DNA of 64,000 bases from Phycisphaeraceae bacterium. Lineage in GTDB: Bacteria; Planctomycetota; Phycisphaerae; Phycisphaerales; UBA1924. Position numbers and translations under genes: made by a program. Shown here one piece after another: positions 1 through 64,000 of the stretch. The stretch spans positions 1,054,001 to 1,118,000 of the forward strand of contig JAHBXB010000001.1 of NCBI GenBank assembly GCA_019636655.1. Direction: 5' to 3'. Every line of letters begins with the position of its first letter. Position 1 is the stretch's first letter. The notes below the pieces were generated by a model. The model made no database searches. It was not told the origin of the DNA and was given only the letters and a program-made list of their open reading frames with translations.

Positions 1-1364
<1,364 letters not shown>

Positions 1365-1372
1365 TCGCGTGC

Positions 1373-2011
1373 TCACACGTGCCCGACGGACTGCCACGCC
1401 TTGATAGCGTCCACCGGGTAGACGAGCATGAGCACGTTGAGCGTCAGGTTGTCGCGGATCACCACGAGCAACAGCAACTCGATCGCGACCAGCAGGGCCA
1501 GCGTCTTCTTCCACCCCAGCGCCTGGGCAAGGAAGAAGCCGGCGATGCACGAGAGCACATCGCCCAGCGAGTTGACCACGCTGTCACCCAGGTAGTCCAG
1601 CGACATCGTCGCGGAGCGGTACCGATCGATGATGATCGGCGAGTTCTCCAGCACCTCCCACGCGGCGGCGATGCCGATCGCCGTGCACAGCCGCCACGAT
1701 CGTGTCCATTGCGGCGTTGCCCATGCGAGCACCATGTAGAAGATCAGCCCGTGCGACAGGTGGGTGATGCTGTACGGATCGATCAAGTGCTGTGAACAGT
1801 GCGGGGTCCACACATCCCACGACCACAGCCGGACCTCACCGCACTGGCACCACCACCGCCGGCCCTCCAGCCTCATGGCGGCCACCATCGCGACGATGAT
1901 GGCCGCTGAGGCGCCCAATGCAGCCCAACCCTGCGCCGGGGCGGCCGGTGGGCCACTGACCGCAGGCGGCTGAGGTGACGTGGAGCCGGGGGACACGTGC
2001 ATGGCGTTCAT
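1373..2011 (-). CDS. DUF2585 (UPF0314) membrane protein
   Basis: Integral membrane protein of unknown function, 212 residues. Family hallmarks are RRWWCQCGEVRLWSWD, followed by SQHLIDPYSITHLSHGLIFY and WEVLENSPIIIDRYR, the last conserved in DUF2585/UPF0314. About five hydrophobic segments are visible. An alternative ATG three codons downstream (complement at 2000-2002) is possible. It converges on nuoA eight bases away and diverges from the EAL-domain gene, with 165 bases between them. No function can be assigned from the sequence. Confidence 0.8.
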   Translation of the reverse strand: MNAMHVSPGSTSPQPPAVSGPPAAPAQGWAALGASAAIIVAMVAAMRLEGRRWWCQCGEVRLWSWDVWTPHCSQHLIDPYSITHLSHGLIFYMVLAWATPQWTRSWRLCTAIGIAAAWEVLENSPIIIDRYRSATMSLDYLGDSVVNSLGDVLSCIAGFFLAQALGWKKTLALLVAIELLLLVVIRDNLTLNVLMLVYPVDAIKAWQSVGHV

Positions 2012-2176
2012 GGTACCGGTTATTGGACGGGCAGCCCCTGTGTCGACCGCCAGCCAACCCCCCAGACCGCGAAGACCCACCATCACCCGACCCTCTGCTC
2101 GCCGCCGAGCATATGACGCCGCACGCGACCGTCGATATGGCTGGGTCGAATCGGCACAAGAAAACTCGGACGCGAC

Positions 2177-4003
2177 ATGCCTGACCCTGACACGCAAACA
2201 GCAGACGTTCCCGCCACGTCCGACGCTTCGCGCGTCCGGCGACTGATCGCGGATGGAGCGATCCGCGCCGTGTTCCAGCCAATCGTCGACCTCTCCCGCG
2301 GCGAGATCTTCGCGTACGAGGTGTTGAGCCGGCCCGATCTGGATTCGGGCTTCGACTCCCCCGCCGACCTGTTCCGCGCTGCGCAGGAGACCGGCCAGCT
2401 GTGGGAACTCGAGTCCGTCACGCGCCGCATCTCCCTGCAGGCCGCGACGAAGTGGCCGGCAAATGTAAAACTGTTCCTGAACTGCACCCCCGAGGTCTTC
2501 GGTGACCCGCGGTTTGTCCCCGCGCTGGAGCACGACATCCTCGCGTGCACCGCGGACGCTGGCGTCACACTGCCACCCGAACGGCTGGTCATCGAGATCA
2601 CCGAGCAGGCCAGCGAACTCGCGATCGAATCGCTGCGTCACCACCTCGACCGGCTGCGCAGCCTTCACATTGATCTGGCGATCGACGACGTCGGCGTGGG
2701 CTCGAGCGGTCTGAGCCGCATCATGCTCTTCCGGCCGCAGTGGCTCAAGCTGGACCGCGGCTTCCTCGACCAGATCGACTCGGACCGCCTCAAGCAGAAC
2801 ATGGTCCGCTTCCTGGTGCACTTTGCCCGCCTCAGCGGCGTCAAGGTGCTCGCGGAGGGGATCGAGACCCAGGACGAACTGACCGCACTCATCGGCCTCG
2901 GCGTCCGGTACGGCCAGGGCTACTACCTCGGCCGACCGGCTCCCCGCGGCGAATCGATCGATCCGGAAGTCGGCGCCTGGGCCAAGACCCGCTGGGCCAA
3001 AGCCGCCGATCAGGTTGGCGAATCGCTGCACCAGGCTACCGTCGCCCGTCTGTGCCGCCCGGCCACTCTCGTGCAGCCCACATCCTCCTCGACCGACGCG
3101 GCCGCTATGCTCGACGCCGAGCCGACCCACGCCGGGGTAGTTGTCTTCGATGGCCGCCGTGTCGTCGCTGCGATGTCTCGCCGGACTGTCATCGAGTTGA
3201 CCCGGAACCCGGCAACCGCCGAAGCCTCCATTCTCCAAGCAACATCTCAGGTGTGCGTCGCTCCGTCCGACGCAACCCTGGCAGAGGCCCTGCACCTGCT
3301 CGCCGCTCGCCCGGACAACGAGCTCGCCTCACCGATCGTCATCCTTGACGGCGCCCAGGTGATGGGCTTGGTAAGCGTCCAGGAGTTGCTCGGCGCGGCC
3401 GCCTCGTTGCGGTCCGGAGAATCCGGCTCTCGATTCGGGCTCCCGGGACGCGACGAGGCCGAGCGGCGTTTCGCCGAACTGATCGATGCAGCACAGTCTC
3501 CAGGCGTTTCCCATTTCGCCGACCACTGCGATGCCGCGTTTGTTGACATCCGGCGCCACTCCGACCTTGCCGGCGCTTTCGGCGGACAGGAGGCCGATCG
3601 GATCGTCTCCAAACTCGCCGACCTTATCCGCACCAGCATTCTGCAGAGCGTGCGTGCCTCCAGCGCGTGGCATCTCGGCGGCGACCGGTTCCTGCTCTGC
3701 GCTCCCCCCGGCTCTCTCGCGCAGCCTTTGCGGCGTCTTGTCGACCGCTTCGATTCGACGCTGCACGACAGGACCTGCGTCCAACCACCATCCGCGATGC
3801 CCGTGTCAGCCCCACGTGCCACCATCCGCGCACTGCTGATCCCAGGGGCCGTTGGGCGGGTCTCCTGCGTTTCGGACCTGTACCTGATCGAGCAGCAACT
3901 CCGCCGCCGCGCACGCACGATGGAGCACACCGGCCAGACCGCCCGGTCCCTGCTGATCGCCGATCACCGCCTGCAGCGGCCTGCCGCGCGCCTGTCAGCC
4001 TGA
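2177..4003 (+). CDS. EAL-CBS-degenerate GGDEF signalling protein (probable c-di-GMP phosphodiesterase)
   Basis: Cytosolic 608-residue protein with three parts. Residues 25-260 form an EAL domain with EVL at 48-50, LNCTP (Asn102), Glu140 in VIEITE, DDVG at 170-173, LKLD (Lys191), AEGIET at 226-231 and QGYYLGRP at 247-254. These are the catalytic and metal-binding positions of active phosphodiesterases. Residues about 290-405 look like a CBS pair (TLVQPTSSSTDAA..., VVFDGRRVVAAMS, VMGLVSVQELL). Residues about 430-590 resemble GGDEF, but the signature reads GGDRF, so cyclase activity is unlikely. No membrane segment is visible. The CBS pair suggests adenine-nucleotide control of c-di-GMP breakdown. 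Confidence 0.88.
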   Translation: MPDPDTQTADVPATSDASRVRRLIADGAIRAVFQPIVDLSRGEIFAYEVLSRPDLDSGFDSPADLFRAAQETGQLWELESVTRRISLQAATKWPANVKLFLNCTPEVFGDPRFVPALEHDILACTADAGVTLPPERLVIEITEQASELAIESLRHHLDRLRSLHIDLAIDDVGVGSSGLSRIMLFRPQWLKLDRGFLDQIDSDRLKQNMVRFLVHFARLSGVKVLAEGIETQDELTALIGLGVRYGQGYYLGRPAPRGESIDPEVGAWAKTRWAKAADQVGESLHQATVARLCRPATLVQPTSSSTDAAAMLDAEPTHAGVVVFDGRRVVAAMSRRTVIELTRNPATAEASILQATSQVCVAPSDATLAEALHLLAARPDNELASPIVILDGAQVMGLVSVQELLGAAASLRSGESGSRFGLPGRDEAERRFAELIDAAQSPGVSHFADHCDAAFVDIRRHSDLAGAFGGQEADRIVSKLADLIRTSILQSVRASSAWHLGGDRFLLCAPPGSLAQPLRRLVDRFDSTLHDRTCVQPPSAMPVSAPRATIRALLIPGAVGRVSCVSDLYLIEQQLRRRARTMEHTGQTARSLLIADHRLQRPAARLSA

Positions 4004-4017
4004 TCGGCGTGGGCCTC

Positions 4018-4023
4018 TACCAT
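4018..4023 (+). promoter_or_regulatory. -10-like hexamer just before the DUF2752 gene
   Basis: TACCAT is followed by five bases and then the GTG start at 4029. It may serve a leaderless transcript. The hexamer is identical to the one before nuoA. Confidence 0.35.
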
Positions 4024-4028
4024 GGCGT

Positions 4029-4514
4029 GTGAGGACCGCACCCGCCACACCCCCGGCGCCGAGCCCGGTCGCGCCGCCTCGAACGGTCGTACGCACCGCC
4101 TCCTTTGGCAACCGCCTCCTCGCCGCCGGTGTGGCCGTGGCGTGCCTTGCCCTTCTGGCGGTGGCATCGACCTTGTCGCCCGCATCAAACGGGCACGGCA
4201 CGCACATGCAACTGGGCCTCGCACCCTGCGGATGGGCTGTGGCGACCGGCTACCCCTGCCCGACTTGCGGGATGACGACGTCGTTCGCGGCAGCCGTCCG
4301 CGCCCATCCATGGGATGCGATCAGAGCCCAGCCAATGGGCTTCCTGCTCGCCCTGGTGACCGCTGTCGTGTTCTGGGGGGCGTTGCACACCGCAGTGTTC
4401 GGGTCCCAACTACCCCGGTTGGGGGCCCGTCTCCTTGCCCCACGATACCTTTGGCTCGTTGCGGGGATCTGGGCGGCCTCGTGGGCGTACAAGATCATCA
4501 CCTGGCACACTTGA
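4029..4514 (+). CDS. DUF2752 membrane protein
   Basis: Membrane protein of 161 residues and unknown function. DUF2752 is recognised by the Cys motif ATGYPCPTCGMTTSFAAAVR followed by HPWDAIRAQPMG and two hydrophobic segments. A further hydrophobic helix lies near residues 30-48. The start is GTG, because no in-frame ATG with a ribosome binding site is present. It opens a run of six same-strand genes (two lipoproteins, glycosyltransferase-like, phosphatase, pseudopilin). The next gene starts 25 bases downstream, apparently from its own promoter. Confidence 0.75.
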   Translation: MRTAPATPPAPSPVAPPRTVVRTASFGNRLLAAGVAVACLALLAVASTLSPASNGHGTHMQLGLAPCGWAVATGYPCPTCGMTTSFAAAVRAHPWDAIRAQPMGFLLALVTAVVFWGALHTAVFGSQLPRLGARLLAPRYLWLVAGIWAASWAYKIITWHT

Positions 4515-4526
4515 CCGGAAACCCGC

Positions 4527-4532
4527 TACCCT
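4527..4532 (+). promoter_or_regulatory. -10-like hexamer just before the first lipoprotein gene
   Basis: TACCCT is followed by seven bases and then the ATG at 4540, with no Shine-Dalgarno in between. The same hexamer precedes hldE. It fits the leaderless pattern. Confidence 0.4.
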
Positions 4533-4539
4533 GTCCCCA

Positions 4540-5205
4540 ATGAGCCGATCTCTCTTTCCGATCGCCGCGTTGATCTGCGCCCCCCTGCTGCTGCAAGGGT
4601 GCAACATCATCGCCCCGTTCGGCGGGCTCGCCAGGAACTTCGAGAAGACGGCGGTCAAGGAGATCGACGCCAAATACTCCGGCTTGCAGGACAAGACCTT
4701 CGCGGTGGTGGTCTCGGCCGATCGAATGATCCAGGCGGACTTCCCGTCGATTGTCGGCGACATCACGCTCACGGTCAGCCGCCGCCTTGCTGACCCCGAG
4801 AACGATGTCGGGGCCTCGGGCTACGTCCCGGGCGTCCGCGTCCTCGAGTTCCAGTACAACAACCCCCGCTGGGTCGCGATGACCATGCCCAAGCTCGCGG
4901 AGGAACTGGGCGTCGAGCGGCTCGTCTTCATTGATCTCAGCGAGTTCCGCCTCAACGACCCGGGCAACCAATACCTGTGGGCGGCCCTCGCGGCGGGCTC
5001 CGTGCACGTGTACGAGGTCGACGGTCCTACGCCATCAATCGCCGCGTTCTCGGAGCGGATCAGCGTCAAGTACCCCGACAAGGAGGGCCTTGGCCCCGCC
5101 CAGATCCCGGGGAGCCAAATCGAGATGGCACTGGCCAAACGGTTCGTCGACCGGATCGGGTGGCTCTTCTACAAGCACGAGGAGCGCAATGACCAGGGCT
5201 ATTGA
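4540..5205 (+). CDS. Lipoprotein of unknown function (first of a pair)
   Basis: Probable lipoprotein of 221 residues. A signal peptide with lipobox LLLQGC puts the lipidated Cys near residue 20. I recognise no known domain. The mature part has a mixed alpha/beta look (FAVVVSADRMIQADFPSIV, ERLVFIDLSEFRL). It ends in IGWLFYKHEERNDQGY, and the FYKHE element recurs at the end of the next gene's product. The ATG at 4540 is chosen because it directly precedes the signal peptide; longer in-frame versions add a non-hydrophobic leader. The 3' end overlaps the next gene by 17 bases. Confidence 0.8.
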   Translation: MSRSLFPIAALICAPLLLQGCNIIAPFGGLARNFEKTAVKEIDAKYSGLQDKTFAVVVSADRMIQADFPSIVGDITLTVSRRLADPENDVGASGYVPGVRVLEFQYNNPRWVAMTMPKLAEELGVERLVFIDLSEFRLNDPGNQYLWAALAAGSVHVYEVDGPTPSIAAFSERISVKYPDKEGLGPAQIPGSQIEMALAKRFVDRIGWLFYKHEERNDQGY

Positions 5206-5887
5206 CGGGCGCACCGCCCGCTGGCTTTCCGCGGCGGTCCTCGCCGCCATGTGCGCCACGCTCGGCTCGGCCTGCAACATTGTCGGCCCGCTGCCCTACA
5301 TCATCTCCGGCCCGGAGAAGGCCGAGGCGATGTACGTCCTGCCCGAGGACAAGTCCGCTGTTGTCTTCATCGATGACCGGTCGAGCAAGCTCCCGGACAT
5401 GTACACCCGTCGCGCGATCGGACGGGCCGCCGACGACCGGATCCTCGAAGAGAAACTCGTCGCCAAACTCATCTCGAGCGAGAGCGCGATGATGATTGCC
5501 TCGCGCGAACGCTACGGCAGCCCCCTGGGGATCGCCGAGATCGGCAAAGCGGCCGGCGCCGACATCATCATCTACGTCACCGTGGACCAGTTCACGCTGT
5601 ACGCCGATCCGCAAACCCCGTCGCCCTCGGCCACGGTCCGGATCAAGGTCGTCGACACGACCACGAAGGCCCGTCTCTGGCCCACCGGCGACGCCGAGTG
5701 GTCGTCCCTGAAGGTCTCCTCTCGCTCCCGCGTCGAGAAAGTGCACACCTCGACCGCGGCCATCCAGGCGGACAACACCAACCTCGCCCAGGGCTTGGGC
5801 TACGGAATCGCCAAGACGTTCTACAAGCACGAGATCAAGCCGATCGGACAGGACGCCGACCAACGCTTCACCGAACAACGCGGATGA
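5189..5887 (+). CDS. Lipoprotein of unknown function (second of a pair)
   Basis: Probable lipoprotein of 232 residues with lipobox LGSAC near residue 28. It carries a beta-alpha unit EIGKAAGADIIIYVTVDQFTLY and a C-terminal GLGYGIAKTFYKHEIK that shares FYKHE with the preceding lipoprotein. The two are probably diverged duplicates or partners in one envelope complex. The start lies inside the preceding gene (17-base overlap), and the stop overlaps the next start by four bases (ATGA), so translation is probably coupled. Function unknown. Confidence 0.8.
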   Translation: MTRAIDGRTARWLSAAVLAAMCATLGSACNIVGPLPYIISGPEKAEAMYVLPEDKSAVVFIDDRSSKLPDMYTRRAIGRAADDRILEEKLVAKLISSESAMMIASRERYGSPLGIAEIGKAAGADIIIYVTVDQFTLYADPQTPSPSATVRIKVVDTTTKARLWPTGDAEWSSLKVSSRSRVEKVHTSTAAIQADNTNLAQGLGYGIAKTFYKHEIKPIGQDADQRFTEQRG

Positions 5888-7086
5888 CCCCCGACTCGGC
5901 AACCGAACCGTTGCGCATCCTCCACCTCGTCGAGCCGCTCGCGGGCGATGAGCCCTTGCTGGCCTGCCGCGAGGTCATTCGGACACCCGGCCACCGGCAC
6001 AGCATCTGGCTCGTTGGTTCGTCGCGGTGCGAGCGGCGTGCCCGCGATGCCGGCCTGACGACCACCGACAGGCTGCCCCGTCCCGCCGGCCTCGCCGAAC
6101 TCGCCGCACCCGCCATGCGTGCGCTGCTGGCCCAGAGAACCCAGCAGTGGAATGGTCAGCCAGACATCATCCAGTGCTGGTCGGTCTCCAGCCTCGCCCT
6201 GGCCCGGCTCGCCATGGGGAACCGAGTGCCGCGCGTCGCAGCGGTGTTCTCGCTCCCCGCTGCCAACCTCTCGTTCATCGCCTCGGCCCGGCTCCGCTAC
6301 GCGATCTCCGGGAGCGCTGGCGCCCCAACGCTCCTGGTCCCTTCGGTCGACACACGGGATGCCTGGATGCGGGCCGGCGCATCGGATGTTCGCATCGCGG
6401 CCCTCCCGACGCTGACCCCGCACCGCCGCGACCCGGTCGACTCCACCCGCCGGCATCTCCTCGCGTGCGACGACCCTGCCGCCGGGAAAGTCGTGCTCCT
6501 CATCGCAGATCCTCCCGAAGCCGGCGATGCCCGTGCGTTCGGCTTCCTCAGCGGTCTGCTGCACGTCGCCGGATTCCGTGTGTGCTGTGTCGTCCCGACG
6601 CGCACCGGTCGCTCCCGCCGTGCCGCCGTCTTCACCGCGGCCTTTGATCGTCGATGGGGGTTGGTCAACTGGCCTGGCCCGATCGACACCCTCCTGGCCG
6701 CTGCGGACCTCGTGCTCTGGACCAAGCCCGCGGCGGGCGGCGCCGCGATGGCGACAACGGCTTCCCGCATGGGCATCCCGGTCGTCGCGTTCGACTGTGA
6801 CCTTTCCCGCGCCGCGCTGGCGCCCGCGGGCGCTCCACCGGCACACGTCTCCCTGACGCTCGACCTCTCCCCCACCACCGCTGCGGCGTGGGCTGTCCAT
6901 CAACTCTCCGGTCGACCCGGTACGCAACCGCCCCACACCCCCGAAGCCAGGGCCGCGTTTACTGGGCTCCCAGACTTCACCGAGACCCTCGCCCGCATCT
7001 GGCGCGAGTCCTCTCGGCAGGCTTCGCCCTACCCACGCCCGTCAGCCGAGCAGCCCCTCGGGCTCATCCCCACACCCACGACCTGA
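5884..7086 (+). CDS. Glycosyltransferase-like protein (GT-B type architecture)
   Basis: Protein of 400 residues with two Rossmann-like halves, as in GT-B glycosyltransferases. The N-terminal half opens with LRILHLVEPLAGDEPLLACREV and later has PDIIQCWSVSSLALA. The C-terminal half has KVVLLIADPP, INTLL-like spacing (PIDTLLAAADLVLWTKPAAGG) and SRMGIPVVAFDCDLS, which resembles the donor-binding end of family 4 enzymes. The usual EX7E motif is not clear, so activity and substrate are uncertain. It is translationally coupled to the lipoprotein upstream and lies six bases before a tyrosine phosphatase, a pairing often seen in surface polysaccharide loci. Confidence 0.65.
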   Translation: MTPDSATEPLRILHLVEPLAGDEPLLACREVIRTPGHRHSIWLVGSSRCERRARDAGLTTTDRLPRPAGLAELAAPAMRALLAQRTQQWNGQPDIIQCWSVSSLALARLAMGNRVPRVAAVFSLPAANLSFIASARLRYAISGSAGAPTLLVPSVDTRDAWMRAGASDVRIAALPTLTPHRRDPVDSTRRHLLACDDPAAGKVVLLIADPPEAGDARAFGFLSGLLHVAGFRVCCVVPTRTGRSRRAAVFTAAFDRRWGLVNWPGPIDTLLAAADLVLWTKPAAGGAAMATTASRMGIPVVAFDCDLSRAALAPAGAPPAHVSLTLDLSPTTAAAWAVHQLSGRPGTQPPHTPEARAAFTGLPDFTETLARIWRESSRQASPYPRPSAEQPLGLIPTPTT

Positions 7087-7092
7087 TCGCCA

Positions 7093-7641
7093 ATGGCCAG
7101 CCAAACCGGACCAACTCCCTCGGACACGCCCAAGCCGATGCGGCTGCTGTTTGTCTGCATGGGCAACATCTGCCGCTCGCCGCTGGCCGAGGGCATCTTT
7201 GCCCATCTGGCAAGGCACCGCGGCGTGTCCCACCTCTTCGAGGTCGATTCCTGCGGCACAGGAGATTGGCACGCGGGTGAGCTGTCCGATCCGCGTGCCC
7301 GCGACATTGCGCGTTCGCGCGGGATCACCCTGGCCCACCGCGCTCGGGTGCTCGATCCCAGGACAGACTTCGAGCGCTTCCACCTGCTCCTCGCAATGGA
7401 CCGGCGAAATCTCGCCCACCTGCTGCGTCACAATGCCCCGACCGGTCGAACACGGCTGCTCCGCTCCTACGAGGGCGACCTCGCTGAGGCCGACGCCGAA
7501 GTTCCGGACCCGTATTCAGGTTCGTCCCGAGACTTTGAGCTGGTCTGCGATATGCTGCATCGATCGTGCACCGCACTCCTGGACACCCTGTCCCCCCCGA
7601 CCGGCCCGAAAGCGCCTGGAACCCCGGCGAGAACCACGTGA
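7093..7641 (+). CDS. Low molecular weight protein tyrosine phosphatase
   Basis: Phosphotyrosine phosphatase of the low-Mr family, 182 residues. The P-loop CMGNICRSP places the catalytic Cys22 and Arg28 in C-X5-R, and the general acid Asp lies in VPDPYSG. Relatives such as Wzb dephosphorylate tyrosine kinases controlling polysaccharide export or act on arginine phosphate; the substrate here is not known. An N-terminal extension of about 15 residues precedes the domain. The gene sits between a glycosyltransferase-like gene and a pseudopilin gene that starts inside its stop codon. Confidence 0.9.
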
Positions 7642-8408
7642 CGATGCCCCTTTCACGCCACACGGCCCGCCGCGCGTTCACGCTGATCGAACTGCTGGTG
7701 GTCATCGCCATTGTGGCGCTGCTTGTTGGGCTGTTGCTGCCCGCGCTGGGTGCTGCGCGTCAAGAAGCCAAGTCGCTCGCCTGCGCCACGCGCCTTCAGC
7801 AGCTCGGTGTCGCGCTCACGATGTACCTCAACGACTTCGACCAGACGCTCCCGCAAGTGCGGATCGACGTCGGCGACGGATTCACCGCCAACATCGGGGC
7901 GCTCTTCGGCGGCAAGAAGGGGACGCTCCCCGCCTACGGCATCAACGACTACGGCGCCGAGCGTCGGCCCCTCAACCGGTACATCCTGACCGGCGACTTC
8001 CCCAGCGACAACGAGACCGGTACGTTCGAGATCGAGGCGTACAAGTCCCCCTGCGACAAGGGAGGGCTGGTGCCGGGGATGGGCTTTGTGACCTCGATGT
8101 ACGACCTGCTCGGCTCTTCGTACACACTCAACGACCACGACCTCGGCGGCGAGCAGAACGCGACGCTCATCCCCACGCCCGGCGGCAAGATGCCCTTTGT
8201 CTCACAGCCGACGCTCACCTGGGTCCTCGGCTCGCATCCGATCTACAACTACCAGGAAAACGGCAACCGCGGCCAGTTCTGGTACACCGACAAGGAAGTC
8301 CAGGCCAACCTGCTCTACCTCGATTTGCACGTCGGCAAGAACCGGCACGTCCCACAGGGCGTGGTTAACACCACACGCGAGTACTCGTTCCTTCCCAATC
8401 CCAGTTGA
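7638..8408 (+). CDS. Type II secretion/type IV pilin-like protein with prepilin N-terminus
   Basis: Pseudopilin-type secreted protein of 256 residues. The N-terminus [27 protein letters not shown] is the classical prepilin peptidase site, with Phe+1 and Glu+5 after a short basic leader, followed by the hydrophobic helix. The C-terminal region ends in [19 protein letters not shown], resembling the DUF1559-type prepilin proteins abundant in planctomycetes. A GTG at 7638 overlaps the upstream TGA as GTGA; an ATG two codons later is the alternative start. pilT lies at 34.9 kb. Confidence 0.85.
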
Positions 8409-8438
8409 GCCCACTCACCCGTCGGCGCGTTCCCTCGG

Positions 8439-9752
8439 CTACCGCGAGCGTCGCGAATCCGACGCCGTCTTCGGCGTGGTCTGGGAGCCGAGCCGGATGA
8501 TCTGGTTCGCCACCTGCAACTGCGGCGTCGTGTACCACCCCCAGAACGCCGGGTAGCCGTGGGCTACCACGGACGTCGGCGGGTGGTAGTGGAAGGCGAT
8601 GGGCATCACATCATCGAACTCGTCGCACGTCCCGAACCCCTTCCATGTCCGGTCGAGCGCCGGCGGCCGCGAGCCGGACTGCTTGAGGCGGTTGATGTCC
8701 GCGGGGATCCACCACCCCTTCTTCTTGTCCTCGTTCCACCCGACACAGAACTCCACCCACGGCCGGAGCATCGTCGCCGACGTCTTCTTGGTCGAGAGGA
8801 ACCCCGAGTCTTCGCCCTTGGTATCGGTCACGTCATAGCCGATGACCGTCCGTGCCGGCAGCCCCGCCGCTCGCAGCACCGCGCAGTAGAGGTTGTTGAT
8901 GTCATGCAACGAGCCGAGTTTCCGGCCAGCTGTCGTTGCAACGGTCTGCAGTTCGACTCCCACAAAGCCCCCTACATCGCTGAACCGCAACCCCTTTCCG
9001 GATGGCTGCGCGTGCTCCAGCACCTTTCCCATCAGGAACTTGGCGAGCACAACCGGCGGAACAGTCTTTGGGTCCTTGCCCTCCGTCCACCGGTTCACCA
9101 GATCGACGACTTCCGGCGCCGTCGACGTCACGACCGCATCGGGCTTGAGCGCGCTGGCCACCGACTCCGGCCACGGCTGGTCCCACCACGGCAACCGGCT
9201 CGCCGCCCGTTCATCCAGCACGGTCTCCCAGCAGGTCATGGGGATCTCGAGCCGGAGATCCATCGAGTTACCGTTCTTTTCCTGCAGATCCCAGACCCCG
9301 AGTTTCACCCCGCACGCGTACCCATCCTTGATCCGCGACTTGGCGCCCGCATCTCCCCCGTCAAACGTCAGCCAACTGCTGATGTTCGCTTCATCGGTCT
9401 CGCACGAAGCACAGTGCGGGATGATCGGGAACACCACCGCCGCCGACGAGAACTGCAGATGATGGATGATCGGCAGGGTCCCCTGACCCGGAACCGGGAT
9501 CACCTGATCGCCGCGCACCGTCACGGAGAACTTGAACGTCCAGTTGTGATCGCGCCCCCGCGTCAGCACCCGGTCAAAGTCCGCTTGGGTCGCGGCGGGC
9601 GGCTTTGCCGATTCCTTCGGCTTTGGAGACGTCCGCGGCTGCCCGGCGAAAACCCGAGAAACGGTGGCCGGCATCCCCCCCGCTGCGGCCGCCAGCAGCA
9701 CCATCCGCAGCCACGCCTCCCGCCTGGATATGTCGTCGTGGTTCAACGCCAT
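8439..9752 (-). CDS. Transglutaminase-like protein with probable Tat signal, catalytic His absent
   Basis: Exported protein of 437 residues. It begins with a twin-arginine-like signal (SRREAWLRM at 9-17, then an Ala-rich hydrophobic stretch). The C-terminal part is a transglutaminase core: HDINNLYCAVLRAAGLPAR places the Cys at 290, followed by VIGYD, then WVEF and WWIPAD with Asp352. The His expected before WVE is replaced: the sequence reads LRPWVEF (Arg330-Pro331) instead of HAWVE. Cys and Asp are kept and His is missing, so peptidase or transglutaminase activity is doubtful. The ATG at 9752 has GGGAG just upstream; an in-frame GTG at 9770 is possible. The gene converges on the pseudopilin gene. 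Confidence 0.8.
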   Translation of the reverse strand: MALNHDDISRREAWLRMVLLAAAAGGMPATVSRVFAGQPRTSPKPKESAKPPAATQADFDRVLTRGRDHNWTFKFSVTVRGDQVIPVPGQGTLPIIHHLQFSSAAVVFPIIPHCASCETDEANISSWLTFDGGDAGAKSRIKDGYACGVKLGVWDLQEKNGNSMDLRLEIPMTCWETVLDERAASRLPWWDQPWPESVASALKPDAVVTSTAPEVVDLVNRWTEGKDPKTVPPVVLAKFLMGKVLEHAQPSGKGLRFSDVGGFVGVELQTVATTAGRKLGSLHDINNLYCAVLRAAGLPARTVIGYDVTDTKGEDSGFLSTKKTSATMLRPWVEFCVGWNEDKKKGWWIPADINRLKQSGSRPPALDRTWKGFGTCDEFDDVMPIAFHYHPPTSVVAHGYPAFWGWYTTPQLQVANQIIRLGSQTTPKTASDSRRSR

Positions 9753-9845
9753 GCTCCCGGACACGAACACTCCCGCACGGTTTGACGTATGGAAGTCCCA
9801 GCGGGTTCCCCGAGCGGAGCACCCTTCTTCCGAATATACCCCTTA

Positions 9846-10616
9846 TCAGGCGTCGGGTTCCGCGGTCCGTGCTTTCAATTCCTCCACTGTCGGCAGGTCC
9901 TTGAGCCCCGAAAGGCCAAAGGCCTCGAGAAACTGCCTCGTCGTGGCGTACAGAAGCGGCCGCCCCAGCTCCTCGGCCCTGCCGGCGATCGTGACCAGTC
10001 GCCGATCGATCAGCGACCTGAGAAGGTCCCCGCACGCCACGCCGCGGATCGCTTCGAGTTTCGCCCGTGTGAGCGGCTGCTTGTAAGCGATGATCGCCAG
10101 GGTCTCCATCGCCGCCGGCGTCAGGCTCGTCTTCGCCCGCTGACCCTGGTACGCCGCGACCACCGGGGCGAACTTCGCGAGCGTCATCACACGGAAACCG
10201 CCCGCAACCGGCTCAATCCGGAACGACCGCCCCGTCTGCTCGTATTGCTCGTTCAGCAGCTCCACCGCCCGCCGCACCAGCGCCGCCCCCGGTTCCCGCT
10301 TCACGTCCTCGGTTACCTCCGGCTCGTCCTTACCGCTCCGCGGCGATCCCAGCCCCAACACCTCGGCAATCCGGGCCGCACTCAGCGCCCGTTCGGCCGT
10401 GAGAAGCACCGCCTCGAGCGCCGGCGCAATCGCCTGGGGATCACCCAGTTCAACCTCAACCGCCTTGGCTCTTGCTCCTCGCCCCCGCTTCTTCGCGGTC
10501 GGCTCCTCCGATGGCCCGACGGCTCCCGCACCCTCCGCACCAACTTCCCCCTCCGTCGGCCCCGGCTTGAGTTCGATCACATCCGTGTTCACAATCGCGT
10601 CCTCCATGACCATCAT
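9846..10616 (-). CDS. scpB: Segregation and condensation protein B
   Basis: Kleisin-interacting subunit of the SMC-ScpAB condensin, acting in chromosome segregation. The 256 residues contain the two winged-helix domains typical of Scp[30 protein letters not shown] and [25 protein letters not shown] are family signatures. A Lys/Arg/Glu-rich N-terminal extension of about 55 residues precedes the first domain. Two adjacent ATG codons at 10616 and 10613, and one at 10607, are candidate starts; an upstream GTG at 10658 is possible. scpA is not adjacent. It diverges from purE. Confidence 0.92.
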
Positions 10617-10663
10617 CCTATCGGACGCCGCCAGCCGCCGCCCGCACTCGCCCTCCACACTCG

Positions 10664-10669
10664 GATAAA
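10664..10669 (+). promoter_or_regulatory. Probable -10 element of purEK
   Basis: TAAACT in GGATAAACTCCG lies about 39 bases before the purE ATG, giving a short leader that contains GGAG. Unlike many neighbours this unit therefore looks leadered. No purine riboswitch is visible in the leader. Confidence 0.35.
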
Positions 10670-10708
10670 CTCCGCCTTTTCAGTCCTTGTCCGCTCACGG
10701 AGCCCGGA

Positions 10709-11287
10709 ATGCCCACACGCCCACGCCACCCCCGACCGGCCTCGAAGAGGCCGCCACTGGTCGGCATCATCATGGGCTCTCGCAGCGACTGGGACACGAT
10801 GTCCAACGCCGCCGCCGCGCTCGATGAGCTTGGCGTCGCCCACGAAGTCCGCGTCGTCTCTGCACACCGGACACCCGACCTGCTCTTCGAATATGCCTCC
10901 GCTGCCCAGGGCCGGGGCCTTTGCGTGATTATCGCCGGCGCCGGCGGGGCCGCGCACCTCCCCGGGATGGTGGCCTCCAAGACGCCGCTCCCCGTCCTCG
11001 GCGTGCCCGTCCAATCCAAGGCCCTCAACGGCCTCGACTCCCTCCTCTCGATCGCCCAGATGCCGGCGGGCATTCCGGTTGGCACTCTTGCGATCGGCCC
11101 CGCCGGAGCAACCAACGCGGGCCTGCTTGCCGCGTCGATCGTCGCCCTCTCGGACCCGAAAGTGCGGCGTGCCCTCGATGAGTTCCGCTCGGCCCAGACC
11201 CGGGGTGTCCTTGCCCAGCCCGATCCACGCTCGGCCGGCGGCGCGACGAAGCGTGCCGCGGCACCACGCGGGAGACCCCGTCGATGA
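10709..11287 (+). CDS. purE: N5-carboxyaminoimidazole ribonucleotide mutase
   Basis: Converts N5-CAIR to CAIR in purine synthesis (class I PurE). Motifs are [22 protein letters not shown] with the catalytic His, [14 protein letters not shown] and [34 protein letters not shown]. The 192 residues exceed the usual 160-170 because of an Arg/Pro-rich N-terminus of about 15 residues and a basic C-terminal tail after the core. GGAG precedes the ATG. The stop overlaps the purK start by four bases (ATGA), indicating translational coupling. Confidence 0.97.
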
Positions 11288-12405
11288 ACATCGGCGTCCT
11301 CGGCGGTGGCCAACTCGGCCGCATGCTCGCCCTCGCGGCCTACCCGCTCGGCCTGAGCATCAGGTTCTACGACCAGACCGACGAAGCGCCCGTCGGCCGG
11401 CTCGCCGAACTCCACGTCGGCGCTTTCGATGATGAAGACAAGGTCGCGGCCTTTGCCCGCGGCCTCGACGTGGTGACGTACGAGTTCGAGAACGTGCCCG
11501 CCGCGACCGCCGACCTGCTCGCCCCCCACGTCCGCGTCCTCCCGCCCCCCGCCGCGCTCGACGCCGCCCAGGACCGCCTGAACGAGCGCCGCCTCTTTCA
11601 GCGCCTGGGAATCCCGACCCCCACGTTCGCACCGGTCGACTCACTCGACGACGCCGCGGCCCACGCGAAGGCCTGCGGCTACAAGGCCATCCTCAAGGCC
11701 CGCCGCTTCGGATACGACGGCAAGGGCCAGGACCCTATCGCCTCCGAGGCGGACGTTCCGACGGCGTGGGAACACCTCCGGCTCGCGCCCGGCGGCCTGA
11801 TCCTCGATCAGATGATCCCCTTCACCCGCGAGCTCTCCGTCATCGCCGTTCGCGGCCTCGGCGGCGAGTTCCGCTGCTACCCGCTGGTTGAGAACGTGCA
11901 CAGCGCCGGCATCCTCCGGCTCTCCCGGGCCCCCGCGCCCGGCGCGGACCACCTCCAGGCCAAGGCCGAGCAATACGCCCGTCTCGTCGCCGAGTCGCTC
12001 GACTACGTCGGCGTGCTCGCCCTGGAGTTCTTCGAGATCCAGACCGATTCGGGCCCCGACCTGCTCATCAACGAGATGGCCCCGCGTGTCCACAACTCCG
12101 GTCACTGGACCATCGAGGGCGCCGTCTGCAGCCAGTTCGAGAACCACCTCCGCGCCGTCTCCGGCCTGCCGCTCGGCGGGACCGCCGCGCTCGGCGCGTG
12201 CGTCATGCTGAACCTCATCGGCGAGCTTCCCGATCCCGCCGCGTTACTCGCGATCCCCGGCGCCCACCTGCACGACTACGGCAAGGAGCCCCGCCCGGGC
12301 CGCAAGGTCGGCCACGTCACGCTCACCGCTCCGGACCCCTCTCGGCTCGACGACCGCCTCGCGTCCCTCCGCGCAGCGATCTCGCCGCGTGCCACGGCTA
12401 CTTGA
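11284..12405 (+). CDS. purK: N5-carboxyaminoimidazole ribonucleotide synthase
   Basis: ATP-grasp enzyme that makes N5-CAIR from AIR, bicarbonate and ATP, the step before PurE. At 373 residues it is standard length. It begins [22 protein letters not shown]. The ATP-grasp core shows [33 protein letters not shown] and [20 protein letters not shown]. It is coupled to purE. Its 3' end overlaps the convergent DUF1080 gene by eight bases. Confidence 0.97.
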
Positions 12406-13681
12406 TCGGCGCCACCTTCACAGCCCGAAACTGAATCTCGGCGCCCTCGGCCTGTAGCGCGATCGTCCCCGGCTTGACCGCCACCTCCGACGCCTCGTTC
12501 ACCACTTCGCCGTTGATCCGAACCACCAGCCCCGCTCCGTCCGCGATGACCTCGCAGTCGTTCCACTCCCCCACCGGCCGCTCGACCGTCCGCATCCGGT
12601 CCACGCGCCGGCCCGACGTCCGCGCCGCATCCCCCGACATCGGAAACCTGCCGATCGACAGCAGGTCCCCCGCCTGCCCCGATTTCAACTGCATCTCCAC
12701 CGCGGGCGGCCACACCGCATCAGGCGGCTGCACCCGCAGCAGCACGCCGCTGTTGCCGCCCCCCCCCTTCGGATCAAACCGCCACTGCAGCCGCAGCACA
12801 AACGACTCGAACGCCTCGTTCGTACGGATGTACCCCGTCGCGTTGCCCTCGCACGCCAGCACCCCCTCTCGCCACGACCAGGCCCGACGCGTCGCCTCTG
12901 GAAACACCGGCCACCCCGCCAGGTCCGGCCCCTCGAACAGCGCCTGCTCGCCCGGCATCGGCGCCTTCAGGTCCCGCACCTTGATGTTCCTGAACCACAC
13001 ATCGTCGCCGTGGTCCTGCAGCGCGATCCGCCCCTTCTTTTCCATCCCGAACGACGGCCACGCCTTGAACTTGCTCGCGGCGATCATCGCCTTCCAGTCG
13101 TCGTTGTCAATCCGACACTCCGCCGTCTTGACCCCGTTCAGGAACTGCTGCAGCACGCCATCCCGGATCCGGATGCGCGCGTTGTTCCACTGACCCGGTG
13201 GCGCCGGCGGCGTCTCCGGCGGCGGCTCGATCAGGTCGTACAGCGCGCCAGCGCGGTGCTTCGGGTCCGCCCCGTCGCTGTGCCCCGCGTTGTCGAGGAT
13301 CTGGAACTCCGGCCCCGTCATCCACGGCGCACCCTGCGTCTCCGCGACGCGGTACATGATCCCCGAGTTCGCCCCGCGGGCACACTTGAAGTCGAGCGAG
13401 AACTCGAAGTCCTCGTATTCCTTCACCGTCACGATGTCGCCCCCGCCGCCCCCCTTCACCACCCGCACCGTGCCGTTCTCCACCACCCAGCCCTTCTGCG
13501 GAAACCCCTCGCCCTTGTACGACCGCCATTGCCTCGTCGAGGCGCCGTCGAACAGCAGCATCCAGCCCGCGGCCGCCTCCGCCGGCGTCAGGGCGTTCTG
13601 GACCTGCTGATCCGCTGCCGGCTGCGCCGCCGCTCCCGCCTGACCGCACACGATCGCCGCAATCGCAAAGACTATTCGCAT
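12398..13681 (-). CDS. Exported protein with two DUF1080 (3-keto-disaccharide hydrolase-like) domains
   Basis: Secreted protein of 427 residues. After a signal peptide ending near QAGAAAQ come two tandem laminin-G-like domains of the DUF1080 family. The first is about residues 38-235 (WMLLFDGASTRQWRSY, GWVVENGTVRVV, YEDFEFSLDFKCARGANSGIMYR, QWNNARIRI, IALQDHGDDVWFRNIKVR). The second is about 245-425 (ALFEGPDLAGWPVF, NSGVLLRVQPP, EWNDCEVIADG, IALQAEGAEIQFRAVKV). Relatives act on 3-keto glycosides; substrate and activity are inferred from the family only. A TATGAT hexamer ends nine bases before the ATG. It diverges from the outer-membrane protein gene. Confidence 0.85.
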   Translation of the reverse strand: MRIVFAIAAIVCGQAGAAAQPAADQQVQNALTPAEAAAGWMLLFDGASTRQWRSYKGEGFPQKGWVVENGTVRVVKGGGGGDIVTVKEYEDFEFSLDFKCARGANSGIMYRVAETQGAPWMTGPEFQILDNAGHSDGADPKHRAGALYDLIEPPPETPPAPPGQWNNARIRIRDGVLQQFLNGVKTAECRIDNDDWKAMIAASKFKAWPSFGMEKKGRIALQDHGDDVWFRNIKVRDLKAPMPGEQALFEGPDLAGWPVFPEATRRAWSWREGVLACEGNATGYIRTNEAFESFVLRLQWRFDPKGGGGNSGVLLRVQPPDAVWPPAVEMQLKSGQAGDLLSIGRFPMSGDAARTSGRRVDRMRTVERPVGEWNDCEVIADGAGLVVRINGEVVNEASEVAVKPGTIALQAEGAEIQFRAVKVAPIK

Positions 13682-13778
13682 GATGGAGAGATCATACCGG
13701 AAGCGGCACACGCACCGCGGGTCTTGCCCGGAGTACCATCGGGCCCAGACCGCCCCGATCTCGACACACGGAGAGCTC

Positions 13779-14789
13779 ATGACCCGCATGCATCGACTCG
13801 TCCCCCTCCTCGCCGCCTCGATCACCGCGGCGGCCGCCGCTCAGGACTCGCCCCCGGCGCCCACCGCACCCTCGGAGCCGCCCCCGCAGCAGGCCTCCCC
13901 GCTCCCGCAGCTCGACGCTGCCCCCGAGGTCACCGAACCTGCACGCTCCGGCCGCGTGCCCACATTCACCGTCGAGTTCGGCGGCGGGTACCAGTTCGAA
14001 ACCGATATCGACAGCGGCGGTTCGTTCTCGCTCGCACGGGGTGCTGCGCTCGTCTCCACGGTGCTCCCGGTCGCGGAGCGCATGAACCTCCGGATCGCCG
14101 CGGGGTACTCCTACTCCTCCTACGACTTCACGGATAATGCCCGCTTCGGCGGTTCGGGCCCGTGGGAGGGGATCAACTCCGTCTCCGTGCTTGCCTCGCT
14201 CGGGTACCAGATCGACGAGAAGTGGTCGGTCTTCGGCGGCCCCATCTTCGGCATCGCCGCGGAGTCATCGGCGGACCTCGGGGACGGGCTCAACGGCGGC
14301 GGAATGGCGGGCTTTGGCTACAACGTCTCCGAGGATCTCACCCTCCGCCTCGGCGTCAGCGTGATCTCGCAGATCAAGGACAACGTCCAGGTCTTCCCGA
14401 TCATCGGGCTCGACTGGACGATCGACAGCGAGCGCAGCTGGGGGTTCAACCTCGGCTCGATCGACACCGGCGCCCTCGAGGGCATCGGCGGCGAGCTCGT
14501 CTTCAACGCGTCAAAGCAGTTGTCGATCTCCGGGGGCGCCGCGTACAGCACCCGCCGCTTCCGCCTCGACGACGAGGGCTTTGCGCCCGACGGCGTCGGC
14601 GAGGACAGCCGCGTCGCCATCTTCGGCCGCCTGGGCTTCAAGGCGAGCGACGCCGCGACGATCAGCCTCTTCGGCGGGGTCGCCGTGGCCGGCAACCTGG
14701 AGATCGATGACTCCTACGGCAACCAGCTCTTCAGCGAGGACTACGACGCCGCGCCGTTTGTCGGCGCCAGCGTCGCGATCCGCTTCTAG
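13779..14789 (+). CDS. Outer-membrane beta-barrel-like protein
   Basis: Exported protein of 336 residues. A signal peptide ending near AAAAAQD is followed by a Pro/Gln-rich linker (about residues 24-60). The rest alternates aromatic and polar residues in amphipathic strands (FTVEFGGGYQFETD, MNLRIAAGYSYSSYDF, KWSVFGGPIFGIAAE, LTLRLGVSVI) and ends in ASVAIRF, a terminal Phe as in BAM substrates. Likely an outer-membrane barrel; substrate or role unknown. GGAG lies nine bases before the ATG, and a TACCAT hexamer at 13734-13739 may be its -10, giving a leader of about 35 bases. Confidence 0.7.
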   Translation: MTRMHRLVPLLAASITAAAAAQDSPPAPTAPSEPPPQQASPLPQLDAAPEVTEPARSGRVPTFTVEFGGGYQFETDIDSGGSFSLARGAALVSTVLPVAERMNLRIAAGYSYSSYDFTDNARFGGSGPWEGINSVSVLASLGYQIDEKWSVFGGPIFGIAAESSADLGDGLNGGGMAGFGYNVSEDLTLRLGVSVISQIKDNVQVFPIIGLDWTIDSERSWGFNLGSIDTGALEGIGGELVFNASKQLSISGGAAYSTRRFRLDDEGFAPDGVGEDSRVAIFGRLGFKASDAATISLFGGVAVAGNLEIDDSYGNQLFSEDYDAAPFVGASVAIRF

Positions 14790-14809
14790 CGATCCGAGGC
14801 GACCGTTCG

Positions 14810-15502
14810 CTACCGGCGCTTCCGTCGCACCGCCGCCAGCCCGCCAAGCGCCGCGATCAGCGCCGTGCCGGGACCCGGAACGGCACTCCCGTTGGCCCGG
14901 ATCATCCAGGCTCCCGGGAACGGCAGCGCCGAGTCCGTCCTCGCGATGTACGCGTTCGCGCCGAGGTTGCCGACATTGATGCCGACGCTCGCCGGGTTGT
15001 AGATCAGCCATGACCGATCGGACCTCGCGGAGGTGTCCTCCGCGGCGGGCCGGTCGACACCGCGCTCGGTGAACGCCAACGCGGCGACAAAGAACCCGCC
15101 GCTCACCTGTGTCGGCGTGATGGGGAACGTGTTGAACACTGAGCCCCCGAGTGTTCCCGGCACCATCGTCGTCGAGACCAGCGGGACCGCGTTCCGCGGG
15201 TCAAAGTCGTTGTCGGGGTCGTTGAACAGCCACACCGTCACCTCGCGCCCCGCGGCGAACGTCGGCCCGAACGCCACCGAGATCGACGTGATCCACTCCG
15301 CACCCGGCTCGGCCACGAAGTAGTTGCCCCACCCCGTCTGCGGATTCACCGGGAACGACGAGGGCGGACCGACCGCCGAGTCCATCGTTCCGTCGTCGTA
15401 GGAGTATTGAATATCGGCCAGCGCCGGAGACGCCGCGAGCGCGGCACAGCCCATCGAGAGCGCGGCAATACCCGGCCAATACGAAGAAAAAGCTGTACGC
15501 AT
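14810..15502 (-). CDS. Secreted protein with PEP-CTERM-like sorting tail
   Basis: Exported protein of 230 residues. The signal peptide ends near SPALA-DIQYSYDDG. The body looks beta-rich with no domain I recognise. The C-terminus reads VPGPGTALIAALGGL followed by AVRRKRR: a Pro-Gly motif, a hydrophobic helix and a basic end, as in the PEP-CTERM/VPxPG tails recognised by exosortase-type systems in planctomycetes. GAGGAGG precedes the ATG. It lies 116 bases downstream of the SUKH gene on the same strand and converges on the outer-membrane protein gene. Confidence 0.75.
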   Translation of the reverse strand: MRTAFSSYWPGIAALSMGCAALAASPALADIQYSYDDGTMDSAVGPPSSFPVNPQTGWGNYFVAEPGAEWITSISVAFGPTFAAGREVTVWLFNDPDNDFDPRNAVPLVSTTMVPGTLGGSVFNTFPITPTQVSGGFFVAALAFTERGVDRPAAEDTSARSDRSWLIYNPASVGINVGNLGANAYIARTDSALPFPGAWMIRANGSAVPGPGTALIAALGGLAAVRRKRR

Positions 15503-15618
15503 GATCTCTCCTCCTCTACATGATCGTCGCGACCGGTTCCTGCCCGGGCACCGTGGCGCCGAGCAAGCCTCACCCTACGTCATACGCCCCAAGGCCGACG
15601 CCGGATGCAAACGCCCTC

Positions 15619-16803
15619 CTAGTTCGAGTGCGGAATGAACGCATCGGGCTCGTCGACAACATGCGGGTTCCGCAGCCGGAACTCCTCCCTGAACTGCGCA
15701 CGCAGCCCTTCAGACACCCGGCCGCTCCCACCGCGGTCAAAGGCCAGTTCGGTGCCGTCGCATGCCGCAAGACGGGCCAGCCACTGAGCAAGCGTATCGG
15801 CAAGCCAGACCCGACCATCGACACCCGGCAGAAACGTGACGATGCCCCCGGCTGGTACATCCGTCGGATCCATGCAGTACATGATGGACCCGCCCGCACT
15901 GGAATCGGCAAACTCGAAGAGCCTCACTTCGGCTGGCGTGATCGCCTCGCTCGGCCCGTCCGGCCCCGGCCCCTCGGTTCCAACACCGAGCCACGGTCCG
16001 GACATCCTTGCAATGCGCAGCGCCGACGGATCGCGAACCCGGATCGAGTCTGCGGGCTGCGCAGCAATCCAGGCGCCGACCTCTCCCTGCTCGGCAGCCG
16101 CCATGCACTGGCTCGGGTTGACGAATCGCGACCAGAGGTTCGGATCGACCCAGCTTAGAAACGCGTACAGATCAGCCGGATATCGCACACCGAAGCACGC
16201 CGGCGAGCGCTCCAGGTCCAGGCTGTACGCCGAGAACCTCGCGTCAGAATACCCGTGTGCGCGCGCGACAGCCTCGATCTGCTCCAGCACGCGCCGAAGC
16301 GAGGCCCCGGTCCACGGGGTCCGCCGCACGCTCTCCGTCGGCGCGGGCGGGATGACCGCGCCAACGGGATCGGCATGCCGCGCCGACGACCTCGGAAAGC
16401 GCTGCTTGAGTCCGTATGCCCGTTCCCAGAGCGCCACGACACCCTCCCGCGTGTAGCTGGTCCCGCACTCCGGGCACTCTCCCGCATCCGGCAGCGCCGA
16501 GAGCGTGTAATGACATCGCGGGCATACGAACCCGCCGTGCGGCTTCAGAAGCGCTCGGGCGATTCTGATCCTTGTTGAGCGAAAGACGAATACAAGAGCC
16601 ACGATGATTGTCGCCTCGCCTGCGACGAAAGAGTCAAGCCCCATGCCCGATGTGAGGCTGAGCCAGACATAGACCCCCGCGCAGGGCACCGCGATGGGCC
16701 AGAACACAGCCAGGAACCGCCGCTCGGATCGGATTCGCTTTGGCCGGTCCGGAAGTGGCAGCGGAGCCGGCTCCCTCGCGTGGTCGGACGGTTCGGACAC
16801 CAT
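15619..16803 (-). CDS. Membrane-anchored zinc-ribbon protein with SUKH (SMI1/KNR4-like) domain
   Basis: Protein of 394 residues in three parts. Residues about 28-85 contain two hydrophobic segments (FLAVFWPIAVPCAGVYVWLSL, ATIIVALVFVF). Residues 94-113 form a four-Cys zinc ribbon (CPRC...CPEC). From about 165 to the C-terminus it resembles the SUKH family: YPADLYAFLSWVDP, then VRLFEFADSSAGGSIMYCMD, then GIVTFLPGVDGRVWLADTLAQWL. SUKH proteins include immunity proteins for nuclease toxins, but no toxin is next to it, so a general binding role is equally likely. It starts six bases after a TAGACT hexamer. Confidence 0.65.
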   Translation of the reverse strand: MVSEPSDHAREPAPLPLPDRPKRIRSERRFLAVFWPIAVPCAGVYVWLSLTSGMGLDSFVAGEATIIVALVFVFRSTRIRIARALLKPHGGFVCPRCHYTLSALPDAGECPECGTSYTREGVVALWERAYGLKQRFPRSSARHADPVGAVIPPAPTESVRRTPWTGASLRRVLEQIEAVARAHGYSDARFSAYSLDLERSPACFGVRYPADLYAFLSWVDPNLWSRFVNPSQCMAAAEQGEVGAWIAAQPADSIRVRDPSALRIARMSGPWLGVGTEGPGPDGPSEAITPAEVRLFEFADSSAGGSIMYCMDPTDVPAGGIVTFLPGVDGRVWLADTLAQWLARLAACDGTELAFDRGGSGRVSEGLRAQFREEFRLRNPHVVDEPDAFIPHSN

Positions 16804-16809
16804 TCCCCG

Positions 16810-16815
16810 AGTCTA
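16810..16815 (-). promoter_or_regulatory. -10-like TAGACT before the SUKH-domain gene
   Basis: On the minus strand TAGACT is followed by six bases and the ATG at 16803. No Shine-Dalgarno fits. This is one of four identical hexamers at the same spacing in the window. Confidence 0.5.
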
Positions 16816-16893
16816 CTCTGGCGGACATAGGCCCCGCCCCCAGCCCGAATCACGGCCTCGGTAGAACAACAACATGATCCCGCACCGGAGTCC

Positions 16894-18657
16894 CTACCAC
16901 TCCGGCCCCCCGGTATACCTCCCGTACACATCCGCCATCGCCTGCACCATCTCCCCCAGCGTGCAGTTGCTCAGCGCACCGTGGATCAGGTGCGGCATCA
17001 CGTTCTCGCCGCCCCTCGCGGCCTCGCGGATGGCCCCCAGCGCCCGCTCCGCCTCCCCCGCGTCCCGCCGCTTCTTGAACTCCGCGAGACGCTCGCACTG
17101 CACCGTCTCCACCTCGTGCGGAATCTGCAGGATCTCCACCTGGTGCTCCTCCTCCGCCCCGGCGCGGAACGCGTTCACGCCGACGATCAGCCGGTCCCCC
17201 GCCTCGCACTCCTCCGAGAAGCGGTACGACGCCTCCGCGATCTGCCGCCTGAAGTAGCCGCGGTTGATCCCCGCCACCACGCCCCGCCCATACCCCTTGC
17301 GCGGCGCGTACGCCGGGTGCGACGCCAAGTCGCCCGTCCACGCCCCGCCCGACGGCGCCCTCTCGCCCGCGCCGTACGACCCCATCCGGTCGATCTCGTC
17401 GATCAGGTCCAGCGCCTCGCGCTCCATCGTGTCCGTCAGGTTCTCCACGAACCACGATCCGCCGAGGGGGTCAGCCGTCCGTGTCACGCCCGTCTCGTAC
17501 GCCAGGATCTGCTGCGTCCGCAGCGCCACCGTCACTGCCTGCTCCGTAGGCAGGCCCAGCGTCTCGTCCATCGAATCCGTGTGCAGCGACTGGCACCCGC
17601 CCAGCGCCGCGGCCATCGCCTGGTAGGCCACCCGCACCACGTTGTTCAGCGGCTGCTGCTCCGTCAGCGAGCACCCCGCCGTCTGCACGTGTGTCTTCAT
17701 GAACCACGACCGCTCGTTCTTCGCCCCGTACCGCCCCTTCATCATCCGCGCCCAGATCCGGCGCGCCGCCCGCAGCTTGCAGATCTCCTCGAAGAACTCG
17801 TTGTGCGAGTTGAAGAAGAAACTCAGCCGCGGCGCGAACGAATCGATGTCCAGCCCCCCGTGCTCCGCGTGCCGCTCCATGCACGCCTCGACATACTCCA
17901 TCCCGTCCCGCAGCGTGAACGCCAGTTCCTGCGCCGCCGTCGATCCCGCCTCGCGGATGTGGTACCCCGAGATCGACACCGAGTTCCACTTCGGCACATG
18001 CCGCGACTGGAACTCGATCGTGTCCACCACCAGTTTCACCGACGGATCCGGCGGGTAGATGAACTCGTTCTGCGAGTGGAACTCCTTCAGGATGTCGTTC
18101 TGCAGCGTCCCGCCGAGCGTGTCCCACGAGATCCCCCGCTGCTTGGCCATCGCCAGGTACATCGCCCAGATCACCGCGGCCGGGCCGTTGATCGTCTGCG
18201 ACACTGTCACCTTGTCCACGGGAATGTCCGCGTACAGCCGGTGCATGTCCTCGATCGTCGAGATCGCCACACCGCACCGCCCCACCTCCCCCACCGACAG
18301 CGCATCATCCGAGTCCCGACCCATCAGCGTCGGCAGGTCGAACGCCGTCGACAGCCCCGTGTTCGACCCCTTCCCCCGCTCCAGCAGCATCTTGAACCGC
18401 TTGTTCGTGTCGTCCGCCGACCCGAACCCCGCGAACTGCCGCATCGTCCACAACCGCGTGCGGTACCCCTGCGGGAACAGCCCCCGCGTGTAGGGGAACT
18501 TCCCGGGCGACGCGATGTCGCGTTCCTGGTGCTTGAGCCCCTCGGCCGGTGCTTCCGGCCCGTACACCGGGTCCAGAACAAGGCCCGAGATGGTGACCGC
18601 CGCGGGGTCGATCTTTTCCTGAGCAGGGATGCCGGCGGGGCGTGCGTGGGTCGTCAT
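16894..18657 (-). CDS. Acyl-CoA mutase large subunit, isobutyryl-CoA mutase-type
   Basis: Adenosylcobalamin-dependent acyl-CoA mutase, catalytic subunit without the B12-binding domain, 587 residues. Family landmarks are FPYTRGLFPQGYRTRLWTMR, GLSTAFDLPTLMGRDSDD, TLQNDILKEF, SVSISGYHIREAG (His233), APRLSFFFNSHNEFFEEI and THVQTAGCSLTEQQPLNNVVR. The two positions that separate methylmalonyl- from isobutyryl-CoA mutase (Tyr89/Arg207 versus Phe80/Gln198) are Phe75 (RQFAG) and Gln196 (SQNEFIYPP). The Gln196-His233 distance of 37 matches Arg207-His244 in the Propionibacterium enzyme. So isobutyryl/n-butyryl-CoA isomerisation is predicted. The small cobalamin-binding subunit and G-protein chaperone are not in the window. 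Upstream in-frame sequence is antisense to the next gene. Confidence 0.88.
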   Translation of the reverse strand: MTTHARPAGIPAQEKIDPAAVTISGLVLDPVYGPEAPAEGLKHQERDIASPGKFPYTRGLFPQGYRTRLWTMRQFAGFGSADDTNKRFKMLLERGKGSNTGLSTAFDLPTLMGRDSDDALSVGEVGRCGVAISTIEDMHRLYADIPVDKVTVSQTINGPAAVIWAMYLAMAKQRGISWDTLGGTLQNDILKEFHSQNEFIYPPDPSVKLVVDTIEFQSRHVPKWNSVSISGYHIREAGSTAAQELAFTLRDGMEYVEACMERHAEHGGLDIDSFAPRLSFFFNSHNEFFEEICKLRAARRIWARMMKGRYGAKNERSWFMKTHVQTAGCSLTEQQPLNNVVRVAYQAMAAALGGCQSLHTDSMDETLGLPTEQAVTVALRTQQILAYETGVTRTADPLGGSWFVENLTDTMEREALDLIDEIDRMGSYGAGERAPSGGAWTGDLASHPAYAPRKGYGRGVVAGINRGYFRRQIAEASYRFSEECEAGDRLIVGVNAFRAGAEEEHQVEILQIPHEVETVQCERLAEFKKRRDAGEAERALGAIREAARGGENVMPHLIHGALSNCTLGEMVQAMADVYGRYTGGPEW

Positions 18658-18783
18658 GGAAATGGCCTCGAAGTGTGGTTCCCCAAAGTATACGGGTGCG
18701 CCAACGGCTCCAGCCCCTCCACGGCCAGCGCCAGACCACCCACGAAATCGAGCGTATGACGGGACCAAAACCCGCAAACTCGG

Positions 18784-18789
18784 TACACT
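18784..18789 (+). promoter_or_regulatory. -10-like TACACT before the DapB-like gene
   Basis: TACACT is followed by seven bases (CGAAACC) and the ATG at 18797. No ribosome binding site is present, as expected for a leaderless transcript. Confidence 0.4.
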
Positions 18790-18796
18790 CGAAACC

Positions 18797-19846
18797 ATGA
18801 CGACCTCCCACTCACCAGCTCGCCCGAAGCCCTTCCGGGTCCTGCAGGTCGGCATGGGCCCGTTGGGGAAGATGATCGTCGCCGACCTCCAGGACCGCCG
18901 CGTCGGCCGGGTCGTCGCGGCCGTCGACGCTTCGCCGGAAATTGCCGGGAAACACCTCGCCGAGGTGGTCCCCGGAAGCGACGCCGACGTCGTCATCCGC
19001 AAGAGCGTCGGCGAAGTGAAAGAAGTCCACTCCGGCGTCCGGTCCGGCATCGACTGCGCCATCGTTACCACCGCCTCCGACCTCCCCTCCTGCAAACCGC
19101 TCTTCCTCGAGCTCCTCGCCCGCGGCATCTCCGTCGTCAGCACCTGCGAAGAACTCCTCTTCCCCTGGCTCCGGCACGATGCGATGGCGCGGGAGATCGA
19201 CACCGTTGCCCACGACAACGGCGCCCGCATCCTCGGCACCGGTGTTAACCCCGGGTTTCTCATGGACACCCTGCCGGTCTTCGCCTCCGCCGTCTGCCGC
19301 AGCGTGTCCAACGTGACCGTCTACCGCGTTCAGGATGCGACCAGCCGGCGCGTCCCTTTCCAGCAGAAGATCGGCGCCGGCCTCACCGACGACGAGTTCG
19401 TCCGCCGCGTGCGCGCCGGCACGCTCCGTCACGTCGGCCTGGGTGAGTCCCTGCACTTCATCGCCCGCTACTTCGATTTCCGCCTCGAACGGTGGGACGA
19501 GAAGATCGGCCCCGTCCACGCCGACCGCGACCTGACCTGCGCCCTGGGCGAGGTCCCCAAGGGCCGCGTCAGCGGCGTCAAGCAGGTCGCCCACGGCTGG
19601 GACATCGAGGACAACTGTGTCATCAGCCTCCACTTCCAGGCCGCCATCGGCCAGCAGGACCCACACGACCGCGTCGTGATCGAGGGCGAACCCCGCCTCG
19701 ACCTGCGCGTCAACGGCGGAGTCCACGGCGACATCGCCACGAGCGCCATCGTCGTGAACTGCATCGCCCCGCTCCTCGAAGCCCGCCCGGGCCTCCAGAC
19801 CATGGCCACCATCCCGCTGGTCAAGTGGACCGCGGAGCGCATGTGA
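18797..19846 (+). CDS. Dihydrodipicolinate reductase-like NAD(P)-dependent dehydrogenase
   Basis: Cytosolic 349-residue oxidoreductase. An N-terminal Rossmann fold is shown by FRVLQVGMGPLGKMIVADL and VVAAVDASPEIAGK, followed by CAIVTTASDL and SVVSTCEELLFPW, then ILGTGVNPGFLMDTLPVF. This layout matches DapB-like proteins of the 2,4-diaminopentanoate dehydrogenase type rather than true DapB (about 270 residues). The natural substrate is unknown. It diverges from the acyl-CoA mutase gene across 139 bases and is followed 64 bases later by a sodium/solute symporter gene with its own probable promoter. Confidence 0.75.
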   Translation: MTTSHSPARPKPFRVLQVGMGPLGKMIVADLQDRRVGRVVAAVDASPEIAGKHLAEVVPGSDADVVIRKSVGEVKEVHSGVRSGIDCAIVTTASDLPSCKPLFLELLARGISVVSTCEELLFPWLRHDAMAREIDTVAHDNGARILGTGVNPGFLMDTLPVFASAVCRSVSNVTVYRVQDATSRRVPFQQKIGAGLTDDEFVRRVRAGTLRHVGLGESLHFIARYFDFRLERWDEKIGPVHADRDLTCALGEVPKGRVSGVKQVAHGWDIEDNCVISLHFQAAIGQQDPHDRVVIEGEPRLDLRVNGGVHGDIATSAIVVNCIAPLLEARPGLQTMATIPLVKWTAERM

Positions 19847-19898
19847 CCCGTCGCACCCGTCCTTCCGGAATCTCCGCGGCGACACGCGCGCAAGCCGA

Positions 19899-19904
19899 TA
19901 GTCT
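19899..19904 (+). promoter_or_regulatory. -10-like TAGTCT before the symporter gene
   Basis: TAGTCT is followed by six bases (GCGCCG) and the ATG at 19911, with no Shine-Dalgarno. Fits the leaderless pattern. Confidence 0.4.
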
Positions 19905-19910
19905 GCGCCG

Positions 19911-21518
19911 ATGGTGAGCCTCGCCAGCGCCACATTCCACGCCGCCGACTGGGCCGTGCTCGGCGCCTACTTCGCCCTGCTCGTCGTCACCGGCATCGCC
20001 TTCTCCCAGCGCGAGCCCGAGGGCTCCGACGAGTACTTCCTCGCCGGCCGCCAGATGCCCGCCTGGGCCGTTGCCATCTCCGTCCTGGCCACCAGCCTCT
20101 CCGCCGCCACCTTCATCGGCGGCCCCCAGCAGTCCTACGACGGCAACCTCACCTACCTCTCCGCCACCATCGGCTCGGTCCTCGCGGTGGTCTTTGTCGC
20201 CCTGTTCTTCATTCCCGTCTACTACCGCGAAAACGTCGCCACCGTTTACGAGCTCCTCGAGCGACGCCTCGGCCCCGGCACCAGGCTCGCGACCAGCGGC
20301 ATGTTCATGGTCGGCCGCGTCTTCGCCAGCGGCGCCCGCCTCTACATCGTCGCCCTCCCCGCCTCGCTGATCGTCTTCGGCGACACTGCCGCCCCCAACC
20401 TCGTCCTCGCGATCGCCGTGATGACCGTCGCCGCCGTCGGGTACACCCTCGTCGGCGGAATCCGCAGCATCATCTGGACCGACGTCATCCAGACCTGCGT
20501 CTTCGTCGGCGCCGCTCTCGCCGCGGCCGCCGTGCTCCTGCACCGGATCCCCCTGGACCCCGCCGCGATCACCCGCGAACTCGCCTCCTCCACGGCCCCC
20601 GACGGCTCCGGCAAACTCGCCCTCCTCCGCGTCGGCCTGGGCGACTGGTCCGCCAAATACACCCTGCTCACCGCCGTCTTCGGATTCACCCTCCTCAACC
20701 TCGGCGCCTACGGCACCGACCACGACCTCGCCCAGCGCATGCTCACCTGCCGCTCCGCCGCCCGCGGGTCGTGGTCTGCGATCGGCGGCGTCCTCATCGG
20801 CATCCCCGTCACCATCCTCTTCATGCTCGTCGGCCTGCTCCTCTACATCTTCTACAGGCGTCCCGACCTCATGGGCTCCGCCGCGCCCAGCGCCCACCCC
20901 GCCAGCAGCACCGAGATCTTCCTCACCTTCATCCTGAATGAAATGCCCCGCGGCATGGCCGGCGTCATGATGGCCGGCCTCTTCGCCGCCGGCCTGGGCA
21001 GCATGAACTCCGCCCTCAACGCCATGTCCGCCACGCTCCTTAATGACTTCTACCGCCCGCGCCGCCCCGGCAAGAGCCCGCGCCACTATCTTCTCGTCGG
21101 CCGCCTCGGCGTCGCGGCGTGGGGCCTGGCGCTCGGCCTCTTCGCCTGTGCCTGCGTCTGGTGGTACGGCCGCATGGCCGCCGAGGGCCAGACCCTCATC
21201 GACTTCGCCCTCATGGTCATGGCCTTCGCCTACTCTGGCCTCGTCGGCGTTTTCCTCACCGCCATCTTCACCCGGCGCGGCAACTCCACCAGCGCCATCG
21301 CCGCCCTCGCCACGGGCTTCCTCGTCGTGCTCGCGCTCCAGCCCGCCGTCCGCGACCACCTCGCCGACTGGCCCGGCGACTCTCCGATCGCTCGCACCGC
21401 CCACGCCCTCGCGGCCCTCAAACTCGCCTTTCCCTGGCACCTCGTGATCGGCACCGCCGCCGCCACCGCCGTCTGCAGCCTCGGCCGCCGAATCGCGTAT
21501 ATTCCCCCTTCACCCTGA
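19911..21518 (+). CDS. Sodium:solute symporter (SSS family)
   Basis: Cytoplasmic membrane transporter of 535 residues with about 13 hydrophobic segments, the family norm. SSS features are SDEYFLAGRQMPAWAVAISVLATSLSAATFIGGPQQSY, VGRVFASGARLYIVALPAS, YTLVGGIRSIIWTDVIQ (the GGxxAVxxTDxxQ region) and DHDLAQRMLTCRSAARGS. A second part contains MAGVMMAGLFAAGLGSMNSALNAMSATLLNDFYRP. The transported solute cannot be read from the sequence. The OPT transporter gene follows after 78 bases on the same strand. Confidence 0.92.
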   Translation: MVSLASATFHAADWAVLGAYFALLVVTGIAFSQREPEGSDEYFLAGRQMPAWAVAISVLATSLSAATFIGGPQQSYDGNLTYLSATIGSVLAVVFVALFFIPVYYRENVATVYELLERRLGPGTRLATSGMFMVGRVFASGARLYIVALPASLIVFGDTAAPNLVLAIAVMTVAAVGYTLVGGIRSIIWTDVIQTCVFVGAALAAAAVLLHRIPLDPAAITRELASSTAPDGSGKLALLRVGLGDWSAKYTLLTAVFGFTLLNLGAYGTDHDLAQRMLTCRSAARGSWSAIGGVLIGIPVTILFMLVGLLLYIFYRRPDLMGSAAPSAHPASSTEIFLTFILNEMPRGMAGVMMAGLFAAGLGSMNSALNAMSATLLNDFYRPRRPGKSPRHYLLVGRLGVAAWGLALGLFACACVWWYGRMAAEGQTLIDFALMVMAFAYSGLVGVFLTAIFTRRGNSTSAIAALATGFLVVLALQPAVRDHLADWPGDSPIARTAHALAALKLAFPWHLVIGTAAATAVCSLGRRIAYIPPSP

Positions 21519-21596
21519 GCACCGGCCGCGCCGCCCACGTCTAGGTCTCCCGCGGCGCCGCCCACCATTCACCCAACCCGCGACGACTGGAGCAGC

Positions 21597-23585
21597 ATGG
21601 CGCTCAAGCACCTCACCGAAGAGCAGATCCGAACCTGGACCCTCGACCAGAAGGACCGCTGGTGGCTCGAGAACGTCTTCCGCGGCAACATGCCGCAGCT
21701 CACCATCCGCGCCGCCATCACCGGCTTCCTCCTGGGCGGAATCCTCAGCGCCACCAACCTCTACGTCGGCGCCAAGACCGGCTGGACCCTCGGCGTCGGC
21801 CTGACCAGCGTCATCCTCGCCTTCTCCGCCTTCAAGGTCATGTCGTCGATCGGCCTCGGACGCGACTTCACCATCCTCGAGAACAACTGCATGCAGTCGA
21901 TCGCCACCGCGGCCGGCTACATGACCGGCCCGCTCATTTCCGGCATCGCCGCCTGGATGTGGGTCGAGAACAGGATCATGCCGTGGTGGCAGCTCATGGC
22001 CTTCACGGTCGTCCTCTCGATCCTCGGCGTGCTCGTCGCGTTCCCCATGAAACGCCGGTTCATCAACGACGAGCAGCAGCCCTTCCCCGAGGGCCGCGCC
22101 TGCGGCGTCGTCCTCGACACCCTCTACAACTCCGACGCCTCCGTCGGCCTCTTCAAAGCCAAGGCCCTCGCCGTCGCCGCCTTCGGCGCCGCCTTCCTCA
22201 AGCTCATCTCCGGCGAGAACCTCATGCAGTTCCTGCAGGAGCGGATCCTCGGTGTCGCCAAGGACAAAGTCTGGCACCTCAACGAGCACCTCGATGCCTG
22301 GTACTACTGGCTCGCCGACAAGAAACTCGTTCCGATCCCAACACTCTCCGGTGTCCCCATCAGGAACCTCGGCCTCTCCCCCACCATGGAACTCGCCATG
22401 GTCGGCGCCGGCGGCCTCATGGGCATCCGCGCCGCCTCCAGCATGCTCATCGGCTCGATGTTCAACTTCCTGATCATCGTCCCGCTCATGATCGCCTTCG
22501 GCGAGATCAAGCCCAAGGCCGGCGAGACAACCGAGCAGATCACCCGCATCTGGGCCCTCAACTCCTGGGCCCTCTGGTGGGGCATCGCCATCATGGTCAC
22601 CGCCGCCCTCACCGGCCTCTTCGCCAAGCCCAAGATCATCATCACCGCCTTCACCGGCTTGTTTAAGCGCGGCCGTCAGAGCGAGTCCCAGTCGCTCAAG
22701 AAGATCGAACTCCCCCTCTGGGTCTCCTTCGTCGGCATCCCCATCGTGGGCGCCGTCGGCGTCTGGATGTCCCACGAGTGGTTCGGCGTCCACATCCTCT
22801 TCGGCGCACTCGCCATCCCGCTGATCATCGTCCTCTCCCTCATCGCCGCCAACTCCACGGCCCTCACCGGCATCACCCCCACCGGCGCGATGAGCAAGAT
22901 CCCCCAGTTCATCTTCGGCGCCGCCGACCCCAAGAACCCCGCCACCAACCTCATGACCGGCGTCATGTGCATCGAGGTCGCCAGTAACGCCAGCAACCTC
23001 CTCATGGACATCAAGCCCGGCTACATGCTCGGCGCCAAGCCCCGCCAGCAGGCCATCGGTCACGTCATCGGCATCATCGCCGGCGCCCTCGCCAGCACCC
23101 CGCTGTTCTTCGCCCTCTTCCTCTCCGACTGGAAGGGCGAGCCCGGCCAGTCCATCGAGGCCGTCATGGTCACCGAGCAGTTCGGCTTCCCCTCCGCCAT
23201 GCAGTGGAAGGGCGTCTCCGACCTCGTCACCAGCGTCTTCGGCTCCGGCGGCACCGCCATCCCCAACTCCGCCGTCTGGTCCATGGTCATCGCCGCCACC
23301 GTCGGCCTCTTCATGGAGATCATCCGCATCCGCAGCCGCGGCAAGTTCCCCCTCTCCCCGCTCGCCATCGGCCTCGGCGTCGTCGTCCCCCCGGACTCCA
23401 CCATGGCCATGTTCTTCGGCGCCCTCATGTTCTGGGCGCTGCACCGCTTCTACGACCGCCGCGAGGGCTCCTTCGGCAACCGCCTCTGGGTCCAGACGCA
23501 GGAGCCCATCTGCGCCGGCCTCATCGCGGGCTTTGCCCTCATGGGCATCGCCGACATCCTCGTCAAGGTCTTCCTCCTCAAGTAA
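21597..23585 (+). CDS. OPT-family oligopeptide/metal-chelate transporter
   Basis: Integral membrane protein of 662 residues with about 14-16 hydrophobic segments. OPT hallmarks include QLTIRAAITGFLLGGILSATNLYVGAKTGW near the N-terminus, AFPMKRRFINDEQQPFPEGRA, GLMGIRAASSMLIGSMFNF, the NSTALTGITPTGAMSK loop, and PLSPLAIGLGVVVPPDSTMAMFFGALMFWAL near the end. Family members move oligopeptides or metal-siderophore complexes with protons. The substrate is unknown here. Together with the symporter gene upstream it forms a transporter pair. Confidence 0.92.
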   Translation: MALKHLTEEQIRTWTLDQKDRWWLENVFRGNMPQLTIRAAITGFLLGGILSATNLYVGAKTGWTLGVGLTSVILAFSAFKVMSSIGLGRDFTILENNCMQSIATAAGYMTGPLISGIAAWMWVENRIMPWWQLMAFTVVLSILGVLVAFPMKRRFINDEQQPFPEGRACGVVLDTLYNSDASVGLFKAKALAVAAFGAAFLKLISGENLMQFLQERILGVAKDKVWHLNEHLDAWYYWLADKKLVPIPTLSGVPIRNLGLSPTMELAMVGAGGLMGIRAASSMLIGSMFNFLIIVPLMIAFGEIKPKAGETTEQITRIWALNSWALWWGIAIMVTAALTGLFAKPKIIITAFTGLFKRGRQSESQSLKKIELPLWVSFVGIPIVGAVGVWMSHEWFGVHILFGALAIPLIIVLSLIAANSTALTGITPTGAMSKIPQFIFGAADPKNPATNLMTGVMCIEVASNASNLLMDIKPGYMLGAKPRQQAIGHVIGIIAGALASTPLFFALFLSDWKGEPGQSIEAVMVTEQFGFPSAMQWKGVSDLVTSVFGSGGTAIPNSAVWSMVIAATVGLFMEIIRIRSRGKFPLSPLAIGLGVVVPPDSTMAMFFGALMFWALHRFYDRREGSFGNRLWVQTQEPICAGLIAGFALMGIADILVKVFLLK

Positions 23586-23711
23586 CACGCCGCACAACCC
23601 TCGCTTCCTGCGCCCACAGGCGCACATCGTGCGCCCCGGCCCCCCGTGCCCGATCGCCCATCGCCCGCATTCCGCGCAAACCCCCGGCGCGTTCCTTGCT
23701 GTTCCACGCCC

Positions 23712-25163
23712 ATGGAACGGCCTCACCCACTCCGCCTGCTCCTGATCGCGGTCGCCCTCGCCACGCCCGCCAGCACACTCGCCCAGCCCTGCCAGAGCGG
23801 GACCTGGGTCCCCACCTTCCCGAACCCCGGCCCCGCCCCCCGCGCCAAGCACGCCCTGACCTTCGACTCCTGGCGCGGCAACACCATCCTCTTCGGCGGC
23901 ACCGACAGCACCTACCTCGGCGACACCTGGGCCTGGAATGGCTCCACCTGGACACTCCTCCACCCCGGCGCCCCCGTCGCCGGCGCCCCCTCGCCCCGCA
24001 TGTGGGCCGCCATGACCTTCGACTCCGCCCGCGGCCGCGCGGTCCTCTTCGGCGGCTCGTCCCAGGCCTCGACCTACCTCGCCGACCTCTGGGAGTTCGA
24101 TGGCGCCACGTGGTCCCCGCAACTCCCCACCGGTCCCGCTCCGTCCGCCCGCTACGGACACGCCATCGCCTACGACTCCGCCCGCGCACGCACCGTGCTC
24201 TTCGGCGGCTTCGACGGCGCCCGCCGCGGCGACACCTGGGAGTGGAACGGATCCTCCTGGTCCGAGCGTGCCCCCGACGGCGCCGGCCCCTCCGCCCGCT
24301 ACATGCACGCCATGGCCTTCGACCCCGCACGAGCCCGAACCGTCCTCTTCGGCGGCTTCGACGGCGCGCTCAAGGGCGACACCTGGGAGTGGAACGGATC
24401 GTTCTGGTCGCTCAAACTCGCCTCCGGCGGCCCCACCGCACGCTCCGGCCCCGCCATGTGGAACGACGCCGCGCGAACCCGCATCGCCCTCATGGGCGGG
24501 CACGACGGCGCCTACCGCTCCGACACCTGGGAGTGGAACGGCGCCGCCTGGTCCCTCCGCGCACCGACCGCCCAGCCCACCTCGCGGACACTCTCCGCCG
24601 GCGCCTTCGATTCCTGGCGTTCCCGCTCCTGCCTCTTCGGCGGCCTCGCCGCCGGCGCGATCTACGCCGGCGACACCTGGCAGACCGCCGAGACCACCCC
24701 CACCATCGCCGACCACCCCGACAACCTCTCCGTCCCCATGGGCCAGTCCGCGGCGTTCGCCGTCGTCGCCGCAGGCAGCGGCCCCATGTCCTACCAGTGG
24801 CGCCGCAACGGCCAGCCCCTCACCGACTCGCTCCGCATCGCCGGCGCCGGGAGCCCCACGCTGGTCATCTCCCCGGCCCGCCTCGACGACACCCTCGCCA
24901 TGTTCGACGTCATCGTCTCCAACGCCTGCGGCTCGACGCTCAGCGCCGCGGCCCGCCTCACCGTCACCTGCCGTGCCGATGTCGACGGCAATCGCGTCGT
25001 CGAACCCGCCGATCTCTCGGCCTTCATCGCGACGTGGTCCGTCAGCGTCGCCTCCGGCACCCTCGCCGGCGATTTCGACCGAAACGGCGTCGTCGAACCC
25101 CCGGACGTCGGCAGCTTCATCTGGGCCTGGATCGCCGCTGTCAACGGGAGTTGCCCCCCGTAG
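23712..25163 (+). CDS. Secreted kelch-repeat protein with Ig-like domain and dockerin-like C-terminal tail
   Basis: Exported protein of 483 residues. The signal peptide ends near ASTLAQP. Residues about 30-325 hold six kelch-type repeats (units such as LTFDSWRGNTILFGG, DTWAWNGSTW and ARTVLFGGFDG), likely a beta-propeller. Residues about 330-415 look like an Ig-like domain (PDNLSVPMGQSAAFAVVAAGSGPMSYQW). The tail begins CRADVDGNRVVEPADL and continues GDFDRNGVVEPPDV to NGSCPP: two Ca-binding-like loops bounded by Cys, as in planctomycete GC-type dockerin-anchored proteins. The same tail ends the secreted protein at 54.6-57.3 kb. The ATG at 23712 starts the signal peptide. Confidence 0.82.
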   Translation: MERPHPLRLLLIAVALATPASTLAQPCQSGTWVPTFPNPGPAPRAKHALTFDSWRGNTILFGGTDSTYLGDTWAWNGSTWTLLHPGAPVAGAPSPRMWAAMTFDSARGRAVLFGGSSQASTYLADLWEFDGATWSPQLPTGPAPSARYGHAIAYDSARARTVLFGGFDGARRGDTWEWNGSSWSERAPDGAGPSARYMHAMAFDPARARTVLFGGFDGALKGDTWEWNGSFWSLKLASGGPTARSGPAMWNDAARTRIALMGGHDGAYRSDTWEWNGAAWSLRAPTAQPTSRTLSAGAFDSWRSRSCLFGGLAAGAIYAGDTWQTAETTPTIADHPDNLSVPMGQSAAFAVVAAGSGPMSYQWRRNGQPLTDSLRIAGAGSPTLVISPARLDDTLAMFDVIVSNACGSTLSAAARLTVTCRADVDGNRVVEPADLSAFIATWSVSVASGTLAGDFDRNGVVEPPDVGSFIWAWIAAVNGSCPP

Positions 25164-25220
25164 CGCCTGCGGTGCGGACATTCCGCGAGAGCGCCCCATC
25201 GCCCGTTGCGCGGCTCAGTT

Positions 25221-26414
25221 TCACTTCGGCACGATATCCATCCGTGCATCCACCACCGTCACCTCGCTCGGCCGCGCCGGGTCGGCCCAGAACGTCGTCC
25301 GCTCGTCCGCCGTCAGCACGATCTGGTAGTTTGCATCCGACGCCTTCAACGGTGCCCCGCCGAAGCCCGGCAACTCCCGCAGCAGCCTCGTAATCATGTT
25401 CTTACGCCACGCCTCCGGCATGGTTGACGGGATCTCCACCGGCCCGCCCATCCGCTTGGCCATCTCCTTCCGCGCGCTGCTCACACTCACCTTCCCGCTC
25501 GCCCCATCCACCACATCCCCGGTCGAGAGCAGCGAAAGCCTGATCCCCCGGCGTGCCCCGTCGCTCCGCTTCGCGCCGGACATGTCGACCAGCAGCATCC
25601 CCGCATCCCCCAGCACCGTGATCGACCCCGTCCCCAGCGCGACGTCGATCGCGGAGTTCTCCGCCACCCCGTAGCCGCGCTGAATGTCCGTCTCCTCCAG
25701 CGCCACCACCAGCCGGCCGAGCCGCCCGCGCTGCAGGAAGTGCTGGTCGGTCAGCCCGTACGGGAAATACCCCATCCCCTTCGCGATCCCCACCGGCCGC
25801 GGCCCGTCCTCATCCTCCCCCGTGTCCGGCTCGGCCCCGGCTGCCGCCCCCTTCGCCCCGTTCCTCGCCCCCTTCACCAGCGACGCCTCCGAGGTTCCGC
25901 CGGTGATCATCGGGTCCGACATCATCGCTGCGCCTGCCGAAGAGCCGCCGATGACGCCCCCCGCTGCGAGCACCTCCATCGACGCCCGGTACGCGGGCGA
26001 GTCGCCCGTCCCCTGACGGAACACCGCGAGAATCCGCGATTGATCTCCCCCGACAAACCACAGCGCCGTGCACGCCCGCACCCGCGCCGCCACGTCGGCA
26101 TCCATCGCGTTCGCCGCGTCATCCTTGGTCAGCGGCAGAATCTCAACCTTCCGTGACCCCGCGTACCGCGTCAGCGTCTCCGCCGTGGACCGCCCGGGGT
26201 TCGCCACCCCCGTCGCCGTCGGCACCACGCCGATCACCCCCGCTTCGCCGGAGAGTTCCGCAAACCGCCCCCACACCAGCGCGTTGTCATCCGCCAGCGC
26301 CCCGCCCGCGATCATCAGGTGCCCGCTCGGCGCAGCCGGCCGCGAGCACGCCCCGAGTACCAGCAACACCGCCATCGAAGCCGCCGCCCACGCACAAGGC
26401 CGCCACGTCGTCAT
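25221..26414 (-). CDS. Cyanophycinase-like S51 peptidase, lipoprotein
   Basis: Serine peptidase of family S51, 397 residues. Cyanophycinase hydrolyses cyanophycin (multi-L-arginyl-poly-L-aspartate) to beta-Asp-Arg. The catalytic motif GGSSAGAAMMSD places the nucleophile at Ser158. LWFVGGDQSRI, YFPYGLTDQHFLQRGRLGRL and GYGVAENSAIDV match the family. A lipobox VLGAC places a lipid anchor at Cys22, so the enzyme acts outside the cytoplasmic membrane. A flexible Gly/Ala/Glu/Asp insert lies around residues 180-205. AAAGGAG precedes the ATG. An isoaspartyl peptidase lipoprotein lies 0.5 kb upstream on the same strand. Confidence 0.85.
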   Translation of the reverse strand: MTTWRPCAWAAASMAVLLVLGACSRPAAPSGHLMIAGGALADDNALVWGRFAELSGEAGVIGVVPTATGVANPGRSTAETLTRYAGSRKVEILPLTKDDAANAMDADVAARVRACTALWFVGGDQSRILAVFRQGTGDSPAYRASMEVLAAGGVIGGSSAGAAMMSDPMITGGTSEASLVKGARNGAKGAAAGAEPDTGEDEDGPRPVGIAKGMGYFPYGLTDQHFLQRGRLGRLVVALEETDIQRGYGVAENSAIDVALGTGSITVLGDAGMLLVDMSGAKRSDGARRGIRLSLLSTGDVVDGASGKVSVSSARKEMAKRMGGPVEIPSTMPEAWRKNMITRLLRELPGFGGAPLKASDANYQIVLTADERTTFWADPARPSEVTVVDARMDIVPK

Positions 26415-26620
26415 CGGGAGACTCCTTTGGTCAGGCCGCAGAATACCCGATTCCCGGGCTCGCCCTACTCACAAAGTGAGCCGCGCGATCACTCCTGTGC
26501 GCCAAATCGCGACACTACCCCCGTTCGATCTTGCATCGCTCCTCCGCCGCACTATCTTCCCCTTCGAGCGTGGCATCGAGCTCCGTCGGCACGTCTGCAC
26601 ACGCGATAAAGGGGGGACCC

Positions 26621-27016
26621 ATGCACACATCACAGCAGACGCTCGCCGCACCACCCGTGCAGTCAATCCGAGAACGCCTCCGCGTCGCCCGTCACATCGC
26701 CCTCAGTGCGCTCGCCACCATCGCCGCCAACGGCCAGAACCCTCGCGAGGCCCGCCTCGCCGCCGAATCCATCCTCGCCCTCGACCCCGCCGAGTTCGAA
26801 GACGACGACCTGCCGTCACCACCCCCACCCACTCTCCACGCCCCGGCGTCCAAACCCGCCCAGCCCGCTTCGGGCTCCGCGCCCGCCCCACCCCAACCGG
26901 CGATCCCCCGCATGCTCCCGCAGGGTCCCGCCGCGCCCAACATCAGTCCCCCCAGATCGCCACCTCAAACCGACCGCTCGAGTCCGCCGCCCCGCGGAAC
27001 ATCCCCACCGTGCTGA
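26621..27016 (+). CDS. Small hypothetical protein with Pro-rich C-terminus
   Basis: Hypothetical 131-residue protein. Residues about 14-60 form a likely helical region (SIRERLRVARHIALSALATIAANG, ARLAAESILALDPAEFEDDD), and the rest is Pro/Ala/Ser-rich and probably disordered. Codons end strongly in G or C, like real genes nearby. AAAGGGGGG lies four bases before the ATG. It sits between the cyanophycinase and isoaspartyl peptidase genes on the opposite strand, and its last 74 bases overlap the 3' end of the latter. It lacks recognised domains, so its reality is likely but unproven. Confidence 0.5.
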   Translation: MHTSQQTLAAPPVQSIRERLRVARHIALSALATIAANGQNPREARLAAESILALDPAEFEDDDLPSPPPPTLHAPASKPAQPASGSAPAPPQPAIPRMLPQGPAAPNISPPRSPPQTDRSSPPPRGTSPPC

Positions 27017-27965
27017 ACACCATGGCGATCTCCCCGGTCCGCGACACCGCGATCACACCGCCATCGTCCGGCCGAAGCGTCTTGAACACCACCTGCATCG
27101 CCGCATCGTTCACGCTCAGCCCCTTGTACTCCATGAGCGCGGCGATGTCGCGCGCGACACCGTGACGGATGAACTCCTCGCCCACCCCCGTGCACGACAC
27201 CGCGCACGTCCGGTTATCCGCGTACGTCCCTGCACCGATGATCGGCGAGTCCCCGATCCGCCCGAACCGCTTGCCCGTCAGCCCCCCAGTCGACGTCGCC
27301 GCCGCGAGGTTGCCGTGCATGTCCAGCGCCGCGCACCCCACGGTGCTCCGCGGCTTGGGCTCCGCCTCCTTCTTCCGCTCCTCCAGCACCTCCTGCAGCA
27401 CCTCGTACTGCCGCTCGGTGTCGAAGTACGAGTTGCCGACTCGCTCCACCTGCTCCACCGTGAACGTGTCCGCGAACGCCTCGGCCCCGTCCCCCGCCAG
27501 CAGCACGTGCCGGGTGTTGGTCATCACCAGCCGCGCCAGCGTGATCGGGTTCTTCACCGTCTTCACCCCCGCCACCGCCCCGCACGCGAGCGTCGAACCG
27601 TCCATGATCGACGCATCCAACTCGTGCGTTCCGATCTCCGTGTACACCGCGCCCTTCCCCGCGTTGAACTTCGGGTCGTTCTCCAGGTACCGCACCACCT
27701 TCTCGCACGCGTCCAGCGCCGTGCCCCCCTTCGCCAGCTCGTCGCGCCCGATCGTCAGCGCCGCGGCCAGCGCCTCCTCGTACGCCTGCCGCCGCTCCGC
27801 CGGCGCGCTCCGCGGGAACGTCCCCGCCCCGCCATGGATCACGATCGCGTACGCCGGCTCCGCCCCCCCGCCGCCCGGCGCCGCCGGGCCCGCCCCCCGC
27901 GGCGTGCTGCACGCCCCAGCCACACACGACGCAACGCACGCAACGACGGCAATCAACTTCTGCAT
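26943..27965 (-). CDS. Isoaspartyl peptidase/L-asparaginase (Ntn hydrolase), lipoprotein
   Basis: Plant-type asparaginase of peptidase family T2, 340 residues. These enzymes cleave beta-aspartyl dipeptides and are made as precursors that self-cleave before a nucleophilic Thr. Here the site is RSTVGCAALD with Thr208, preceded by an acidic/basic linker (KKEAEPKPR) typical of the end of the alpha subunit. The N-terminal part shows IVIHGGAGTF, KFNAGKGAVYTE and HELDASIMDG; the beta part has TSTGGLTGKRFGRIGDSPIIGAGTYAD. The lipobox VAGAC (Cys19) predicts a surface location. With the cyanophycinase it could convert extracellular cyanophycin to Asp and Arg. The ATG at 27965 has GGGAG upstream. Confidence 0.88.
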   Translation of the reverse strand: MQKLIAVVACVASCVAGACSTPRGAGPAAPGGGGAEPAYAIVIHGGAGTFPRSAPAERRQAYEEALAAALTIGRDELAKGGTALDACEKVVRYLENDPKFNAGKGAVYTEIGTHELDASIMDGSTLACGAVAGVKTVKNPITLARLVMTNTRHVLLAGDGAEAFADTFTVEQVERVGNSYFDTERQYEVLQEVLEERKKEAEPKPRSTVGCAALDMHGNLAAATSTGGLTGKRFGRIGDSPIIGAGTYADNRTCAVSCTGVGEEFIRHGVARDIAALMEYKGLSVNDAAMQVVFKTLRPDDGGVIAVSRTGEIAMVFSTVGMFRGAADSSGRFEVAIWGD

Positions 27966-27992
27966 GGCCACACTCCCGTGCTCGGTGGCCGC

Positions 27993-27998
27993 AGTATA
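27993..27998 (-). promoter_or_regulatory. -10 element of the isoaspartyl peptidase gene
   Basis: TATACT on the minus strand ends 27 bases before the ATG at 27965, leaving a leader of roughly 20 bases that contains GGGAG. This is a leadered promoter, in contrast to the TAGACT cases. Confidence 0.45.
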
Positions 27999-28025
27999 CA
28001 GGCGGAGTGTTCCCCCCCGCACCCG

Positions 28026-28940
28026 CTACGTGGAGCGCTTCTCCGCCAGCAACTCCCTCTTGGCACTGGCCAGTTCCTGGAGTTGGGCCTTCTCGACGAC
28101 CGGGTAGTGCAGGTCAAGCGACGCGAGCGCCTCGATCACGATCGCCGCGACAACCAGGCGGGTGAACCACTTGTTATCCGCCGGGACGACATACCACGGC
28201 GCCTCCTTCGACGCCGTATTCCTGATCATGTCCTCGTACGCGTGCGCGTACTGCTTCCAGAACCGCCGCTCCCGGACGTCCGCGGCGGAGAACTTCCAGT
28301 TCTTCTCCGGCTCGTCGATCCGCTCGAGGAACCGCCGCTTCTGCTCGTCGCGGGAGACGTGCAGGAAGATCTTCCTCACCGCCGTTCCGTTGCCGGTCAG
28401 GTACCGCTCGAACCCCCGGATGTCGCGGAACCGTTCGTCCCAGATCCGGCCGGTCACGAGCCGCTTCGGGATCTTCTGGCGGGCGAGGAGTTCCTCGTGC
28501 ACGCGCACCACCAGCACCTCCTCGTAGTACGACCGGTTGAAGATGCCGATGCGGCCGCGCTCCGGCAGCCGCCGCTGGCAGCGCCACAGGTAGTCGTGGT
28601 CCAGTTCTTCCTCCGATGGCGCCTTGAACGCCGACACCTGGCACCCCTGCGGATTGACCCCCGACATGACGTGCTTGATCGCCCCGTCCTTGCCCGCGGC
28701 GTCCATCGCCTGGAACACCACCAGCAGGCTCCATCGATCCTGGGCGTACAGCATCGTCTGCTGCTCCGCCAGCACGTCGACGCCGCGCTGGAGCACCTCG
28801 CGCGCCCGCGGCTTGTCCTCGGACTTGAGCCACGCGGTGTCGCCAGGGTCGCAGTGCTTGAGCCGGAAGCCTCGCCCGTTGTGGACCCGGTACCGCTTGC
28901 TGAGGCGGCGGGCCTCCTTGATCAGCTGCTTGGTATCCAT
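28026..28940 (-). CDS. Polyphosphate kinase 2 (PPK2 family, class III-like)
   Basis: PPK2-type phosphotransferase of 304 residues that uses polyphosphate to phosphorylate nucleoside mono- or diphosphates. Walker A is MDAAGKDG at 79-86 and the Walker B/lid motif FNRSYYEEVLVVRVH starts at 134. The region SGVNPQGCQVSAFKAPSEEELDHDYLWR is strongly PPK2. The flow LKHCDPGDTAW, FLHVSRDEQKRRFLERIDEPEKNWKFS and APWYVVPADNKWF resembles class III enzymes (AMP and ADP both used); class assignment by eye is tentative. Lies 60 bases upstream of the peptidase gene on the same strand. Confidence 0.9.
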   Translation of the reverse strand: MDTKQLIKEARRLSKRYRVHNGRGFRLKHCDPGDTAWLKSEDKPRAREVLQRGVDVLAEQQTMLYAQDRWSLLVVFQAMDAAGKDGAIKHVMSGVNPQGCQVSAFKAPSEEELDHDYLWRCQRRLPERGRIGIFNRSYYEEVLVVRVHEELLARQKIPKRLVTGRIWDERFRDIRGFERYLTGNGTAVRKIFLHVSRDEQKRRFLERIDEPEKNWKFSAADVRERRFWKQYAHAYEDMIRNTASKEAPWYVVPADNKWFTRLVVAAIVIEALASLDLHYPVVEKAQLQELASAKRELLAEKRST

Positions 28941-28970
28941 GAGGCCTCCTCTGGAGCGACGATGGGTCGA

Positions 28971-31316
28971 TCACGGCGTCGGTCGGAGCGAGCGGATCAC
29001 CTGCGTGGCCTGCGGATCGTTCGGCGAGATCTTCAGCGCACGCTCGGCCCAGGCCAGCGCCTCGTCGCGCCGGCCGACGCGGCTGAGCAGCATCGCTCCC
29101 GTGCTCGCCGCCGCGACCTCCCCCGGATCGAGTTCGAGCGCCCGCGAGAGTTCGCGGATCGCTTCCTCGGTCTTGATCTGCATGGCGAGCGACTGGCCCA
29201 GGAGACGGTGGTAGCCGGCGGTCGCCGGGCTCAGTTCGACGGCCTGGCGGATCCACCGCTCCGCTTCGCCGAATCGCGACTGCATCAATGCCACCGTGCC
29301 GGCCGCGGCGATCGCCTCGGCATCGCGGGGGTCCGCCTTCGCGAGCCGCTCGGCGAACGGCCTCGCCGCGACCGCATCGCCGAGCTTGAGCAGGGCAAGC
29401 ATGGAGGCGCGGGCACGCGTCGGATCAAGCGGAGCCCGGGCCTCCCACTGCTGGGCGTACGTCGCGGACGCGGCGCGGTCCCCGGCGAGGCTCGCGGTGT
29501 ACACGAGGTATTCGAGGTCCTCGGGAGCGAACGCCGGCGGGTACGCCGCGATCGCATCCTCGAACAGCGAGCGGGCCGCCTGGTACCACCCCAGGGCGAA
29601 GCAGGTCTTTCCCAGGCGGTAGTACGGCACGGGGCTCGTCACCCGGTCGGCCCATCCGGCCGACTCGTACACCGTCGGACGCGGCATCCGCGACCGGGCT
29701 TCTTCCAGCCACCGGGCCTGATCGCGCGCGAGGTCGATCGCCTGCGTCTGCGGAGATTCGTCATCGCGCAGCAGCACCGCCGCGACCTCGTCCAGGTAGA
29801 CGAGGCGCCAGCCGGGCAAGTGCGCAATGTGCGTGATCAGCGGGAACGCATCCGTGTCGATCACGGCGGAGCGGAAGCCGTACTTCCTGGCGTACTCGTC
29901 GAACTTCATCGGCGGTTCGGTGATCTCGCGGTACTCGCCCAGAATGGCCTGCTCGAAGACCTCGCCGCGGGGATCGATGAACACCGGGATGCCCTGCGCG
30001 AGGGCGTAGGAGCCGATGCCGAGGGAGTTGAACATCGGGCCGGTCGCGCCCGTGGACTTCAGGAACTCGATTGCCCGGACCGGGTAGCGGTGCCTGGCCA
30101 GCCCGATGCCGAACTGGTTGGTGTCGCGCTGCTGGACCGCGAACCGATCCGTCGCCACGAGGCGGACCTGCACGACGCAGAAGATCGCCAGTCCGATCGA
30201 TCCCGCCGCGAGCGCCCACGGCGCCCCTCGGGCCACCGGGCGCCACTCCCAGATCGGCGAGACGCACAGGCCGCGGATCGCCATGGCCGTCGCCGCGATC
30301 GCGAACAGCGGGATGTTCCGGATGGCGGCCGCGGAAAGGGCGAACATCGCGCCGGTGACAATGAGCCAGAACGCCCGCTGCCGCCGCGGCGCGAGGAGCA
30401 CGGACGCCGTGGCGACGCCGATCATCGCCTTGTACCACCACAGCGCCGTGTAGCGATCACCGAACGCAAACGGAGAGGTCAGCTCGAGGATGTACCCCTT
30501 CTGCGCCGTTTCGCCGCTCAGCGCCAGGAACTGGGTGAGCGGCAGAAGGAGCGCCCGGGGCCCGTAGGGATTGATGAGCATCGCGAGGCCGACGATCGCC
30601 GTGATGATCCCCGCCTGGCGCACCCGGCTCGCGCGATCGGGATCAGGCACGGCCCAGCCCGCACGGGCGAGCGCCCACTCGATGGTCTCGCCCACCAGCC
30701 AGGCGCCGGTCACCGCGGGCCCGAGGGGAAAGAAGCCGTGCGTGTTGGCCCACATCGCCTCCACCAGCGGGAGAACCCAGACCCACCGGGTCGGCGCCTG
30801 CATGCGCCGGGCAATGACCCAGAGGAACACGGCCAAGAAGAAGACGCTCACCGTCTCCGGCCGGACCACCATCCGCTGGCTCGATGCCATCGCGGCGACC
30901 GCCACCACACCGCCGGCGATTACCGTCCCGTGGAGCGCCCAGCCCTGGCGGCGGGCGCCGACAAGCCCCGCGGCGGCGGCAAGGCCGAAGGTTGCGAGCA
31001 CGATGAGCGTTCGTGCGATCGATGCGGCCTCGTGGCCCAGGGCGCGTGTGAGGGAGAAGAGAGCGACGCAGTACCCCCAGCGGGTCTCGAGCCACGGGTG
31101 CTGCGGGTTGGTGTACGAGAAGACATCGTGCGACGGGACACCGTGAGAAAGGACGTACTCGCCGACACCCCGCTGCCACCAGTAGTCGACGGGCCAGATG
31201 CGCTGAAACGAGAGCACGCCGACGAGAAGGGCCGCGGCCGCCAACGACACCGCGCCGGCCGCGGTGAGCAGCCGACGCGGGCGATTGGAGGCTTCAGATG
31301 CGGGCGCCTCGGGCAT
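28971..31316 (-). CDS. Polytopic membrane protein with C-terminal TPR repeats
   Basis: Membrane protein of 781 residues. About ten hydrophobic segments fill residues 15-400. Early polar motifs PVDYWWQRGVGEYVLSHGVPSHDVFSYTNP and ETRWGYCV resemble the first loop of GT-C-type glycosyltransferase-like membrane proteins. A soluble alpha/beta part follows (about 410-540). The C-terminal 150 residues hold TPR-like helices (AERWIRQAVELSPATAGYHRLLGQSLAM, AIRELSRALELDPGEVAAASTGAMLL, ALAWAERALKISPNDPQ). The function is not known; sugar transfer is possible by analogy. It starts six bases after a TAGACT hexamer. Confidence 0.78.
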   Translation of the reverse strand: MPEAPASEASNRPRRLLTAAGAVSLAAAALLVGVLSFQRIWPVDYWWQRGVGEYVLSHGVPSHDVFSYTNPQHPWLETRWGYCVALFSLTRALGHEAASIARTLIVLATFGLAAAAGLVGARRQGWALHGTVIAGGVVAVAAMASSQRMVVRPETVSVFFLAVFLWVIARRMQAPTRWVWVLPLVEAMWANTHGFFPLGPAVTGAWLVGETIEWALARAGWAVPDPDRASRVRQAGIITAIVGLAMLINPYGPRALLLPLTQFLALSGETAQKGYILELTSPFAFGDRYTALWWYKAMIGVATASVLLAPRRQRAFWLIVTGAMFALSAAAIRNIPLFAIAATAMAIRGLCVSPIWEWRPVARGAPWALAAGSIGLAIFCVVQVRLVATDRFAVQQRDTNQFGIGLARHRYPVRAIEFLKSTGATGPMFNSLGIGSYALAQGIPVFIDPRGEVFEQAILGEYREITEPPMKFDEYARKYGFRSAVIDTDAFPLITHIAHLPGWRLVYLDEVAAVLLRDDESPQTQAIDLARDQARWLEEARSRMPRPTVYESAGWADRVTSPVPYYRLGKTCFALGWYQAARSLFEDAIAAYPPAFAPEDLEYLVYTASLAGDRAASATYAQQWEARAPLDPTRARASMLALLKLGDAVAARPFAERLAKADPRDAEAIAAAGTVALMQSRFGEAERWIRQAVELSPATAGYHRLLGQSLAMQIKTEEAIRELSRALELDPGEVAAASTGAMLLSRVGRRDEALAWAERALKISPNDPQATQVIRSLRPTP

Positions 31317-31322
31317 CCGCAG

Positions 31323-31328
31323 AGTCTA
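31323..31328 (-). promoter_or_regulatory. -10-like TAGACT before the TPR membrane protein gene
   Basis: Minus-strand TAGACT, six bases (CTGCGG), then the ATG at 31316. No Shine-Dalgarno. One of four identical hexamers at this spacing. Confidence 0.5.
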
Positions 31329-31352
31329 CCGCGGCGAGGCCCGAAGGCTCAC

Positions 31353-31874
31353 CTACTTCTTCGAACCCGAGCCGGTGACCGCGATCTTGCGCGGCTGGAC
31401 GGCCTTGGTCTTGGCGACGCGGACTTCGAGGACCCCGTTGGCAAACCCCGCCGCGACCTTGTCGGGGTCGACATAGTCCGGGAGCGTGAGGCGGCGCTCG
31501 AAGGAACCGAAGCGCCGCTCGGAGCGGTGGAAGTCCTTGCCCGATTCCTCTTCGGTCTCTTCCTTCTCACCGCTGATCGTGAGGGTTGTACCCGCGACGG
31601 CGACCTCGACGTCCTTGGGGTCGACTCCCGGGATCTCGGCGCGGATCACAACCTCCTTGTCCGTCTCGGCGATGTCGATGGCCGGGCTCCAGGCGCCGAG
31701 GCTGGAGGTGTTCCACGTGCCCGTGGTCAGCCCGTTCCAGACGTCGCTGGGGTAGCGACCGACGAACCGCTCGAAGAGCCGGTCCATCTCGTGCTTGAGC
31801 TCGCCGACCGTGGCGGGGAGGAAGCCCTCGGGCTCGTTGTTGTTGTTCCGATTCTTGAAGGGGATGATGCTCAT
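31353..31874 (-). CDS. Hsp20/alpha-crystallin small heat-shock protein (1)
   Basis: Cytosolic ATP-independent holdase, 173 residues. The alpha-crystallin domain covers about residues 65-165 (WSPAIDIAETDKEVVIRAEIPGVDPKDVEVAVAGTTLTISGEK, RRFGSFERRLTLPDYVD, and the ANGVLEVRVAK motif). The N-terminal region contains an Asn run after KNR. GGAG precedes the ATG at 31874. It is the last of three consecutive hsp20 genes; the three sequences differ strongly from each other, so they are old paralogues rather than a recent duplication. Confidence 0.95.
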   Translation of the reverse strand: MSIIPFKNRNNNNEPEGFLPATVGELKHEMDRLFERFVGRYPSDVWNGLTTGTWNTSSLGAWSPAIDIAETDKEVVIRAEIPGVDPKDVEVAVAGTTLTISGEKEETEEESGKDFHRSERRFGSFERRLTLPDYVDPDKVAAGFANGVLEVRVAKTKAVQPRKIAVTGSGSKK

Positions 31875-31961
31875 CGCGGATCTCCGGTGTGGGTTGTGCG
31901 GCGCCATCGGCCGCGGGGTGACTCACGCGCGAACAACGGAAGAGGTCGTCGGCCGCCGGCT

Positions 31962-32366
31962 CTAGGGCTTGGCCTGCACCTGGATCTTGCGCGGGCGCGA
32001 CGCCGCCGACTTGGGCATCGTGACGGTCAGCACGCCGCCGCTGAGTTCCGCCGAGATGGACGAGGCGTCGATCGACTGCCCGATCTGGAACGTGCGCTCG
32101 AAGTCGCCGACGCCGTACTCGCGCAGCAGCGGCTTGCCGCCGGCCTCGCGGGGCCCGACGCGCCCGTGCACGGTGAGGACCCCGTCCTCGAAATCGATGT
32201 CAACGCCGCCCGCGGCGACGCCGGGCATGTCGGCGAGCACGAGGACTTCATCGCGCGTTTCAAGAATGTCGACGGCCGGGCGGAAGACCGGGCCGGTGCG
32301 CATGGGCTCGGCCGAGGCCGGCGCGGCTTCGGAGGCGGGCGCCTGTGTGGTGTTCATCGTGGTCAT
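31962..32366 (-). CDS. Hsp20/alpha-crystallin small heat-shock protein (2)
   Basis: Small heat-shock protein of 134 residues, the shortest of the three. The alpha-crystallin domain covers about 25-130 (RPAVDILETRDEVLVLADMPGVAAGGVDIDFEDGVLTVHGRV, FERTFQIGQSIDASSISAELSGGVLTVTMPK). The N-terminal arm is short and Ala/Pro-rich. It lacks the extended C-terminal IxI-type tail. AAGGAG lies six bases before the ATG. It is 63 bases downstream of the third hsp20 gene. Confidence 0.95.
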   Translation of the reverse strand: MTTMNTTQAPASEAAPASAEPMRTGPVFRPAVDILETRDEVLVLADMPGVAAGGVDIDFEDGVLTVHGRVGPREAGGKPLLREYGVGDFERTFQIGQSIDASSISAELSGGVLTVTMPKSAASRPRKIQVQAKP

Positions 32367-32429
32367 CGGATTCTCCTTGCGGAAGCGTGGTGGTGTGGTT
32401 CGCGGGCCTGGTTCCCCGTGGATCGGTGG

Positions 32430-32888
32430 CTACTTGCTCGAGACCGTGATCTTGCGCGGACGGGCCGACGGGGCCTTTGGAAGGGTGACGGTGAGGACGC
32501 CGTTCTCGAAGCGGGCCTTGACCTGCTCGCTGTCGATATCGGTCGCAAGGTGGATGGCGCGGCTGAACGTCGCGCCGGGCTGCGCGGCCCGTTCCTGGCG
32601 GTGGTAGATCACGTTCTCGGGGTGGGTGTCGGGGACTCGCCCGGAGAGGGTGAGCTCGTTGCCCACGACAGTGACCTCGATGCTGTTCATCGTGAACCCC
32701 GGGAGTTCCGCCTCGACGACGATCTCGTCGCCGGTCTCCCAGGCGTTGATCTGCGGGAACCGGCGCGATTCCGGACGTATCCCGGCGAGGAGCGCCGGGG
32801 CGCTCAGGGCGTCGCCAAAGGCGTTGAAGGCTCCGTTCATCGCGGAGCCGGGGAACGTTCCGAAGATCCGCCTGCTGAGAGTGCTCAT
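32430..32888 (-). CDS. Hsp20/alpha-crystallin small heat-shock protein (3)
   Basis: Small heat-shock protein of 152 residues. The alpha-crystallin domain covers about 45-150 (FPQINAWETGDEIVVEAELPGFTMNSIEVTVVGNELTLSGRV, ATFSRAIHLATDIDSEQVKARFENGVLTVTLPK). AAAGGAG precedes the ATG at 32888. It is the promoter-proximal gene of the hsp20 run and diverges from a dnaJ-type gene across 277 bases. That region holds a GGCATC-N6-GATGCC repeat at 33113-33130 but no CIRCE. Confidence 0.95.
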   Translation of the reverse strand: MSTLSRRIFGTFPGSAMNGAFNAFGDALSAPALLAGIRPESRRFPQINAWETGDEIVVEAELPGFTMNSIEVTVVGNELTLSGRVPDTHPENVIYHRQERAAQPGATFSRAIHLATDIDSEQVKARFENGVLTVTLPKAPSARPRKITVSSK

Positions 32889-33165
32889 GCTCGGTCTCCT
32901 TTCGTTTGTACGCACAAGTCGCGGCGGCTATGCGCCAACCGCACGAAGGTTCCGTTTCAAATCCCGTGCCAAGCGGCGGGAACGACCGCTGCGTGGGCAA
33001 GAGGGACTCTGAACGCCGAGCGGGCTCCATGTGCCTGCCAAAATGACAACTGGTTGCCTGTCGAGTTGACCGGATTCAGGCCTGTGCGGGGCTGGCCGGT
33101 CGCATGTGGTTTGGCATCCGGATTGATGCCGGTACGATCGCTCAGAACGAGAGGGCCCCAACGGC

Positions 33166-34185
33166 ATGTCAGTGAAGTTCCAGGACTATTACGAGACGCT
33201 CGGTGTGCAACGCGATGCGACCGCCGAGGATCTGCAGCGTGCGTTCCGCAAGCTGGCGCGCCAGTACCACCCGGACGTCAACAAGTCGCCGGAGGCCGAG
33301 GCGAAGTTCAAACTGGTGAACGAGGCCTACGAGGTTCTCAAGGATCCGGCGAAGCGCAAGCGGTACGACCAACTCGGGTCGCAGTGGAAGTCGGGGCAGG
33401 ACTTCTCGCCGCCCCCGGGGTGGGACGGCCAGGGGGGCGGGTTCGGGCGGCGGCCGCACCGTGGCGGCGCGCACCGCCACTCGCACCGCGTCGACTTCGG
33501 TGATGCGGGTGGTTTCAGCGATTTCTTCGAGATGTTCTTCGGCGGGCGGGGCGGCGGGGCCTCCCCGTTCGATCAGGGATTCGGGGGGGGATTCGGCGGC
33601 GCGGGCGCCGAGCCGATGCCGCGCGAAGGGGCGTCGCACGAAGCGGACCTGACGATCTCGCTGGAGGATGCGTACCGCGGCGCGACCAAGCGGATCACGC
33701 TGAGCGCGCCCGGCTCCGACGGCGGCGCCTCGCGGACGTACGACGTGAAGATCCCGGCGGGCGTCGCGGAGGGCGCGGTCATCCGCCTCGCCGGGCAGGG
33801 ATCGGCGGGGACGCGGGGCGGCAAGTCGGGGGACCTGCACCTCCGCGTGCACCTCGCGCCGCACCCGGTCTTCCGCGTCCTGGCCGAAGAAGGTGATGGC
33901 CGCGACCTGGCGATGACGCTGCCGATCTCGGCGTGGGAGGCGGCGCTGGGGGCGAAGGTGCAGGTGTCGACGCTGGAAGGCGAGGTGACGCTGACCGTGC
34001 CGCCGGGGGCACAGAGCGGGATGCGGCTCAGGCTCCGCGGACGGGGAATGCCGAGTCGCAAAGGGGACAAGGGCGACCTGTATGTGGAACTGAAGATCGT
34101 GGTTCCCAAGACTCTCACGGACACCGAGCGCGAACTGTTTACCCGCCTGGCTGGAGAATCGAACTTCCAGCCGCGCGGGTCGTAA
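33166..34185 (+). CDS. DnaJ-type co-chaperone without zinc finger (CbpA-like)
   Basis: Type II Hsp40 of 339 residues. The J-domain spans residues 5-70 with HPD at 35-37 (RQYHPDVNK). A Gly/Phe-rich segment follows (about 85-150). The two C-terminal beta-sandwich domains come next (YRGATKRITLSAPG, VKIPAGVAEGAVIRLAGQG, GDLHLRVHLAPHPVFR, LEGEVTLTVPPGAQSGMRLRLRGRGMP). The Cys-rich zinc finger of DnaJ is absent, as in CbpA. GAGAGGG lies eight bases before the ATG. Divergent from the hsp20 run and followed by a membrane protease gene 14 bases downstream, suggesting a protein quality-control unit. Confidence 0.93.
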   Translation: MSVKFQDYYETLGVQRDATAEDLQRAFRKLARQYHPDVNKSPEAEAKFKLVNEAYEVLKDPAKRKRYDQLGSQWKSGQDFSPPPGWDGQGGGFGRRPHRGGAHRHSHRVDFGDAGGFSDFFEMFFGGRGGGASPFDQGFGGGFGGAGAEPMPREGASHEADLTISLEDAYRGATKRITLSAPGSDGGASRTYDVKIPAGVAEGAVIRLAGQGSAGTRGGKSGDLHLRVHLAPHPVFRVLAEEGDGRDLAMTLPISAWEAALGAKVQVSTLEGEVTLTVPPGAQSGMRLRLRGRGMPSRKGDKGDLYVELKIVVPKTLTDTERELFTRLAGESNFQPRGS

Positions 34186-34199
34186 GAGAGGCAACTGCC

Positions 34200-34922
34200 A
34201 TGATGCTGTACCTGCTGCTGTTGATTGGGCCGGTGGTGCTGGCGCTGTGGGCGCAGGCGCGAGTGAAGTCCGCGTACGCGCGGGCGGGCGCGATGGCCGC
34301 GAGGTCGGGGCTCTCCGGGGCCGAGGTGGCGAGGATGATCCTCGACAGCCATGGCGTACGCGGGGTGGGCATCGAGCCGGCCCACGGCTTCATGACGGAC
34401 CACTACGACCCTCGGCACAAGATGCTCCGGCTGAGCGAGGAGGTGTACTCGGGGCGGTCGGTGGCGGCGCTGGGGATCGCGGCGCACGAGGCCGGGCACG
34501 CGCTGCAGGATGCGCAGAAGTACCCGCTGATGGCGGTTCGCAACGCGGCGGTCCCGATGGCTATGGTGGGATCGCAGGCCGGGCTGTTAATCGCGCTCGC
34601 CGGGCTGGTACTTGGTGGCGCGGCCGCGATCGCCAACAACGTACACTCGGGCTTCGGATTCTGGATGTTTATCACAGGGATCGTGCTGTTCACCTTTGTC
34701 GTGCTGTTCCAACTGGTGAACCTGCCGGTCGAGTTCGACGCCAGCAACCGGGCGAAGAGCCTGCTGCAGTCGACGGGGATCGTCGCGCAGGGCGACGAGG
34801 CCAAGGCGATGAACCGGGTGCTGAACGCGGCGGCGATGACGTACGTCGCGGCGACGATCAGCGCGATCGCCACGCTGCTGTACTACCTGCTGGCGTCGGG
34901 GCTGCTGGGGCGGCGCGACTAG
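34200..34922 (+). CDS. Membrane zinc metallopeptidase (YugP-like, DUF2268/neutral zinc metallopeptidase)
   Basis: Membrane-bound metalloprotease of 240 residues. The zinc motif HEAGH is at 96-100 (GIAAHEAGHALQDA). One hydrophobic segment opens the protein, and two or three more lie after residue 115. The pattern SGLSGAEVARMILDSHGV, DHYDPRHKMLRLSEEVYSGRSVAALGIAAHE and NLPVEFDASNRAK matches the YugP family. It follows the CbpA-like gene directly, so removal of damaged membrane proteins is a plausible role. Substrates are unknown. Confidence 0.9.
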   Translation: MMLYLLLLIGPVVLALWAQARVKSAYARAGAMAARSGLSGAEVARMILDSHGVRGVGIEPAHGFMTDHYDPRHKMLRLSEEVYSGRSVAALGIAAHEAGHALQDAQKYPLMAVRNAAVPMAMVGSQAGLLIALAGLVLGGAAAIANNVHSGFGFWMFITGIVLFTFVVLFQLVNLPVEFDASNRAKSLLQSTGIVAQGDEAKAMNRVLNAAAMTYVAATISAIATLLYYLLASGLLGRRD

Positions 34923-34926
34923 AGCA

Positions 34927-36075
34927 TCAGGAGCGCGGGCCGGACTTGATGCGGCTGACAAGGGTCTTGCTGCGGACCTCGAGGCCCTTGATCTCGCTGT
35001 CGAGGGCGTCGCGGTTGGGCGCGTAGCTCATCGCCGTGCGGATGTCGACCCAGTCCTTGCGCACGAGATCGGCGAGCGACTGCGTGAAGGACATCATGCC
35101 CTCGGAGCGGGAGCCGTTGATGATCGACGGGAGATCGGCGTCCTCGCCGTCGCGGATCTTCTCGGCGACCACCGGCGTGTTGATGAGGACCTCCGTGGCG
35201 GGAACGGTGCCGAGACCGCCGAAATCGCTGGCGAAGTTGGCGACGGCGGGGAGGAGCCGCTGGGCGAAGATCGCCCGCATGGTGTTGGAGAGGGCCGAGC
35301 GGATGAACGCGTGCTCCTCGCGCGGGAAGAACTCCAGGATGCGGTTGAAGGCCTGCATGGTGTCGGCGGTATGGAGCGAGCCGAAGACCAGGTGGCCGGT
35401 CTCGGCGGCCTGGATCGCCGCGAGGACGGTGTCGTGGTCGCGGAGCTCGCCGATGAAGATGACGTCGGGGTCCTGGCGGACGATGTAGCGGAGCGCGGCC
35501 TTGTAGTCGGGGACGTCGATGCCCATCTCCCGCTGGGAGATGATGCTCTTGCGCGGGGCGAAGCGGTACTCGACCGGGTCCTCGAGCGTGATGATGTTCT
35601 CGCTGCGGGTCGCGTTGATGTGCTCGATCATCGCGGCGAGGGTGGTGCTCTTGCCCGAGCCGGTGACCCCGACGACGAGGATCATCCCCTCGCCGGTCTG
35701 GTCGATCATCTTGGAGTAGATCTCGGGAAGATGGAGTGCCTCGTAGGTGGGGATGTCGGCCTTGACGCGCCGGATGGCGGCGGCAACGTGCCCGCCGGAG
35801 CGGTACATGTTGACGCGGAAGCGGTCACCCTCTTCGTTGTGGGTGGCAAAGTCGAGGTCGCCTGAGGCTTCGTAGCGGTCACGGAGGCGCTCGGGGATGA
35901 TCGGGTCGAGGAGGTGGTCCGCCTCTTCGGGGGTGAGCGCTTCGGCGCCGACGGCGCGGAGGCTGCCGTTGATCCGGTAGGTCGGGGGGATGCCGACCTT
36001 GACGTGCAGATCGGACGCGGAGTGCCGCTGCATCCCCGCCAAGAGACGCTGGATCGTCAGGCCGCCAGTGATCAT
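34927..36075 (-). CDS. pilT: Type IV pilus retraction/twitching ATPase PilT
   Basis: Hexameric secretion-superfamily ATPase that depolymerises type IV pili, 382 residues. Walker A GVTGSGKST is at 136-144. The Asp box, Walker B (DPDVIFIGELRDHDT) and His box (GHLVFGSLHTADT) are intact, and the N-terminal domain begins with the typical ASDLHVKVGIPPTYRINGSL. The C-terminal region keeps AIFAQRLLPAV rather than AIVSQRL. Other pilus genes are not adjacent. A TATATT about 80 bases upstream may be its -10. Confidence 0.93.
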   Translation of the reverse strand: MITGGLTIQRLLAGMQRHSASDLHVKVGIPPTYRINGSLRAVGAEALTPEEADHLLDPIIPERLRDRYEASGDLDFATHNEEGDRFRVNMYRSGGHVAAAIRRVKADIPTYEALHLPEIYSKMIDQTGEGMILVVGVTGSGKSTTLAAMIEHINATRSENIITLEDPVEYRFAPRKSIISQREMGIDVPDYKAALRYIVRQDPDVIFIGELRDHDTVLAAIQAAETGHLVFGSLHTADTMQAFNRILEFFPREEHAFIRSALSNTMRAIFAQRLLPAVANFASDFGGLGTVPATEVLINTPVVAEKIRDGEDADLPSIINGSRSEGMMSFTQSLADLVRKDWVDIRTAMSYAPNRDALDSEIKGLEVRSKTLVSRIKSGPRS

Positions 36076-36191
36076 GGTTGACTCCCCACACCGCGCCGGG
36101 CCGGAAGGAAGATTCCGGGTCCCACGTCGCGGGCTTGATTGGGCTACCGACCAATATACGACATGTTGCAGGGAACTGTGAGCGGCTTGGC

Positions 36192-37535
36192 TCAAGATTG
36201 GCTGTAGATCAGCCCCATGGCGATGTCGTTGACGTTGGTTCCCGTGGGACCGGTGCACAAGAGGGCCGCGTGGCCCGCGTCGGCGAGACGGTCGAAATAC
36301 GCGCGGCTGTCGTTTGCCTTCAGGGCCGCCGCGGGGTCCAAGCCGAGGCGGCGGGCCTCCGGAGCGGTGGCGGGGGTGACGACCGCCCCGGCGGCGGGCG
36401 CGGACCCGGCGGGCGAGGTGCCGTCGACGCCATCGGTGGCGAGGGAGCAGAGCACCGTGCCTGGGAGGGACTCGAGCGGGTCCGCGGCGGCGAGGGCGAG
36501 TTCGAGGTTGCGGCCGCCGTGGCCGCGGCCGGTGACCGTCACGGTTGTTTCGCCACCCCAGATCAGGGCTGTCGGGCTGTCCGCCGCGGCGCCGGCCTGC
36601 GCGAGGAGAGAGACGAGGCGCGGCCCGGCGGTGCGGGCTTCGCCGACCAGCGGCTCTTCGATGCGGATGGCGGTGAAGCCGAGACGCTCGAGTTCGATCG
36701 CCGCGGCATCCACGGCGGTCCGGTTGTTCGCCACGATGCGGGTAGAGACGCGGGCGAGGATGGGATCGCCGGGCTTGACGGTCTCGGCGTGGCGGCCGGC
36801 GGCTCCATCGGACAGGTAGGCGGTGATGCGGGGCGCGGCCTGCTCGCAGCGGTGCTTGTGCAGGACGGCGAGGGCGTCGTGGAAGGTCGTTGGATCGGCG
36901 GACACGGGTCCTGAGGCAATGGTGCCCGGGTCATCGCCGAGCACGTCGGAGAGGATGAACAGCTCGATGGCGAGCGGCGAAGCGGCCGCCGCGAGACCGC
37001 CGCCCTTGAGGCGGTCGATGTGCTTGCGGACGGTGTTGAGATCGTCGATCGGGGCGCCGGCGTGCATGAGGGCCTTGGTGATCGCGCGCACATCGTCGAG
37101 CGTGACGCCGTCGACCGGGAGGGTGAGCAGCGAGGACGCGCCACCGGAAAGGAGGATCGCGAGGCGCGGCGCGGAGGGAGCACGCCGGAGACGTTCGAGG
37201 AGGCCGACGATCCGCTGCGCGCACTCGACGCTGGAGGCTGTTGGGAGCGGATGGTCGGCGATCCAGACTCTCGCATCGGCGCCGGGGACGACGGTGCCGC
37301 GCGGGACGACGACGGCCCATGTCTGAGCGGGGCGCGGGCGGATGGTGTCGCGGACACCGGACTCCATCGCGGCGGCGGCCTTGCCGGCGGCGATGATGCC
37401 GATCGGACCGGGACCGTCGGGGATCGGGTGCCGCGCGATGGAGCGGGCGACGGCGGCGCGGGCGTCGGTGGCGGCGCAGACGGCGGCGATCACGCTCGCC
37501 ACGTGCTCGGCGTGCTGCTCGAATCGGGGCGTCAT
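36192..37535 (-). CDS. Glycerate 2-kinase, MOFRL/DUF4147 family
   Basis: Phosphorylates D-glycerate, giving 2-phosphoglycerate in most family members. 447 residues, normal size. Family motifs are GIIAAGKAAAAMESGV near the N-terminus, ILLSGGASSLLTLPVDGVTLDDV, LNTVRKHIDRLKGGGLA, LSDVLGDDPGTIASGPVSADPTT, and the C-terminal MOFRL part WGGETTVTVTGRGHGGRNLELALAAA and ATDGVDGTSPAGSAPAAGAVV. The ATG at 37535 begins seven bases after the stop of the aminotransferase gene, so the two are cotranscribed. The pair could process hydroxypyruvate/serine-derived carbon, though no hydroxypyruvate reductase is present. Confidence 0.92.
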   Translation of the reverse strand: MTPRFEQHAEHVASVIAAVCAATDARAAVARSIARHPIPDGPGPIGIIAAGKAAAAMESGVRDTIRPRPAQTWAVVVPRGTVVPGADARVWIADHPLPTASSVECAQRIVGLLERLRRAPSAPRLAILLSGGASSLLTLPVDGVTLDDVRAITKALMHAGAPIDDLNTVRKHIDRLKGGGLAAAASPLAIELFILSDVLGDDPGTIASGPVSADPTTFHDALAVLHKHRCEQAAPRITAYLSDGAAGRHAETVKPGDPILARVSTRIVANNRTAVDAAAIELERLGFTAIRIEEPLVGEARTAGPRLVSLLAQAGAAADSPTALIWGGETTVTVTGRGHGGRNLELALAAADPLESLPGTVLCSLATDGVDGTSPAGSAPAAGAVVTPATAPEARRLGLDPAAALKANDSRAYFDRLADAGHAALLCTGPTGTNVNDIAMGLIYSQS

Positions 37536-37542
37536 GCGGCGG

Positions 37543-38736
37543 CTATCCCTTGGCGAGCTTCTGGAGCCGGCGTACGGCCTCTTCGAGGGTCGCCTGCTTC
37601 TTGCAGAAGGCGAAGCGGGCGAGCGGGCGGCCGTGGGCGGGGTTGTTGTAGAACACGCTGGGCGGGATGGCGGCGACGCCGATCCGGGTCGTGAGGTGGC
37701 GGCAGAAGGCGATATCGTCGTCAAAGCCCAGGGGGGTGTGGTCGACCATGATGAAGTAAGTCCCGGCGGGCATGAAGACGCGCAGGCCAAGGGCGGCAAG
37801 GGCCGTTCCGAGGAACCGGCGGGCGGCGGAGAGTTGGTCGACGAGGCTGGCGACGTATGGGCCGCCCTCGGTCAGCGCGGCGGCGGCGCCGATCTGCAGG
37901 GGCGTCGCCGTGGCGAAAGTGAGGAACTGGTGGGCGGCGCGGACGGCGCGGGTGAGGTGCGGCGGAGCGATCGCCCAGCCGATCTTCCAGCCCGTGAGGC
38001 TGTAGGTCTTGCCGAGGCTGGAGAGGGTGATGGTGCGGTCGGCCATGGCGTCGAGCGTGGCGAGGCGGATGTGCGGGCTGTGCTGGGGATCGAAGAGGAG
38101 CCGCTCGTAGACCTCGTCGGTGATGGCAATGACGTCCCGCTCGACGCAGAGCGTGGCGATGAGGGAGAGTTCCGCACGGGTGAAGACCTTGCCCGTAGGG
38201 TTGTGCGGGGTGTTGAGGAGGATCGCGCGGGTGCGGGGGGTGAACGCGGATCGGAGTTCGCTTTCGTCGAAGACGAACTCGCCGGCGGCGTCGGGCCGGA
38301 GGGTGACGAAGCGGGGCGAGGCGCCGGCCATGGCGACGCAGGCGCGGTAGGAGTCGTAGAAAGGCTCGAAGAGAACGACCTCGTCGCCGGGGTTGCAGAT
38401 CCCCAGCAGGGACGCGGCGATCGCCTCGGTGCAGCCGCTGGTGACCGTGACCTCGGTGTCTGGGTCGATGTCGCGGCCCGTGTCGCGCTTCCACGACGCG
38501 GCGATGGCGGTGTTGAGGACGGGGAGCCCGAACATGCGGGCGTACTGGTTGTGGCCGTCGAGCATGGCGCGGTGGGCGGCCTGCTTGACGAAGTCCGGGC
38601 CGTCGAAATCGGGGAAGCCCTGGGCAAGGTTCACCGCGCCGTGCTCGTTAGCGAGGCGGGTCATCTCGGTGAAGATGGTGGTCCCGAAGGGGGCCAGGCG
38701 CTGCGCGATGCGGGAGTCGGGGGCGGCGGTGCTCAT
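37543..38736 (-). CDS. PLP-dependent class I/II aminotransferase
   Basis: Fold-type I aminotransferase of 397 residues. The PLP lysine is Lys243 in TLSSLGKTYSLTGWK. VNLAQGFPDFD, TSGCTEAIAAS, NTPHNPTGKVF and ITDEVYERLLFD match the methionine/kynurenine/glutamine aminotransferase subgroup (YbdL/Ccbl-like). The amino-acid specificity cannot be read from the motifs. It leads a two-gene unit with glycerate kinase and starts seven bases after TAGACT. Confidence 0.9.
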   Translation of the reverse strand: MSTAAPDSRIAQRLAPFGTTIFTEMTRLANEHGAVNLAQGFPDFDGPDFVKQAAHRAMLDGHNQYARMFGLPVLNTAIAASWKRDTGRDIDPDTEVTVTSGCTEAIAASLLGICNPGDEVVLFEPFYDSYRACVAMAGASPRFVTLRPDAAGEFVFDESELRSAFTPRTRAILLNTPHNPTGKVFTRAELSLIATLCVERDVIAITDEVYERLLFDPQHSPHIRLATLDAMADRTITLSSLGKTYSLTGWKIGWAIAPPHLTRAVRAAHQFLTFATATPLQIGAAAALTEGGPYVASLVDQLSAARRFLGTALAALGLRVFMPAGTYFIMVDHTPLGFDDDIAFCRHLTTRIGVAAIPPSVFYNNPAHGRPLARFAFCKKQATLEEAVRRLQKLAKG

Positions 38737-38743
38737 CGCCGGG

Positions 38744-38749
38744 AGTCTA
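38744..38749 (-). promoter_or_regulatory. -10-like TAGACT before the aminotransferase gene
   Basis: Minus-strand TAGACT, seven bases (CCCGGCG), then the ATG at 38736; no Shine-Dalgarno. Confidence 0.5.
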
Positions 38750-38776
38750 CTCGGCGCGGGGCGGACCGGCGGCCGA

Positions 38777-39793
38777 TCAGGCGTAGACCTCCATGAAGAC
38801 GCGCCGGGTCGGGCGGACCTGCTTGTGGATCATCTGGCGCGTCCAGCCGCCGCCGGCGCCGCGGCCGAGGGTCGTGATCGCGGCCATGGCGTCGGCGTCG
38901 ACGTGGAGGTATTGCTCGAGAACGCTGGTGCGCAGCTGGAGGGCGAGTTGCTGGAAGATCCCCAGTTCCATGCCCGCGATGCCGCAGATGTAGATGAGCG
39001 TGCGCGGGCTGTCGAGGAGGGGCAGGAGGCGGTCGCGGTCGGTGCTGAGGCGGTCCTGGACGTAGAGCGGGTCGTGCCCATCGGACTGGCGCTCGCGGCT
39101 GACGGCGGTGATGTACTGGAAGTTGGGGTAGCGGGACTGCATGTCGAGGAAGAAGTCGTGGTAGAGCAGGTCGGTGGCGTAGGGGGCGCCCATGACCAGC
39201 GTGATGCGCGACTCGGCGCCGCTGGCGAGCAGGTCGATCAGCATGCCGCGGAACGGGGCGATGCCGGTGCCGGTGGCGAAAAAGAGGTAGTCGTGCTCGT
39301 GGATGCGGGCCGGGAGGATGAATCGCTTGCCATTGGGGCCGGAGACCATCATGGTGTCGCCGACCTGCGCATCGCACATGAAGTTGGAGGCGACGCCGAG
39401 AAAGAGGCGGTGTGACTCCCAGTGCTCGTCGATGGTGCGCTTGACGGTAGTGGAGATGACGGCGCCGTGGGGCCCGGAGGGCTCGCCCCGGGTGGGTGAG
39501 GCGACGGAGTAGAGACGCACCTTGTGCGGCCGGCCGTTCTCATCAACGCCGGGCGGGATCACGCCGAAGGACTGGCCGGGGATGAACGTGCCGACCAGCG
39601 GTGTGCCGGAGACGTCGAGCTCGATGTGCCGGACGACGCCCGCGGCCTTGCGGGAGGTGCAGAGTTCGGACTTGACGACCCTGGCCTGCACGGGTTCGAC
39701 CGGGCGCACGATGTGCATGCTGACCTCGGGCAGGTCGATCTTCTCCGAGTGATCGCCGGCCGCGTGGGGCTTGGGGGACGGGGGGTTGGTCAT
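38777..39793 (-). CDS. Ferredoxin/flavodoxin-NADP+ reductase (plant-type fold)
   Basis: FAD enzyme exchanging electrons between NADPH and ferredoxin or flavodoxin, 338 residues. FAD-binding RLYSVAS, the pyrophosphate loop GQSFGVIPPG, NADP-binding FFATGTGIAPFRGML and the adenine-side YICGIAGMELGI are all present, in the order of cyanobacterial/plastid-type FNR. The C-terminus VFMEVYA has the aromatic near the end. The N-terminal 40 residues are an unconserved extension. No ferredoxin gene is adjacent. An in-frame ATG seven codons upstream is possible. Confidence 0.92.
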   Translation of the reverse strand: MTNPPSPKPHAAGDHSEKIDLPEVSMHIVRPVEPVQARVVKSELCTSRKAAGVVRHIELDVSGTPLVGTFIPGQSFGVIPPGVDENGRPHKVRLYSVASPTRGEPSGPHGAVISTTVKRTIDEHWESHRLFLGVASNFMCDAQVGDTMMVSGPNGKRFILPARIHEHDYLFFATGTGIAPFRGMLIDLLASGAESRITLVMGAPYATDLLYHDFFLDMQSRYPNFQYITAVSRERQSDGHDPLYVQDRLSTDRDRLLPLLDSPRTLIYICGIAGMELGIFQQLALQLRTSVLEQYLHVDADAMAAITTLGRGAGGGWTRQMIHKQVRPTRRVFMEVYA

Positions 39794-39838
39794 GCGGCAA
39801 GCGTTGCGAGGCAAGGGGCCCGGGTCAATGCGGCGAGA

Positions 39839-40741
39839 TCAGAATCGAGACAGGGCGAGTTCGAAGATCTTGATTCGCTGCGGTTCCTCGAGCGCTCCGT
39901 AGATCTCGCGGGCGAGGGCGGCCCGCTGCTCCTCGGTGGGCTGGAGCCTGGAGGTGGCGATGAAGCGGACGACGATCTTGAACAGGGCGGCACGCTGCTC
40001 TGGGGTCGGATCGACGGCCTGGTTCACGCGGTCGAGGCGGTCGCGGTAGGGACGGAGGGAGGAGTCGTACGCCGCGCGGAGTTCATCGAGCAGGAGCGAC
40101 CGGATGAGGCGCTGCTCGACCTGGGCGGGAGTCTGGTTCGCCCGCTTCTCGGAGTCGATCCACGCGGTCCAGTAGTCGTCGGTGAGCGTCTTGAGCTCCG
40201 CGGTCTCGTCGGGAGAGAGGACGGCGGAGAGTGGTTCAAGGAGTGGATCGCGGACCGCATCGGGGTCGATGCGTTCGATGATCTCCGTCGAGACTTTCTG
40301 GATCGCCGCGCGGTCGCCGAGGATGAGGGTTTCGATGGTCTCCTCGCTGGCGGTGACGCTCTCGATGAGTCGAGTGCGGAGGGTGGCGGTGCGGTCGGCG
40401 ATGACCTCGCGGGCTTTCTCGCGCCGGTCGGGATCGATCGACATCTGCACGAGGGCGGCGGACTCGGGCCGGCCCTCGATGCGGACCAGCCTGCCGCGGG
40501 CATCGCGGCGGACGAGGGTGTGGGTCATGTCGTCGGGGACATGGGGGCCGCGGAGGGCGTCCTGCATCTCCCCCACTTCTGTCGGGGATTGGGGGGTGGG
40601 CTGCGAGGGGCCGGAGGCAGCTCTATTCTCGGGCGGCTGTGGCCGGGCGACGGTGGGCAGAGTAAGAGCCGAGACAATCGAGAGAATACAGACGCCAGCA
40701 GACATACGAGACAGGTTTCTGGGACGCCAGTTGGTCGTCAT
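39839..40741 (-). CDS. Exported hypothetical protein, mostly helical
   Basis: Hypothetical protein of 300 residues. A signal peptide is likely (basic MTTNWRPRNLSR, hydrophobic MSAGVCILSIVSALTLP). A Pro/Ser/Gln-rich linker follows. The remainder is charged and helical (REKAREVIADRTATLRTRLIESVTASEETIETLIL, DDYWTAWIDSEKRANQTPAQVEQRLIRSLLLDELRAAYD). I recognise no domain. Two start codons, 40741 and one 12 codons later, both fit a signal peptide. It overlaps the start of a 9-base tandem repeat. Confidence 0.65.
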   Translation of the reverse strand: MTTNWRPRNLSRMSAGVCILSIVSALTLPTVARPQPPENRAASGPSQPTPQSPTEVGEMQDALRGPHVPDDMTHTLVRRDARGRLVRIEGRPESAALVQMSIDPDRREKAREVIADRTATLRTRLIESVTASEETIETLILGDRAAIQKVSTEIIERIDPDAVRDPLLEPLSAVLSPDETAELKTLTDDYWTAWIDSEKRANQTPAQVEQRLIRSLLLDELRAAYDSSLRPYRDRLDRVNQAVDPTPEQRAALFKIVVRFIATSRLQPTEEQRAALAREIYGALEEPQRIKIFELALSRF

Positions 40742-40756
40742 GTGGCACATGTGGCA
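40739..40756. repeat. Exact tandem repeat, 2 x CATGTGGCA
   Basis: Two adjacent copies of CATGTGGCA, the first containing the start codon complement of the exported hypothetical gene. It may be an operator or chance. Confidence 0.4.
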
Positions 40757-40814
40757 ATAGTAATCAGGCGGCGGTAGTAGCCGCTGCTGCCACAAACGAC
40801 CGCGGCGATTCGCC

Positions 40815-40846
40815 AAAAACGCGGGCCGCCCGTGAAGGCGGCCCGC
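40815..40846 (-). terminator. Rho-independent terminator downstream of the DUF1254 gene
   Basis: Perfect 10-bp stem GCGGGCCGCC / GGCGGCCCGC with a six-base loop at 40821-40846. On the minus strand it is followed by GTTTTT (40820-40815). It lies 26 bases past the DUF1254 stop codon. Confidence 0.85.
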
Positions 40847-40871
40847 ATCAGTTGACACCGACTGCAGCGGG

Positions 40872-42500
40872 CTACTTCACCAGTTCGATCTCGCTGGGGC
40901 GCCACTGCTTCGTGAAGAAGGGCTCGAGGGGGCTGTACAGGCGCAGGATGATGAACCAGCCCTTTGACGGGTCGGTCTGGATCCAGTTGCCGCGGCTGAC
41001 GCCCTGGGGCTGGGTGGGGCCGAAATAGACGGTTGTCGAGCCATCGGCGTTCGTCTCCGCCGCGGGGGAGGGGTAGCTCTGGCTGCCGGCGCGGGGGAAC
41101 CGCTGCGGGGTGGCGAGCATCGAGCGGGTCATGTTGTCGTAGAGGGTGAACGACCAGAAGTTCTTCTCCGGGATGTCCCTGGGGAGCGTGCACTTGTAGG
41201 TCTTGGCGCCGTCGAAGTACCGCTTGTCCGCATCCAGGTAGGCGAGGAGGTACTGCGAGCCGATGCCGGGGAGGCGCATCGCCATGGCCGGGGTGATGCC
41301 GGTGACGCCGTAGAAGAAGGAGGTGCGCGCGTCGAGCTGGCGGTAGCCGGTGGGCGGGAAGGGCTTCACACCCTCCCTGGTGATGAGCGGGATGGGCGTC
41401 TCGAACTCGTACCCGCTCTGGAAGAGGAAGTTCATCCACGCCGAGCCGGGGTAGTAGAACCAGCTCGGGTCGCGGGGGCTCATGAAGATGTTGCGCGAGG
41501 CGGCGTTGGCCACCGCGACGGCATCGGTGAGGATCTTCTTCATCCGGGCATCGGGGGCAAACGGCTTGCCCTTGATGATGCCGATCGACGCAAGCGGGCC
41601 CATGAGTTCGGGGTCGAGCGATGTGGCGGGCTCCTGCTGCACGATCTCGTTGATCATCTCGTAGAAGGAGTAGTCGCTCGGCGGGACGGTGTTCATCACC
41701 TTGCCGCTGCCGTTGTGGAACACTGTCGCGGGTGGAGGCTCGATGCGTCCGAGCCGGGCCTTGCCGTCGAGGAAGTCGGCGATGGGCGTGCCATAGCCGC
41801 CCACCTCGTAGGGGTACACCTTGGTGAATTTCTTGATCGCCTCCGCGGCGGGCTTGGGGTCGTTCCGGTTCTCGAGGAACATGCGGCCGAACCAGGCGAC
41901 GCGGTTGGTCCTGGAGCGGGAGATGAAGAAGCCGCCCTCGGGGACCGTCCCTTCGTAGCCCGGGGGAAGGACGAGGTACTTCCCGCCCTCGCCGCGATCG
42001 CCGCCGGGGAGGCCGAGGTCGGTCACCCAGCGGAACCAGTAGTCGTCGATGGCGCCGAGGAACCGCGGGGGCACCTCGAGGACCATCGGACCCTTGGTGA
42101 GATCGATGATGCCGATGGCGTAGACCGTGTCGGCGTTGGCCGTCAGGAACAGCGAGTTCGCATCCATCAACTCTTCAAAGACGATGACCTCGTTGTTCTT
42201 GACCCCCACGCTCTCCAGGCCCTTGTTGAGGGCGTGGATGCTGACACCGCAGAGGGTGTTCATGTACGCCTCGTAGGCGTGGGTGAAATCGATGTAGTCG
42301 TAGAGCCGAGCCGAGGTCGCCTCGGCCGGCACCCCGTCCTTGAACTGGAGCGTGCCGATCCGCGTCTCCACCGTGTCGGGCGTAACGAGGGAGAGCGGGA
42401 TCGCGTTGGTCCCCTGGGCGTTTGCCGCGAGGGACGCGGCGAGCGATGCACAGACCGCGGTGGCCGCGGCCGGAAGAGTGGACAACTTCATCAAGAACAT
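40872..42500 (-). CDS. Exported DUF1254/DUF1214 domain protein
   Basis: Exported protein of 542 residues. The signal peptide ends near AASLAANAQG. The DUF1254 domain covers about residues 40-170 (YDYIDFTHAYEAYMNTLCG, VFEELMDANSLFLTANADTVYAIGIIDLTKGPMVLEVPP). The C-terminal DUF1214 domain includes LYDNMTRSMLATPQRFPRAGSQS and NWIQTDPSKGWFIILRLYSPLEPFF. The pair is common in bacteria; the biochemical role is unknown. GGGAGG lies just ahead of several clustered ATG codons (42512, 42503, 42500, 42491); 42500 gives the best spacing. A strong terminator follows. Confidence 0.88.
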   Translation of the reverse strand: MFLMKLSTLPAAATAVCASLAASLAANAQGTNAIPLSLVTPDTVETRIGTLQFKDGVPAEATSARLYDYIDFTHAYEAYMNTLCGVSIHALNKGLESVGVKNNEVIVFEELMDANSLFLTANADTVYAIGIIDLTKGPMVLEVPPRFLGAIDDYWFRWVTDLGLPGGDRGEGGKYLVLPPGYEGTVPEGGFFISRSRTNRVAWFGRMFLENRNDPKPAAEAIKKFTKVYPYEVGGYGTPIADFLDGKARLGRIEPPPATVFHNGSGKVMNTVPPSDYSFYEMINEIVQQEPATSLDPELMGPLASIGIIKGKPFAPDARMKKILTDAVAVANAASRNIFMSPRDPSWFYYPGSAWMNFLFQSGYEFETPIPLITREGVKPFPPTGYRQLDARTSFFYGVTGITPAMAMRLPGIGSQYLLAYLDADKRYFDGAKTYKCTLPRDIPEKNFWSFTLYDNMTRSMLATPQRFPRAGSQSYPSPAAETNADGSTTVYFGPTQPQGVSRGNWIQTDPSKGWFIILRLYSPLEPFFTKQWRPSEIELVK

Positions 42501-42643
42501 CATGCCTCCCATGCGCTTGGTGCGTGCGTCGGAGCGGCCGGCGTGAGGCCGCGGTGGAGAGGCATCGTACTGCTGTGGGCTGGTGGGAGCGCGGGGGGCC
42601 TTGGCTCGTGTGTGTCAGCGAGCGTGCGAGCTGGCGACGGCTC

Positions 42644-42671
42644 TTGGCAACTCCCCAGCTTCTGGTATGCT
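42644..42671 (+). promoter_or_regulatory. Promoter TTGGCA-N16-TATGCT before a small ORF
   Basis: -35-like TTGGCA at 42644-42649 and -10-like TATGCT at 42666-42671 with 16-base spacing. Seven bases later comes an ATG (42679). It is the most complete promoter of the leaderless type in the window. Confidence 0.5.
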
Positions 42672-42678
42672 TCTCGAC

Positions 42679-42912
42679 ATGAGCACCGGGCGAAGTACGA
42701 CTTCGCGGATCTGGGCATGTGTTGGCGCCGTCGGCAGCTTGGTGGCGATGGCCGGATTCGTTGTCGAGCCGTTCGTTTCGTGGCCCACGATTCCCTTTGT
42801 TTGCGGCTTATGCGGTCCACATTGCTCCCCCCGGAACCCGACCGCAACCGATGCGCAAGAAAACCAAACCACAAGAAGTGATGCGCCTGTCGTATCTGGA
42901 GACGGACGTTGA
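42679..42912 (+). CDS. Small putative membrane protein, possibly leaderless
   Basis: Candidate 77-residue protein. One hydrophobic segment (IWACVGAVGSLVAMAGFVVEPFV) is followed by a Cys-containing stretch (PFVCGLCGPHC) and a polar tail. The second half has less GC-biased third positions than neighbouring genes, which weakens the case. The well-placed promoter seven bases upstream strengthens it. No homologue comes to mind. The flanking stretches 42501-42678 and 42913-43049 show nothing else recognisable. Confidence 0.35.
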   Translation: MSTGRSTTSRIWACVGAVGSLVAMAGFVVEPFVSWPTIPFVCGLCGPHCSPRNPTATDAQENQTTRSDAPVVSGDGR

Positions 42913-43049
42913 TCGGTTGATCTGATGCGGCATCAGGCCGGGCTGACGCGCCGATCGATGAGTACTCCCGTTTCGCCCGATCCCCGGTCACGGCGGCGCG
43001 ACATGGTCATGTAGAATCGGTGGCTCTCCCCACTACCACCCATCCTCGC

Positions 43050-43137
43050 GGGCCCGTGGCGGAACTGGCAGACGCAGCGGACTTAAAATCCGCGGCCGTG
43101 TCACAGCGGCGTGTGGGTTCGAGTCCCACCGGGCCCA
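43050..43137 (+). tRNA. tRNA-Leu (anticodon UAA)
   Basis: The acceptor stem GGGCCCG pairs with CGGGCCC, with discriminator A at 43137. The anticodon arm GCGGA-CTTAAAA-TCCGC places TAA at 43084-43086. A long variable arm typical of class II tRNAs follows, and the T arm is GTGGG-TTCGAGT-CCCAC. The length of 88 fits tRNA-Leu. CCA is not encoded. It lies 49 bases upstream of glk. Confidence 0.97.
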
Positions 43138-43186
43138 TTGATGACCTCAAACTGCCGGGGAGAGGACAGAGGGCTAAGGATGCAGC

Positions 43187-44173
43187 ATGCTGCTCGCGGG
43201 TGACATTGGCGGGACGAAGACTGACCTGGCGGTGTTCGAGTCCGGTTCCGACCTGCGGACGCCGCTGTACCGGAAGGAGTTCGTCAGCGCCAAGTACGAG
43301 ACGCTGGAGTCGATGGCGAAGGAGTTTCTGGATCAGGCGGGGGCGCGCGTGGAGAGGGCGTGCTTCGCGGTCGCGGGGCCGGTGATCGGCGGGCGGGCGT
43401 CGCTGACGAACCTGAAGTGGACGCCGGAGGAGCGGACGCTGGCCGCGGCGCTGGGTGTGCGGCAGGTGCGATTGATCAACGACCTGGAGGCGTTCGCGTG
43501 GGCGGTGCCGGCGCTGGGGCCGCGGGATGTGGCGGTGCTGAGCGAGGGGACGCCGGTCTCGGGGGGCGCGATCGCGGTGCTCGCGCCCGGGACGGGGCTG
43601 GGAGCGTCGTTCCTGACGTGGGAGGGGAACCGGTACGTGGCGCACGCCTCCGAGGGGGGGCACACGAGTTTTGCGCCGGCGGACCCGGACCAATGGAACC
43701 TGCTGCGGTTCCTGCAGGAACGGCACGGGCACGTGAGTTGGGAGCGGGTCTGCTCGGGGATGGGGATCCCGAACATCTATGACTACCTGCGTTCGGTGTC
43801 GCCGGAGAAAGAGGACGCGGAGGTGGAGCGGAGGCTCGCCGCGGGGGGCGACCGGGCGCCGGTGATCTCCAACGCAGCACTGGACCCGGCGCAGCCGAGC
43901 GTCCTGTGCCGAAAGACGATGGAGTTGTTCGTGTCGACGCTGGGTGCGAAGGCGGGGAACCTGGCGCTGGAGGTACTTGCGACGGGGGGCGTGATGCTCG
44001 CGGGGGGGATCCCGCAGCGGATCCTTCCGCTGCTGCAGACGGGGGCGTTTGTGGAGGCGATGCGCTCCAAGGGGCGGATGAGCGACCTGCTGACGAGAAT
44101 TCCCGTGAAGGTGATCACCTCGCACCCGGCGATCACGGGGGCGGCCAGGTGCGGATTTGAGACGATCCGGTGA
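43187..44173 (+). CDS. glk: Glucokinase (Glk family)
   Basis: ATP-dependent phosphorylation of glucose to glucose 6-phosphate, 328 residues. Motifs are LLAGDIGGTKTDLAVFE (phosphate loop), CFAVAGPVIGGRASLTNLKW, INDLEAFAWAV with the catalytic Asp, AVLAPGTGLGASFL, ASEGGHTSFAP and VMLAGGIPQRI. This is the E. coli-type Glk rather than the ROK family (no CxCGxxGC zinc motif). AAGGA lies ten bases before the ATG. It is the first gene of a sugar-phosphate run whose products include transketolase, 6PGDH, G6PDH, transaldolase and Pgi. Confidence 0.95.
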   Translation: MLLAGDIGGTKTDLAVFESGSDLRTPLYRKEFVSAKYETLESMAKEFLDQAGARVERACFAVAGPVIGGRASLTNLKWTPEERTLAAALGVRQVRLINDLEAFAWAVPALGPRDVAVLSEGTPVSGGAIAVLAPGTGLGASFLTWEGNRYVAHASEGGHTSFAPADPDQWNLLRFLQERHGHVSWERVCSGMGIPNIYDYLRSVSPEKEDAEVERRLAAGGDRAPVISNAALDPAQPSVLCRKTMELFVSTLGAKAGNLALEVLATGGVMLAGGIPQRILPLLQTGAFVEAMRSKGRMSDLLTRIPVKVITSHPAITGAARCGFETIR

Positions 44174-44301
44174 GCGATTCGCTCGCACAAGCGGGCGATT
44201 GAGGGTACAACACGGGTCGGCCCCACTTGCACGCGCTGGTGCGCTGGAAGGTGGCCGCCCCCGACGCGATCCAACACGCGGCAACGGCAGGAGTCCGCAT
44301 C

Positions 44302-46413
44302 ATGGCCAAGAGCACCCCGACGGTTCAGAATCCCGTTTCGGCTCCCAGCCCTGCGGGCGACCAGGCCCGAATGGACCAGTTGTGTATTAACACGATCCGC
44401 ACACTGGCGATGGACGCGGTGCAGGCGGCGAACTCGGGTCACCCGGGGACGCCGATGGCGCTGGCGCCGGTGGCGTACTGCCTGTGGCAACGGTTCCTGC
44501 GGTTTGACCCTGCGGACCCGATCTGGCCGGACCGCGACCGGTTCGTGCTGAGCAACGGGCACGCCTCGATGCTGCTGTATTCGCTGCTCCACCTGACCGG
44601 TGTGAAGGCGGTGAACCCGCAGTACGAGACGCTCGGCGCGCCGTCGGTGACGCTGGAGGACATCAAGCGGTTCCGCGCGCTGGACAGCAAGTGCCCCGGG
44701 CACCCGGAGTACCGCTGGACGTCGGGGATCGAGACGACGACCGGGCCACTGGGGCAGGGGATCGCGACGAGCGTGGGCATGGCGATCGGCGGGCGATGGA
44801 TGGGAGAGCGGTACAACAGGCCGGGGTTCGACGTGTTCGCGTACCGCGTGTACGCGATCTGCGGCGACGGGTGCCTGATGGAGGGGATCAGCCACGAGGC
44901 GGCCTCGCTCGCGGGGCACCTGCGGCTCGCCAACCTGTGCTGGATCTACGACAACAACCACATCACGATCGAGGGGCACACGAGCCTGACGTGCAGCGAC
45001 GATGTCTCGGCTCGGTTCGAGGGGTACGGCTGGAACGTGCTGCGCGTGGGGGATGCGAACGACCTCGGGCTCATCTCGCGGGCGCTCGAAGAGGCCCGCG
45101 CATCGGATCGACCGACGCTGATCATCCTCGACAGCCATATCGGCTACGGATCGCCGCACAAGCAGGACACCGCCGAGGCCCACGGCGAGCCGCTGGGCGA
45201 GGAGGAGATCCGGCTGACGAAGGAGGCCTACGGGTGGCCGCCGGATGCGAAGTTCCTGGTGCCCGACGGCGTGTACGACCACTTCCGATCGGGGATGGGG
45301 CGTCGCGGCGGAGAACTTCGGTCGGCGTGGTTCTCGATGTTTGACGCCTACACGAAGGCGCATCCGGCCCTCGCCGACGAGGTGTTCCGCATGCAGCACC
45401 GTCAGCTGCCCGACGGGTGGGACAAGGACCTGCCGACGTTCCCCGCGGACGCGAAGGGGATGGCGTCGCGCGAGTCATCGGGGAAGGTGCTGAACGTGAT
45501 CGCGAAGAACGTGCCGTGGCTGATCGGCGGGGCGGCGGACCTGTCGCCCTCCACGAAGACGCGGCTGGTGTTCGACGGAGCGGGGGATGTTGAGCCGGGA
45601 AGCCCTGGGGGGCGGAACTTCCACTTCGGGATTCGCGAGCACGCAATGGCCGCGGTGTGCAACGGGCTCTCGCTCTCGAAACTGCGGCCGTTCGGGTCGG
45701 GGTTCTTCATCTTCAGCGACTACGCGCGGGGGTCGATCCGCCTGAGCTCGCTGATGGAACTGCCGGTGATCTACATCTGGACGCACGACTCGATCGGGCT
45801 CGGCGAAGACGGGCCGACGCACCAGCCGGTGGAGCAGCTCGCCTCGTTCAGGGCGATGCCGGGCCTGGTCGTCCTCCGGCCGTGCGATGCGAACGAGGTG
45901 GTCGAGGCCTGGCGCGTCGTGATGCAGCAGCGGCACCGGCCGGCGATGCTCGTGCTCTCGCGCCAGGCGCTGCCGACGCTGGACCGATCGATGTTCGCGC
46001 CGGCCTCGGGCGTCGCGAAGGGCGGGTACGTGGTGACGGACGCGGCGGACGGAACCCCGGAGGTCATCCTGATCGGGACCGGAAGCGAGGTGCACGCGTG
46101 CCTCGCCGCGCACGGGCTGTTGCAGCGCGACGGTGTGAAGTCGCGGGTGGTGAGCATGCCCTCGTGGGAGCTGTTCGATTCCCAGCCGCAGGACTACCGG
46201 GACTCGGTACTGCCGCCGGGGGTCGGGGCGAGGATGTCGGTGGAGGCGGCCTCGACATTCGGCTGGGACCATTTCGTGGGCCCGCGCGGCGCGGTGGTCG
46301 GGATGCGCACGTTCGGCGCCTCGGCGCCGCTTAAGATGCTGCTCGACAAGTTCGGATTCGAACCCGAGCAGATCGCACGGACCGCGAAGGGCCTGCTCGG
46401 GCCGTCGAGGTAG
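44302..46413 (+). CDS. tkt: Transketolase
   Basis: Thiamine-diphosphate enzyme moving two-carbon units between sugar phosphates, 703 residues. Motifs are NSGHPGTPMALAPVAYCLW, LSNGHASMLLYSLLHLTG, GPLGQGIATSVGMAIG, the ThDP motif GDGCLMEGISHEAASLAGHL with DNNHITIEG, and in the second half NFHFGIREHAMAAVCNG, SDYARGSIRLSSLMELPVIYIWTHDSIGLGEDGPTHQPVEQL. GGCAGGAG precedes the ATG at 44302; the sequence before it is not conserved. An internal Ala/Gln/Pro-rich N-terminus of about 20 residues is unusual but minor. Confidence 0.97.
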   Translation: MAKSTPTVQNPVSAPSPAGDQARMDQLCINTIRTLAMDAVQAANSGHPGTPMALAPVAYCLWQRFLRFDPADPIWPDRDRFVLSNGHASMLLYSLLHLTGVKAVNPQYETLGAPSVTLEDIKRFRALDSKCPGHPEYRWTSGIETTTGPLGQGIATSVGMAIGGRWMGERYNRPGFDVFAYRVYAICGDGCLMEGISHEAASLAGHLRLANLCWIYDNNHITIEGHTSLTCSDDVSARFEGYGWNVLRVGDANDLGLISRALEEARASDRPTLIILDSHIGYGSPHKQDTAEAHGEPLGEEEIRLTKEAYGWPPDAKFLVPDGVYDHFRSGMGRRGGELRSAWFSMFDAYTKAHPALADEVFRMQHRQLPDGWDKDLPTFPADAKGMASRESSGKVLNVIAKNVPWLIGGAADLSPSTKTRLVFDGAGDVEPGSPGGRNFHFGIREHAMAAVCNGLSLSKLRPFGSGFFIFSDYARGSIRLSSLMELPVIYIWTHDSIGLGEDGPTHQPVEQLASFRAMPGLVVLRPCDANEVVEAWRVVMQQRHRPAMLVLSRQALPTLDRSMFAPASGVAKGGYVVTDAADGTPEVILIGTGSEVHACLAAHGLLQRDGVKSRVVSMPSWELFDSQPQDYRDSVLPPGVGARMSVEAASTFGWDHFVGPRGAVVGMRTFGASAPLKMLLDKFGFEPEQIARTAKGLLGPSR

Positions 46414-46490
46414 GCGGCGGCGGCGCCGTGAGGCCGGCTGGGCTCCCTACCGTGCGGTGAACCGGTTCTCTCACGATTGAAGGAGGGTGT

Positions 46491-47504
46491 ATGCAGCTTG
46501 GAATGATCGGCCTCGGCCGCATGGGCGCAAACATGGTCCGCCGGCTGATGAAGGCGGGCCACTCGTGCGTCGCGTACGACGTGTTCCCGCAGGCCGTCGC
46601 GGACCTGGCGAAGGACGGTGCAACCGCCGCCGCGTCACTCCAGGAGTTCGTGGGCAAGCTGGCCAAGCCTCGCGCGGTGTGCCTGATGGTGCCCGCCGCG
46701 GTGGTCGACACGACACTGGAGGGCCTCGTGCCGCTGCTGGAGCGGGACGACACGATCATCGACGGGGGCAACTCGCACTACCACGACGACCTGCGGCGCT
46801 CGAAGTCGCTCGCGGCAAAGGGCATCCACTACGTCGACATGGGCACCAGCGGCGGCGTGTGGGGTCTGGAGCGAGGCTACTGCCTGATGATCGGCGGGGA
46901 CGACACCGCGGTGAAGCGGCTCGACCCGATCTTCTCGGCGCTGGCGCCGGGCAAGGGGGACGCCCCCCCCACTCCCGGGCGCGAAGCCGGCCGCGGGACC
47001 GCCGACCAGGGGTACCTGCACTGCGGCCCGAGCGGCGCGGGGCACTTCGTGAAGATGGTCCACAACGGAATCGAGTACGGCATCATGGCCGCGTACGCCG
47101 AGGGCCTGAACATCCTGCACCGCGCCAATGCCGGGAAGTCGAAGCGAGAGGCCGATGCCGAGACGGCGCCGCTGCGTCACCCGGAGCACTACCAGTACGA
47201 CATCAACGTTTCCGAGGTGGCCGAGGTGTGGCGCCGGGGGAGCGTCATCGGGTCGTGGCTGCTGGACCTCACCGCGGCGGCCCTCGTCGAGGACCCGCAA
47301 CTCAAGGACTACGCCGGGCGTGTCTCGGATTCGGGAGAGGGCCGCTGGACCGCGACCGCGGCGATCGACGTGTCCGTGCCGACGCCGGTGCTCTCGGCGG
47401 CGCTGTACGAGCGGTTCGCCAGCCGCGGCGAGGACGACTTTGCGAACAAGGTGATGTCGGCGATGCGCATGGAGTTCGGCGGTCACCACGAGAAGAAGGC
47501 CTGA
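46491..47504 (+). CDS. gnd: 6-phosphogluconate dehydrogenase, decarboxylating (short form)
   Basis: Oxidises 6-phosphogluconate to ribulose 5-phosphate and CO2. At 337 residues it belongs to the short GntZ/YqeC-like class, not the 470-residue form. The cofactor loop is MIGLGRMGANMVRRL, and DGGNSHYHDDLRR, DMGTSGGVWGLERGYCLMIGG and GAGHFVKMVHNGIEYGIM (catalytic Lys) are present. A Gly/Pro-rich insert (GKGDAPPTPGREAGRG) sits near residue 155. AAGGAGGG lies four bases before the ATG. zwf follows after 46 bases. Confidence 0.95.
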   Translation: MQLGMIGLGRMGANMVRRLMKAGHSCVAYDVFPQAVADLAKDGATAAASLQEFVGKLAKPRAVCLMVPAAVVDTTLEGLVPLLERDDTIIDGGNSHYHDDLRRSKSLAAKGIHYVDMGTSGGVWGLERGYCLMIGGDDTAVKRLDPIFSALAPGKGDAPPTPGREAGRGTADQGYLHCGPSGAGHFVKMVHNGIEYGIMAAYAEGLNILHRANAGKSKREADAETAPLRHPEHYQYDINVSEVAEVWRRGSVIGSWLLDLTAAALVEDPQLKDYAGRVSDSGEGRWTATAAIDVSVPTPVLSAALYERFASRGEDDFANKVMSAMRMEFGGHHEKKA

Positions 47505-47550
47505 CGAACGCCGGGGATCGCCCGCACCGATTTCTCCGGAGGACCGACCC

Positions 47551-48966
47551 ATGTCGCAGCCCGCCGCACCGTCGCATCAGGCCGCCGCGCCGTCCGATGC
47601 CCTTGTCTTCTTCGGCGCCACCGGCGACCTCGCGTTCAAGCAGATCATCCCCTCGCTGCAGTCGCTGATCCGGCGCGGCAAGCTCGACATACCGATCATC
47701 GGTGTCGCCAAGGCGGGATGGAACCTCGAGCAGATGCAGGCCCGGGTCAAGGAGAGCCTGCAGGCGCACTCCAAGATTGATCCCAAGGCGCTCGACAAGT
47801 TCCTGTCGCTGCTCTGCTATATCGACGGCGACTACCGCGACGTCGAAACGTTCAAGTCGCTCAAGCAGAAGCTCGGCGGCGCGAAGCGTCCGCTGCACTA
47901 CCTGGCGATCCCGCCGAGTTTTTTCGGCACCGTTGTGGAGGGACTCGCCAAGGCCGGGTGCGCCGCCGACGCCCGAGTCGTCGTGGAGAAGCCCTTCGGG
48001 CGCGACCTGGCCTCGGCCCGGGCGCTGAACGCGACGCTGCAATCGGTGTTCCCCGAGGAGAGCATCTTCCGGATCGACCACTACCTGGGCAAGGAACCCT
48101 CGCAGAACCTGCTGTACTTCCGCTTCGCCAACCCGATCCTCGAACCGGTGTGGAACCGGCTCCACATCGCCAGCATCCAGATCACGATGGCCGAGTCGTT
48201 CGGGGTCAAGGGGCGGGGCAAGTTCTACGAGGAGGCCGGCGCCATCCGCGACGTCATTCAGAACCACATGCTGCAGGTGGCGGCGCTGCTCACGATGGAC
48301 GCCCCCGTTCGGCCCGACCCCGCCGCGATCCGCGGCGAGCGCACCCGACTGTTTGAGGGCGTCCGCACGATGTCCGCCTCCGACGTCGTGCGGGGGCAGT
48401 TCCGCGGCTACCGCAGCGAAGACGGGGTAGCAACGGATTCCACTGTGGAGACGTACGCCGCGGTGCGGCTGTGGATCGACACGCTCCGATGGAGCGGCGT
48501 GCCGATCCTGATCCGAGCCGGGAAATGCCTGCCGGAGACCTCCACCGAGGTCATGGTGTTCTTCAAGCGGCCGCCGCCCACGGCGTTCGGTGATGGTGGG
48601 AAACTCGGGGCCAACAACTTCCGCTTCCGGCTGAGCCCCGACGTGGTCATCGGCATGGGCGCCCGGGCGAAGAAGCCCGGCGAAGGAATGGACGGCGAGG
48701 CGATCGAGCTGATCGCCAAGGACGAAACGCCCGACGAAATGCCGCCCTACGAGCGACTGCTCGGTGACGCCGCGAACGGGGATTCGGAGCTGTTCGCGAG
48801 CCAGAGCAACGTCGAGGAAGCGTGGCGGATCGTTGACCCGATCCTCGGCGATGCCTCGCCGGTCCATCAGTATGATCCGGGCACCTGGGGTCCGGCGGAG
48901 GCCTCGCGGCTCACCGAGGGGTTCGAGGCCTGGCACGCCCCGGCCGCGCACGGAGCCAACGCGTGA
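47551..48966 (+). CDS. zwf: Glucose-6-phosphate 1-dehydrogenase
   Basis: First enzyme of the oxidative pentose phosphate path, 471 residues. Motifs are VFFGATGDLAFKQIIPSL (the usual GASGDL(A/T)xRKL is varied), YLAIPPSFFGTVVEGL, VVVEKPFGRDL, and the active site RIDHYLGKEPSQNLLYFRFAN. TYAAVRLWIDTLRWSGVPILIRAGKCL follows. GGAGG precedes the ATG. The stop overlaps the next start as GTGA. No 6-phosphogluconolactonase or opcA gene lies in this cluster. Confidence 0.97.
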   Translation: MSQPAAPSHQAAAPSDALVFFGATGDLAFKQIIPSLQSLIRRGKLDIPIIGVAKAGWNLEQMQARVKESLQAHSKIDPKALDKFLSLLCYIDGDYRDVETFKSLKQKLGGAKRPLHYLAIPPSFFGTVVEGLAKAGCAADARVVVEKPFGRDLASARALNATLQSVFPEESIFRIDHYLGKEPSQNLLYFRFANPILEPVWNRLHIASIQITMAESFGVKGRGKFYEEAGAIRDVIQNHMLQVAALLTMDAPVRPDPAAIRGERTRLFEGVRTMSASDVVRGQFRGYRSEDGVATDSTVETYAAVRLWIDTLRWSGVPILIRAGKCLPETSTEVMVFFKRPPPTAFGDGGKLGANNFRFRLSPDVVIGMGARAKKPGEGMDGEAIELIAKDETPDEMPPYERLLGDAANGDSELFASQSNVEEAWRIVDPILGDASPVHQYDPGTWGPAEASRLTEGFEAWHAPAAHGANA

Positions 48967-49640
48967 GCACACCGAGCGAGACGGTCTTCCTTCTCGACGT
49001 CGACAACACGCTGCTCGACAACGACATGGTGCAGCGCGACCTGCGGGACCACCTGGAGCGACAGTTCGGTGCCCGGCGTCGGGAGGAGTACTGGGCGGCC
49101 CTGGAGGATCTGCGGTCCGAACTGGGGTATGTCGACTACCTCGGGGCCCTGCAGCGGTACCGCCTGCGGCACATGGACGAGCCGCGCCTGCTGGATATCT
49201 CGGAATACCTGCTCGGCTACGCGTTCGCCTCCCGCCTGTACCCAAGGGTGCTGGAACTGATCGGTGCGCTCCGGACCATCGGACCGACCGTGATCCTGTC
49301 CGATGGAGACGTGGTCTTCCAGCCCCACAAGGTCCGCCGCAGCGGGCTCTGGGAGGCCGTCGACGGCAGCGTTCTCATCTATATACACAAGGAAACGCAG
49401 CTGCAGGATGTCGAGCGGCGGCACCCCGCCATGCGGTACATCATGATCGACGACAAGCTCCGGATCCTGACCGCCATGAAACACGTCTGGGGGGACCGCC
49501 TGACCACCGTCTGGCCGCGGCAGGGGCACTATGCGAACGACCCGGCGCACACCAAGGGCCTGCCCGCCCCGGATATCACAGTCGATACGATCGGCGACCT
49601 GCTTCACACAAGCCTTGTACAGCCCGTGGCGGGCCGGTAG
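48963..49640 (+). CDS. HAD-superfamily hydrolase
   Basis: Probable phosphatase of 225 residues. Motif I LDVDNTLLDND gives Asp12 and Asp14, motif II is VILSDGD, motif III is a Lys in the QPHKVRRSG region, and motif IV is MIDDKLRIL. A helical cap lies between motifs I and II. Substrate unknown. It starts at GTG inside the zwf stop codon, so it is probably co-translated with G6PDH. That linkage suggests a sugar-phosphate or phosphogluconate-related task, or removal of a toxic side product; this is inference from position only. Confidence 0.82.
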   Translation: MSTPSETVFLLDVDNTLLDNDMVQRDLRDHLERQFGARRREEYWAALEDLRSELGYVDYLGALQRYRLRHMDEPRLLDISEYLLGYAFASRLYPRVLELIGALRTIGPTVILSDGDVVFQPHKVRRSGLWEAVDGSVLIYIHKETQLQDVERRHPAMRYIMIDDKLRILTAMKHVWGDRLTTVWPRQGHYANDPAHTKGLPAPDITVDTIGDLLHTSLVQPVAGR

Positions 49641-49690
49641 GCCGCCACGCCGCTTGAGCCCCGCACCCGGCCCCACCGGCCCGCCTTCAC

Positions 49691-49696
49691 TACACT
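49691..49696 (+). promoter_or_regulatory. Probable internal -10 (TACACT) before tal
   Basis: TACACT lies 43 bases before the tal start in the 99-base gap after the HAD gene, leaving a leader with a strong Shine-Dalgarno (AAGGAG). tal and pgi may thus also be transcribed separately. Confidence 0.35.
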
Positions 49697-49739
49697 GATC
49701 GAGAGTCGCACGCGGATAGACCCACGGAAGGAGACGCCG

Positions 49740-50828
49740 ATGACCACCCCGACCCGCCAACTCCACGATGCCGGCCAGAGCCTGTGGATCGACAACATCA
49801 CCCGGGCCATGCTCGCCAGCGGCACGCTCCGGAAGTACATCGATACGCTCTCGGTCACCGGCCTGACGTCGAACCCGACGATCTTCGACCAGGCGATCAG
49901 CAAGAGCAGCGACTACGACACCGCCATCCGCACCAAGTTGAAGCAGGGCCTCTCGGGCGAGACGCTCTTCTTCGATCTCGCAATCGAGGACCTCACGCAG
50001 GCGGCCGACCTGTTCCGCCCGGTCCACGACCGGACGGACGGGGTCGATGGCTTCGTCTCGCTCGAGGTCTCCCCGCTGCTGGCGTACGACACCGCCAAGA
50101 CCATCGACGCGGCGAAGAGCCTCCACGCCAAGGCCGCACGCAAGAACCTGTTCATCAAGATCCCGGGGACGAAAGAGGGCCTCCCGGCCATCGAAGAGGC
50201 GATCTTCTCGGGCATCCCGATCAACGTCACGCTGCTGTTCTCCAGCGAGCACTACACGGCCGCCGCGGAGGCGTACATGCGGGGCGTCGAGCGTCGCATC
50301 GCTAAGGGCCTGAACCCCGATATCGCGTCGGTCGCATCGGTGTTCATCAGCCGGTGGGACAAGCCCGCCTCGGCGAAACTCCCCGGCGACCTCGCGGAGG
50401 GGATGGGCGTCGGCGTCGGCAAGCGCGTGTACAAGGCATACCGCGACCTGCTCAACTCCGACCGCTGGCACCGCCTCGCGAACAAGGGAGCCCGCCCCCA
50501 GCGGCTGCTGTGGGCCAGCACGGGGACGAAGGACCCGAAGTTCTCCGACACGCTCTACGTCGAGTCCCTGGTCTCCCCATTCACCGTCAACACCATGCCG
50601 GAGCAGACGCTGCTCGCCTTCGCTGATCACGGCAAGGTCGGGGCGCCGCTGGCCGCCGACGGCGGCAACTCCGAGGCCATCCTCGCGAAGTTCGCCAAGG
50701 CGGGCGTCGACTATGCCGCGCTGGCGGCGACCCTGCAGAAGGAAGGCGCCGAGTCGTTCACCAAGTCCTGGAACGACCTGATGGCGGTCCTGGCGAGCAA
50801 GAGCGAGAAGATCCTCCAGACGGCCTGA
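49740..50828 (+). CDS. tal: Transaldolase
   Basis: Schiff-base enzyme moving three-carbon units in the non-oxidative pentose phosphate path, 362 residues, as in the long TalB-type-2 (actinobacterial/cyanobacterial) forms. Motifs are SLWIDNITRAMLASG, VTGLTSNPTIFDQAI, FVSLEVSPLLAYD, KNLFIKIPGTKEGLPAIEEAIFSGIPINVTLLFS (with the catalytic Lys region) and ASVFISRWD. AAGGAG precedes the ATG at 49740. It is followed 45 bases later by pgi. Confidence 0.95.
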   Translation: MTTPTRQLHDAGQSLWIDNITRAMLASGTLRKYIDTLSVTGLTSNPTIFDQAISKSSDYDTAIRTKLKQGLSGETLFFDLAIEDLTQAADLFRPVHDRTDGVDGFVSLEVSPLLAYDTAKTIDAAKSLHAKAARKNLFIKIPGTKEGLPAIEEAIFSGIPINVTLLFSSEHYTAAAEAYMRGVERRIAKGLNPDIASVASVFISRWDKPASAKLPGDLAEGMGVGVGKRVYKAYRDLLNSDRWHRLANKGARPQRLLWASTGTKDPKFSDTLYVESLVSPFTVNTMPEQTLLAFADHGKVGAPLAADGGNSEAILAKFAKAGVDYAALAATLQKEGAESFTKSWNDLMAVLASKSEKILQTA

Positions 50829-50873
50829 CCACCCGATCACCACCAACCCCGCGCGAGTCGAGGGAGACTGCTG

Positions 50874-52517
<1,644 letters not shown>

Positions 52518-52555
52518 TCCCCCCTCCCTCCGCTTCCCCCGAGCGGCTCCCCGCC

Positions 52556-52561
52556 TACACT
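52556..52561 (+). promoter_or_regulatory. Probable -10 (TACACT) for rpsP
   Basis: TACACT about 110 bases before rpsP predicts a leader of roughly 100 bases. An ATG directly downstream (52571) opens an unconserved reading frame and is not taken as a gene. Confidence 0.3.
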
Positions 52562-52670
52562 CCGCGTCCCATGTCACCCCTCCGGCCCCGTTGTGGGGTC
52601 GGCTTTGGTCTGGTGGCCGTCGCCCGGTACGGCAATCTCACCGGTGCAGCCTTCCTCGGAGATCCGCTCA

Positions 52671-53006
52671 ATGGTTCGTATCCGCATGCAGCGTCTTGGC
52701 CGCCGCCGCCGCCCGTTCTTCCGAATCAGCGCCATCGATATCGGCACGAAGCGCGACGGCAAGGTGCTCGAGCAACTCGGCTGGTACGACCCGCTCGCGG
52801 CCGAGGGCAAGCAGCTGCACCTGGAGGACGACCGCGTGAAGGACTGGCTCGCACGCGGCGCCCAGCCCAGCGATTCGCTGAAGGACGTCTTCGCGAAGCG
52901 CAACCTCATCAACGCCGACGAGTGGAACGCCGAGCGTGCCGCCCGCGTGGCGCGCAAGCAGAAGCTCGCCGCGGCCAAGCCCGCGCCGGCCGAGAAGAAG
53001 GCCTGA
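52671..53006 (+). CDS. rpsP: 30S ribosomal protein S16
   Basis: Small-subunit ribosomal protein, 111 residues. VRIRMQRLGRRRRPFFRISAIDI, LEQLGWYDPLA and the C-terminal DRVKDWLARGAQPSDSLKDVF are diagnostic for bS16. A basic Ala/Lys-rich tail extends it by about 25 residues. A terminator follows at once, so it is monocistronic. rimM and trmD, its usual neighbours, do not follow. Confidence 0.97.
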   Translation: MVRIRMQRLGRRRRPFFRISAIDIGTKRDGKVLEQLGWYDPLAAEGKQLHLEDDRVKDWLARGAQPSDSLKDVFAKRNLINADEWNAERAARVARKQKLAAAKPAPAEKKA

Positions 53007-53036
53007 GTCGATTCCGCAGTGTACTGAATCACCCGA

Positions 53037-53064
53037 CCGCGCCGGCTCACCCGGCGCGGTTTTT
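53037..53064 (+). terminator. Rho-independent terminator after rpsP
   Basis: Perfect 9-bp stem CCGCGCCGG / CCGGCGCGG with a five-base loop, then TTTTT. Confidence 0.88.
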
Positions 53065-53076
53065 CGTTCCGTGCCA

Positions 53077-54300
53077 CTACGGCTTCCGAAGCAGCGAGTG
53101 ACGCAGGATCGCCATCGTCGGCATCGGCGGGTACTTCACGCGCATCCGGTAGCCCTGGAACTCATCGAGCGAGTACCCCAGGCTCTTCGTGGCCGCCTCC
53201 GCCATTTCCCGATAGTGCGGCAGTTCTGTCGTCGTCGTGTCGGGCGGCGACGAACCGAGGTCGGTGACTTCCACCGGCACGGGCAGGAGCCCGGCGTTCA
53301 GGCCGTGCTCAGGATACCGGGGCCCCCCGGGCAGTTGGCTGTAGAAGTGCGCCGTCGGGTTCATCGCAAAGTCGAGGCTGCGATGGACCAGCAGATCGTG
53401 CACGAGCGACTCGACCGGCGTCACGATCGTAACGACGTGCTCACCGAACTCGCCCGGATGAGACTCGTACTTCGACGCCACCGCCTCGTGCCGCCACCCG
53501 AACACCACGGTCGCCGCGGCGGTGTTGCCGACCGGCCCCTCCTCCAGAACAAACCGTACGGTGCCGTCACGCTCCCGCTCCTGACGCAGTTGGGGCAGCG
53601 GGTCTGAGCAGTACTGAGCCAGAAGCGGCGACTCATCCAGGCCGACCGACGGATCAATAGGGCCGAACGATTGTTGCTCCGGAGCAATCGAGCCCCATCG
53701 CCTCAGCGTCGCCGCCGACCAGGGCACATCCGGCCGTAGCCGCCGAAAGTCCGCGAGGCCGCAGATCGTCGCCATGCTGACCGCATCGCCGGGCCCGGCG
53801 CTCGGCGCCATCACGTGGAGGCTGACCTGGACGCGGGCCTGAACACCCCAGATCGCCGAGTTGGCCTGGAACCCCGACTTGCGAAAGGCCTCGATGCGCT
53901 TCGCCGTGGCGCGGCTGTTTCGGACCCCGAGCATCATCTCCAGCGTTTCGCGGTCGCCCGCATGAGCCTCGACCATCCGGTCGAACCCCGCCAGTGCATC
54001 CTGCACCGCGATCACCGATTCGTCCGGCGCTCCGGCATTACGGAGCGATTCCAGCACGATCTTCACGCCGCCCCGCCCCGGCAGCATCGCGATGGCGCCG
54101 CACGGATCCTCTTCCGTGACAATCCTGCAGAGTTTCCAAGCAAGCGTCTTGTCCAGCCCGAGTTGACGCGAAACCCCCGGCGGCTTCGCCGCGTCGCACC
54201 CGATCGCGGCCAGCGATTCGGCCAACGCGCGGCGAACCTGCTGGGCCACACTCCGGGCCTCGATCACAAATGCACCACCACCGCGGGTTGCGACGCTCAT
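53077..54300 (-). CDS. Hypothetical protein, possible regulator
   Basis: Protein of 407 residues without signal peptide or membrane segments. The N-terminal 100 residues are helical (ARSVAQQVRRALAESLAAIG, RQLGLDKTLAWKLCRIV, VIAVQDALAGFDRMVEAHAGDRETLEMML) and might contain a helix-turn-helix, a guess from the SRQLGLDKTLAWKL pattern. The remaining 280 residues look alpha/beta and resemble nothing I know. Palindromes and an AT-rich stretch lie upstream in the divergent intergenic region, which would suit an autoregulated DNA-binding protein. It is inserted, with the large secreted protein, between rpsP and trmD. Confidence 0.65.
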   Translation of the reverse strand: MSVATRGGGAFVIEARSVAQQVRRALAESLAAIGCDAAKPPGVSRQLGLDKTLAWKLCRIVTEEDPCGAIAMLPGRGGVKIVLESLRNAGAPDESVIAVQDALAGFDRMVEAHAGDRETLEMMLGVRNSRATAKRIEAFRKSGFQANSAIWGVQARVQVSLHVMAPSAGPGDAVSMATICGLADFRRLRPDVPWSAATLRRWGSIAPEQQSFGPIDPSVGLDESPLLAQYCSDPLPQLRQERERDGTVRFVLEEGPVGNTAAATVVFGWRHEAVASKYESHPGEFGEHVVTIVTPVESLVHDLLVHRSLDFAMNPTAHFYSQLPGGPRYPEHGLNAGLLPVPVEVTDLGSSPPDTTTTELPHYREMAEAATKSLGYSLDEFQGYRMRVKYPPMPTMAILRHSLLRKP

Positions 54301-54378
54301 GAGATGATCCCGCCCAACCCCATCCAGAATCCGCACAAGCCGTGGGTGGGTATCGGGTTGAACCAGAGTATACCCAAA

Positions 54379-54421
54379 AAACTGACAGTTTGCACGTTAC
54401 CAAAAATATCTCTAGAGATAT
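54379..54421. promoter_or_regulatory. Two perfect palindromes in an AT-rich divergent intergenic region
   Basis: AAACTGACAGTTT at 54379-54391 and ATATCTCTAGAGATAT at 54406-54421 are perfect dyads whose centres are about 28-29 bases apart. The stretch is strikingly AT-rich for this genome. They lie between the hypothetical gene (start 54300, minus) and the large secreted-protein gene (plus) and look like operators. Confidence 0.55.
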
Positions 54422-54423
54422 CC

Positions 54424-54450
54424 TTGCAGGAATTGCCGACATCGTATAAC
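54424..54450 (+). promoter_or_regulatory. Candidate promoter TTGCAG-N15-TATAAC
   Basis: -35-like TTGCAG at 54424-54429 and -10-like TATAAC at 54445-54450; spacing of 15 is slightly short. It abuts the 16-bp palindrome, so a bound protein would overlap the -35. Confidence 0.45.
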
Positions 54451-54464
54451 ATCGTGATCAGCCG

Positions 54465-54506
54465 CCCGAGTTCTCGGTGTCTACGTACATAACACGAACT
54501 CTCGGG
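54465..54506 (+). promoter_or_regulatory. Leader hairpin at the 5' end of the secreted-protein mRNA
   Basis: CCC-GAGTTC (54465-54473) pairs with GAACTC-tc-GGG (54496-54506), extended by GTGT (54477-54480) with ACAC (54492-54495); small bulges, loop of 11. It would lie within ten bases of the predicted transcript start and could protect the mRNA 5' end or regulate it. Confidence 0.4.
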
Positions 54507-54557
54507 CCCATCGGTTTGTTTCTGACCCCGATTGTCAACCTCTTGGAGAAAACCGCC

Positions 54558-57311
54558 GTGGCCCGACTGATCACCTCCATCTCGACAACCGCGATCCTCG
54601 CCGCCGCGAGTGCCGCTGTGGCCCAGCCGCAGATCACTTCGCTCGGCACGGGCACGCCCGCAAGCGTGAGCAACCCCGTTTCGGGGACCAACTACATCAC
54701 CGGCACCTCGTCCTCCTCAATCGCCCGGTGGACACTGAGCGGCGGCACGTTGACCCTCGACAACCTCGGCGGCACGGGCAGCGGCGTCACCTCCGCCGAC
54801 GGCTCTCTTGTTGCCGGCGCGGTGCTCAACGTAAGCCCTCAGGCTTCCGGCAACGCCGCCACTGGCGTCTCCCCCCCATTCAGCACCACGCCGACGCTCG
54901 TTCCCACGCTGATCGCCGCGACCGAATCCGCCGGCGCCCGCTGGGACTCCACCTCGATGACCTGGCAGCGGCTTGGAAGCCTGCCGATTGATCCGAGCCT
55001 GATGGTCTACGGCTCCGGCTCGAGCGGCAGCTCAAGCGGCAACTTCCTCATTACGACCGCCATGTCCCCCAACGGCCGGTTCATCGTCGGCCGGGGCTAC
55101 ATCTCGACGTACAACAGCGCCGCCGGCACCACTATCGCCGTGTCGTCTTCCCAGTGGCGGCCCTTCATCTGGGACGCCCAGGCCAACGGCGGCAACGGTG
55201 GTCTGACCGTCCTCCCCACACCCTTCCGCACGTCCTCCAACACGTACCGCCGCCGCACCGGCGTCGCCTACGCCGTCAGCAACGACGGGCTCGTCATTGC
55301 GGGGACACAGGAGCACAATGTCTCTGCAGCCGCCGCGCCCGACCCGGACGGCGCTCGGCCGGCCGTCTGGCGCTGGAACCCCGGCACCAGTTCCTACGAC
55401 ATGACCTATCTCCCCAACGGGGTCAACAGCAGCGGCTTCCCCTACACCTACAGCATCTCCTCGGGCATGCTGATGAACTCGGACGGCACGGTCGTCGTCT
55501 GCCGCGCCGTCGCCGACCTCACGGGCAACAGCTATGTCGCCAAGTGGACATGGAACAGTGGCACCTCGTCGTGGAGCGCCCCGGTCGTCATTGGTGCCGA
55601 CCTCACAACCCCGGCATCTTGGCTTCCCCTGTCCGTCACCAGTTGTGGCATCCCGCCGACGCTGACACCGACGGGAATGTCCGATGACGGCAACACGGTG
55701 GTCGGCATGGCCGTCTACAGCACCTGCGGCAGCTTTATGTCCGGTGGCTTTATCTGGACCCAGTCCAGCGGCCTGGTCGTCGACTGGTACGACCATCTCG
55801 TCGCCCAGAACGTCCCCGGCATCACCGCTAACTATGGCCCGATCGGCGACAACGGCGACCCGGCCCGCGGCCTGCCCAAGCTCGGCTTCCCGGCCGCCAT
55901 CTCACCCGACGGCAGCACGATCGTCGGCTTCCAGGGCGGCAACCAGCTCATCCCCGGTGCGGCGCCGTGGGCCCTCCGCAGCAGCGGCGCTCCCGGTTGC
56001 GTCGCGCCCGCCGTGGTCTCCAACCCCAATGCCCTCACCACCTTCTCCCGCTGCTCCTCGTTCGGCGTCATCCTGAACGCCGCCGCCAGCGGCTCGTCCC
56101 CCGCTTTCGCATGGTTCAAGGACAACGTCGAACTCGCCGACGGTCCCACCGCCAGCGGCTCGGTGCTCTCCGGGGTTAACACCGGCCAGCTCCGAATCAC
56201 CGGCCCGAACCTCGGAGACGCCGGCAACTACCACTGCGTGGTGTCCAACGCGTGCGGCAGCGTCCAGACGACCACCGCCGTGGTCCAGCCCGACCCCTCC
56301 GTTACGACACCTCCGAACGACACCTGCGCCAACGCAACCAGCGTCGGCGAAGGAACCTTCGCCTTCAACCCCTGCGGGGCCTGGGTGGACGAGGCGGGCG
56401 CGATCTGCAACCTCAGCATCGGTCCGGGCACCTCGGATGTTTGGTACAGCTACACCCCTACCTTCACCGGTGAGGCCCGCTTCCAGACCTGCGGCGCCAA
56501 CTACAACACCGTCATCGGCATCTGGAGCGAGTGCGGCGGCGTCGAACTGGCCTGCAACGACGATGTCGGCTCCGGCGTCAGCGGGTGCTCCTCGAACCGC
56601 AGCCGCATCTCCCGCTACAACGTCACCGCAGGTGTTCCGGTGCTGATCCGCGTCGCGGCGTCCACCTCCCCGGGCACCACCGGCAGCCTCCAGATCCTGC
56701 AGGCTCCGCCGATCCCGGCCAACGACGACTGCTCCAACCCCACCCCGGTCACGGTCGCCCCCGGCAACCTCCCCGTCACCACTACCTTCGATTGTGCGGA
56801 GGCCTCCGATGACTGGCTCGCCAGTTGCGTGACCGCCTCCTCCTACCGCGACCTGTGGTTCACCTTCAACCCGCCGCAGAATGGCACCGTCCGTCTCGCC
56901 ACCTGCCCGGGCACCTCGTTCGACACCGTCCTGAGCGTCCACTCGGCGTGCCTCACTGGCGACTACGCCTGCAACGACAACGCGGGCATCTCGGGCTGCT
57001 CCACGCAGAGCATCATCGATAGCCTCGCCGTCACGCGCAACACGCCGCTGCTCATCCGCATCGCCCAGAAGTCGCTGAGCACCACCACCGCCGGCACGCT
57101 CACCCTCAAGTTCACCCCCGCCTGTCCGGCCGACTACGACAACGACGGCGTCTTCACGCCGACCGACATCGCCTCCTTCATCAACACGTGGTTCAACAGC
57201 ATCTCCGCCGGCGGCCTCGCGGGCGACTACGACGGAAACGGCGTGGTGGATCCGACCGACATCGCCACCTTCATCAACGCCTGGCTGACCGGCGTTCAGT
57301 CCGGCTGCTAG
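54558..57311 (+). CDS. Large secreted multidomain protein with dockerin-like C-terminal tail
   Basis: Exported protein of 917 residues. The signal peptide MARLITSISTTAILAAASAAVA is cleaved before QPQ. Residues about 25-490 hold repeated beta segments of the extracellular HAF-repeat type (SADGSLVAGAV, MSPNGRFIVGRGY, VSNDGLVIAGTQ, MSDDGNTVVGMAVY, ISPDGSTIVGFQ). An Ig-like domain follows (about 500-595), then two related Cys-rich modules (NDTCANATSVGEG... and NDDCSNPTPVTVA...). The tail CPADYDNDGVFTPTDI ... GDYDGNGVVDPTDI ... SGC is the same double Ca-loop, Cys-bounded tail as in the kelch protein. The GTG at 54558 has GGAG nine bases upstream; a GTG at 54477 would sit in the leader hairpin. Confidence 0.82.
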   Translation: MARLITSISTTAILAAASAAVAQPQITSLGTGTPASVSNPVSGTNYITGTSSSSIARWTLSGGTLTLDNLGGTGSGVTSADGSLVAGAVLNVSPQASGNAATGVSPPFSTTPTLVPTLIAATESAGARWDSTSMTWQRLGSLPIDPSLMVYGSGSSGSSSGNFLITTAMSPNGRFIVGRGYISTYNSAAGTTIAVSSSQWRPFIWDAQANGGNGGLTVLPTPFRTSSNTYRRRTGVAYAVSNDGLVIAGTQEHNVSAAAAPDPDGARPAVWRWNPGTSSYDMTYLPNGVNSSGFPYTYSISSGMLMNSDGTVVVCRAVADLTGNSYVAKWTWNSGTSSWSAPVVIGADLTTPASWLPLSVTSCGIPPTLTPTGMSDDGNTVVGMAVYSTCGSFMSGGFIWTQSSGLVVDWYDHLVAQNVPGITANYGPIGDNGDPARGLPKLGFPAAISPDGSTIVGFQGGNQLIPGAAPWALRSSGAPGCVAPAVVSNPNALTTFSRCSSFGVILNAAASGSSPAFAWFKDNVELADGPTASGSVLSGVNTGQLRITGPNLGDAGNYHCVVSNACGSVQTTTAVVQPDPSVTTPPNDTCANATSVGEGTFAFNPCGAWVDEAGAICNLSIGPGTSDVWYSYTPTFTGEARFQTCGANYNTVIGIWSECGGVELACNDDVGSGVSGCSSNRSRISRYNVTAGVPVLIRVAASTSPGTTGSLQILQAPPIPANDDCSNPTPVTVAPGNLPVTTTFDCAEASDDWLASCVTASSYRDLWFTFNPPQNGTVRLATCPGTSFDTVLSVHSACLTGDYACNDNAGISGCSTQSIIDSLAVTRNTPLLIRIAQKSLSTTTAGTLTLKFTPACPADYDNDGVFTPTDIASFINTWFNSISAGGLAGDYDGNGVVDPTDIATFINAWLTGVQSGC

Positions 57312-57377
57312 TTCCGTGACCTCCCCCGGGGACCGCAGACCCGGAACCTGTTGACCGCGGAGCCGGTCAAAGCCAAG

Positions 57378-57414
57378 GCCGCACACGCCACGGAGCGTGT
57401 GCGGCTATTTTTTT
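57378..57414 (+). terminator. Rho-independent terminator after the secreted-protein gene
   Basis: Perfect 10-bp stem GCCGCACACG / CGTGTGCGGC with an eight-base loop, then TATTTTTTT. Confidence 0.9.
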
Positions 57415-57513
57415 CCCGGTCCGATTCCCGCATGGCACGCGGCGTCCGCACGCCCGGCACAATCCCCGCTTTCCTACCATCTCCCCGAGAGCCGCCCGCC
57501 AGCCGGAGCCGTC

Positions 57514-58254
57514 GTGCCCCCACTTCGCGTCGACATCCTCACCACGTTCCCCGAGATGTTCGGCTCCCAGCCCGGCGGGGCGCTCGCCTCCAGCATCCCC
57601 GCGCGGGCCCGGGCCGCCGGCCTCGTGGAATGGCACGCCACGAACATCCGTGACTTCGCCGGCAACAAGCACCAGAAGACCGACGACCGCCCCTTCGGCG
57701 GCGGACCGGGCATGGTCATGATGTGCCAGCCGCTGTGGGACGCCGTGCTCGCCGTCGAATCCGCCGATCCCCGCCCAGCGACCCGGATACTCCTCACGCC
57801 ACAGGGCCGCCCGCTCACCCAATCGATCGTCGAGGACCTCGCCGCACGCCCGAGGCTCCTCCTCATCGCCGGCCACTACGAGGGCGTCGACGAGCGGGTC
57901 ATCGCCCGCCTTGCCCCCATGGAACTCTCCCTGGGCGACTACGTCCTCTCCGGCGGGGAGCTCGCCGCGATCGTCCTGCTCGATGCCATCATCCGCCTGC
58001 TCCCCGGTGCCCTGGGGCACGAGGAGTCCGCGGCGGAGGATTCCTTCTCCGATCTCCCCGCCACCCCCAAGTCGGGGTTCCCGGGAGGCCGCCTGCTGGA
58101 CTGTGCACACTTCACCAAGCCACGGGAGTGGATGGGGATGCCCGTCCCCGATGTCCTGCTCTCGGGGGACCACGGGGCCATCGCCCGCTGGCGGCTCGAG
58201 CAGCGTCTGGCCAGGACCCGCGAACGCCGGCCGGACCTTCTCCCGCCCACATAG
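57514..58254 (+). CDS. trmD: tRNA (guanine-N1)-methyltransferase
   Basis: SPOUT methyltransferase making m1G37 in tRNA, 246 residues. Signatures are RVDILTTFPEMF, DDRPFGGGPGMVMMCQPLWDAV, LLIAGHYEGVDERVIARL, LSLGDYVLSGGELAAIVLLDAIIRLLPG and the C-terminal FTKPREWMGMPVPDVLLSGDHGAIARWR. The start is probably GTG at 57514 with GGAG six bases upstream; no ATG fits the conserved N-terminus. rimM, normally upstream, is absent. rplS follows after 83 bases. Confidence 0.96.
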   Translation: MPPLRVDILTTFPEMFGSQPGGALASSIPARARAAGLVEWHATNIRDFAGNKHQKTDDRPFGGGPGMVMMCQPLWDAVLAVESADPRPATRILLTPQGRPLTQSIVEDLAARPRLLLIAGHYEGVDERVIARLAPMELSLGDYVLSGGELAAIVLLDAIIRLLPGALGHEESAAEDSFSDLPATPKSGFPGGRLLDCAHFTKPREWMGMPVPDVLLSGDHGAIARWRLEQRLARTRERRPDLLPPT

Positions 58255-58337
58255 AAGCCCGCCCAGGCCCCGCCTATGGTTTGGGCCCTTCCGGGCTCCC
58301 AAATCCCGGATCGGCGGTCACTTCGGAGTTCAACGCC

Positions 58338-58730
58338 ATGGGCCTTCAGAGCATCATCGAGAACGTCAACAAGTCCGTCATCCGCACGGATATCCCGCGC
58401 ATCGACATCGGCGACACGGTCAACGTGCACTGCCGCATCATCGAGGGCCAGAAGGAGCGCATCCAGGTCTTCCAGGGTGTGGTCCTCTCCCGCGCCGGCC
58501 GCGGCGTGACCGAGATGATCACGGTCCGCCGGATCGTTGACAACATGGGCGTCGAGCGCATCTTCCCCATCAACTCGCCCCGCATCGCCAAGTACGAGGT
58601 CATCCGCCGGGCCGACGCTCGCCGCTCCAAGCTCTACTTCCTCCGCGACCGCGCCGGCAAGTCCCGCCGCCTCCGCGACCGCCGCCGCGGCATGAAGCAC
58701 GTGGCCGGCGAGGGCGCCCCGAAGGCCTGA
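58338..58730 (+). CDS. rplS: 50S ribosomal protein L19
   Basis: Large-subunit ribosomal protein at the subunit interface, 130 residues. IPRIDIGDTVNVHCRIIEGQKERIQVFQGVVLSR, TVRRIVDNMGVERIFPINSPRIAKYEVIRR and KLYFLRDRAGKSRRLRDRR are diagnostic for bL19. A short extra tail follows. It pairs with trmD as in most bacteria and is followed by a terminator. Confidence 0.97.
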   Translation: MGLQSIIENVNKSVIRTDIPRIDIGDTVNVHCRIIEGQKERIQVFQGVVLSRAGRGVTEMITVRRIVDNMGVERIFPINSPRIAKYEVIRRADARRSKLYFLRDRAGKSRRLRDRRRGMKHVAGEGAPKA

Positions 58731-58753
58731 CCGGTCCTCCAGCAATCTCAACG

Positions 58754-58783
58754 CGACCCCGTCCGCATGGATGGGGTCGTTTT
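58754..58783 (+). terminator. Rho-independent terminator after rplS
   Basis: 11-bp stem CGACCCCGTCC / GGATGGGGTCG with one G-T pair and a GCAT loop, then TTTT. Confidence 0.82.
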
Positions 58784-58812
58784 CAATTGGCGATCTCCAC
58801 CGCACACCCCGG

Positions 58813-58818
58813 TATGCT
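58813..58818 (+). promoter_or_regulatory. -10-like TATGCT before the MDR oxidoreductase gene
   Basis: TATGCT, six bases (CCATCC), then the ATG at 58825; no Shine-Dalgarno. Leaderless pattern. Confidence 0.45.
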
Positions 58819-58824
58819 CCATCC

Positions 58825-59871
58825 ATGCTCGCCGTCACCATCATCGCCGCCGGCTCACCCGTCGCCCCCAACGTGAAGGTCGTCACCGACTGGCCCGAGC
58901 CGCCGTCTCCAGGCCCAGGCCAGGCCCTCATCAAGACCCTCGCCTCGGCCCTCAACCAACTTGATCTCTGGGTCGGCCGCGGCGTGCCCGGCCTCACCCT
59001 CACCTACCCGCGCATCTCCGGCTGCGATGCCTGCGGGGTGGTCGAAGCCGTCGGGCCCGGCGTGGACACGGCGTGGGTCGGACGGAAGGTCATCGTCAAC
59101 GCGGCGAGCGTCAAGCCTCCGCCGGCGCGCCCCGGCGATCCTCCCACTTCAACGCTCGCCCCCGACTACGAACTCCAGGGCGAGCACCACAACGGCATGC
59201 ACTGCGAGCGGTTCGTCTCGCCCGCGGCCAACCTCGCCGCAATAGACGATTCGGCGGACCCCGCCGAGGCCGCTGCATTCGGCCTCGTCACGCTGACGGC
59301 CTACTCGATGATGGTCACCAAGGCGCGGCTCGTCGCGGGGCAGTCGGTCCTCGTCACCGGCATCGGCGGCGGCGTCGCCCTCGCCGCCCTCTCCATCGCG
59401 AAGCACCTGGGCTGCCCCGTCGTCGTAACGAGCCGGCACCAGTGGAAGCTCGACCGCGCCAAACAGCTCGGCGCCGACGTGGGCGTCCTCGACTCCGGCC
59501 AGGACTGGTCCAAGGAAGTCCGCGCCTGGACCGGCAAGCGGGGCGTCGACCTCGCCGTGGATTCCTCCGGCAAGGCCACGCACCTCAACTGCATCAAGTC
59601 CCTCGCCCGCGGCGGAGCCTACGTCACTCCCGGCTGCACCAGCGGCCCCGATGCCGTGACCGACCTCGCACGCATCTTCTGGAACCAACTCCGCCTCCTC
59701 GGATCAACCATGGGGACCAACGCGGAGTTCGGCGAGATCGCCGCCCTCCACCGCGCCGGGAAACTCCGCGGCGTGATCGACAAGATCTTCCCGGCGAGAG
59801 AGGCCCCAGCCGCGTTCGCGCGATTGGAATCGGCTGATCAGTTCGGGAAGGTCGTCATCCGATGGGACTGA
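58825..59871 (+). CDS. MDR-superfamily alcohol dehydrogenase/quinone oxidoreductase
   Basis: Medium-chain dehydrogenase/reductase of 348 residues. The GroES-like N-terminal domain shows GQALIKTLASALNQLDLWVGRG, ISGCDACGVVEAVGPGV and the polar loop ELQGEHHNGMHCERFVSP. The Rossmann domain shows VLVTGIGGGVALAALSIAKHLGCPVVVTSR, AKQLGADVGVLD and GVDLAVDSSGKATHL. It is closest in layout to the quinone reductase/zinc-ADH mixed group; the four-Cys structural zinc lobe is missing. NADP(H) use and substrate are not deducible. Confidence 0.85.
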   Translation: MLAVTIIAAGSPVAPNVKVVTDWPEPPSPGPGQALIKTLASALNQLDLWVGRGVPGLTLTYPRISGCDACGVVEAVGPGVDTAWVGRKVIVNAASVKPPPARPGDPPTSTLAPDYELQGEHHNGMHCERFVSPAANLAAIDDSADPAEAAAFGLVTLTAYSMMVTKARLVAGQSVLVTGIGGGVALAALSIAKHLGCPVVVTSRHQWKLDRAKQLGADVGVLDSGQDWSKEVRAWTGKRGVDLAVDSSGKATHLNCIKSLARGGAYVTPGCTSGPDAVTDLARIFWNQLRLLGSTMGTNAEFGEIAALHRAGKLRGVIDKIFPAREAPAAFARLESADQFGKVVIRWD

Positions 59872-59898
59872 TCGCACTGCGTCGATGGCGATGCGGGC

Positions 59899-61407
59899 TC
59901 AACCTGCCCTGATCTTCCTCACCACCCCCGTCGTGCTCTTCCCATCCACCATCGGAAGAAGTTCCACCCGCCCGCCGCGGGCCAGCACGGTCTCTGCCCC
60001 CGGCACCTGATCGATCGAGTACTCCCCGCCCTTGACCAGCACGTCGGGCTGAACCACGCCGATCAACTCCGCCGGCGTGTCCTGCTCGAACACCACCACC
60101 GCGTCGACGCACTCGAGCCCGCCGAGCAGTTCCGCGCGGTCCCGCTCGCTGTTGATCGGCCGCTCCGCCCCCTTGAGCCGCCGCACCGATGCATCGCTGT
60201 TCACCGCCACGACAAGGTACTCGCCCAGAGCCCCGGCCCGCTTCAGCAGCGACAGGTGCCCCGCGTGCAGGATGTCGAAGCAGCCGTTGGTGAACACCAC
60301 CCGCTTCCCCTCGCGCCGCACCGCCGAAACCTCGACCGCCAGTTCCTCCCACGTCCGCAGTTTCTCCGCCCCCGAGTGGTGCTCGCCGGTCCGCTCTCGG
60401 AGCAGCACCTCCCGGTGGATCGTCTCGATCGGCATCGGAACGACCCCGAAGACCGCGACCTCCAGCCCCGCCGCCGCGTTCGCGAACTTCACCGCATCCG
60501 TCCACCCCATCTTGTTCACGCGGCCCGCGGCGAGCGCGGCCAGCACCATGTCGCCGGCTCCCGTCACGTCGTAGACCTGCCGCGCCACGGTCGGCACGAC
60601 CACCGGCCCCTCCACGGCCCCTCGCTCCAGGAGCAGTGCCCCCTGCCGGTCCAGCGTGATCACCGCCGCATCCAGGTCGAGTTCCCGTTGCAACCGCTGC
60701 GCGATCTCCGCGTGCCCCATCGGCGGCGCATCGTCCGCGACCTTCACGCCCGCGGCGAGCGCCGCCTCCGTCCGGTTGGGCGTGATCGCCGTCGCGCCGC
60801 GGTACTTCGAGTAGTCCCTGATCGCCGCGGGATCAACCAGCACCTCGATCCCACGCCCCATCCTCTTGCATCGCTCGATGACGCCCTGGGTAAACCCCGG
60901 CGCGCACACGCCCTTGCCGTAGTCCTCGATGCACACCACATCCGCACCCTCGGCCGCCCGCTCGAACGCCTCCATCAGCCGCGCCGTCACCCCCTCGTCC
61001 ACGGGCTCGCGCGACTCGTGGTCTTCACGGAACATCTTCTGCGGATGCCGGTGCTGCGCCAGGCCGATCATCGACCGCTTCCGCGTCGTCGGCCGCGTTG
61101 GGTCCTCGACGAGCCCGGTCGCATCCACCCCGGCCTCCTCGAGCAGCCGCCGGAGCGATCTGCCCGCCTCATCCGCCCCCACCACCCCCACCGCCCGCAC
61201 GCGCCCTTTCATCGCCACCAAGTCCAGGCACACGTTCGCCGCCCCCCCGGGCCGGTCCTCTTCCTTCACAACATGGAGCACCGGCACCGGCGCCTCGGGC
61301 GACAGCCGCTCGGCATTGCCGTGAACCAGTTGGTCCAGCATGAAATCCCCGACCACCACCGCCGTAAACGGCCTCCACGCGGCCAACGTTTCCAGAAGCG
61401 TGCTCAT
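59899..61407 (-). CDS. hldE: Bifunctional ADP-heptose synthesis enzyme HldE
   Basis: Two activities of the LPS inner-core heptose pathway in one 502-residue chain. The N-terminal PfkB-type kinase (about 1-330) phosphorylates heptose 7-phosphate (VVVGDFMLDQLVHGNAERLSPEAPVPVLHV, DRPGGAANVCLDLVAMKG, and the anion hole DVTGAGDMVLAALAAG). The C-terminal nucleotidyltransferase (about 350-502) adds AMP (VFTNGCFDILHAGHLSLLKRA, NSDASVRRLKG, VKGGEYSIDQVPGAETV, STTGVVRKIRAG). The ATG at 61407 is preceded eight bases upstream by TACCCT. Together with lpxK it indicates an LPS-bearing outer membrane. Confidence 0.96.
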   Translation of the reverse strand: MSTLLETLAAWRPFTAVVVGDFMLDQLVHGNAERLSPEAPVPVLHVVKEEDRPGGAANVCLDLVAMKGRVRAVGVVGADEAGRSLRRLLEEAGVDATGLVEDPTRPTTRKRSMIGLAQHRHPQKMFREDHESREPVDEGVTARLMEAFERAAEGADVVCIEDYGKGVCAPGFTQGVIERCKRMGRGIEVLVDPAAIRDYSKYRGATAITPNRTEAALAAGVKVADDAPPMGHAEIAQRLQRELDLDAAVITLDRQGALLLERGAVEGPVVVPTVARQVYDVTGAGDMVLAALAAGRVNKMGWTDAVKFANAAAGLEVAVFGVVPMPIETIHREVLLRERTGEHHSGAEKLRTWEELAVEVSAVRREGKRVVFTNGCFDILHAGHLSLLKRAGALGEYLVVAVNSDASVRRLKGAERPINSERDRAELLGGLECVDAVVVFEQDTPAELIGVVQPDVLVKGGEYSIDQVPGAETVLARGGRVELLPMVDGKSTTGVVRKIRAG

Positions 61408-61415
61408 GCGTCGGG

Positions 61416-61438
61416 AGGGTAGGAGCGTCCGGTAGACT
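61416..61438. promoter_or_regulatory. Divergent leaderless-type -10 hexamers between hldE and the zinc-ribbon gene
   Basis: Minus-strand TACCCT (61421-61416) lies eight bases before the hldE ATG. Plus-strand TAGACT (61433-61438) lies six bases before the ATG at 61445. Only 37 bases separate the two start codons, which leaves no room for leaders with a Shine-Dalgarno and full promoters unless the transcripts begin at the start codons. Confidence 0.5.
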
Positions 61439-61444
61439 GCGGTC

Positions 61445-61915
61445 ATGCCACAGCGACGGCGCCGACGAGCCCGCTGGATCAAGTGGGCCTGTCTCGCGGC
61501 CACGATCATCGTTTGGGCTGTTTGCTTGGCCAGTACGAAGTGGCGAGTTGAATACCGCTGGGGAGCCCGGTACGTAGGGCTGCTCCACTTTGGGATCAGT
61601 TTCGGCACCTACTCATCGCCTGCGCTTCAGCGAGAGGCATCCGGGTGGCACATCGAGACCCAATCCGGTGGGTACCTCTACCCAACCAGTTGGCAGAGGC
61701 GTGGCCCCGGCTGGTGGTTCGGCAACATCTCACTGGGCTGGCCGTTTCTGCTGATGCCAGCTCTCACGCTCGCGCTTTTCGTTCATGCAGTGTGGCGCCG
61801 CTTCCGCGTTCCACCCGGTCACTGTGCGGCCTGCCACTACGACCTCACGGGCAACACCACCGGCATTTGCCCGGAGTGCGGCGCTTCGGCTGTCCCTCCC
61901 ACGCCTGATCCCTGA
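61445..61915 (+). CDS. Small membrane protein with C-terminal zinc ribbon
   Basis: Protein of 156 residues. A basic N-terminus (PQRRRRRAR) is followed by a hydrophobic helix (about 12-30), a soluble Trp/Gly-rich middle, a second hydrophobic helix (about 97-117), and the zinc ribbon CAACHYDLTGNTTGICPECG with Cys127, 130, 142 and 145. The ribbon resembles that of the SUKH protein at 15.6-16.8 kb. Such proteins are common and uncharacterised in planctomycetes. Function unknown. Confidence 0.75.
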   Translation: MPQRRRRRARWIKWACLAATIIVWAVCLASTKWRVEYRWGARYVGLLHFGISFGTYSSPALQREASGWHIETQSGGYLYPTSWQRRGPGWWFGNISLGWPFLLMPALTLALFVHAVWRRFRVPPGHCAACHYDLTGNTTGICPECGASAVPPTPDP

Positions 61916-62077
61916 ACCGTCAGCGGCCTGCACCGCGGGCTCGCGTCGATTCCTTCCTGTTCTAACAAGCCCAGCGATCACCGCACCAACGAACAGTTGT
62001 TGTTAGACTGCCGCACCAGCCCCCTGGATACGGCGATCTCTTGTTGCCGGCTCCCTCACCTTCCGAAGGGATGATTC

Positions 62078-62842
62078 ATGTTCAAGGTGTTCAAGAGCCT
62101 CGACGACCTGCTCCGCGGCAAGCGCATCGGCGACATGACAGTCGGCGATGATCCGCTGATCGAGATCCCGCTGCGCACCTTCGTCCCGCTCGCGATCGGC
62201 CTCGGCGCCACCTACGGCTTCTTCATGGGCTGGTACCGCGTCGCGATGTGGTGGGGCCAGGATGTGTCCGATGGCTACCTCCAGACGCTCTCTTCGATGA
62301 TCAAGATCCCGGCGCTCTTCCTGCTCACGCTCGCCGTCACCTTCCCTTCCCTCTACGTCTTCAGCGCCCTGCTCGGCGGACGGCTGCGCTTCGGCTCGCT
62401 CCTCCGGTTGCTGCTGGGCACAACGGTCGTGAGCCTCACGGTCGCGGCGTCGTTCGGGCCGATCCTGGCGTTCTTCACCCTCAGCACGACCAGCTACCCG
62501 TTCATGGTGATCCTCAACGTTGCGCTGCTCGCGATCAGCGGGTTCGTCGGGCTCGGATTCCTGATCAAGGCGCTGCGACGCCTGTCGCCGCCCCTCACCC
62601 CCCCGGCCCCGCCGACGTCAGCCCCCGCAGCCGCGAACTCGCATCCAACCTCCGCGGACGAGGGCTCCACGCTCATCTTCGCGGTCTGGATCTTGATCTA
62701 CGGCGCGGTGGGCGTGCAGATGGCGTGGCTGCTCCGGCCGTTCATCGGGCACCCGAGCGTGCCCTTCTCATGGTTCCGTCTGCGGGTCGACAACTTCCTC
62801 GTCGGCCTCTTCGAGAACCTCCGCAATCTTGTGGGCAACTAG
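62078..62842 (+). CDS. Polytopic membrane protein (tandem paralogue 1)
   Basis: Membrane protein of 254 residues with about five hydrophobic segments (FVPLAIGLGATYGFFMGWYRV, MIKIPALFLLTLAVTFPSLYVFSALLG, LLLGTTVVSLTVAASFGPILAFF, FMVILNVALLAISGFVGLGFLI, FAVWILIYGAVGVQMAWLLRPFIG). A Pro/Ala-rich cytosolic linker lies near residues 170-195. It shares the plan IKxPxLxLxTxxVxxPxxxVxxxxLG and (G)(V/I)QxxWxLRPxIG with the next gene, so the two are tandem duplicates. AAGGG precedes the ATG. Function unknown. Confidence 0.75.
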   Translation: MFKVFKSLDDLLRGKRIGDMTVGDDPLIEIPLRTFVPLAIGLGATYGFFMGWYRVAMWWGQDVSDGYLQTLSSMIKIPALFLLTLAVTFPSLYVFSALLGGRLRFGSLLRLLLGTTVVSLTVAASFGPILAFFTLSTTSYPFMVILNVALLAISGFVGLGFLIKALRRLSPPLTPPAPPTSAPAAANSHPTSADEGSTLIFAVWILIYGAVGVQMAWLLRPFIGHPSVPFSWFRLRVDNFLVGLFENLRNLVGN

Positions 62843-62843
62843 C

Positions 62844-63557
62844 GTGGACACCGCGCACCCCACCCCGCGCACGCCCGCCCTCACCGATCGCTTTGAGGAT
62901 CTGTGCGCCCGCATCGGCCGCCCCGGGCGCGACGCCGCGGGCCCGCCCGTGGGCATCCGCGCGCTCCTCGCGGCGATCGCCGTGGGCGGGGCCGTCTTCG
63001 GCGCGGTGATGGGCACCTACCTCGTCGGGGAAGCGGGTCGGTGGCCGCTCGTGGCCTACTCCGCGATCAAGGTGCCGTCGCTGCTGATGGTGACGACGGC
63101 CGTGTGCCTGCCGGCGTTCTTCGTCCTCAACACCGTGCTGGGTCTGCGGGACGACTTCGGCCACGCCGTCCGCGCCGTGCTCGCCGGCCAGGCCGGGCTC
63201 GCGCTCGCACTGGCCTCTCTCTCGCCGCTGACGCGTGTCGCCTACGAGAGCGGCGTCTCGCACGGAACCGCCCAGTTGTTCAACGCCGGCCTCTTTGTCA
63301 TCGCCACCGGCGTCGCGCAGATCGTCATGTTCCGCCACTACCGCGCGATCATCGACTCGAACCCCGCGGCGGCCACCAAGCACCGCACCATGCTCTGGGC
63401 CTGGGTGGCGATGTACGCGTTCACCGGGATCCAGACCGGATGGATCCTGCGGCCGTACATCGGCGTCCCCGACATGGACGTCCGCTTCTTCCGGGCCGAT
63501 GCGTTCAGCAACGCCTACATCTACTTCCTGCAGCTCGTGCTGAGGCGCGGGCTCTAG
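62844..63557 (+). CDS. Polytopic membrane protein (tandem paralogue 2)
   Basis: Membrane protein of 237 residues, related to the preceding one: AYSAIKVPSLLMVTTAVCLPAFFVLNTVLGL, QAGLALALASLSPLTRVAY and GIQTGWILRPYIGVPDMDVRFFR match the same positions. The start is probably GTG one base after the upstream stop; a TTG 15 bases earlier is an alternative. The 3' end overlaps lpxK convergently by four bases. Co-translation suggests a heteromeric complex. Function unknown. Confidence 0.75.
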   Translation: MDTAHPTPRTPALTDRFEDLCARIGRPGRDAAGPPVGIRALLAAIAVGGAVFGAVMGTYLVGEAGRWPLVAYSAIKVPSLLMVTTAVCLPAFFVLNTVLGLRDDFGHAVRAVLAGQAGLALALASLSPLTRVAYESGVSHGTAQLFNAGLFVIATGVAQIVMFRHYRAIIDSNPAAATKHRTMLWAWVAMYAFTGIQTGWILRPYIGVPDMDVRFFRADAFSNAYIYFLQLVLRRGL

Positions 63558-64000
63558 CGCCGCACGCAGGCGCTCTCCGCGTCGCCGGGCGGCCCGATGC
63601 GGGCCGAAGTCGGGCCCACCGCACCGACCACCAGCGCATCCAGCGCCCCCTCCCCCTCAACGAAGGCCATCTCCAGCTGCGCCCGCGCCACCGGGCACGG
63701 CCACATCGGCACCTCCCGCAGCTTGGCCCAGTCCTTCTCCGTCGTCACGATCACCCCCGCCCGCCGCAGCCGCACCGTCTCCATGATCCGGTTCACCGTC
63801 CACGCCCGGTACGGGTCGTGGTCCGGCAGCACAACCTCCCCGACCAGCTCCGTCCCGGTCTCGACCACTCCCCTCAGGAATCCAGCCGGGTTGCCGATCG
63901 CGCACACCCCCACCGCCCGCTGACCGGCGAGCCACTCCACCGGCTCCGTCACATCCGCCCCGGCGCCCGGCCGCGCCACCAGCAGCCCGGTCCACTCGTG
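63554..64000 (-). CDS. lpxK: Tetraacyldisaccharide 4'-kinase, C-terminal part (runs off right edge)
   Basis: Phosphorylates the lipid A precursor at the 4' position on the inner membrane. The 148 residues present form the C-terminal region: GVCAIGNPAGFLRGVVETGTELVGEVVLPDHDPYR and RAGVIVTTEKDWAKL, both characteristic of LpxK. The ATP-binding N-terminal half lies outside the window. Its reading frame is open to the edge. The neighbouring hldE supports an LPS-bearing envelope. Confidence 0.9.
   Translation of the reverse strand, partial: HEWTGLLVARPGAGADVTEPVEWLAGQRAVGVCAIGNPAGFLRGVVETGTELVGEVVLPDHDPYRAWTVNRIMETVRLRRAGVIVTTEKDWAKLREVPMWPCPVARAQLEMAFVEGEGALDALVVGAVGPTSARIGPPGDAESACVRR

Follow-up and report, generated by a model that had tools for sequence, protein, structure and literature searches.

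The window, i.e. the whole stretch of 64,000 nucleotides that was analysed, contains a gene for a putative regulator on the minus strand (53077-54300) and a gene for a predicted secreted protein, starting from GTG 54558, on the plus strand. The two genes are divergent, in agreement with an earlier note on this DNA. The GTG start of the latter was picked by eye on the basis of an upstream GGAG and a signal-peptide-like N-terminus. The intergenic region is the most AT-rich part of the window, a distinct composition that had also been pointed out previously: the lowest 150-bp GC content, 44%, occurs at 54351, compared to 54% for the next lowest and a window mean of 68%. Both dyads described in the earlier note were found in place and are listed below with the other features of the locus; offsets are given from the centre of the 16-bp dyad, the candidate operator.

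53077-54300, minus strand: regulator gene, ATG at 54300; 407 aa with a predicted N-terminal helix-turn-helix (HTH) and a C-terminal beta-rich domain
54115-54183, minus strand: HTH codons, residues 40-62 (helices 40-47 and 51-62 in the AlphaFold2 model); residues 50 and 51 covary with the operator
54148-54153, minus strand: codons of D50 and K51, where the predicted recognition helix begins; proposed from covariation to contact bases
54367-54372, minus strand: predicted -10 TATACT of the regulator gene, offset 41
54379-54391, no strand: 13-bp dyad AAACTGACAGTTT, inside the spacer of the proposed regulator promoter; probably no operator
54390-54395, minus strand: possible -35 of the regulator gene, GTGCAA, with a 17-bp spacer to TATACT, as read from the sequence
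54406-54421, no strand: 16-bp dyad ATATCTCTAGAGATAT, a perfect even palindrome and candidate operator
54424-54429, plus strand: predicted -35 of the secreted-protein gene, TTGCAG, separated from the operator by 2 bp
54445-54450, plus strand: alternative -10 TATAAC, offset 31, 15-bp spacer
54447-54452, plus strand: predicted -10 TAACAT of the secreted-protein gene, offset 33, 17-bp spacer
54558-57311, plus strand: partner gene, GTG start; predicted secreted protein of 917 aa with Ig-like, galactose-binding-like and dockerin domains (Pfam)

The pair is flanked by the gene for ribosomal protein S16 (52596) on one side and by trmD (57397), followed by an L19-like frame (assigned by eye), on the other, and seemingly interrupts the rpsP-trmD-rplS order (window 52596-58730). 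A 1236-aa frame at 48867-52577 on the minus strand runs antisense to glucose-6-phosphate isomerase and the gene preceding it, and is probably spurious in this high-GC DNA.

The 16-bp dyad is the only even perfect palindrome of at least 16 bp in the window. Taken alone this is little proof of function, because shuffled whole windows contained on average 2.6 such palindromes, which makes the dyad unremarkable window-wide; in shuffles of the intergenic region itself it was matched with P = 0.0035. Odd palindromes with 6-bp arms numbered 36 in the window, the 13-bp dyad included, compared to 33.7 in shuffles, and shuffling within the intergenic region gave P = 0.06 for this dyad. On account of this chance frequency, and of its presence in only 1 of 97 upstream regions of the regulator family described below, that of the window itself, the 13-bp dyad was rejected as a second operator. 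A leader hairpin that had been claimed for the same region did not hold up: its stability did not exceed that of shuffles (z -0.78; 47 of 200 fold equally well), no Rfam match was obtained for 54200-54800 at E up to 1, and by-eye comparison of the window with 10 relatives revealed no apparent common leader structure. A leader hairpin or riboswitch was rejected as unsupported on these grounds.

No match to the 407-aa regulator was found in Pfam and NCBIfam scans. Among 30 family members scanned against Pfam (E up to 0.1) there was no HTH model, HTH_3 included, and no receiver or sigma-54 interaction domain; the sole matches were ABATE (one member, E 0.0031) and DUF2400 (one member, E 0.035). 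The AlphaFold2 model of the regulator (mean pLDDT 91.4) comprises N-terminal helices that include the HTH (40-47 and 51-62) and a beta-rich domain from residue 153; the N-terminal domain modelled alone had a mean pLDDT of 90.2. Foldseek placed XRE-type proteins, e.g. C.Esp1396I, among the top rows for the predicted N-terminal domain at E 1.2 or more, and in VIA-align (Z 4.3 to 6.2) XRE-type proteins were intermixed with unrelated helical proteins. This weak fold match is a lead towards an XRE-type domain and not a membership. A PDB sequence search returned three weak matches (E 0.52 to 0.91) with no regulator among them. For the modelled C-terminal domain the best fold match was 3kd4 (Z 11.3, rmsd 3.1, 170 aligned), followed by oligosaccharyltransferase subunits (Z 9.7-10.7), 4g2a (9.0) and M1 aminopeptidase-type domains (Z 8.2-8.9); the likeness to 3kd4, the oligosaccharyltransferase subunits and the M1 aminopeptidases is taken as one of fold only, with no function or catalysis claimed.

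Relatives of the regulator were found in 41 of the 61 genomes searched, the genome of the window included, with seven family matches in that genome and up to 11 elsewhere. In a sample of the phylum, 24 out of 294 genomes contained relatives at E up to 1e-10, with a maximum of six candidates scored per genome. Named records held relatives at 45 loci, and 40 of these are titled Phycisphaerae or other planctomycetes. A distant relative (L116, 23% identity) resides in a Candidatus Sabulitectum record, apparently outside the planctomycetes. No description of the family was found among the matches listed in a literature search that covered mostly non-subscription journals, and the regulator belongs to an apparently undescribed family of planctomycete HTH regulators.

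Phylogenetic footprinting was based on 110 distinct family genes, 97 of which were kept as being less than 60% identical with usable upstream DNA: L109 and L110 were left out (fragment, poor alignment), and the 60% identity redundancy cut reduced the remaining 108 to 97. One member (L042) escaped the first query and was found using additional queries. The 97 upstream regions contained 132 perfect 6+6 dyads (spacer 0-6) compared to 38.2 in shuffles (maximum 57), and the single dyads TTTCTnnnnAGAAA, TTCTCnnGAGAA and GTTTCnGAAAC each recurred in 8 of the 97 regions, where about 0.03 are expected. Expectation-maximisation motif search from six seeds reached the palindrome AATTTCTCTAGAGAAATT, common to about half of the family upstream regions, from two of them (one unrelated) and with the highest likelihood of the six; the remaining four ended in other motifs of lower likelihood. 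With a blind model obtained from the unrelated seed on 81 training regions, excluding the window and its relatives of at least 40% identity, the top site in the region of the window was GATATCTCTAGAGATATT, i.e. the dyad. It scored 18.3 bits, and none of 2000 shuffles scored as high, the best reaching 18.0.

In five-fold cross-validation, sites above 12 bits were observed in 45 of 97 held-out regions; the corresponding rates were 1.2% for shuffles and 2.6% for 194 AT-rich control segments. New members were fetched later, and after exclusion of the 8 out of 38 loci that were more than 60% identical to earlier ones, 12 of the remaining 30 carried a site above 10 bits, compared to 2.9% of shuffles. 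The motif is thus carried clearly by about half of the family. A site of posterior >0.9 was absent from 29 of the 97 members, and some members show neither a AATTTCTCTAGAGAAATT-type site nor that of a subgroup whose helix begins with HRK, in which TGTTTCnGAAACA is found exactly in 6 of 11 members (L026, L028, L033, L051, L064 and L068). The neighbours of these six show no PEP-CTERM or dockerin tail, and these members may serve other targets. The earlier note had named conservation between relatives as the point on which its proposal would stand or fall; the 16-bp dyad was not refuted by this comparison, and the 13-bp dyad was not conserved.

Covariation between the protein and its site was calculated from 68 confident sites over 401 protein columns and nine operator positions. 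Residues 50 and 51 form the start of the recognition helix predicted by AlphaFold2. At operator position 3, K51 ranked first of the 401 columns (z 8.0, next 5.0), and at position 5 it came second (9.7) to L26 (10.5). D50 ranked first at position 6 (TTTC[T/C]; z 8.3), in a near tie with A15 (8.0) and S195 (7.5), and neither residue was first at the other six positions. The letter at position 6 was T in 64 of 72 half-sites of D50 proteins and C in 27 of 42 half-sites of N50 proteins. Covariation of this kind may be inflated by relatedness, and shared ancestry was partly controlled for by comparing 21 disjoint D/N pairs matched on similarity outside the HTH: the N member had more C in 14 pairs and fewer in 2, with 5 ties (one-sided p 0.002). 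The new members provided only 5 D and 2 N sites, too few to judge the rule.

The site has few copies in the genome of the window. ATATCTCTAGAGATAT with up to 3 mismatches was found at one place, and so was the 10-bp core TCTCTAGAGA. As the core letters read backwards also occur once, about one copy is implied by chance, and the single core copy therefore means that there are no further copies and nothing more. The family consensus with up to 3 mismatches matched four places including the 16-bp dyad. The three extra sites, each with 3 mismatches, were considered as a wider regulon and were taken as chance by their surroundings: L117 is within a long predicted frame, and the predicted start closest to L119 is about 600 bp away. 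L118 is less clear: its site (L118:3001-3016) ends 2 bp before the earliest possible start codon of a predicted gene whose 844-aa product has a signal-like N-terminus. For the closest paralogue, the operator had no second exact copy and matched two places at 3 mismatches; the HRK-type site occurred once, at its own gene.

The position of the dyad relative to the predicted promoters was evaluated across the family. On the partner side, a -10-like element started 30-33 bp from the operator centre for 25 of 58 divergent partners (shuffle mean 1.5, maximum 6) and 41-45 bp from it in 12 (shuffle mean 1.9, maximum 6); no excess was seen at 52-56 (2 of 58, shuffle mean 1.9), and the phasing is incomplete in this respect. 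The regulator side peaked at 41-45 (25 of 68; shuffle mean 2.6, maximum 7), with 16 of 68 at 52-56 (mean 3.0) and 9 of 68 at 30-33 (mean 2.2). The off-phase bins 35-40 and 46-51 each held 1 of 58 for the partner and 3 of 68 for the regulator. The steps between preferred offsets correspond to one helical turn. Of 33 partner promoters with the -10 at 30-33, 18 had a -35-like hexamer (score >3, 16- to 18-bp spacer), compared to 5.8% of control positions. In the 12 new members above 10 bits, counted without a shuffle control, the partner-side -10 was found at 30-33 in eight, at 41-45 in one and at 46-51 in one.

The geometry of the window fits that of the family on both sides, with TTGCAG-17-TAACAT at offset 33 and TATACT at offset 41. 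The earlier note had proposed a TTGCAG/TATAAC promoter overlapping the 16-bp dyad. The TTGCAG is present and lies 2 bp outside the dyad without overlapping it; the letters TATAAC are present as well, and the -10 was probably placed 2 bp off. We prefer TAACAT because of its 17-bp spacer, as offsets 33 and 31 are both in the family mode of 30-33. A generic promoter scan of 54200-54700 returned no sites; TTGCAG has 3 of 6 consensus letters, below the scan threshold.

The dockerin of the partner scored 24.8 bits with Pfam Dockerin_1, above the cut-off of 22.9, and 25.1 bits with NCBIfam dockerin_GC, below the cut-off of 29. Homologues of the partner are divergently placed at 9 other loci (E < 1e-30). 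More generally, the upstream neighbour was divergent in 86 of 105 family loci compared to 68 of 174 other genes at those loci. This census covered members with at least 600 bases upstream before the redundancy cut, L110 included; a neighbour was obtained for 105 of 110 and for neither L061 nor L116, and a second gene-calling pass again resulted in 86 of 105, with few loci differing (L045 was divergent in the first pass alone). Tails were classed by regular expressions, which miss some dockerin-like tails. Out of 65 complete divergent neighbours, 31 had PEP-CTERM-like and 11 dockerin-like tails (42 together), compared to 12 and 13, respectively, out of 221 other complete frames. When ten partners were compared with NCBIfam, PEP-CTERM models matched four, dockerin_GC two and neither the other four, with one match (TIGR02595) over its cut-off. 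In the genome of the window, six of the seven family genes are paired with a divergently oriented gene whose product has a PEP-CTERM or dockerin tail, as judged by eye and, for the window's own, by Pfam; NCBIfam gave weak PEP-CTERM or dockerin matches for three of the five other tailed partners and none for two. The genome also encodes two exosortases, enzymes thought to process PEP-CTERM proteins.

Control of the intergenic region by the product of the 53077-54300 gene had been suggested in the earlier note. The recurrence of the site in relatives, its position, its covariation with the helix and its few genome copies were established by computation. For the 16-bp dyad, site recurrence, helix covariation and promoter spacing argue strongly for this control, which probably does not extend to the 13-bp dyad. 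Judging from these comparisons of sequence, the 16-bp dyad is very probably the operator of the adjacent protein, whichever the sign of regulation. A dimer of the regulator would bind the two half-sites via the helix starting at residues 50/51, and the single bound site would serve two divergent sigma-70-type promoters. The operator would adjoin the -35 of the secreted dockerin-protein gene, the predicted start being some 43 to 46 bp downstream of the operator centre, and its distance to the putative -10 of the regulator gene would exceed that to the partner's -10 by about one helical turn. Contact with RNA polymerase would activate the secreted-protein gene and likewise the regulator's own gene, resulting in positive feedback, and the C-terminal domain may sense a signal. 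Given the operator and the adjacent protein, we lean towards activation, because an operator just upstream of the -35 and the helical phasing resemble class II activators.

Repression through the same operator and protein would involve blocking of the polymerase at the secreted-protein -35 and perhaps of the regulator's own gene too. This is the less probable sign but one to be reckoned with, as the operator adjoins the -35, -35-like hexamers are found in those 18 of 33 phased partner promoters, and autorepression by divergent regulators is common. The two-sided helical phasing with nearly empty off-phase bins is, however, what would be expected from polymerase contact, and the site on the regulator side is mostly one or two turns further upstream. 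It is improbable that another, perhaps global, regulator binds the dyad and that the neighbouring gene is incidental: the site type accompanies the family gene across genomes and varies with residue 50. Further, the core TCTCTAGAGA is found here only whereas a global site would recur, a modest argument as about one chance copy is expected. Binding by the neighbour is for its part a prediction, and one of the three further 3-mismatch consensus sites is just upstream of the 844-aa gene. Chance formation of palindromes in an AT-rich promoter region would account for the 13-bp dyad, which occurs at chance frequency; for the 16-bp dyad it is the most improbable of these explanations despite the 2.6 palindromes of similar length per shuffled window, since this dyad was recovered blind from relatives with a score that no shuffle equalled (best 18.0 vs 18.3 bits).

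A dedicated local regulator that switches on the secreted-protein gene and its own is the most likely reading, activation being read from the geometry; members of the family are often located back-to-back with a gene for a secreted surface protein. A bolder and doubtful extension would be that the family forms sets of mutually insulated switches of one regulator and one surface protein, in which each paralogue would recognise a private operator through residues 50/51, and its large C-terminal domain would sense the state or export of the PEP-CTERM or dockerin protein paired with it. To our knowledge, the control of the many PEP-CTERM and dockerin proteins that planctomycetes export is poorly understood. 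The analysis adds a regulator family unmatched in Pfam and NCBIfam, together with a predicted operator, a recognition rule based on two residues and a geometry of the promoters, and it provides a means of predicting the surface-protein genes that are under dedicated control.

In lambda cI at PRM and other class II activators, a palindromic operator is located just upstream of the -35 with its centre near -42. The family resembles these in operator position and in the phasing of the -10 (25 and 12 of 58 on the partner side), and differs in that starts are predicted here and the sign would follow from geometry; the likeness to lambda cI is one of geometry alone and implies no sequence relationship to the regulator. 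XRE/lambda-repressor-like domains such as that of C.Esp1396I are among the top Foldseek rows for the N-terminal domain, and differ by E >1 and by the absence of a Pfam HTH_3 match.

The available parts of four papers (PMC1569441, PMC9850573, PMC6461901 and PMC8249747) contain no description of the regulator family. Dockerin modules in planctomycetes are discussed in the accessible portion of PMC6461901. In Proteobacteria, PEP-CTERM genes are under sigma-54/PrsR control and planctomycetes are listed among the groups bearing PEP-CTERM, according to the sections seen of PMC1569441; dependence of one PEP-CTERM gene on RpoN is described in those of PMC9850573. As far as these sections go, the PrsK/PrsR system is alike in that exported proteins with sorting signals are placed under transcriptional control via a shared upstream motif. 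It differs in being a two-component, sigma-54 system of Proteobacteria, whereas here a planctomycete HTH protein lacking these Pfam domains is found, together with a divergent neighbour and sigma-70-like elements. Single-target regulators have been defined for E. coli transcription factors, where regulator and target, one each, are mostly adjacent (PMC8249747, in the part available). The family pairs are similar in this respect, the neighbour, which would be the target, being adjacent and divergent in the 86 of 105 loci vs 68 of 174 for other genes. In contrast to the E. coli factors described in that part, one paralogous family here gives rise to several pairs per genome; the likeness is one of arrangement.
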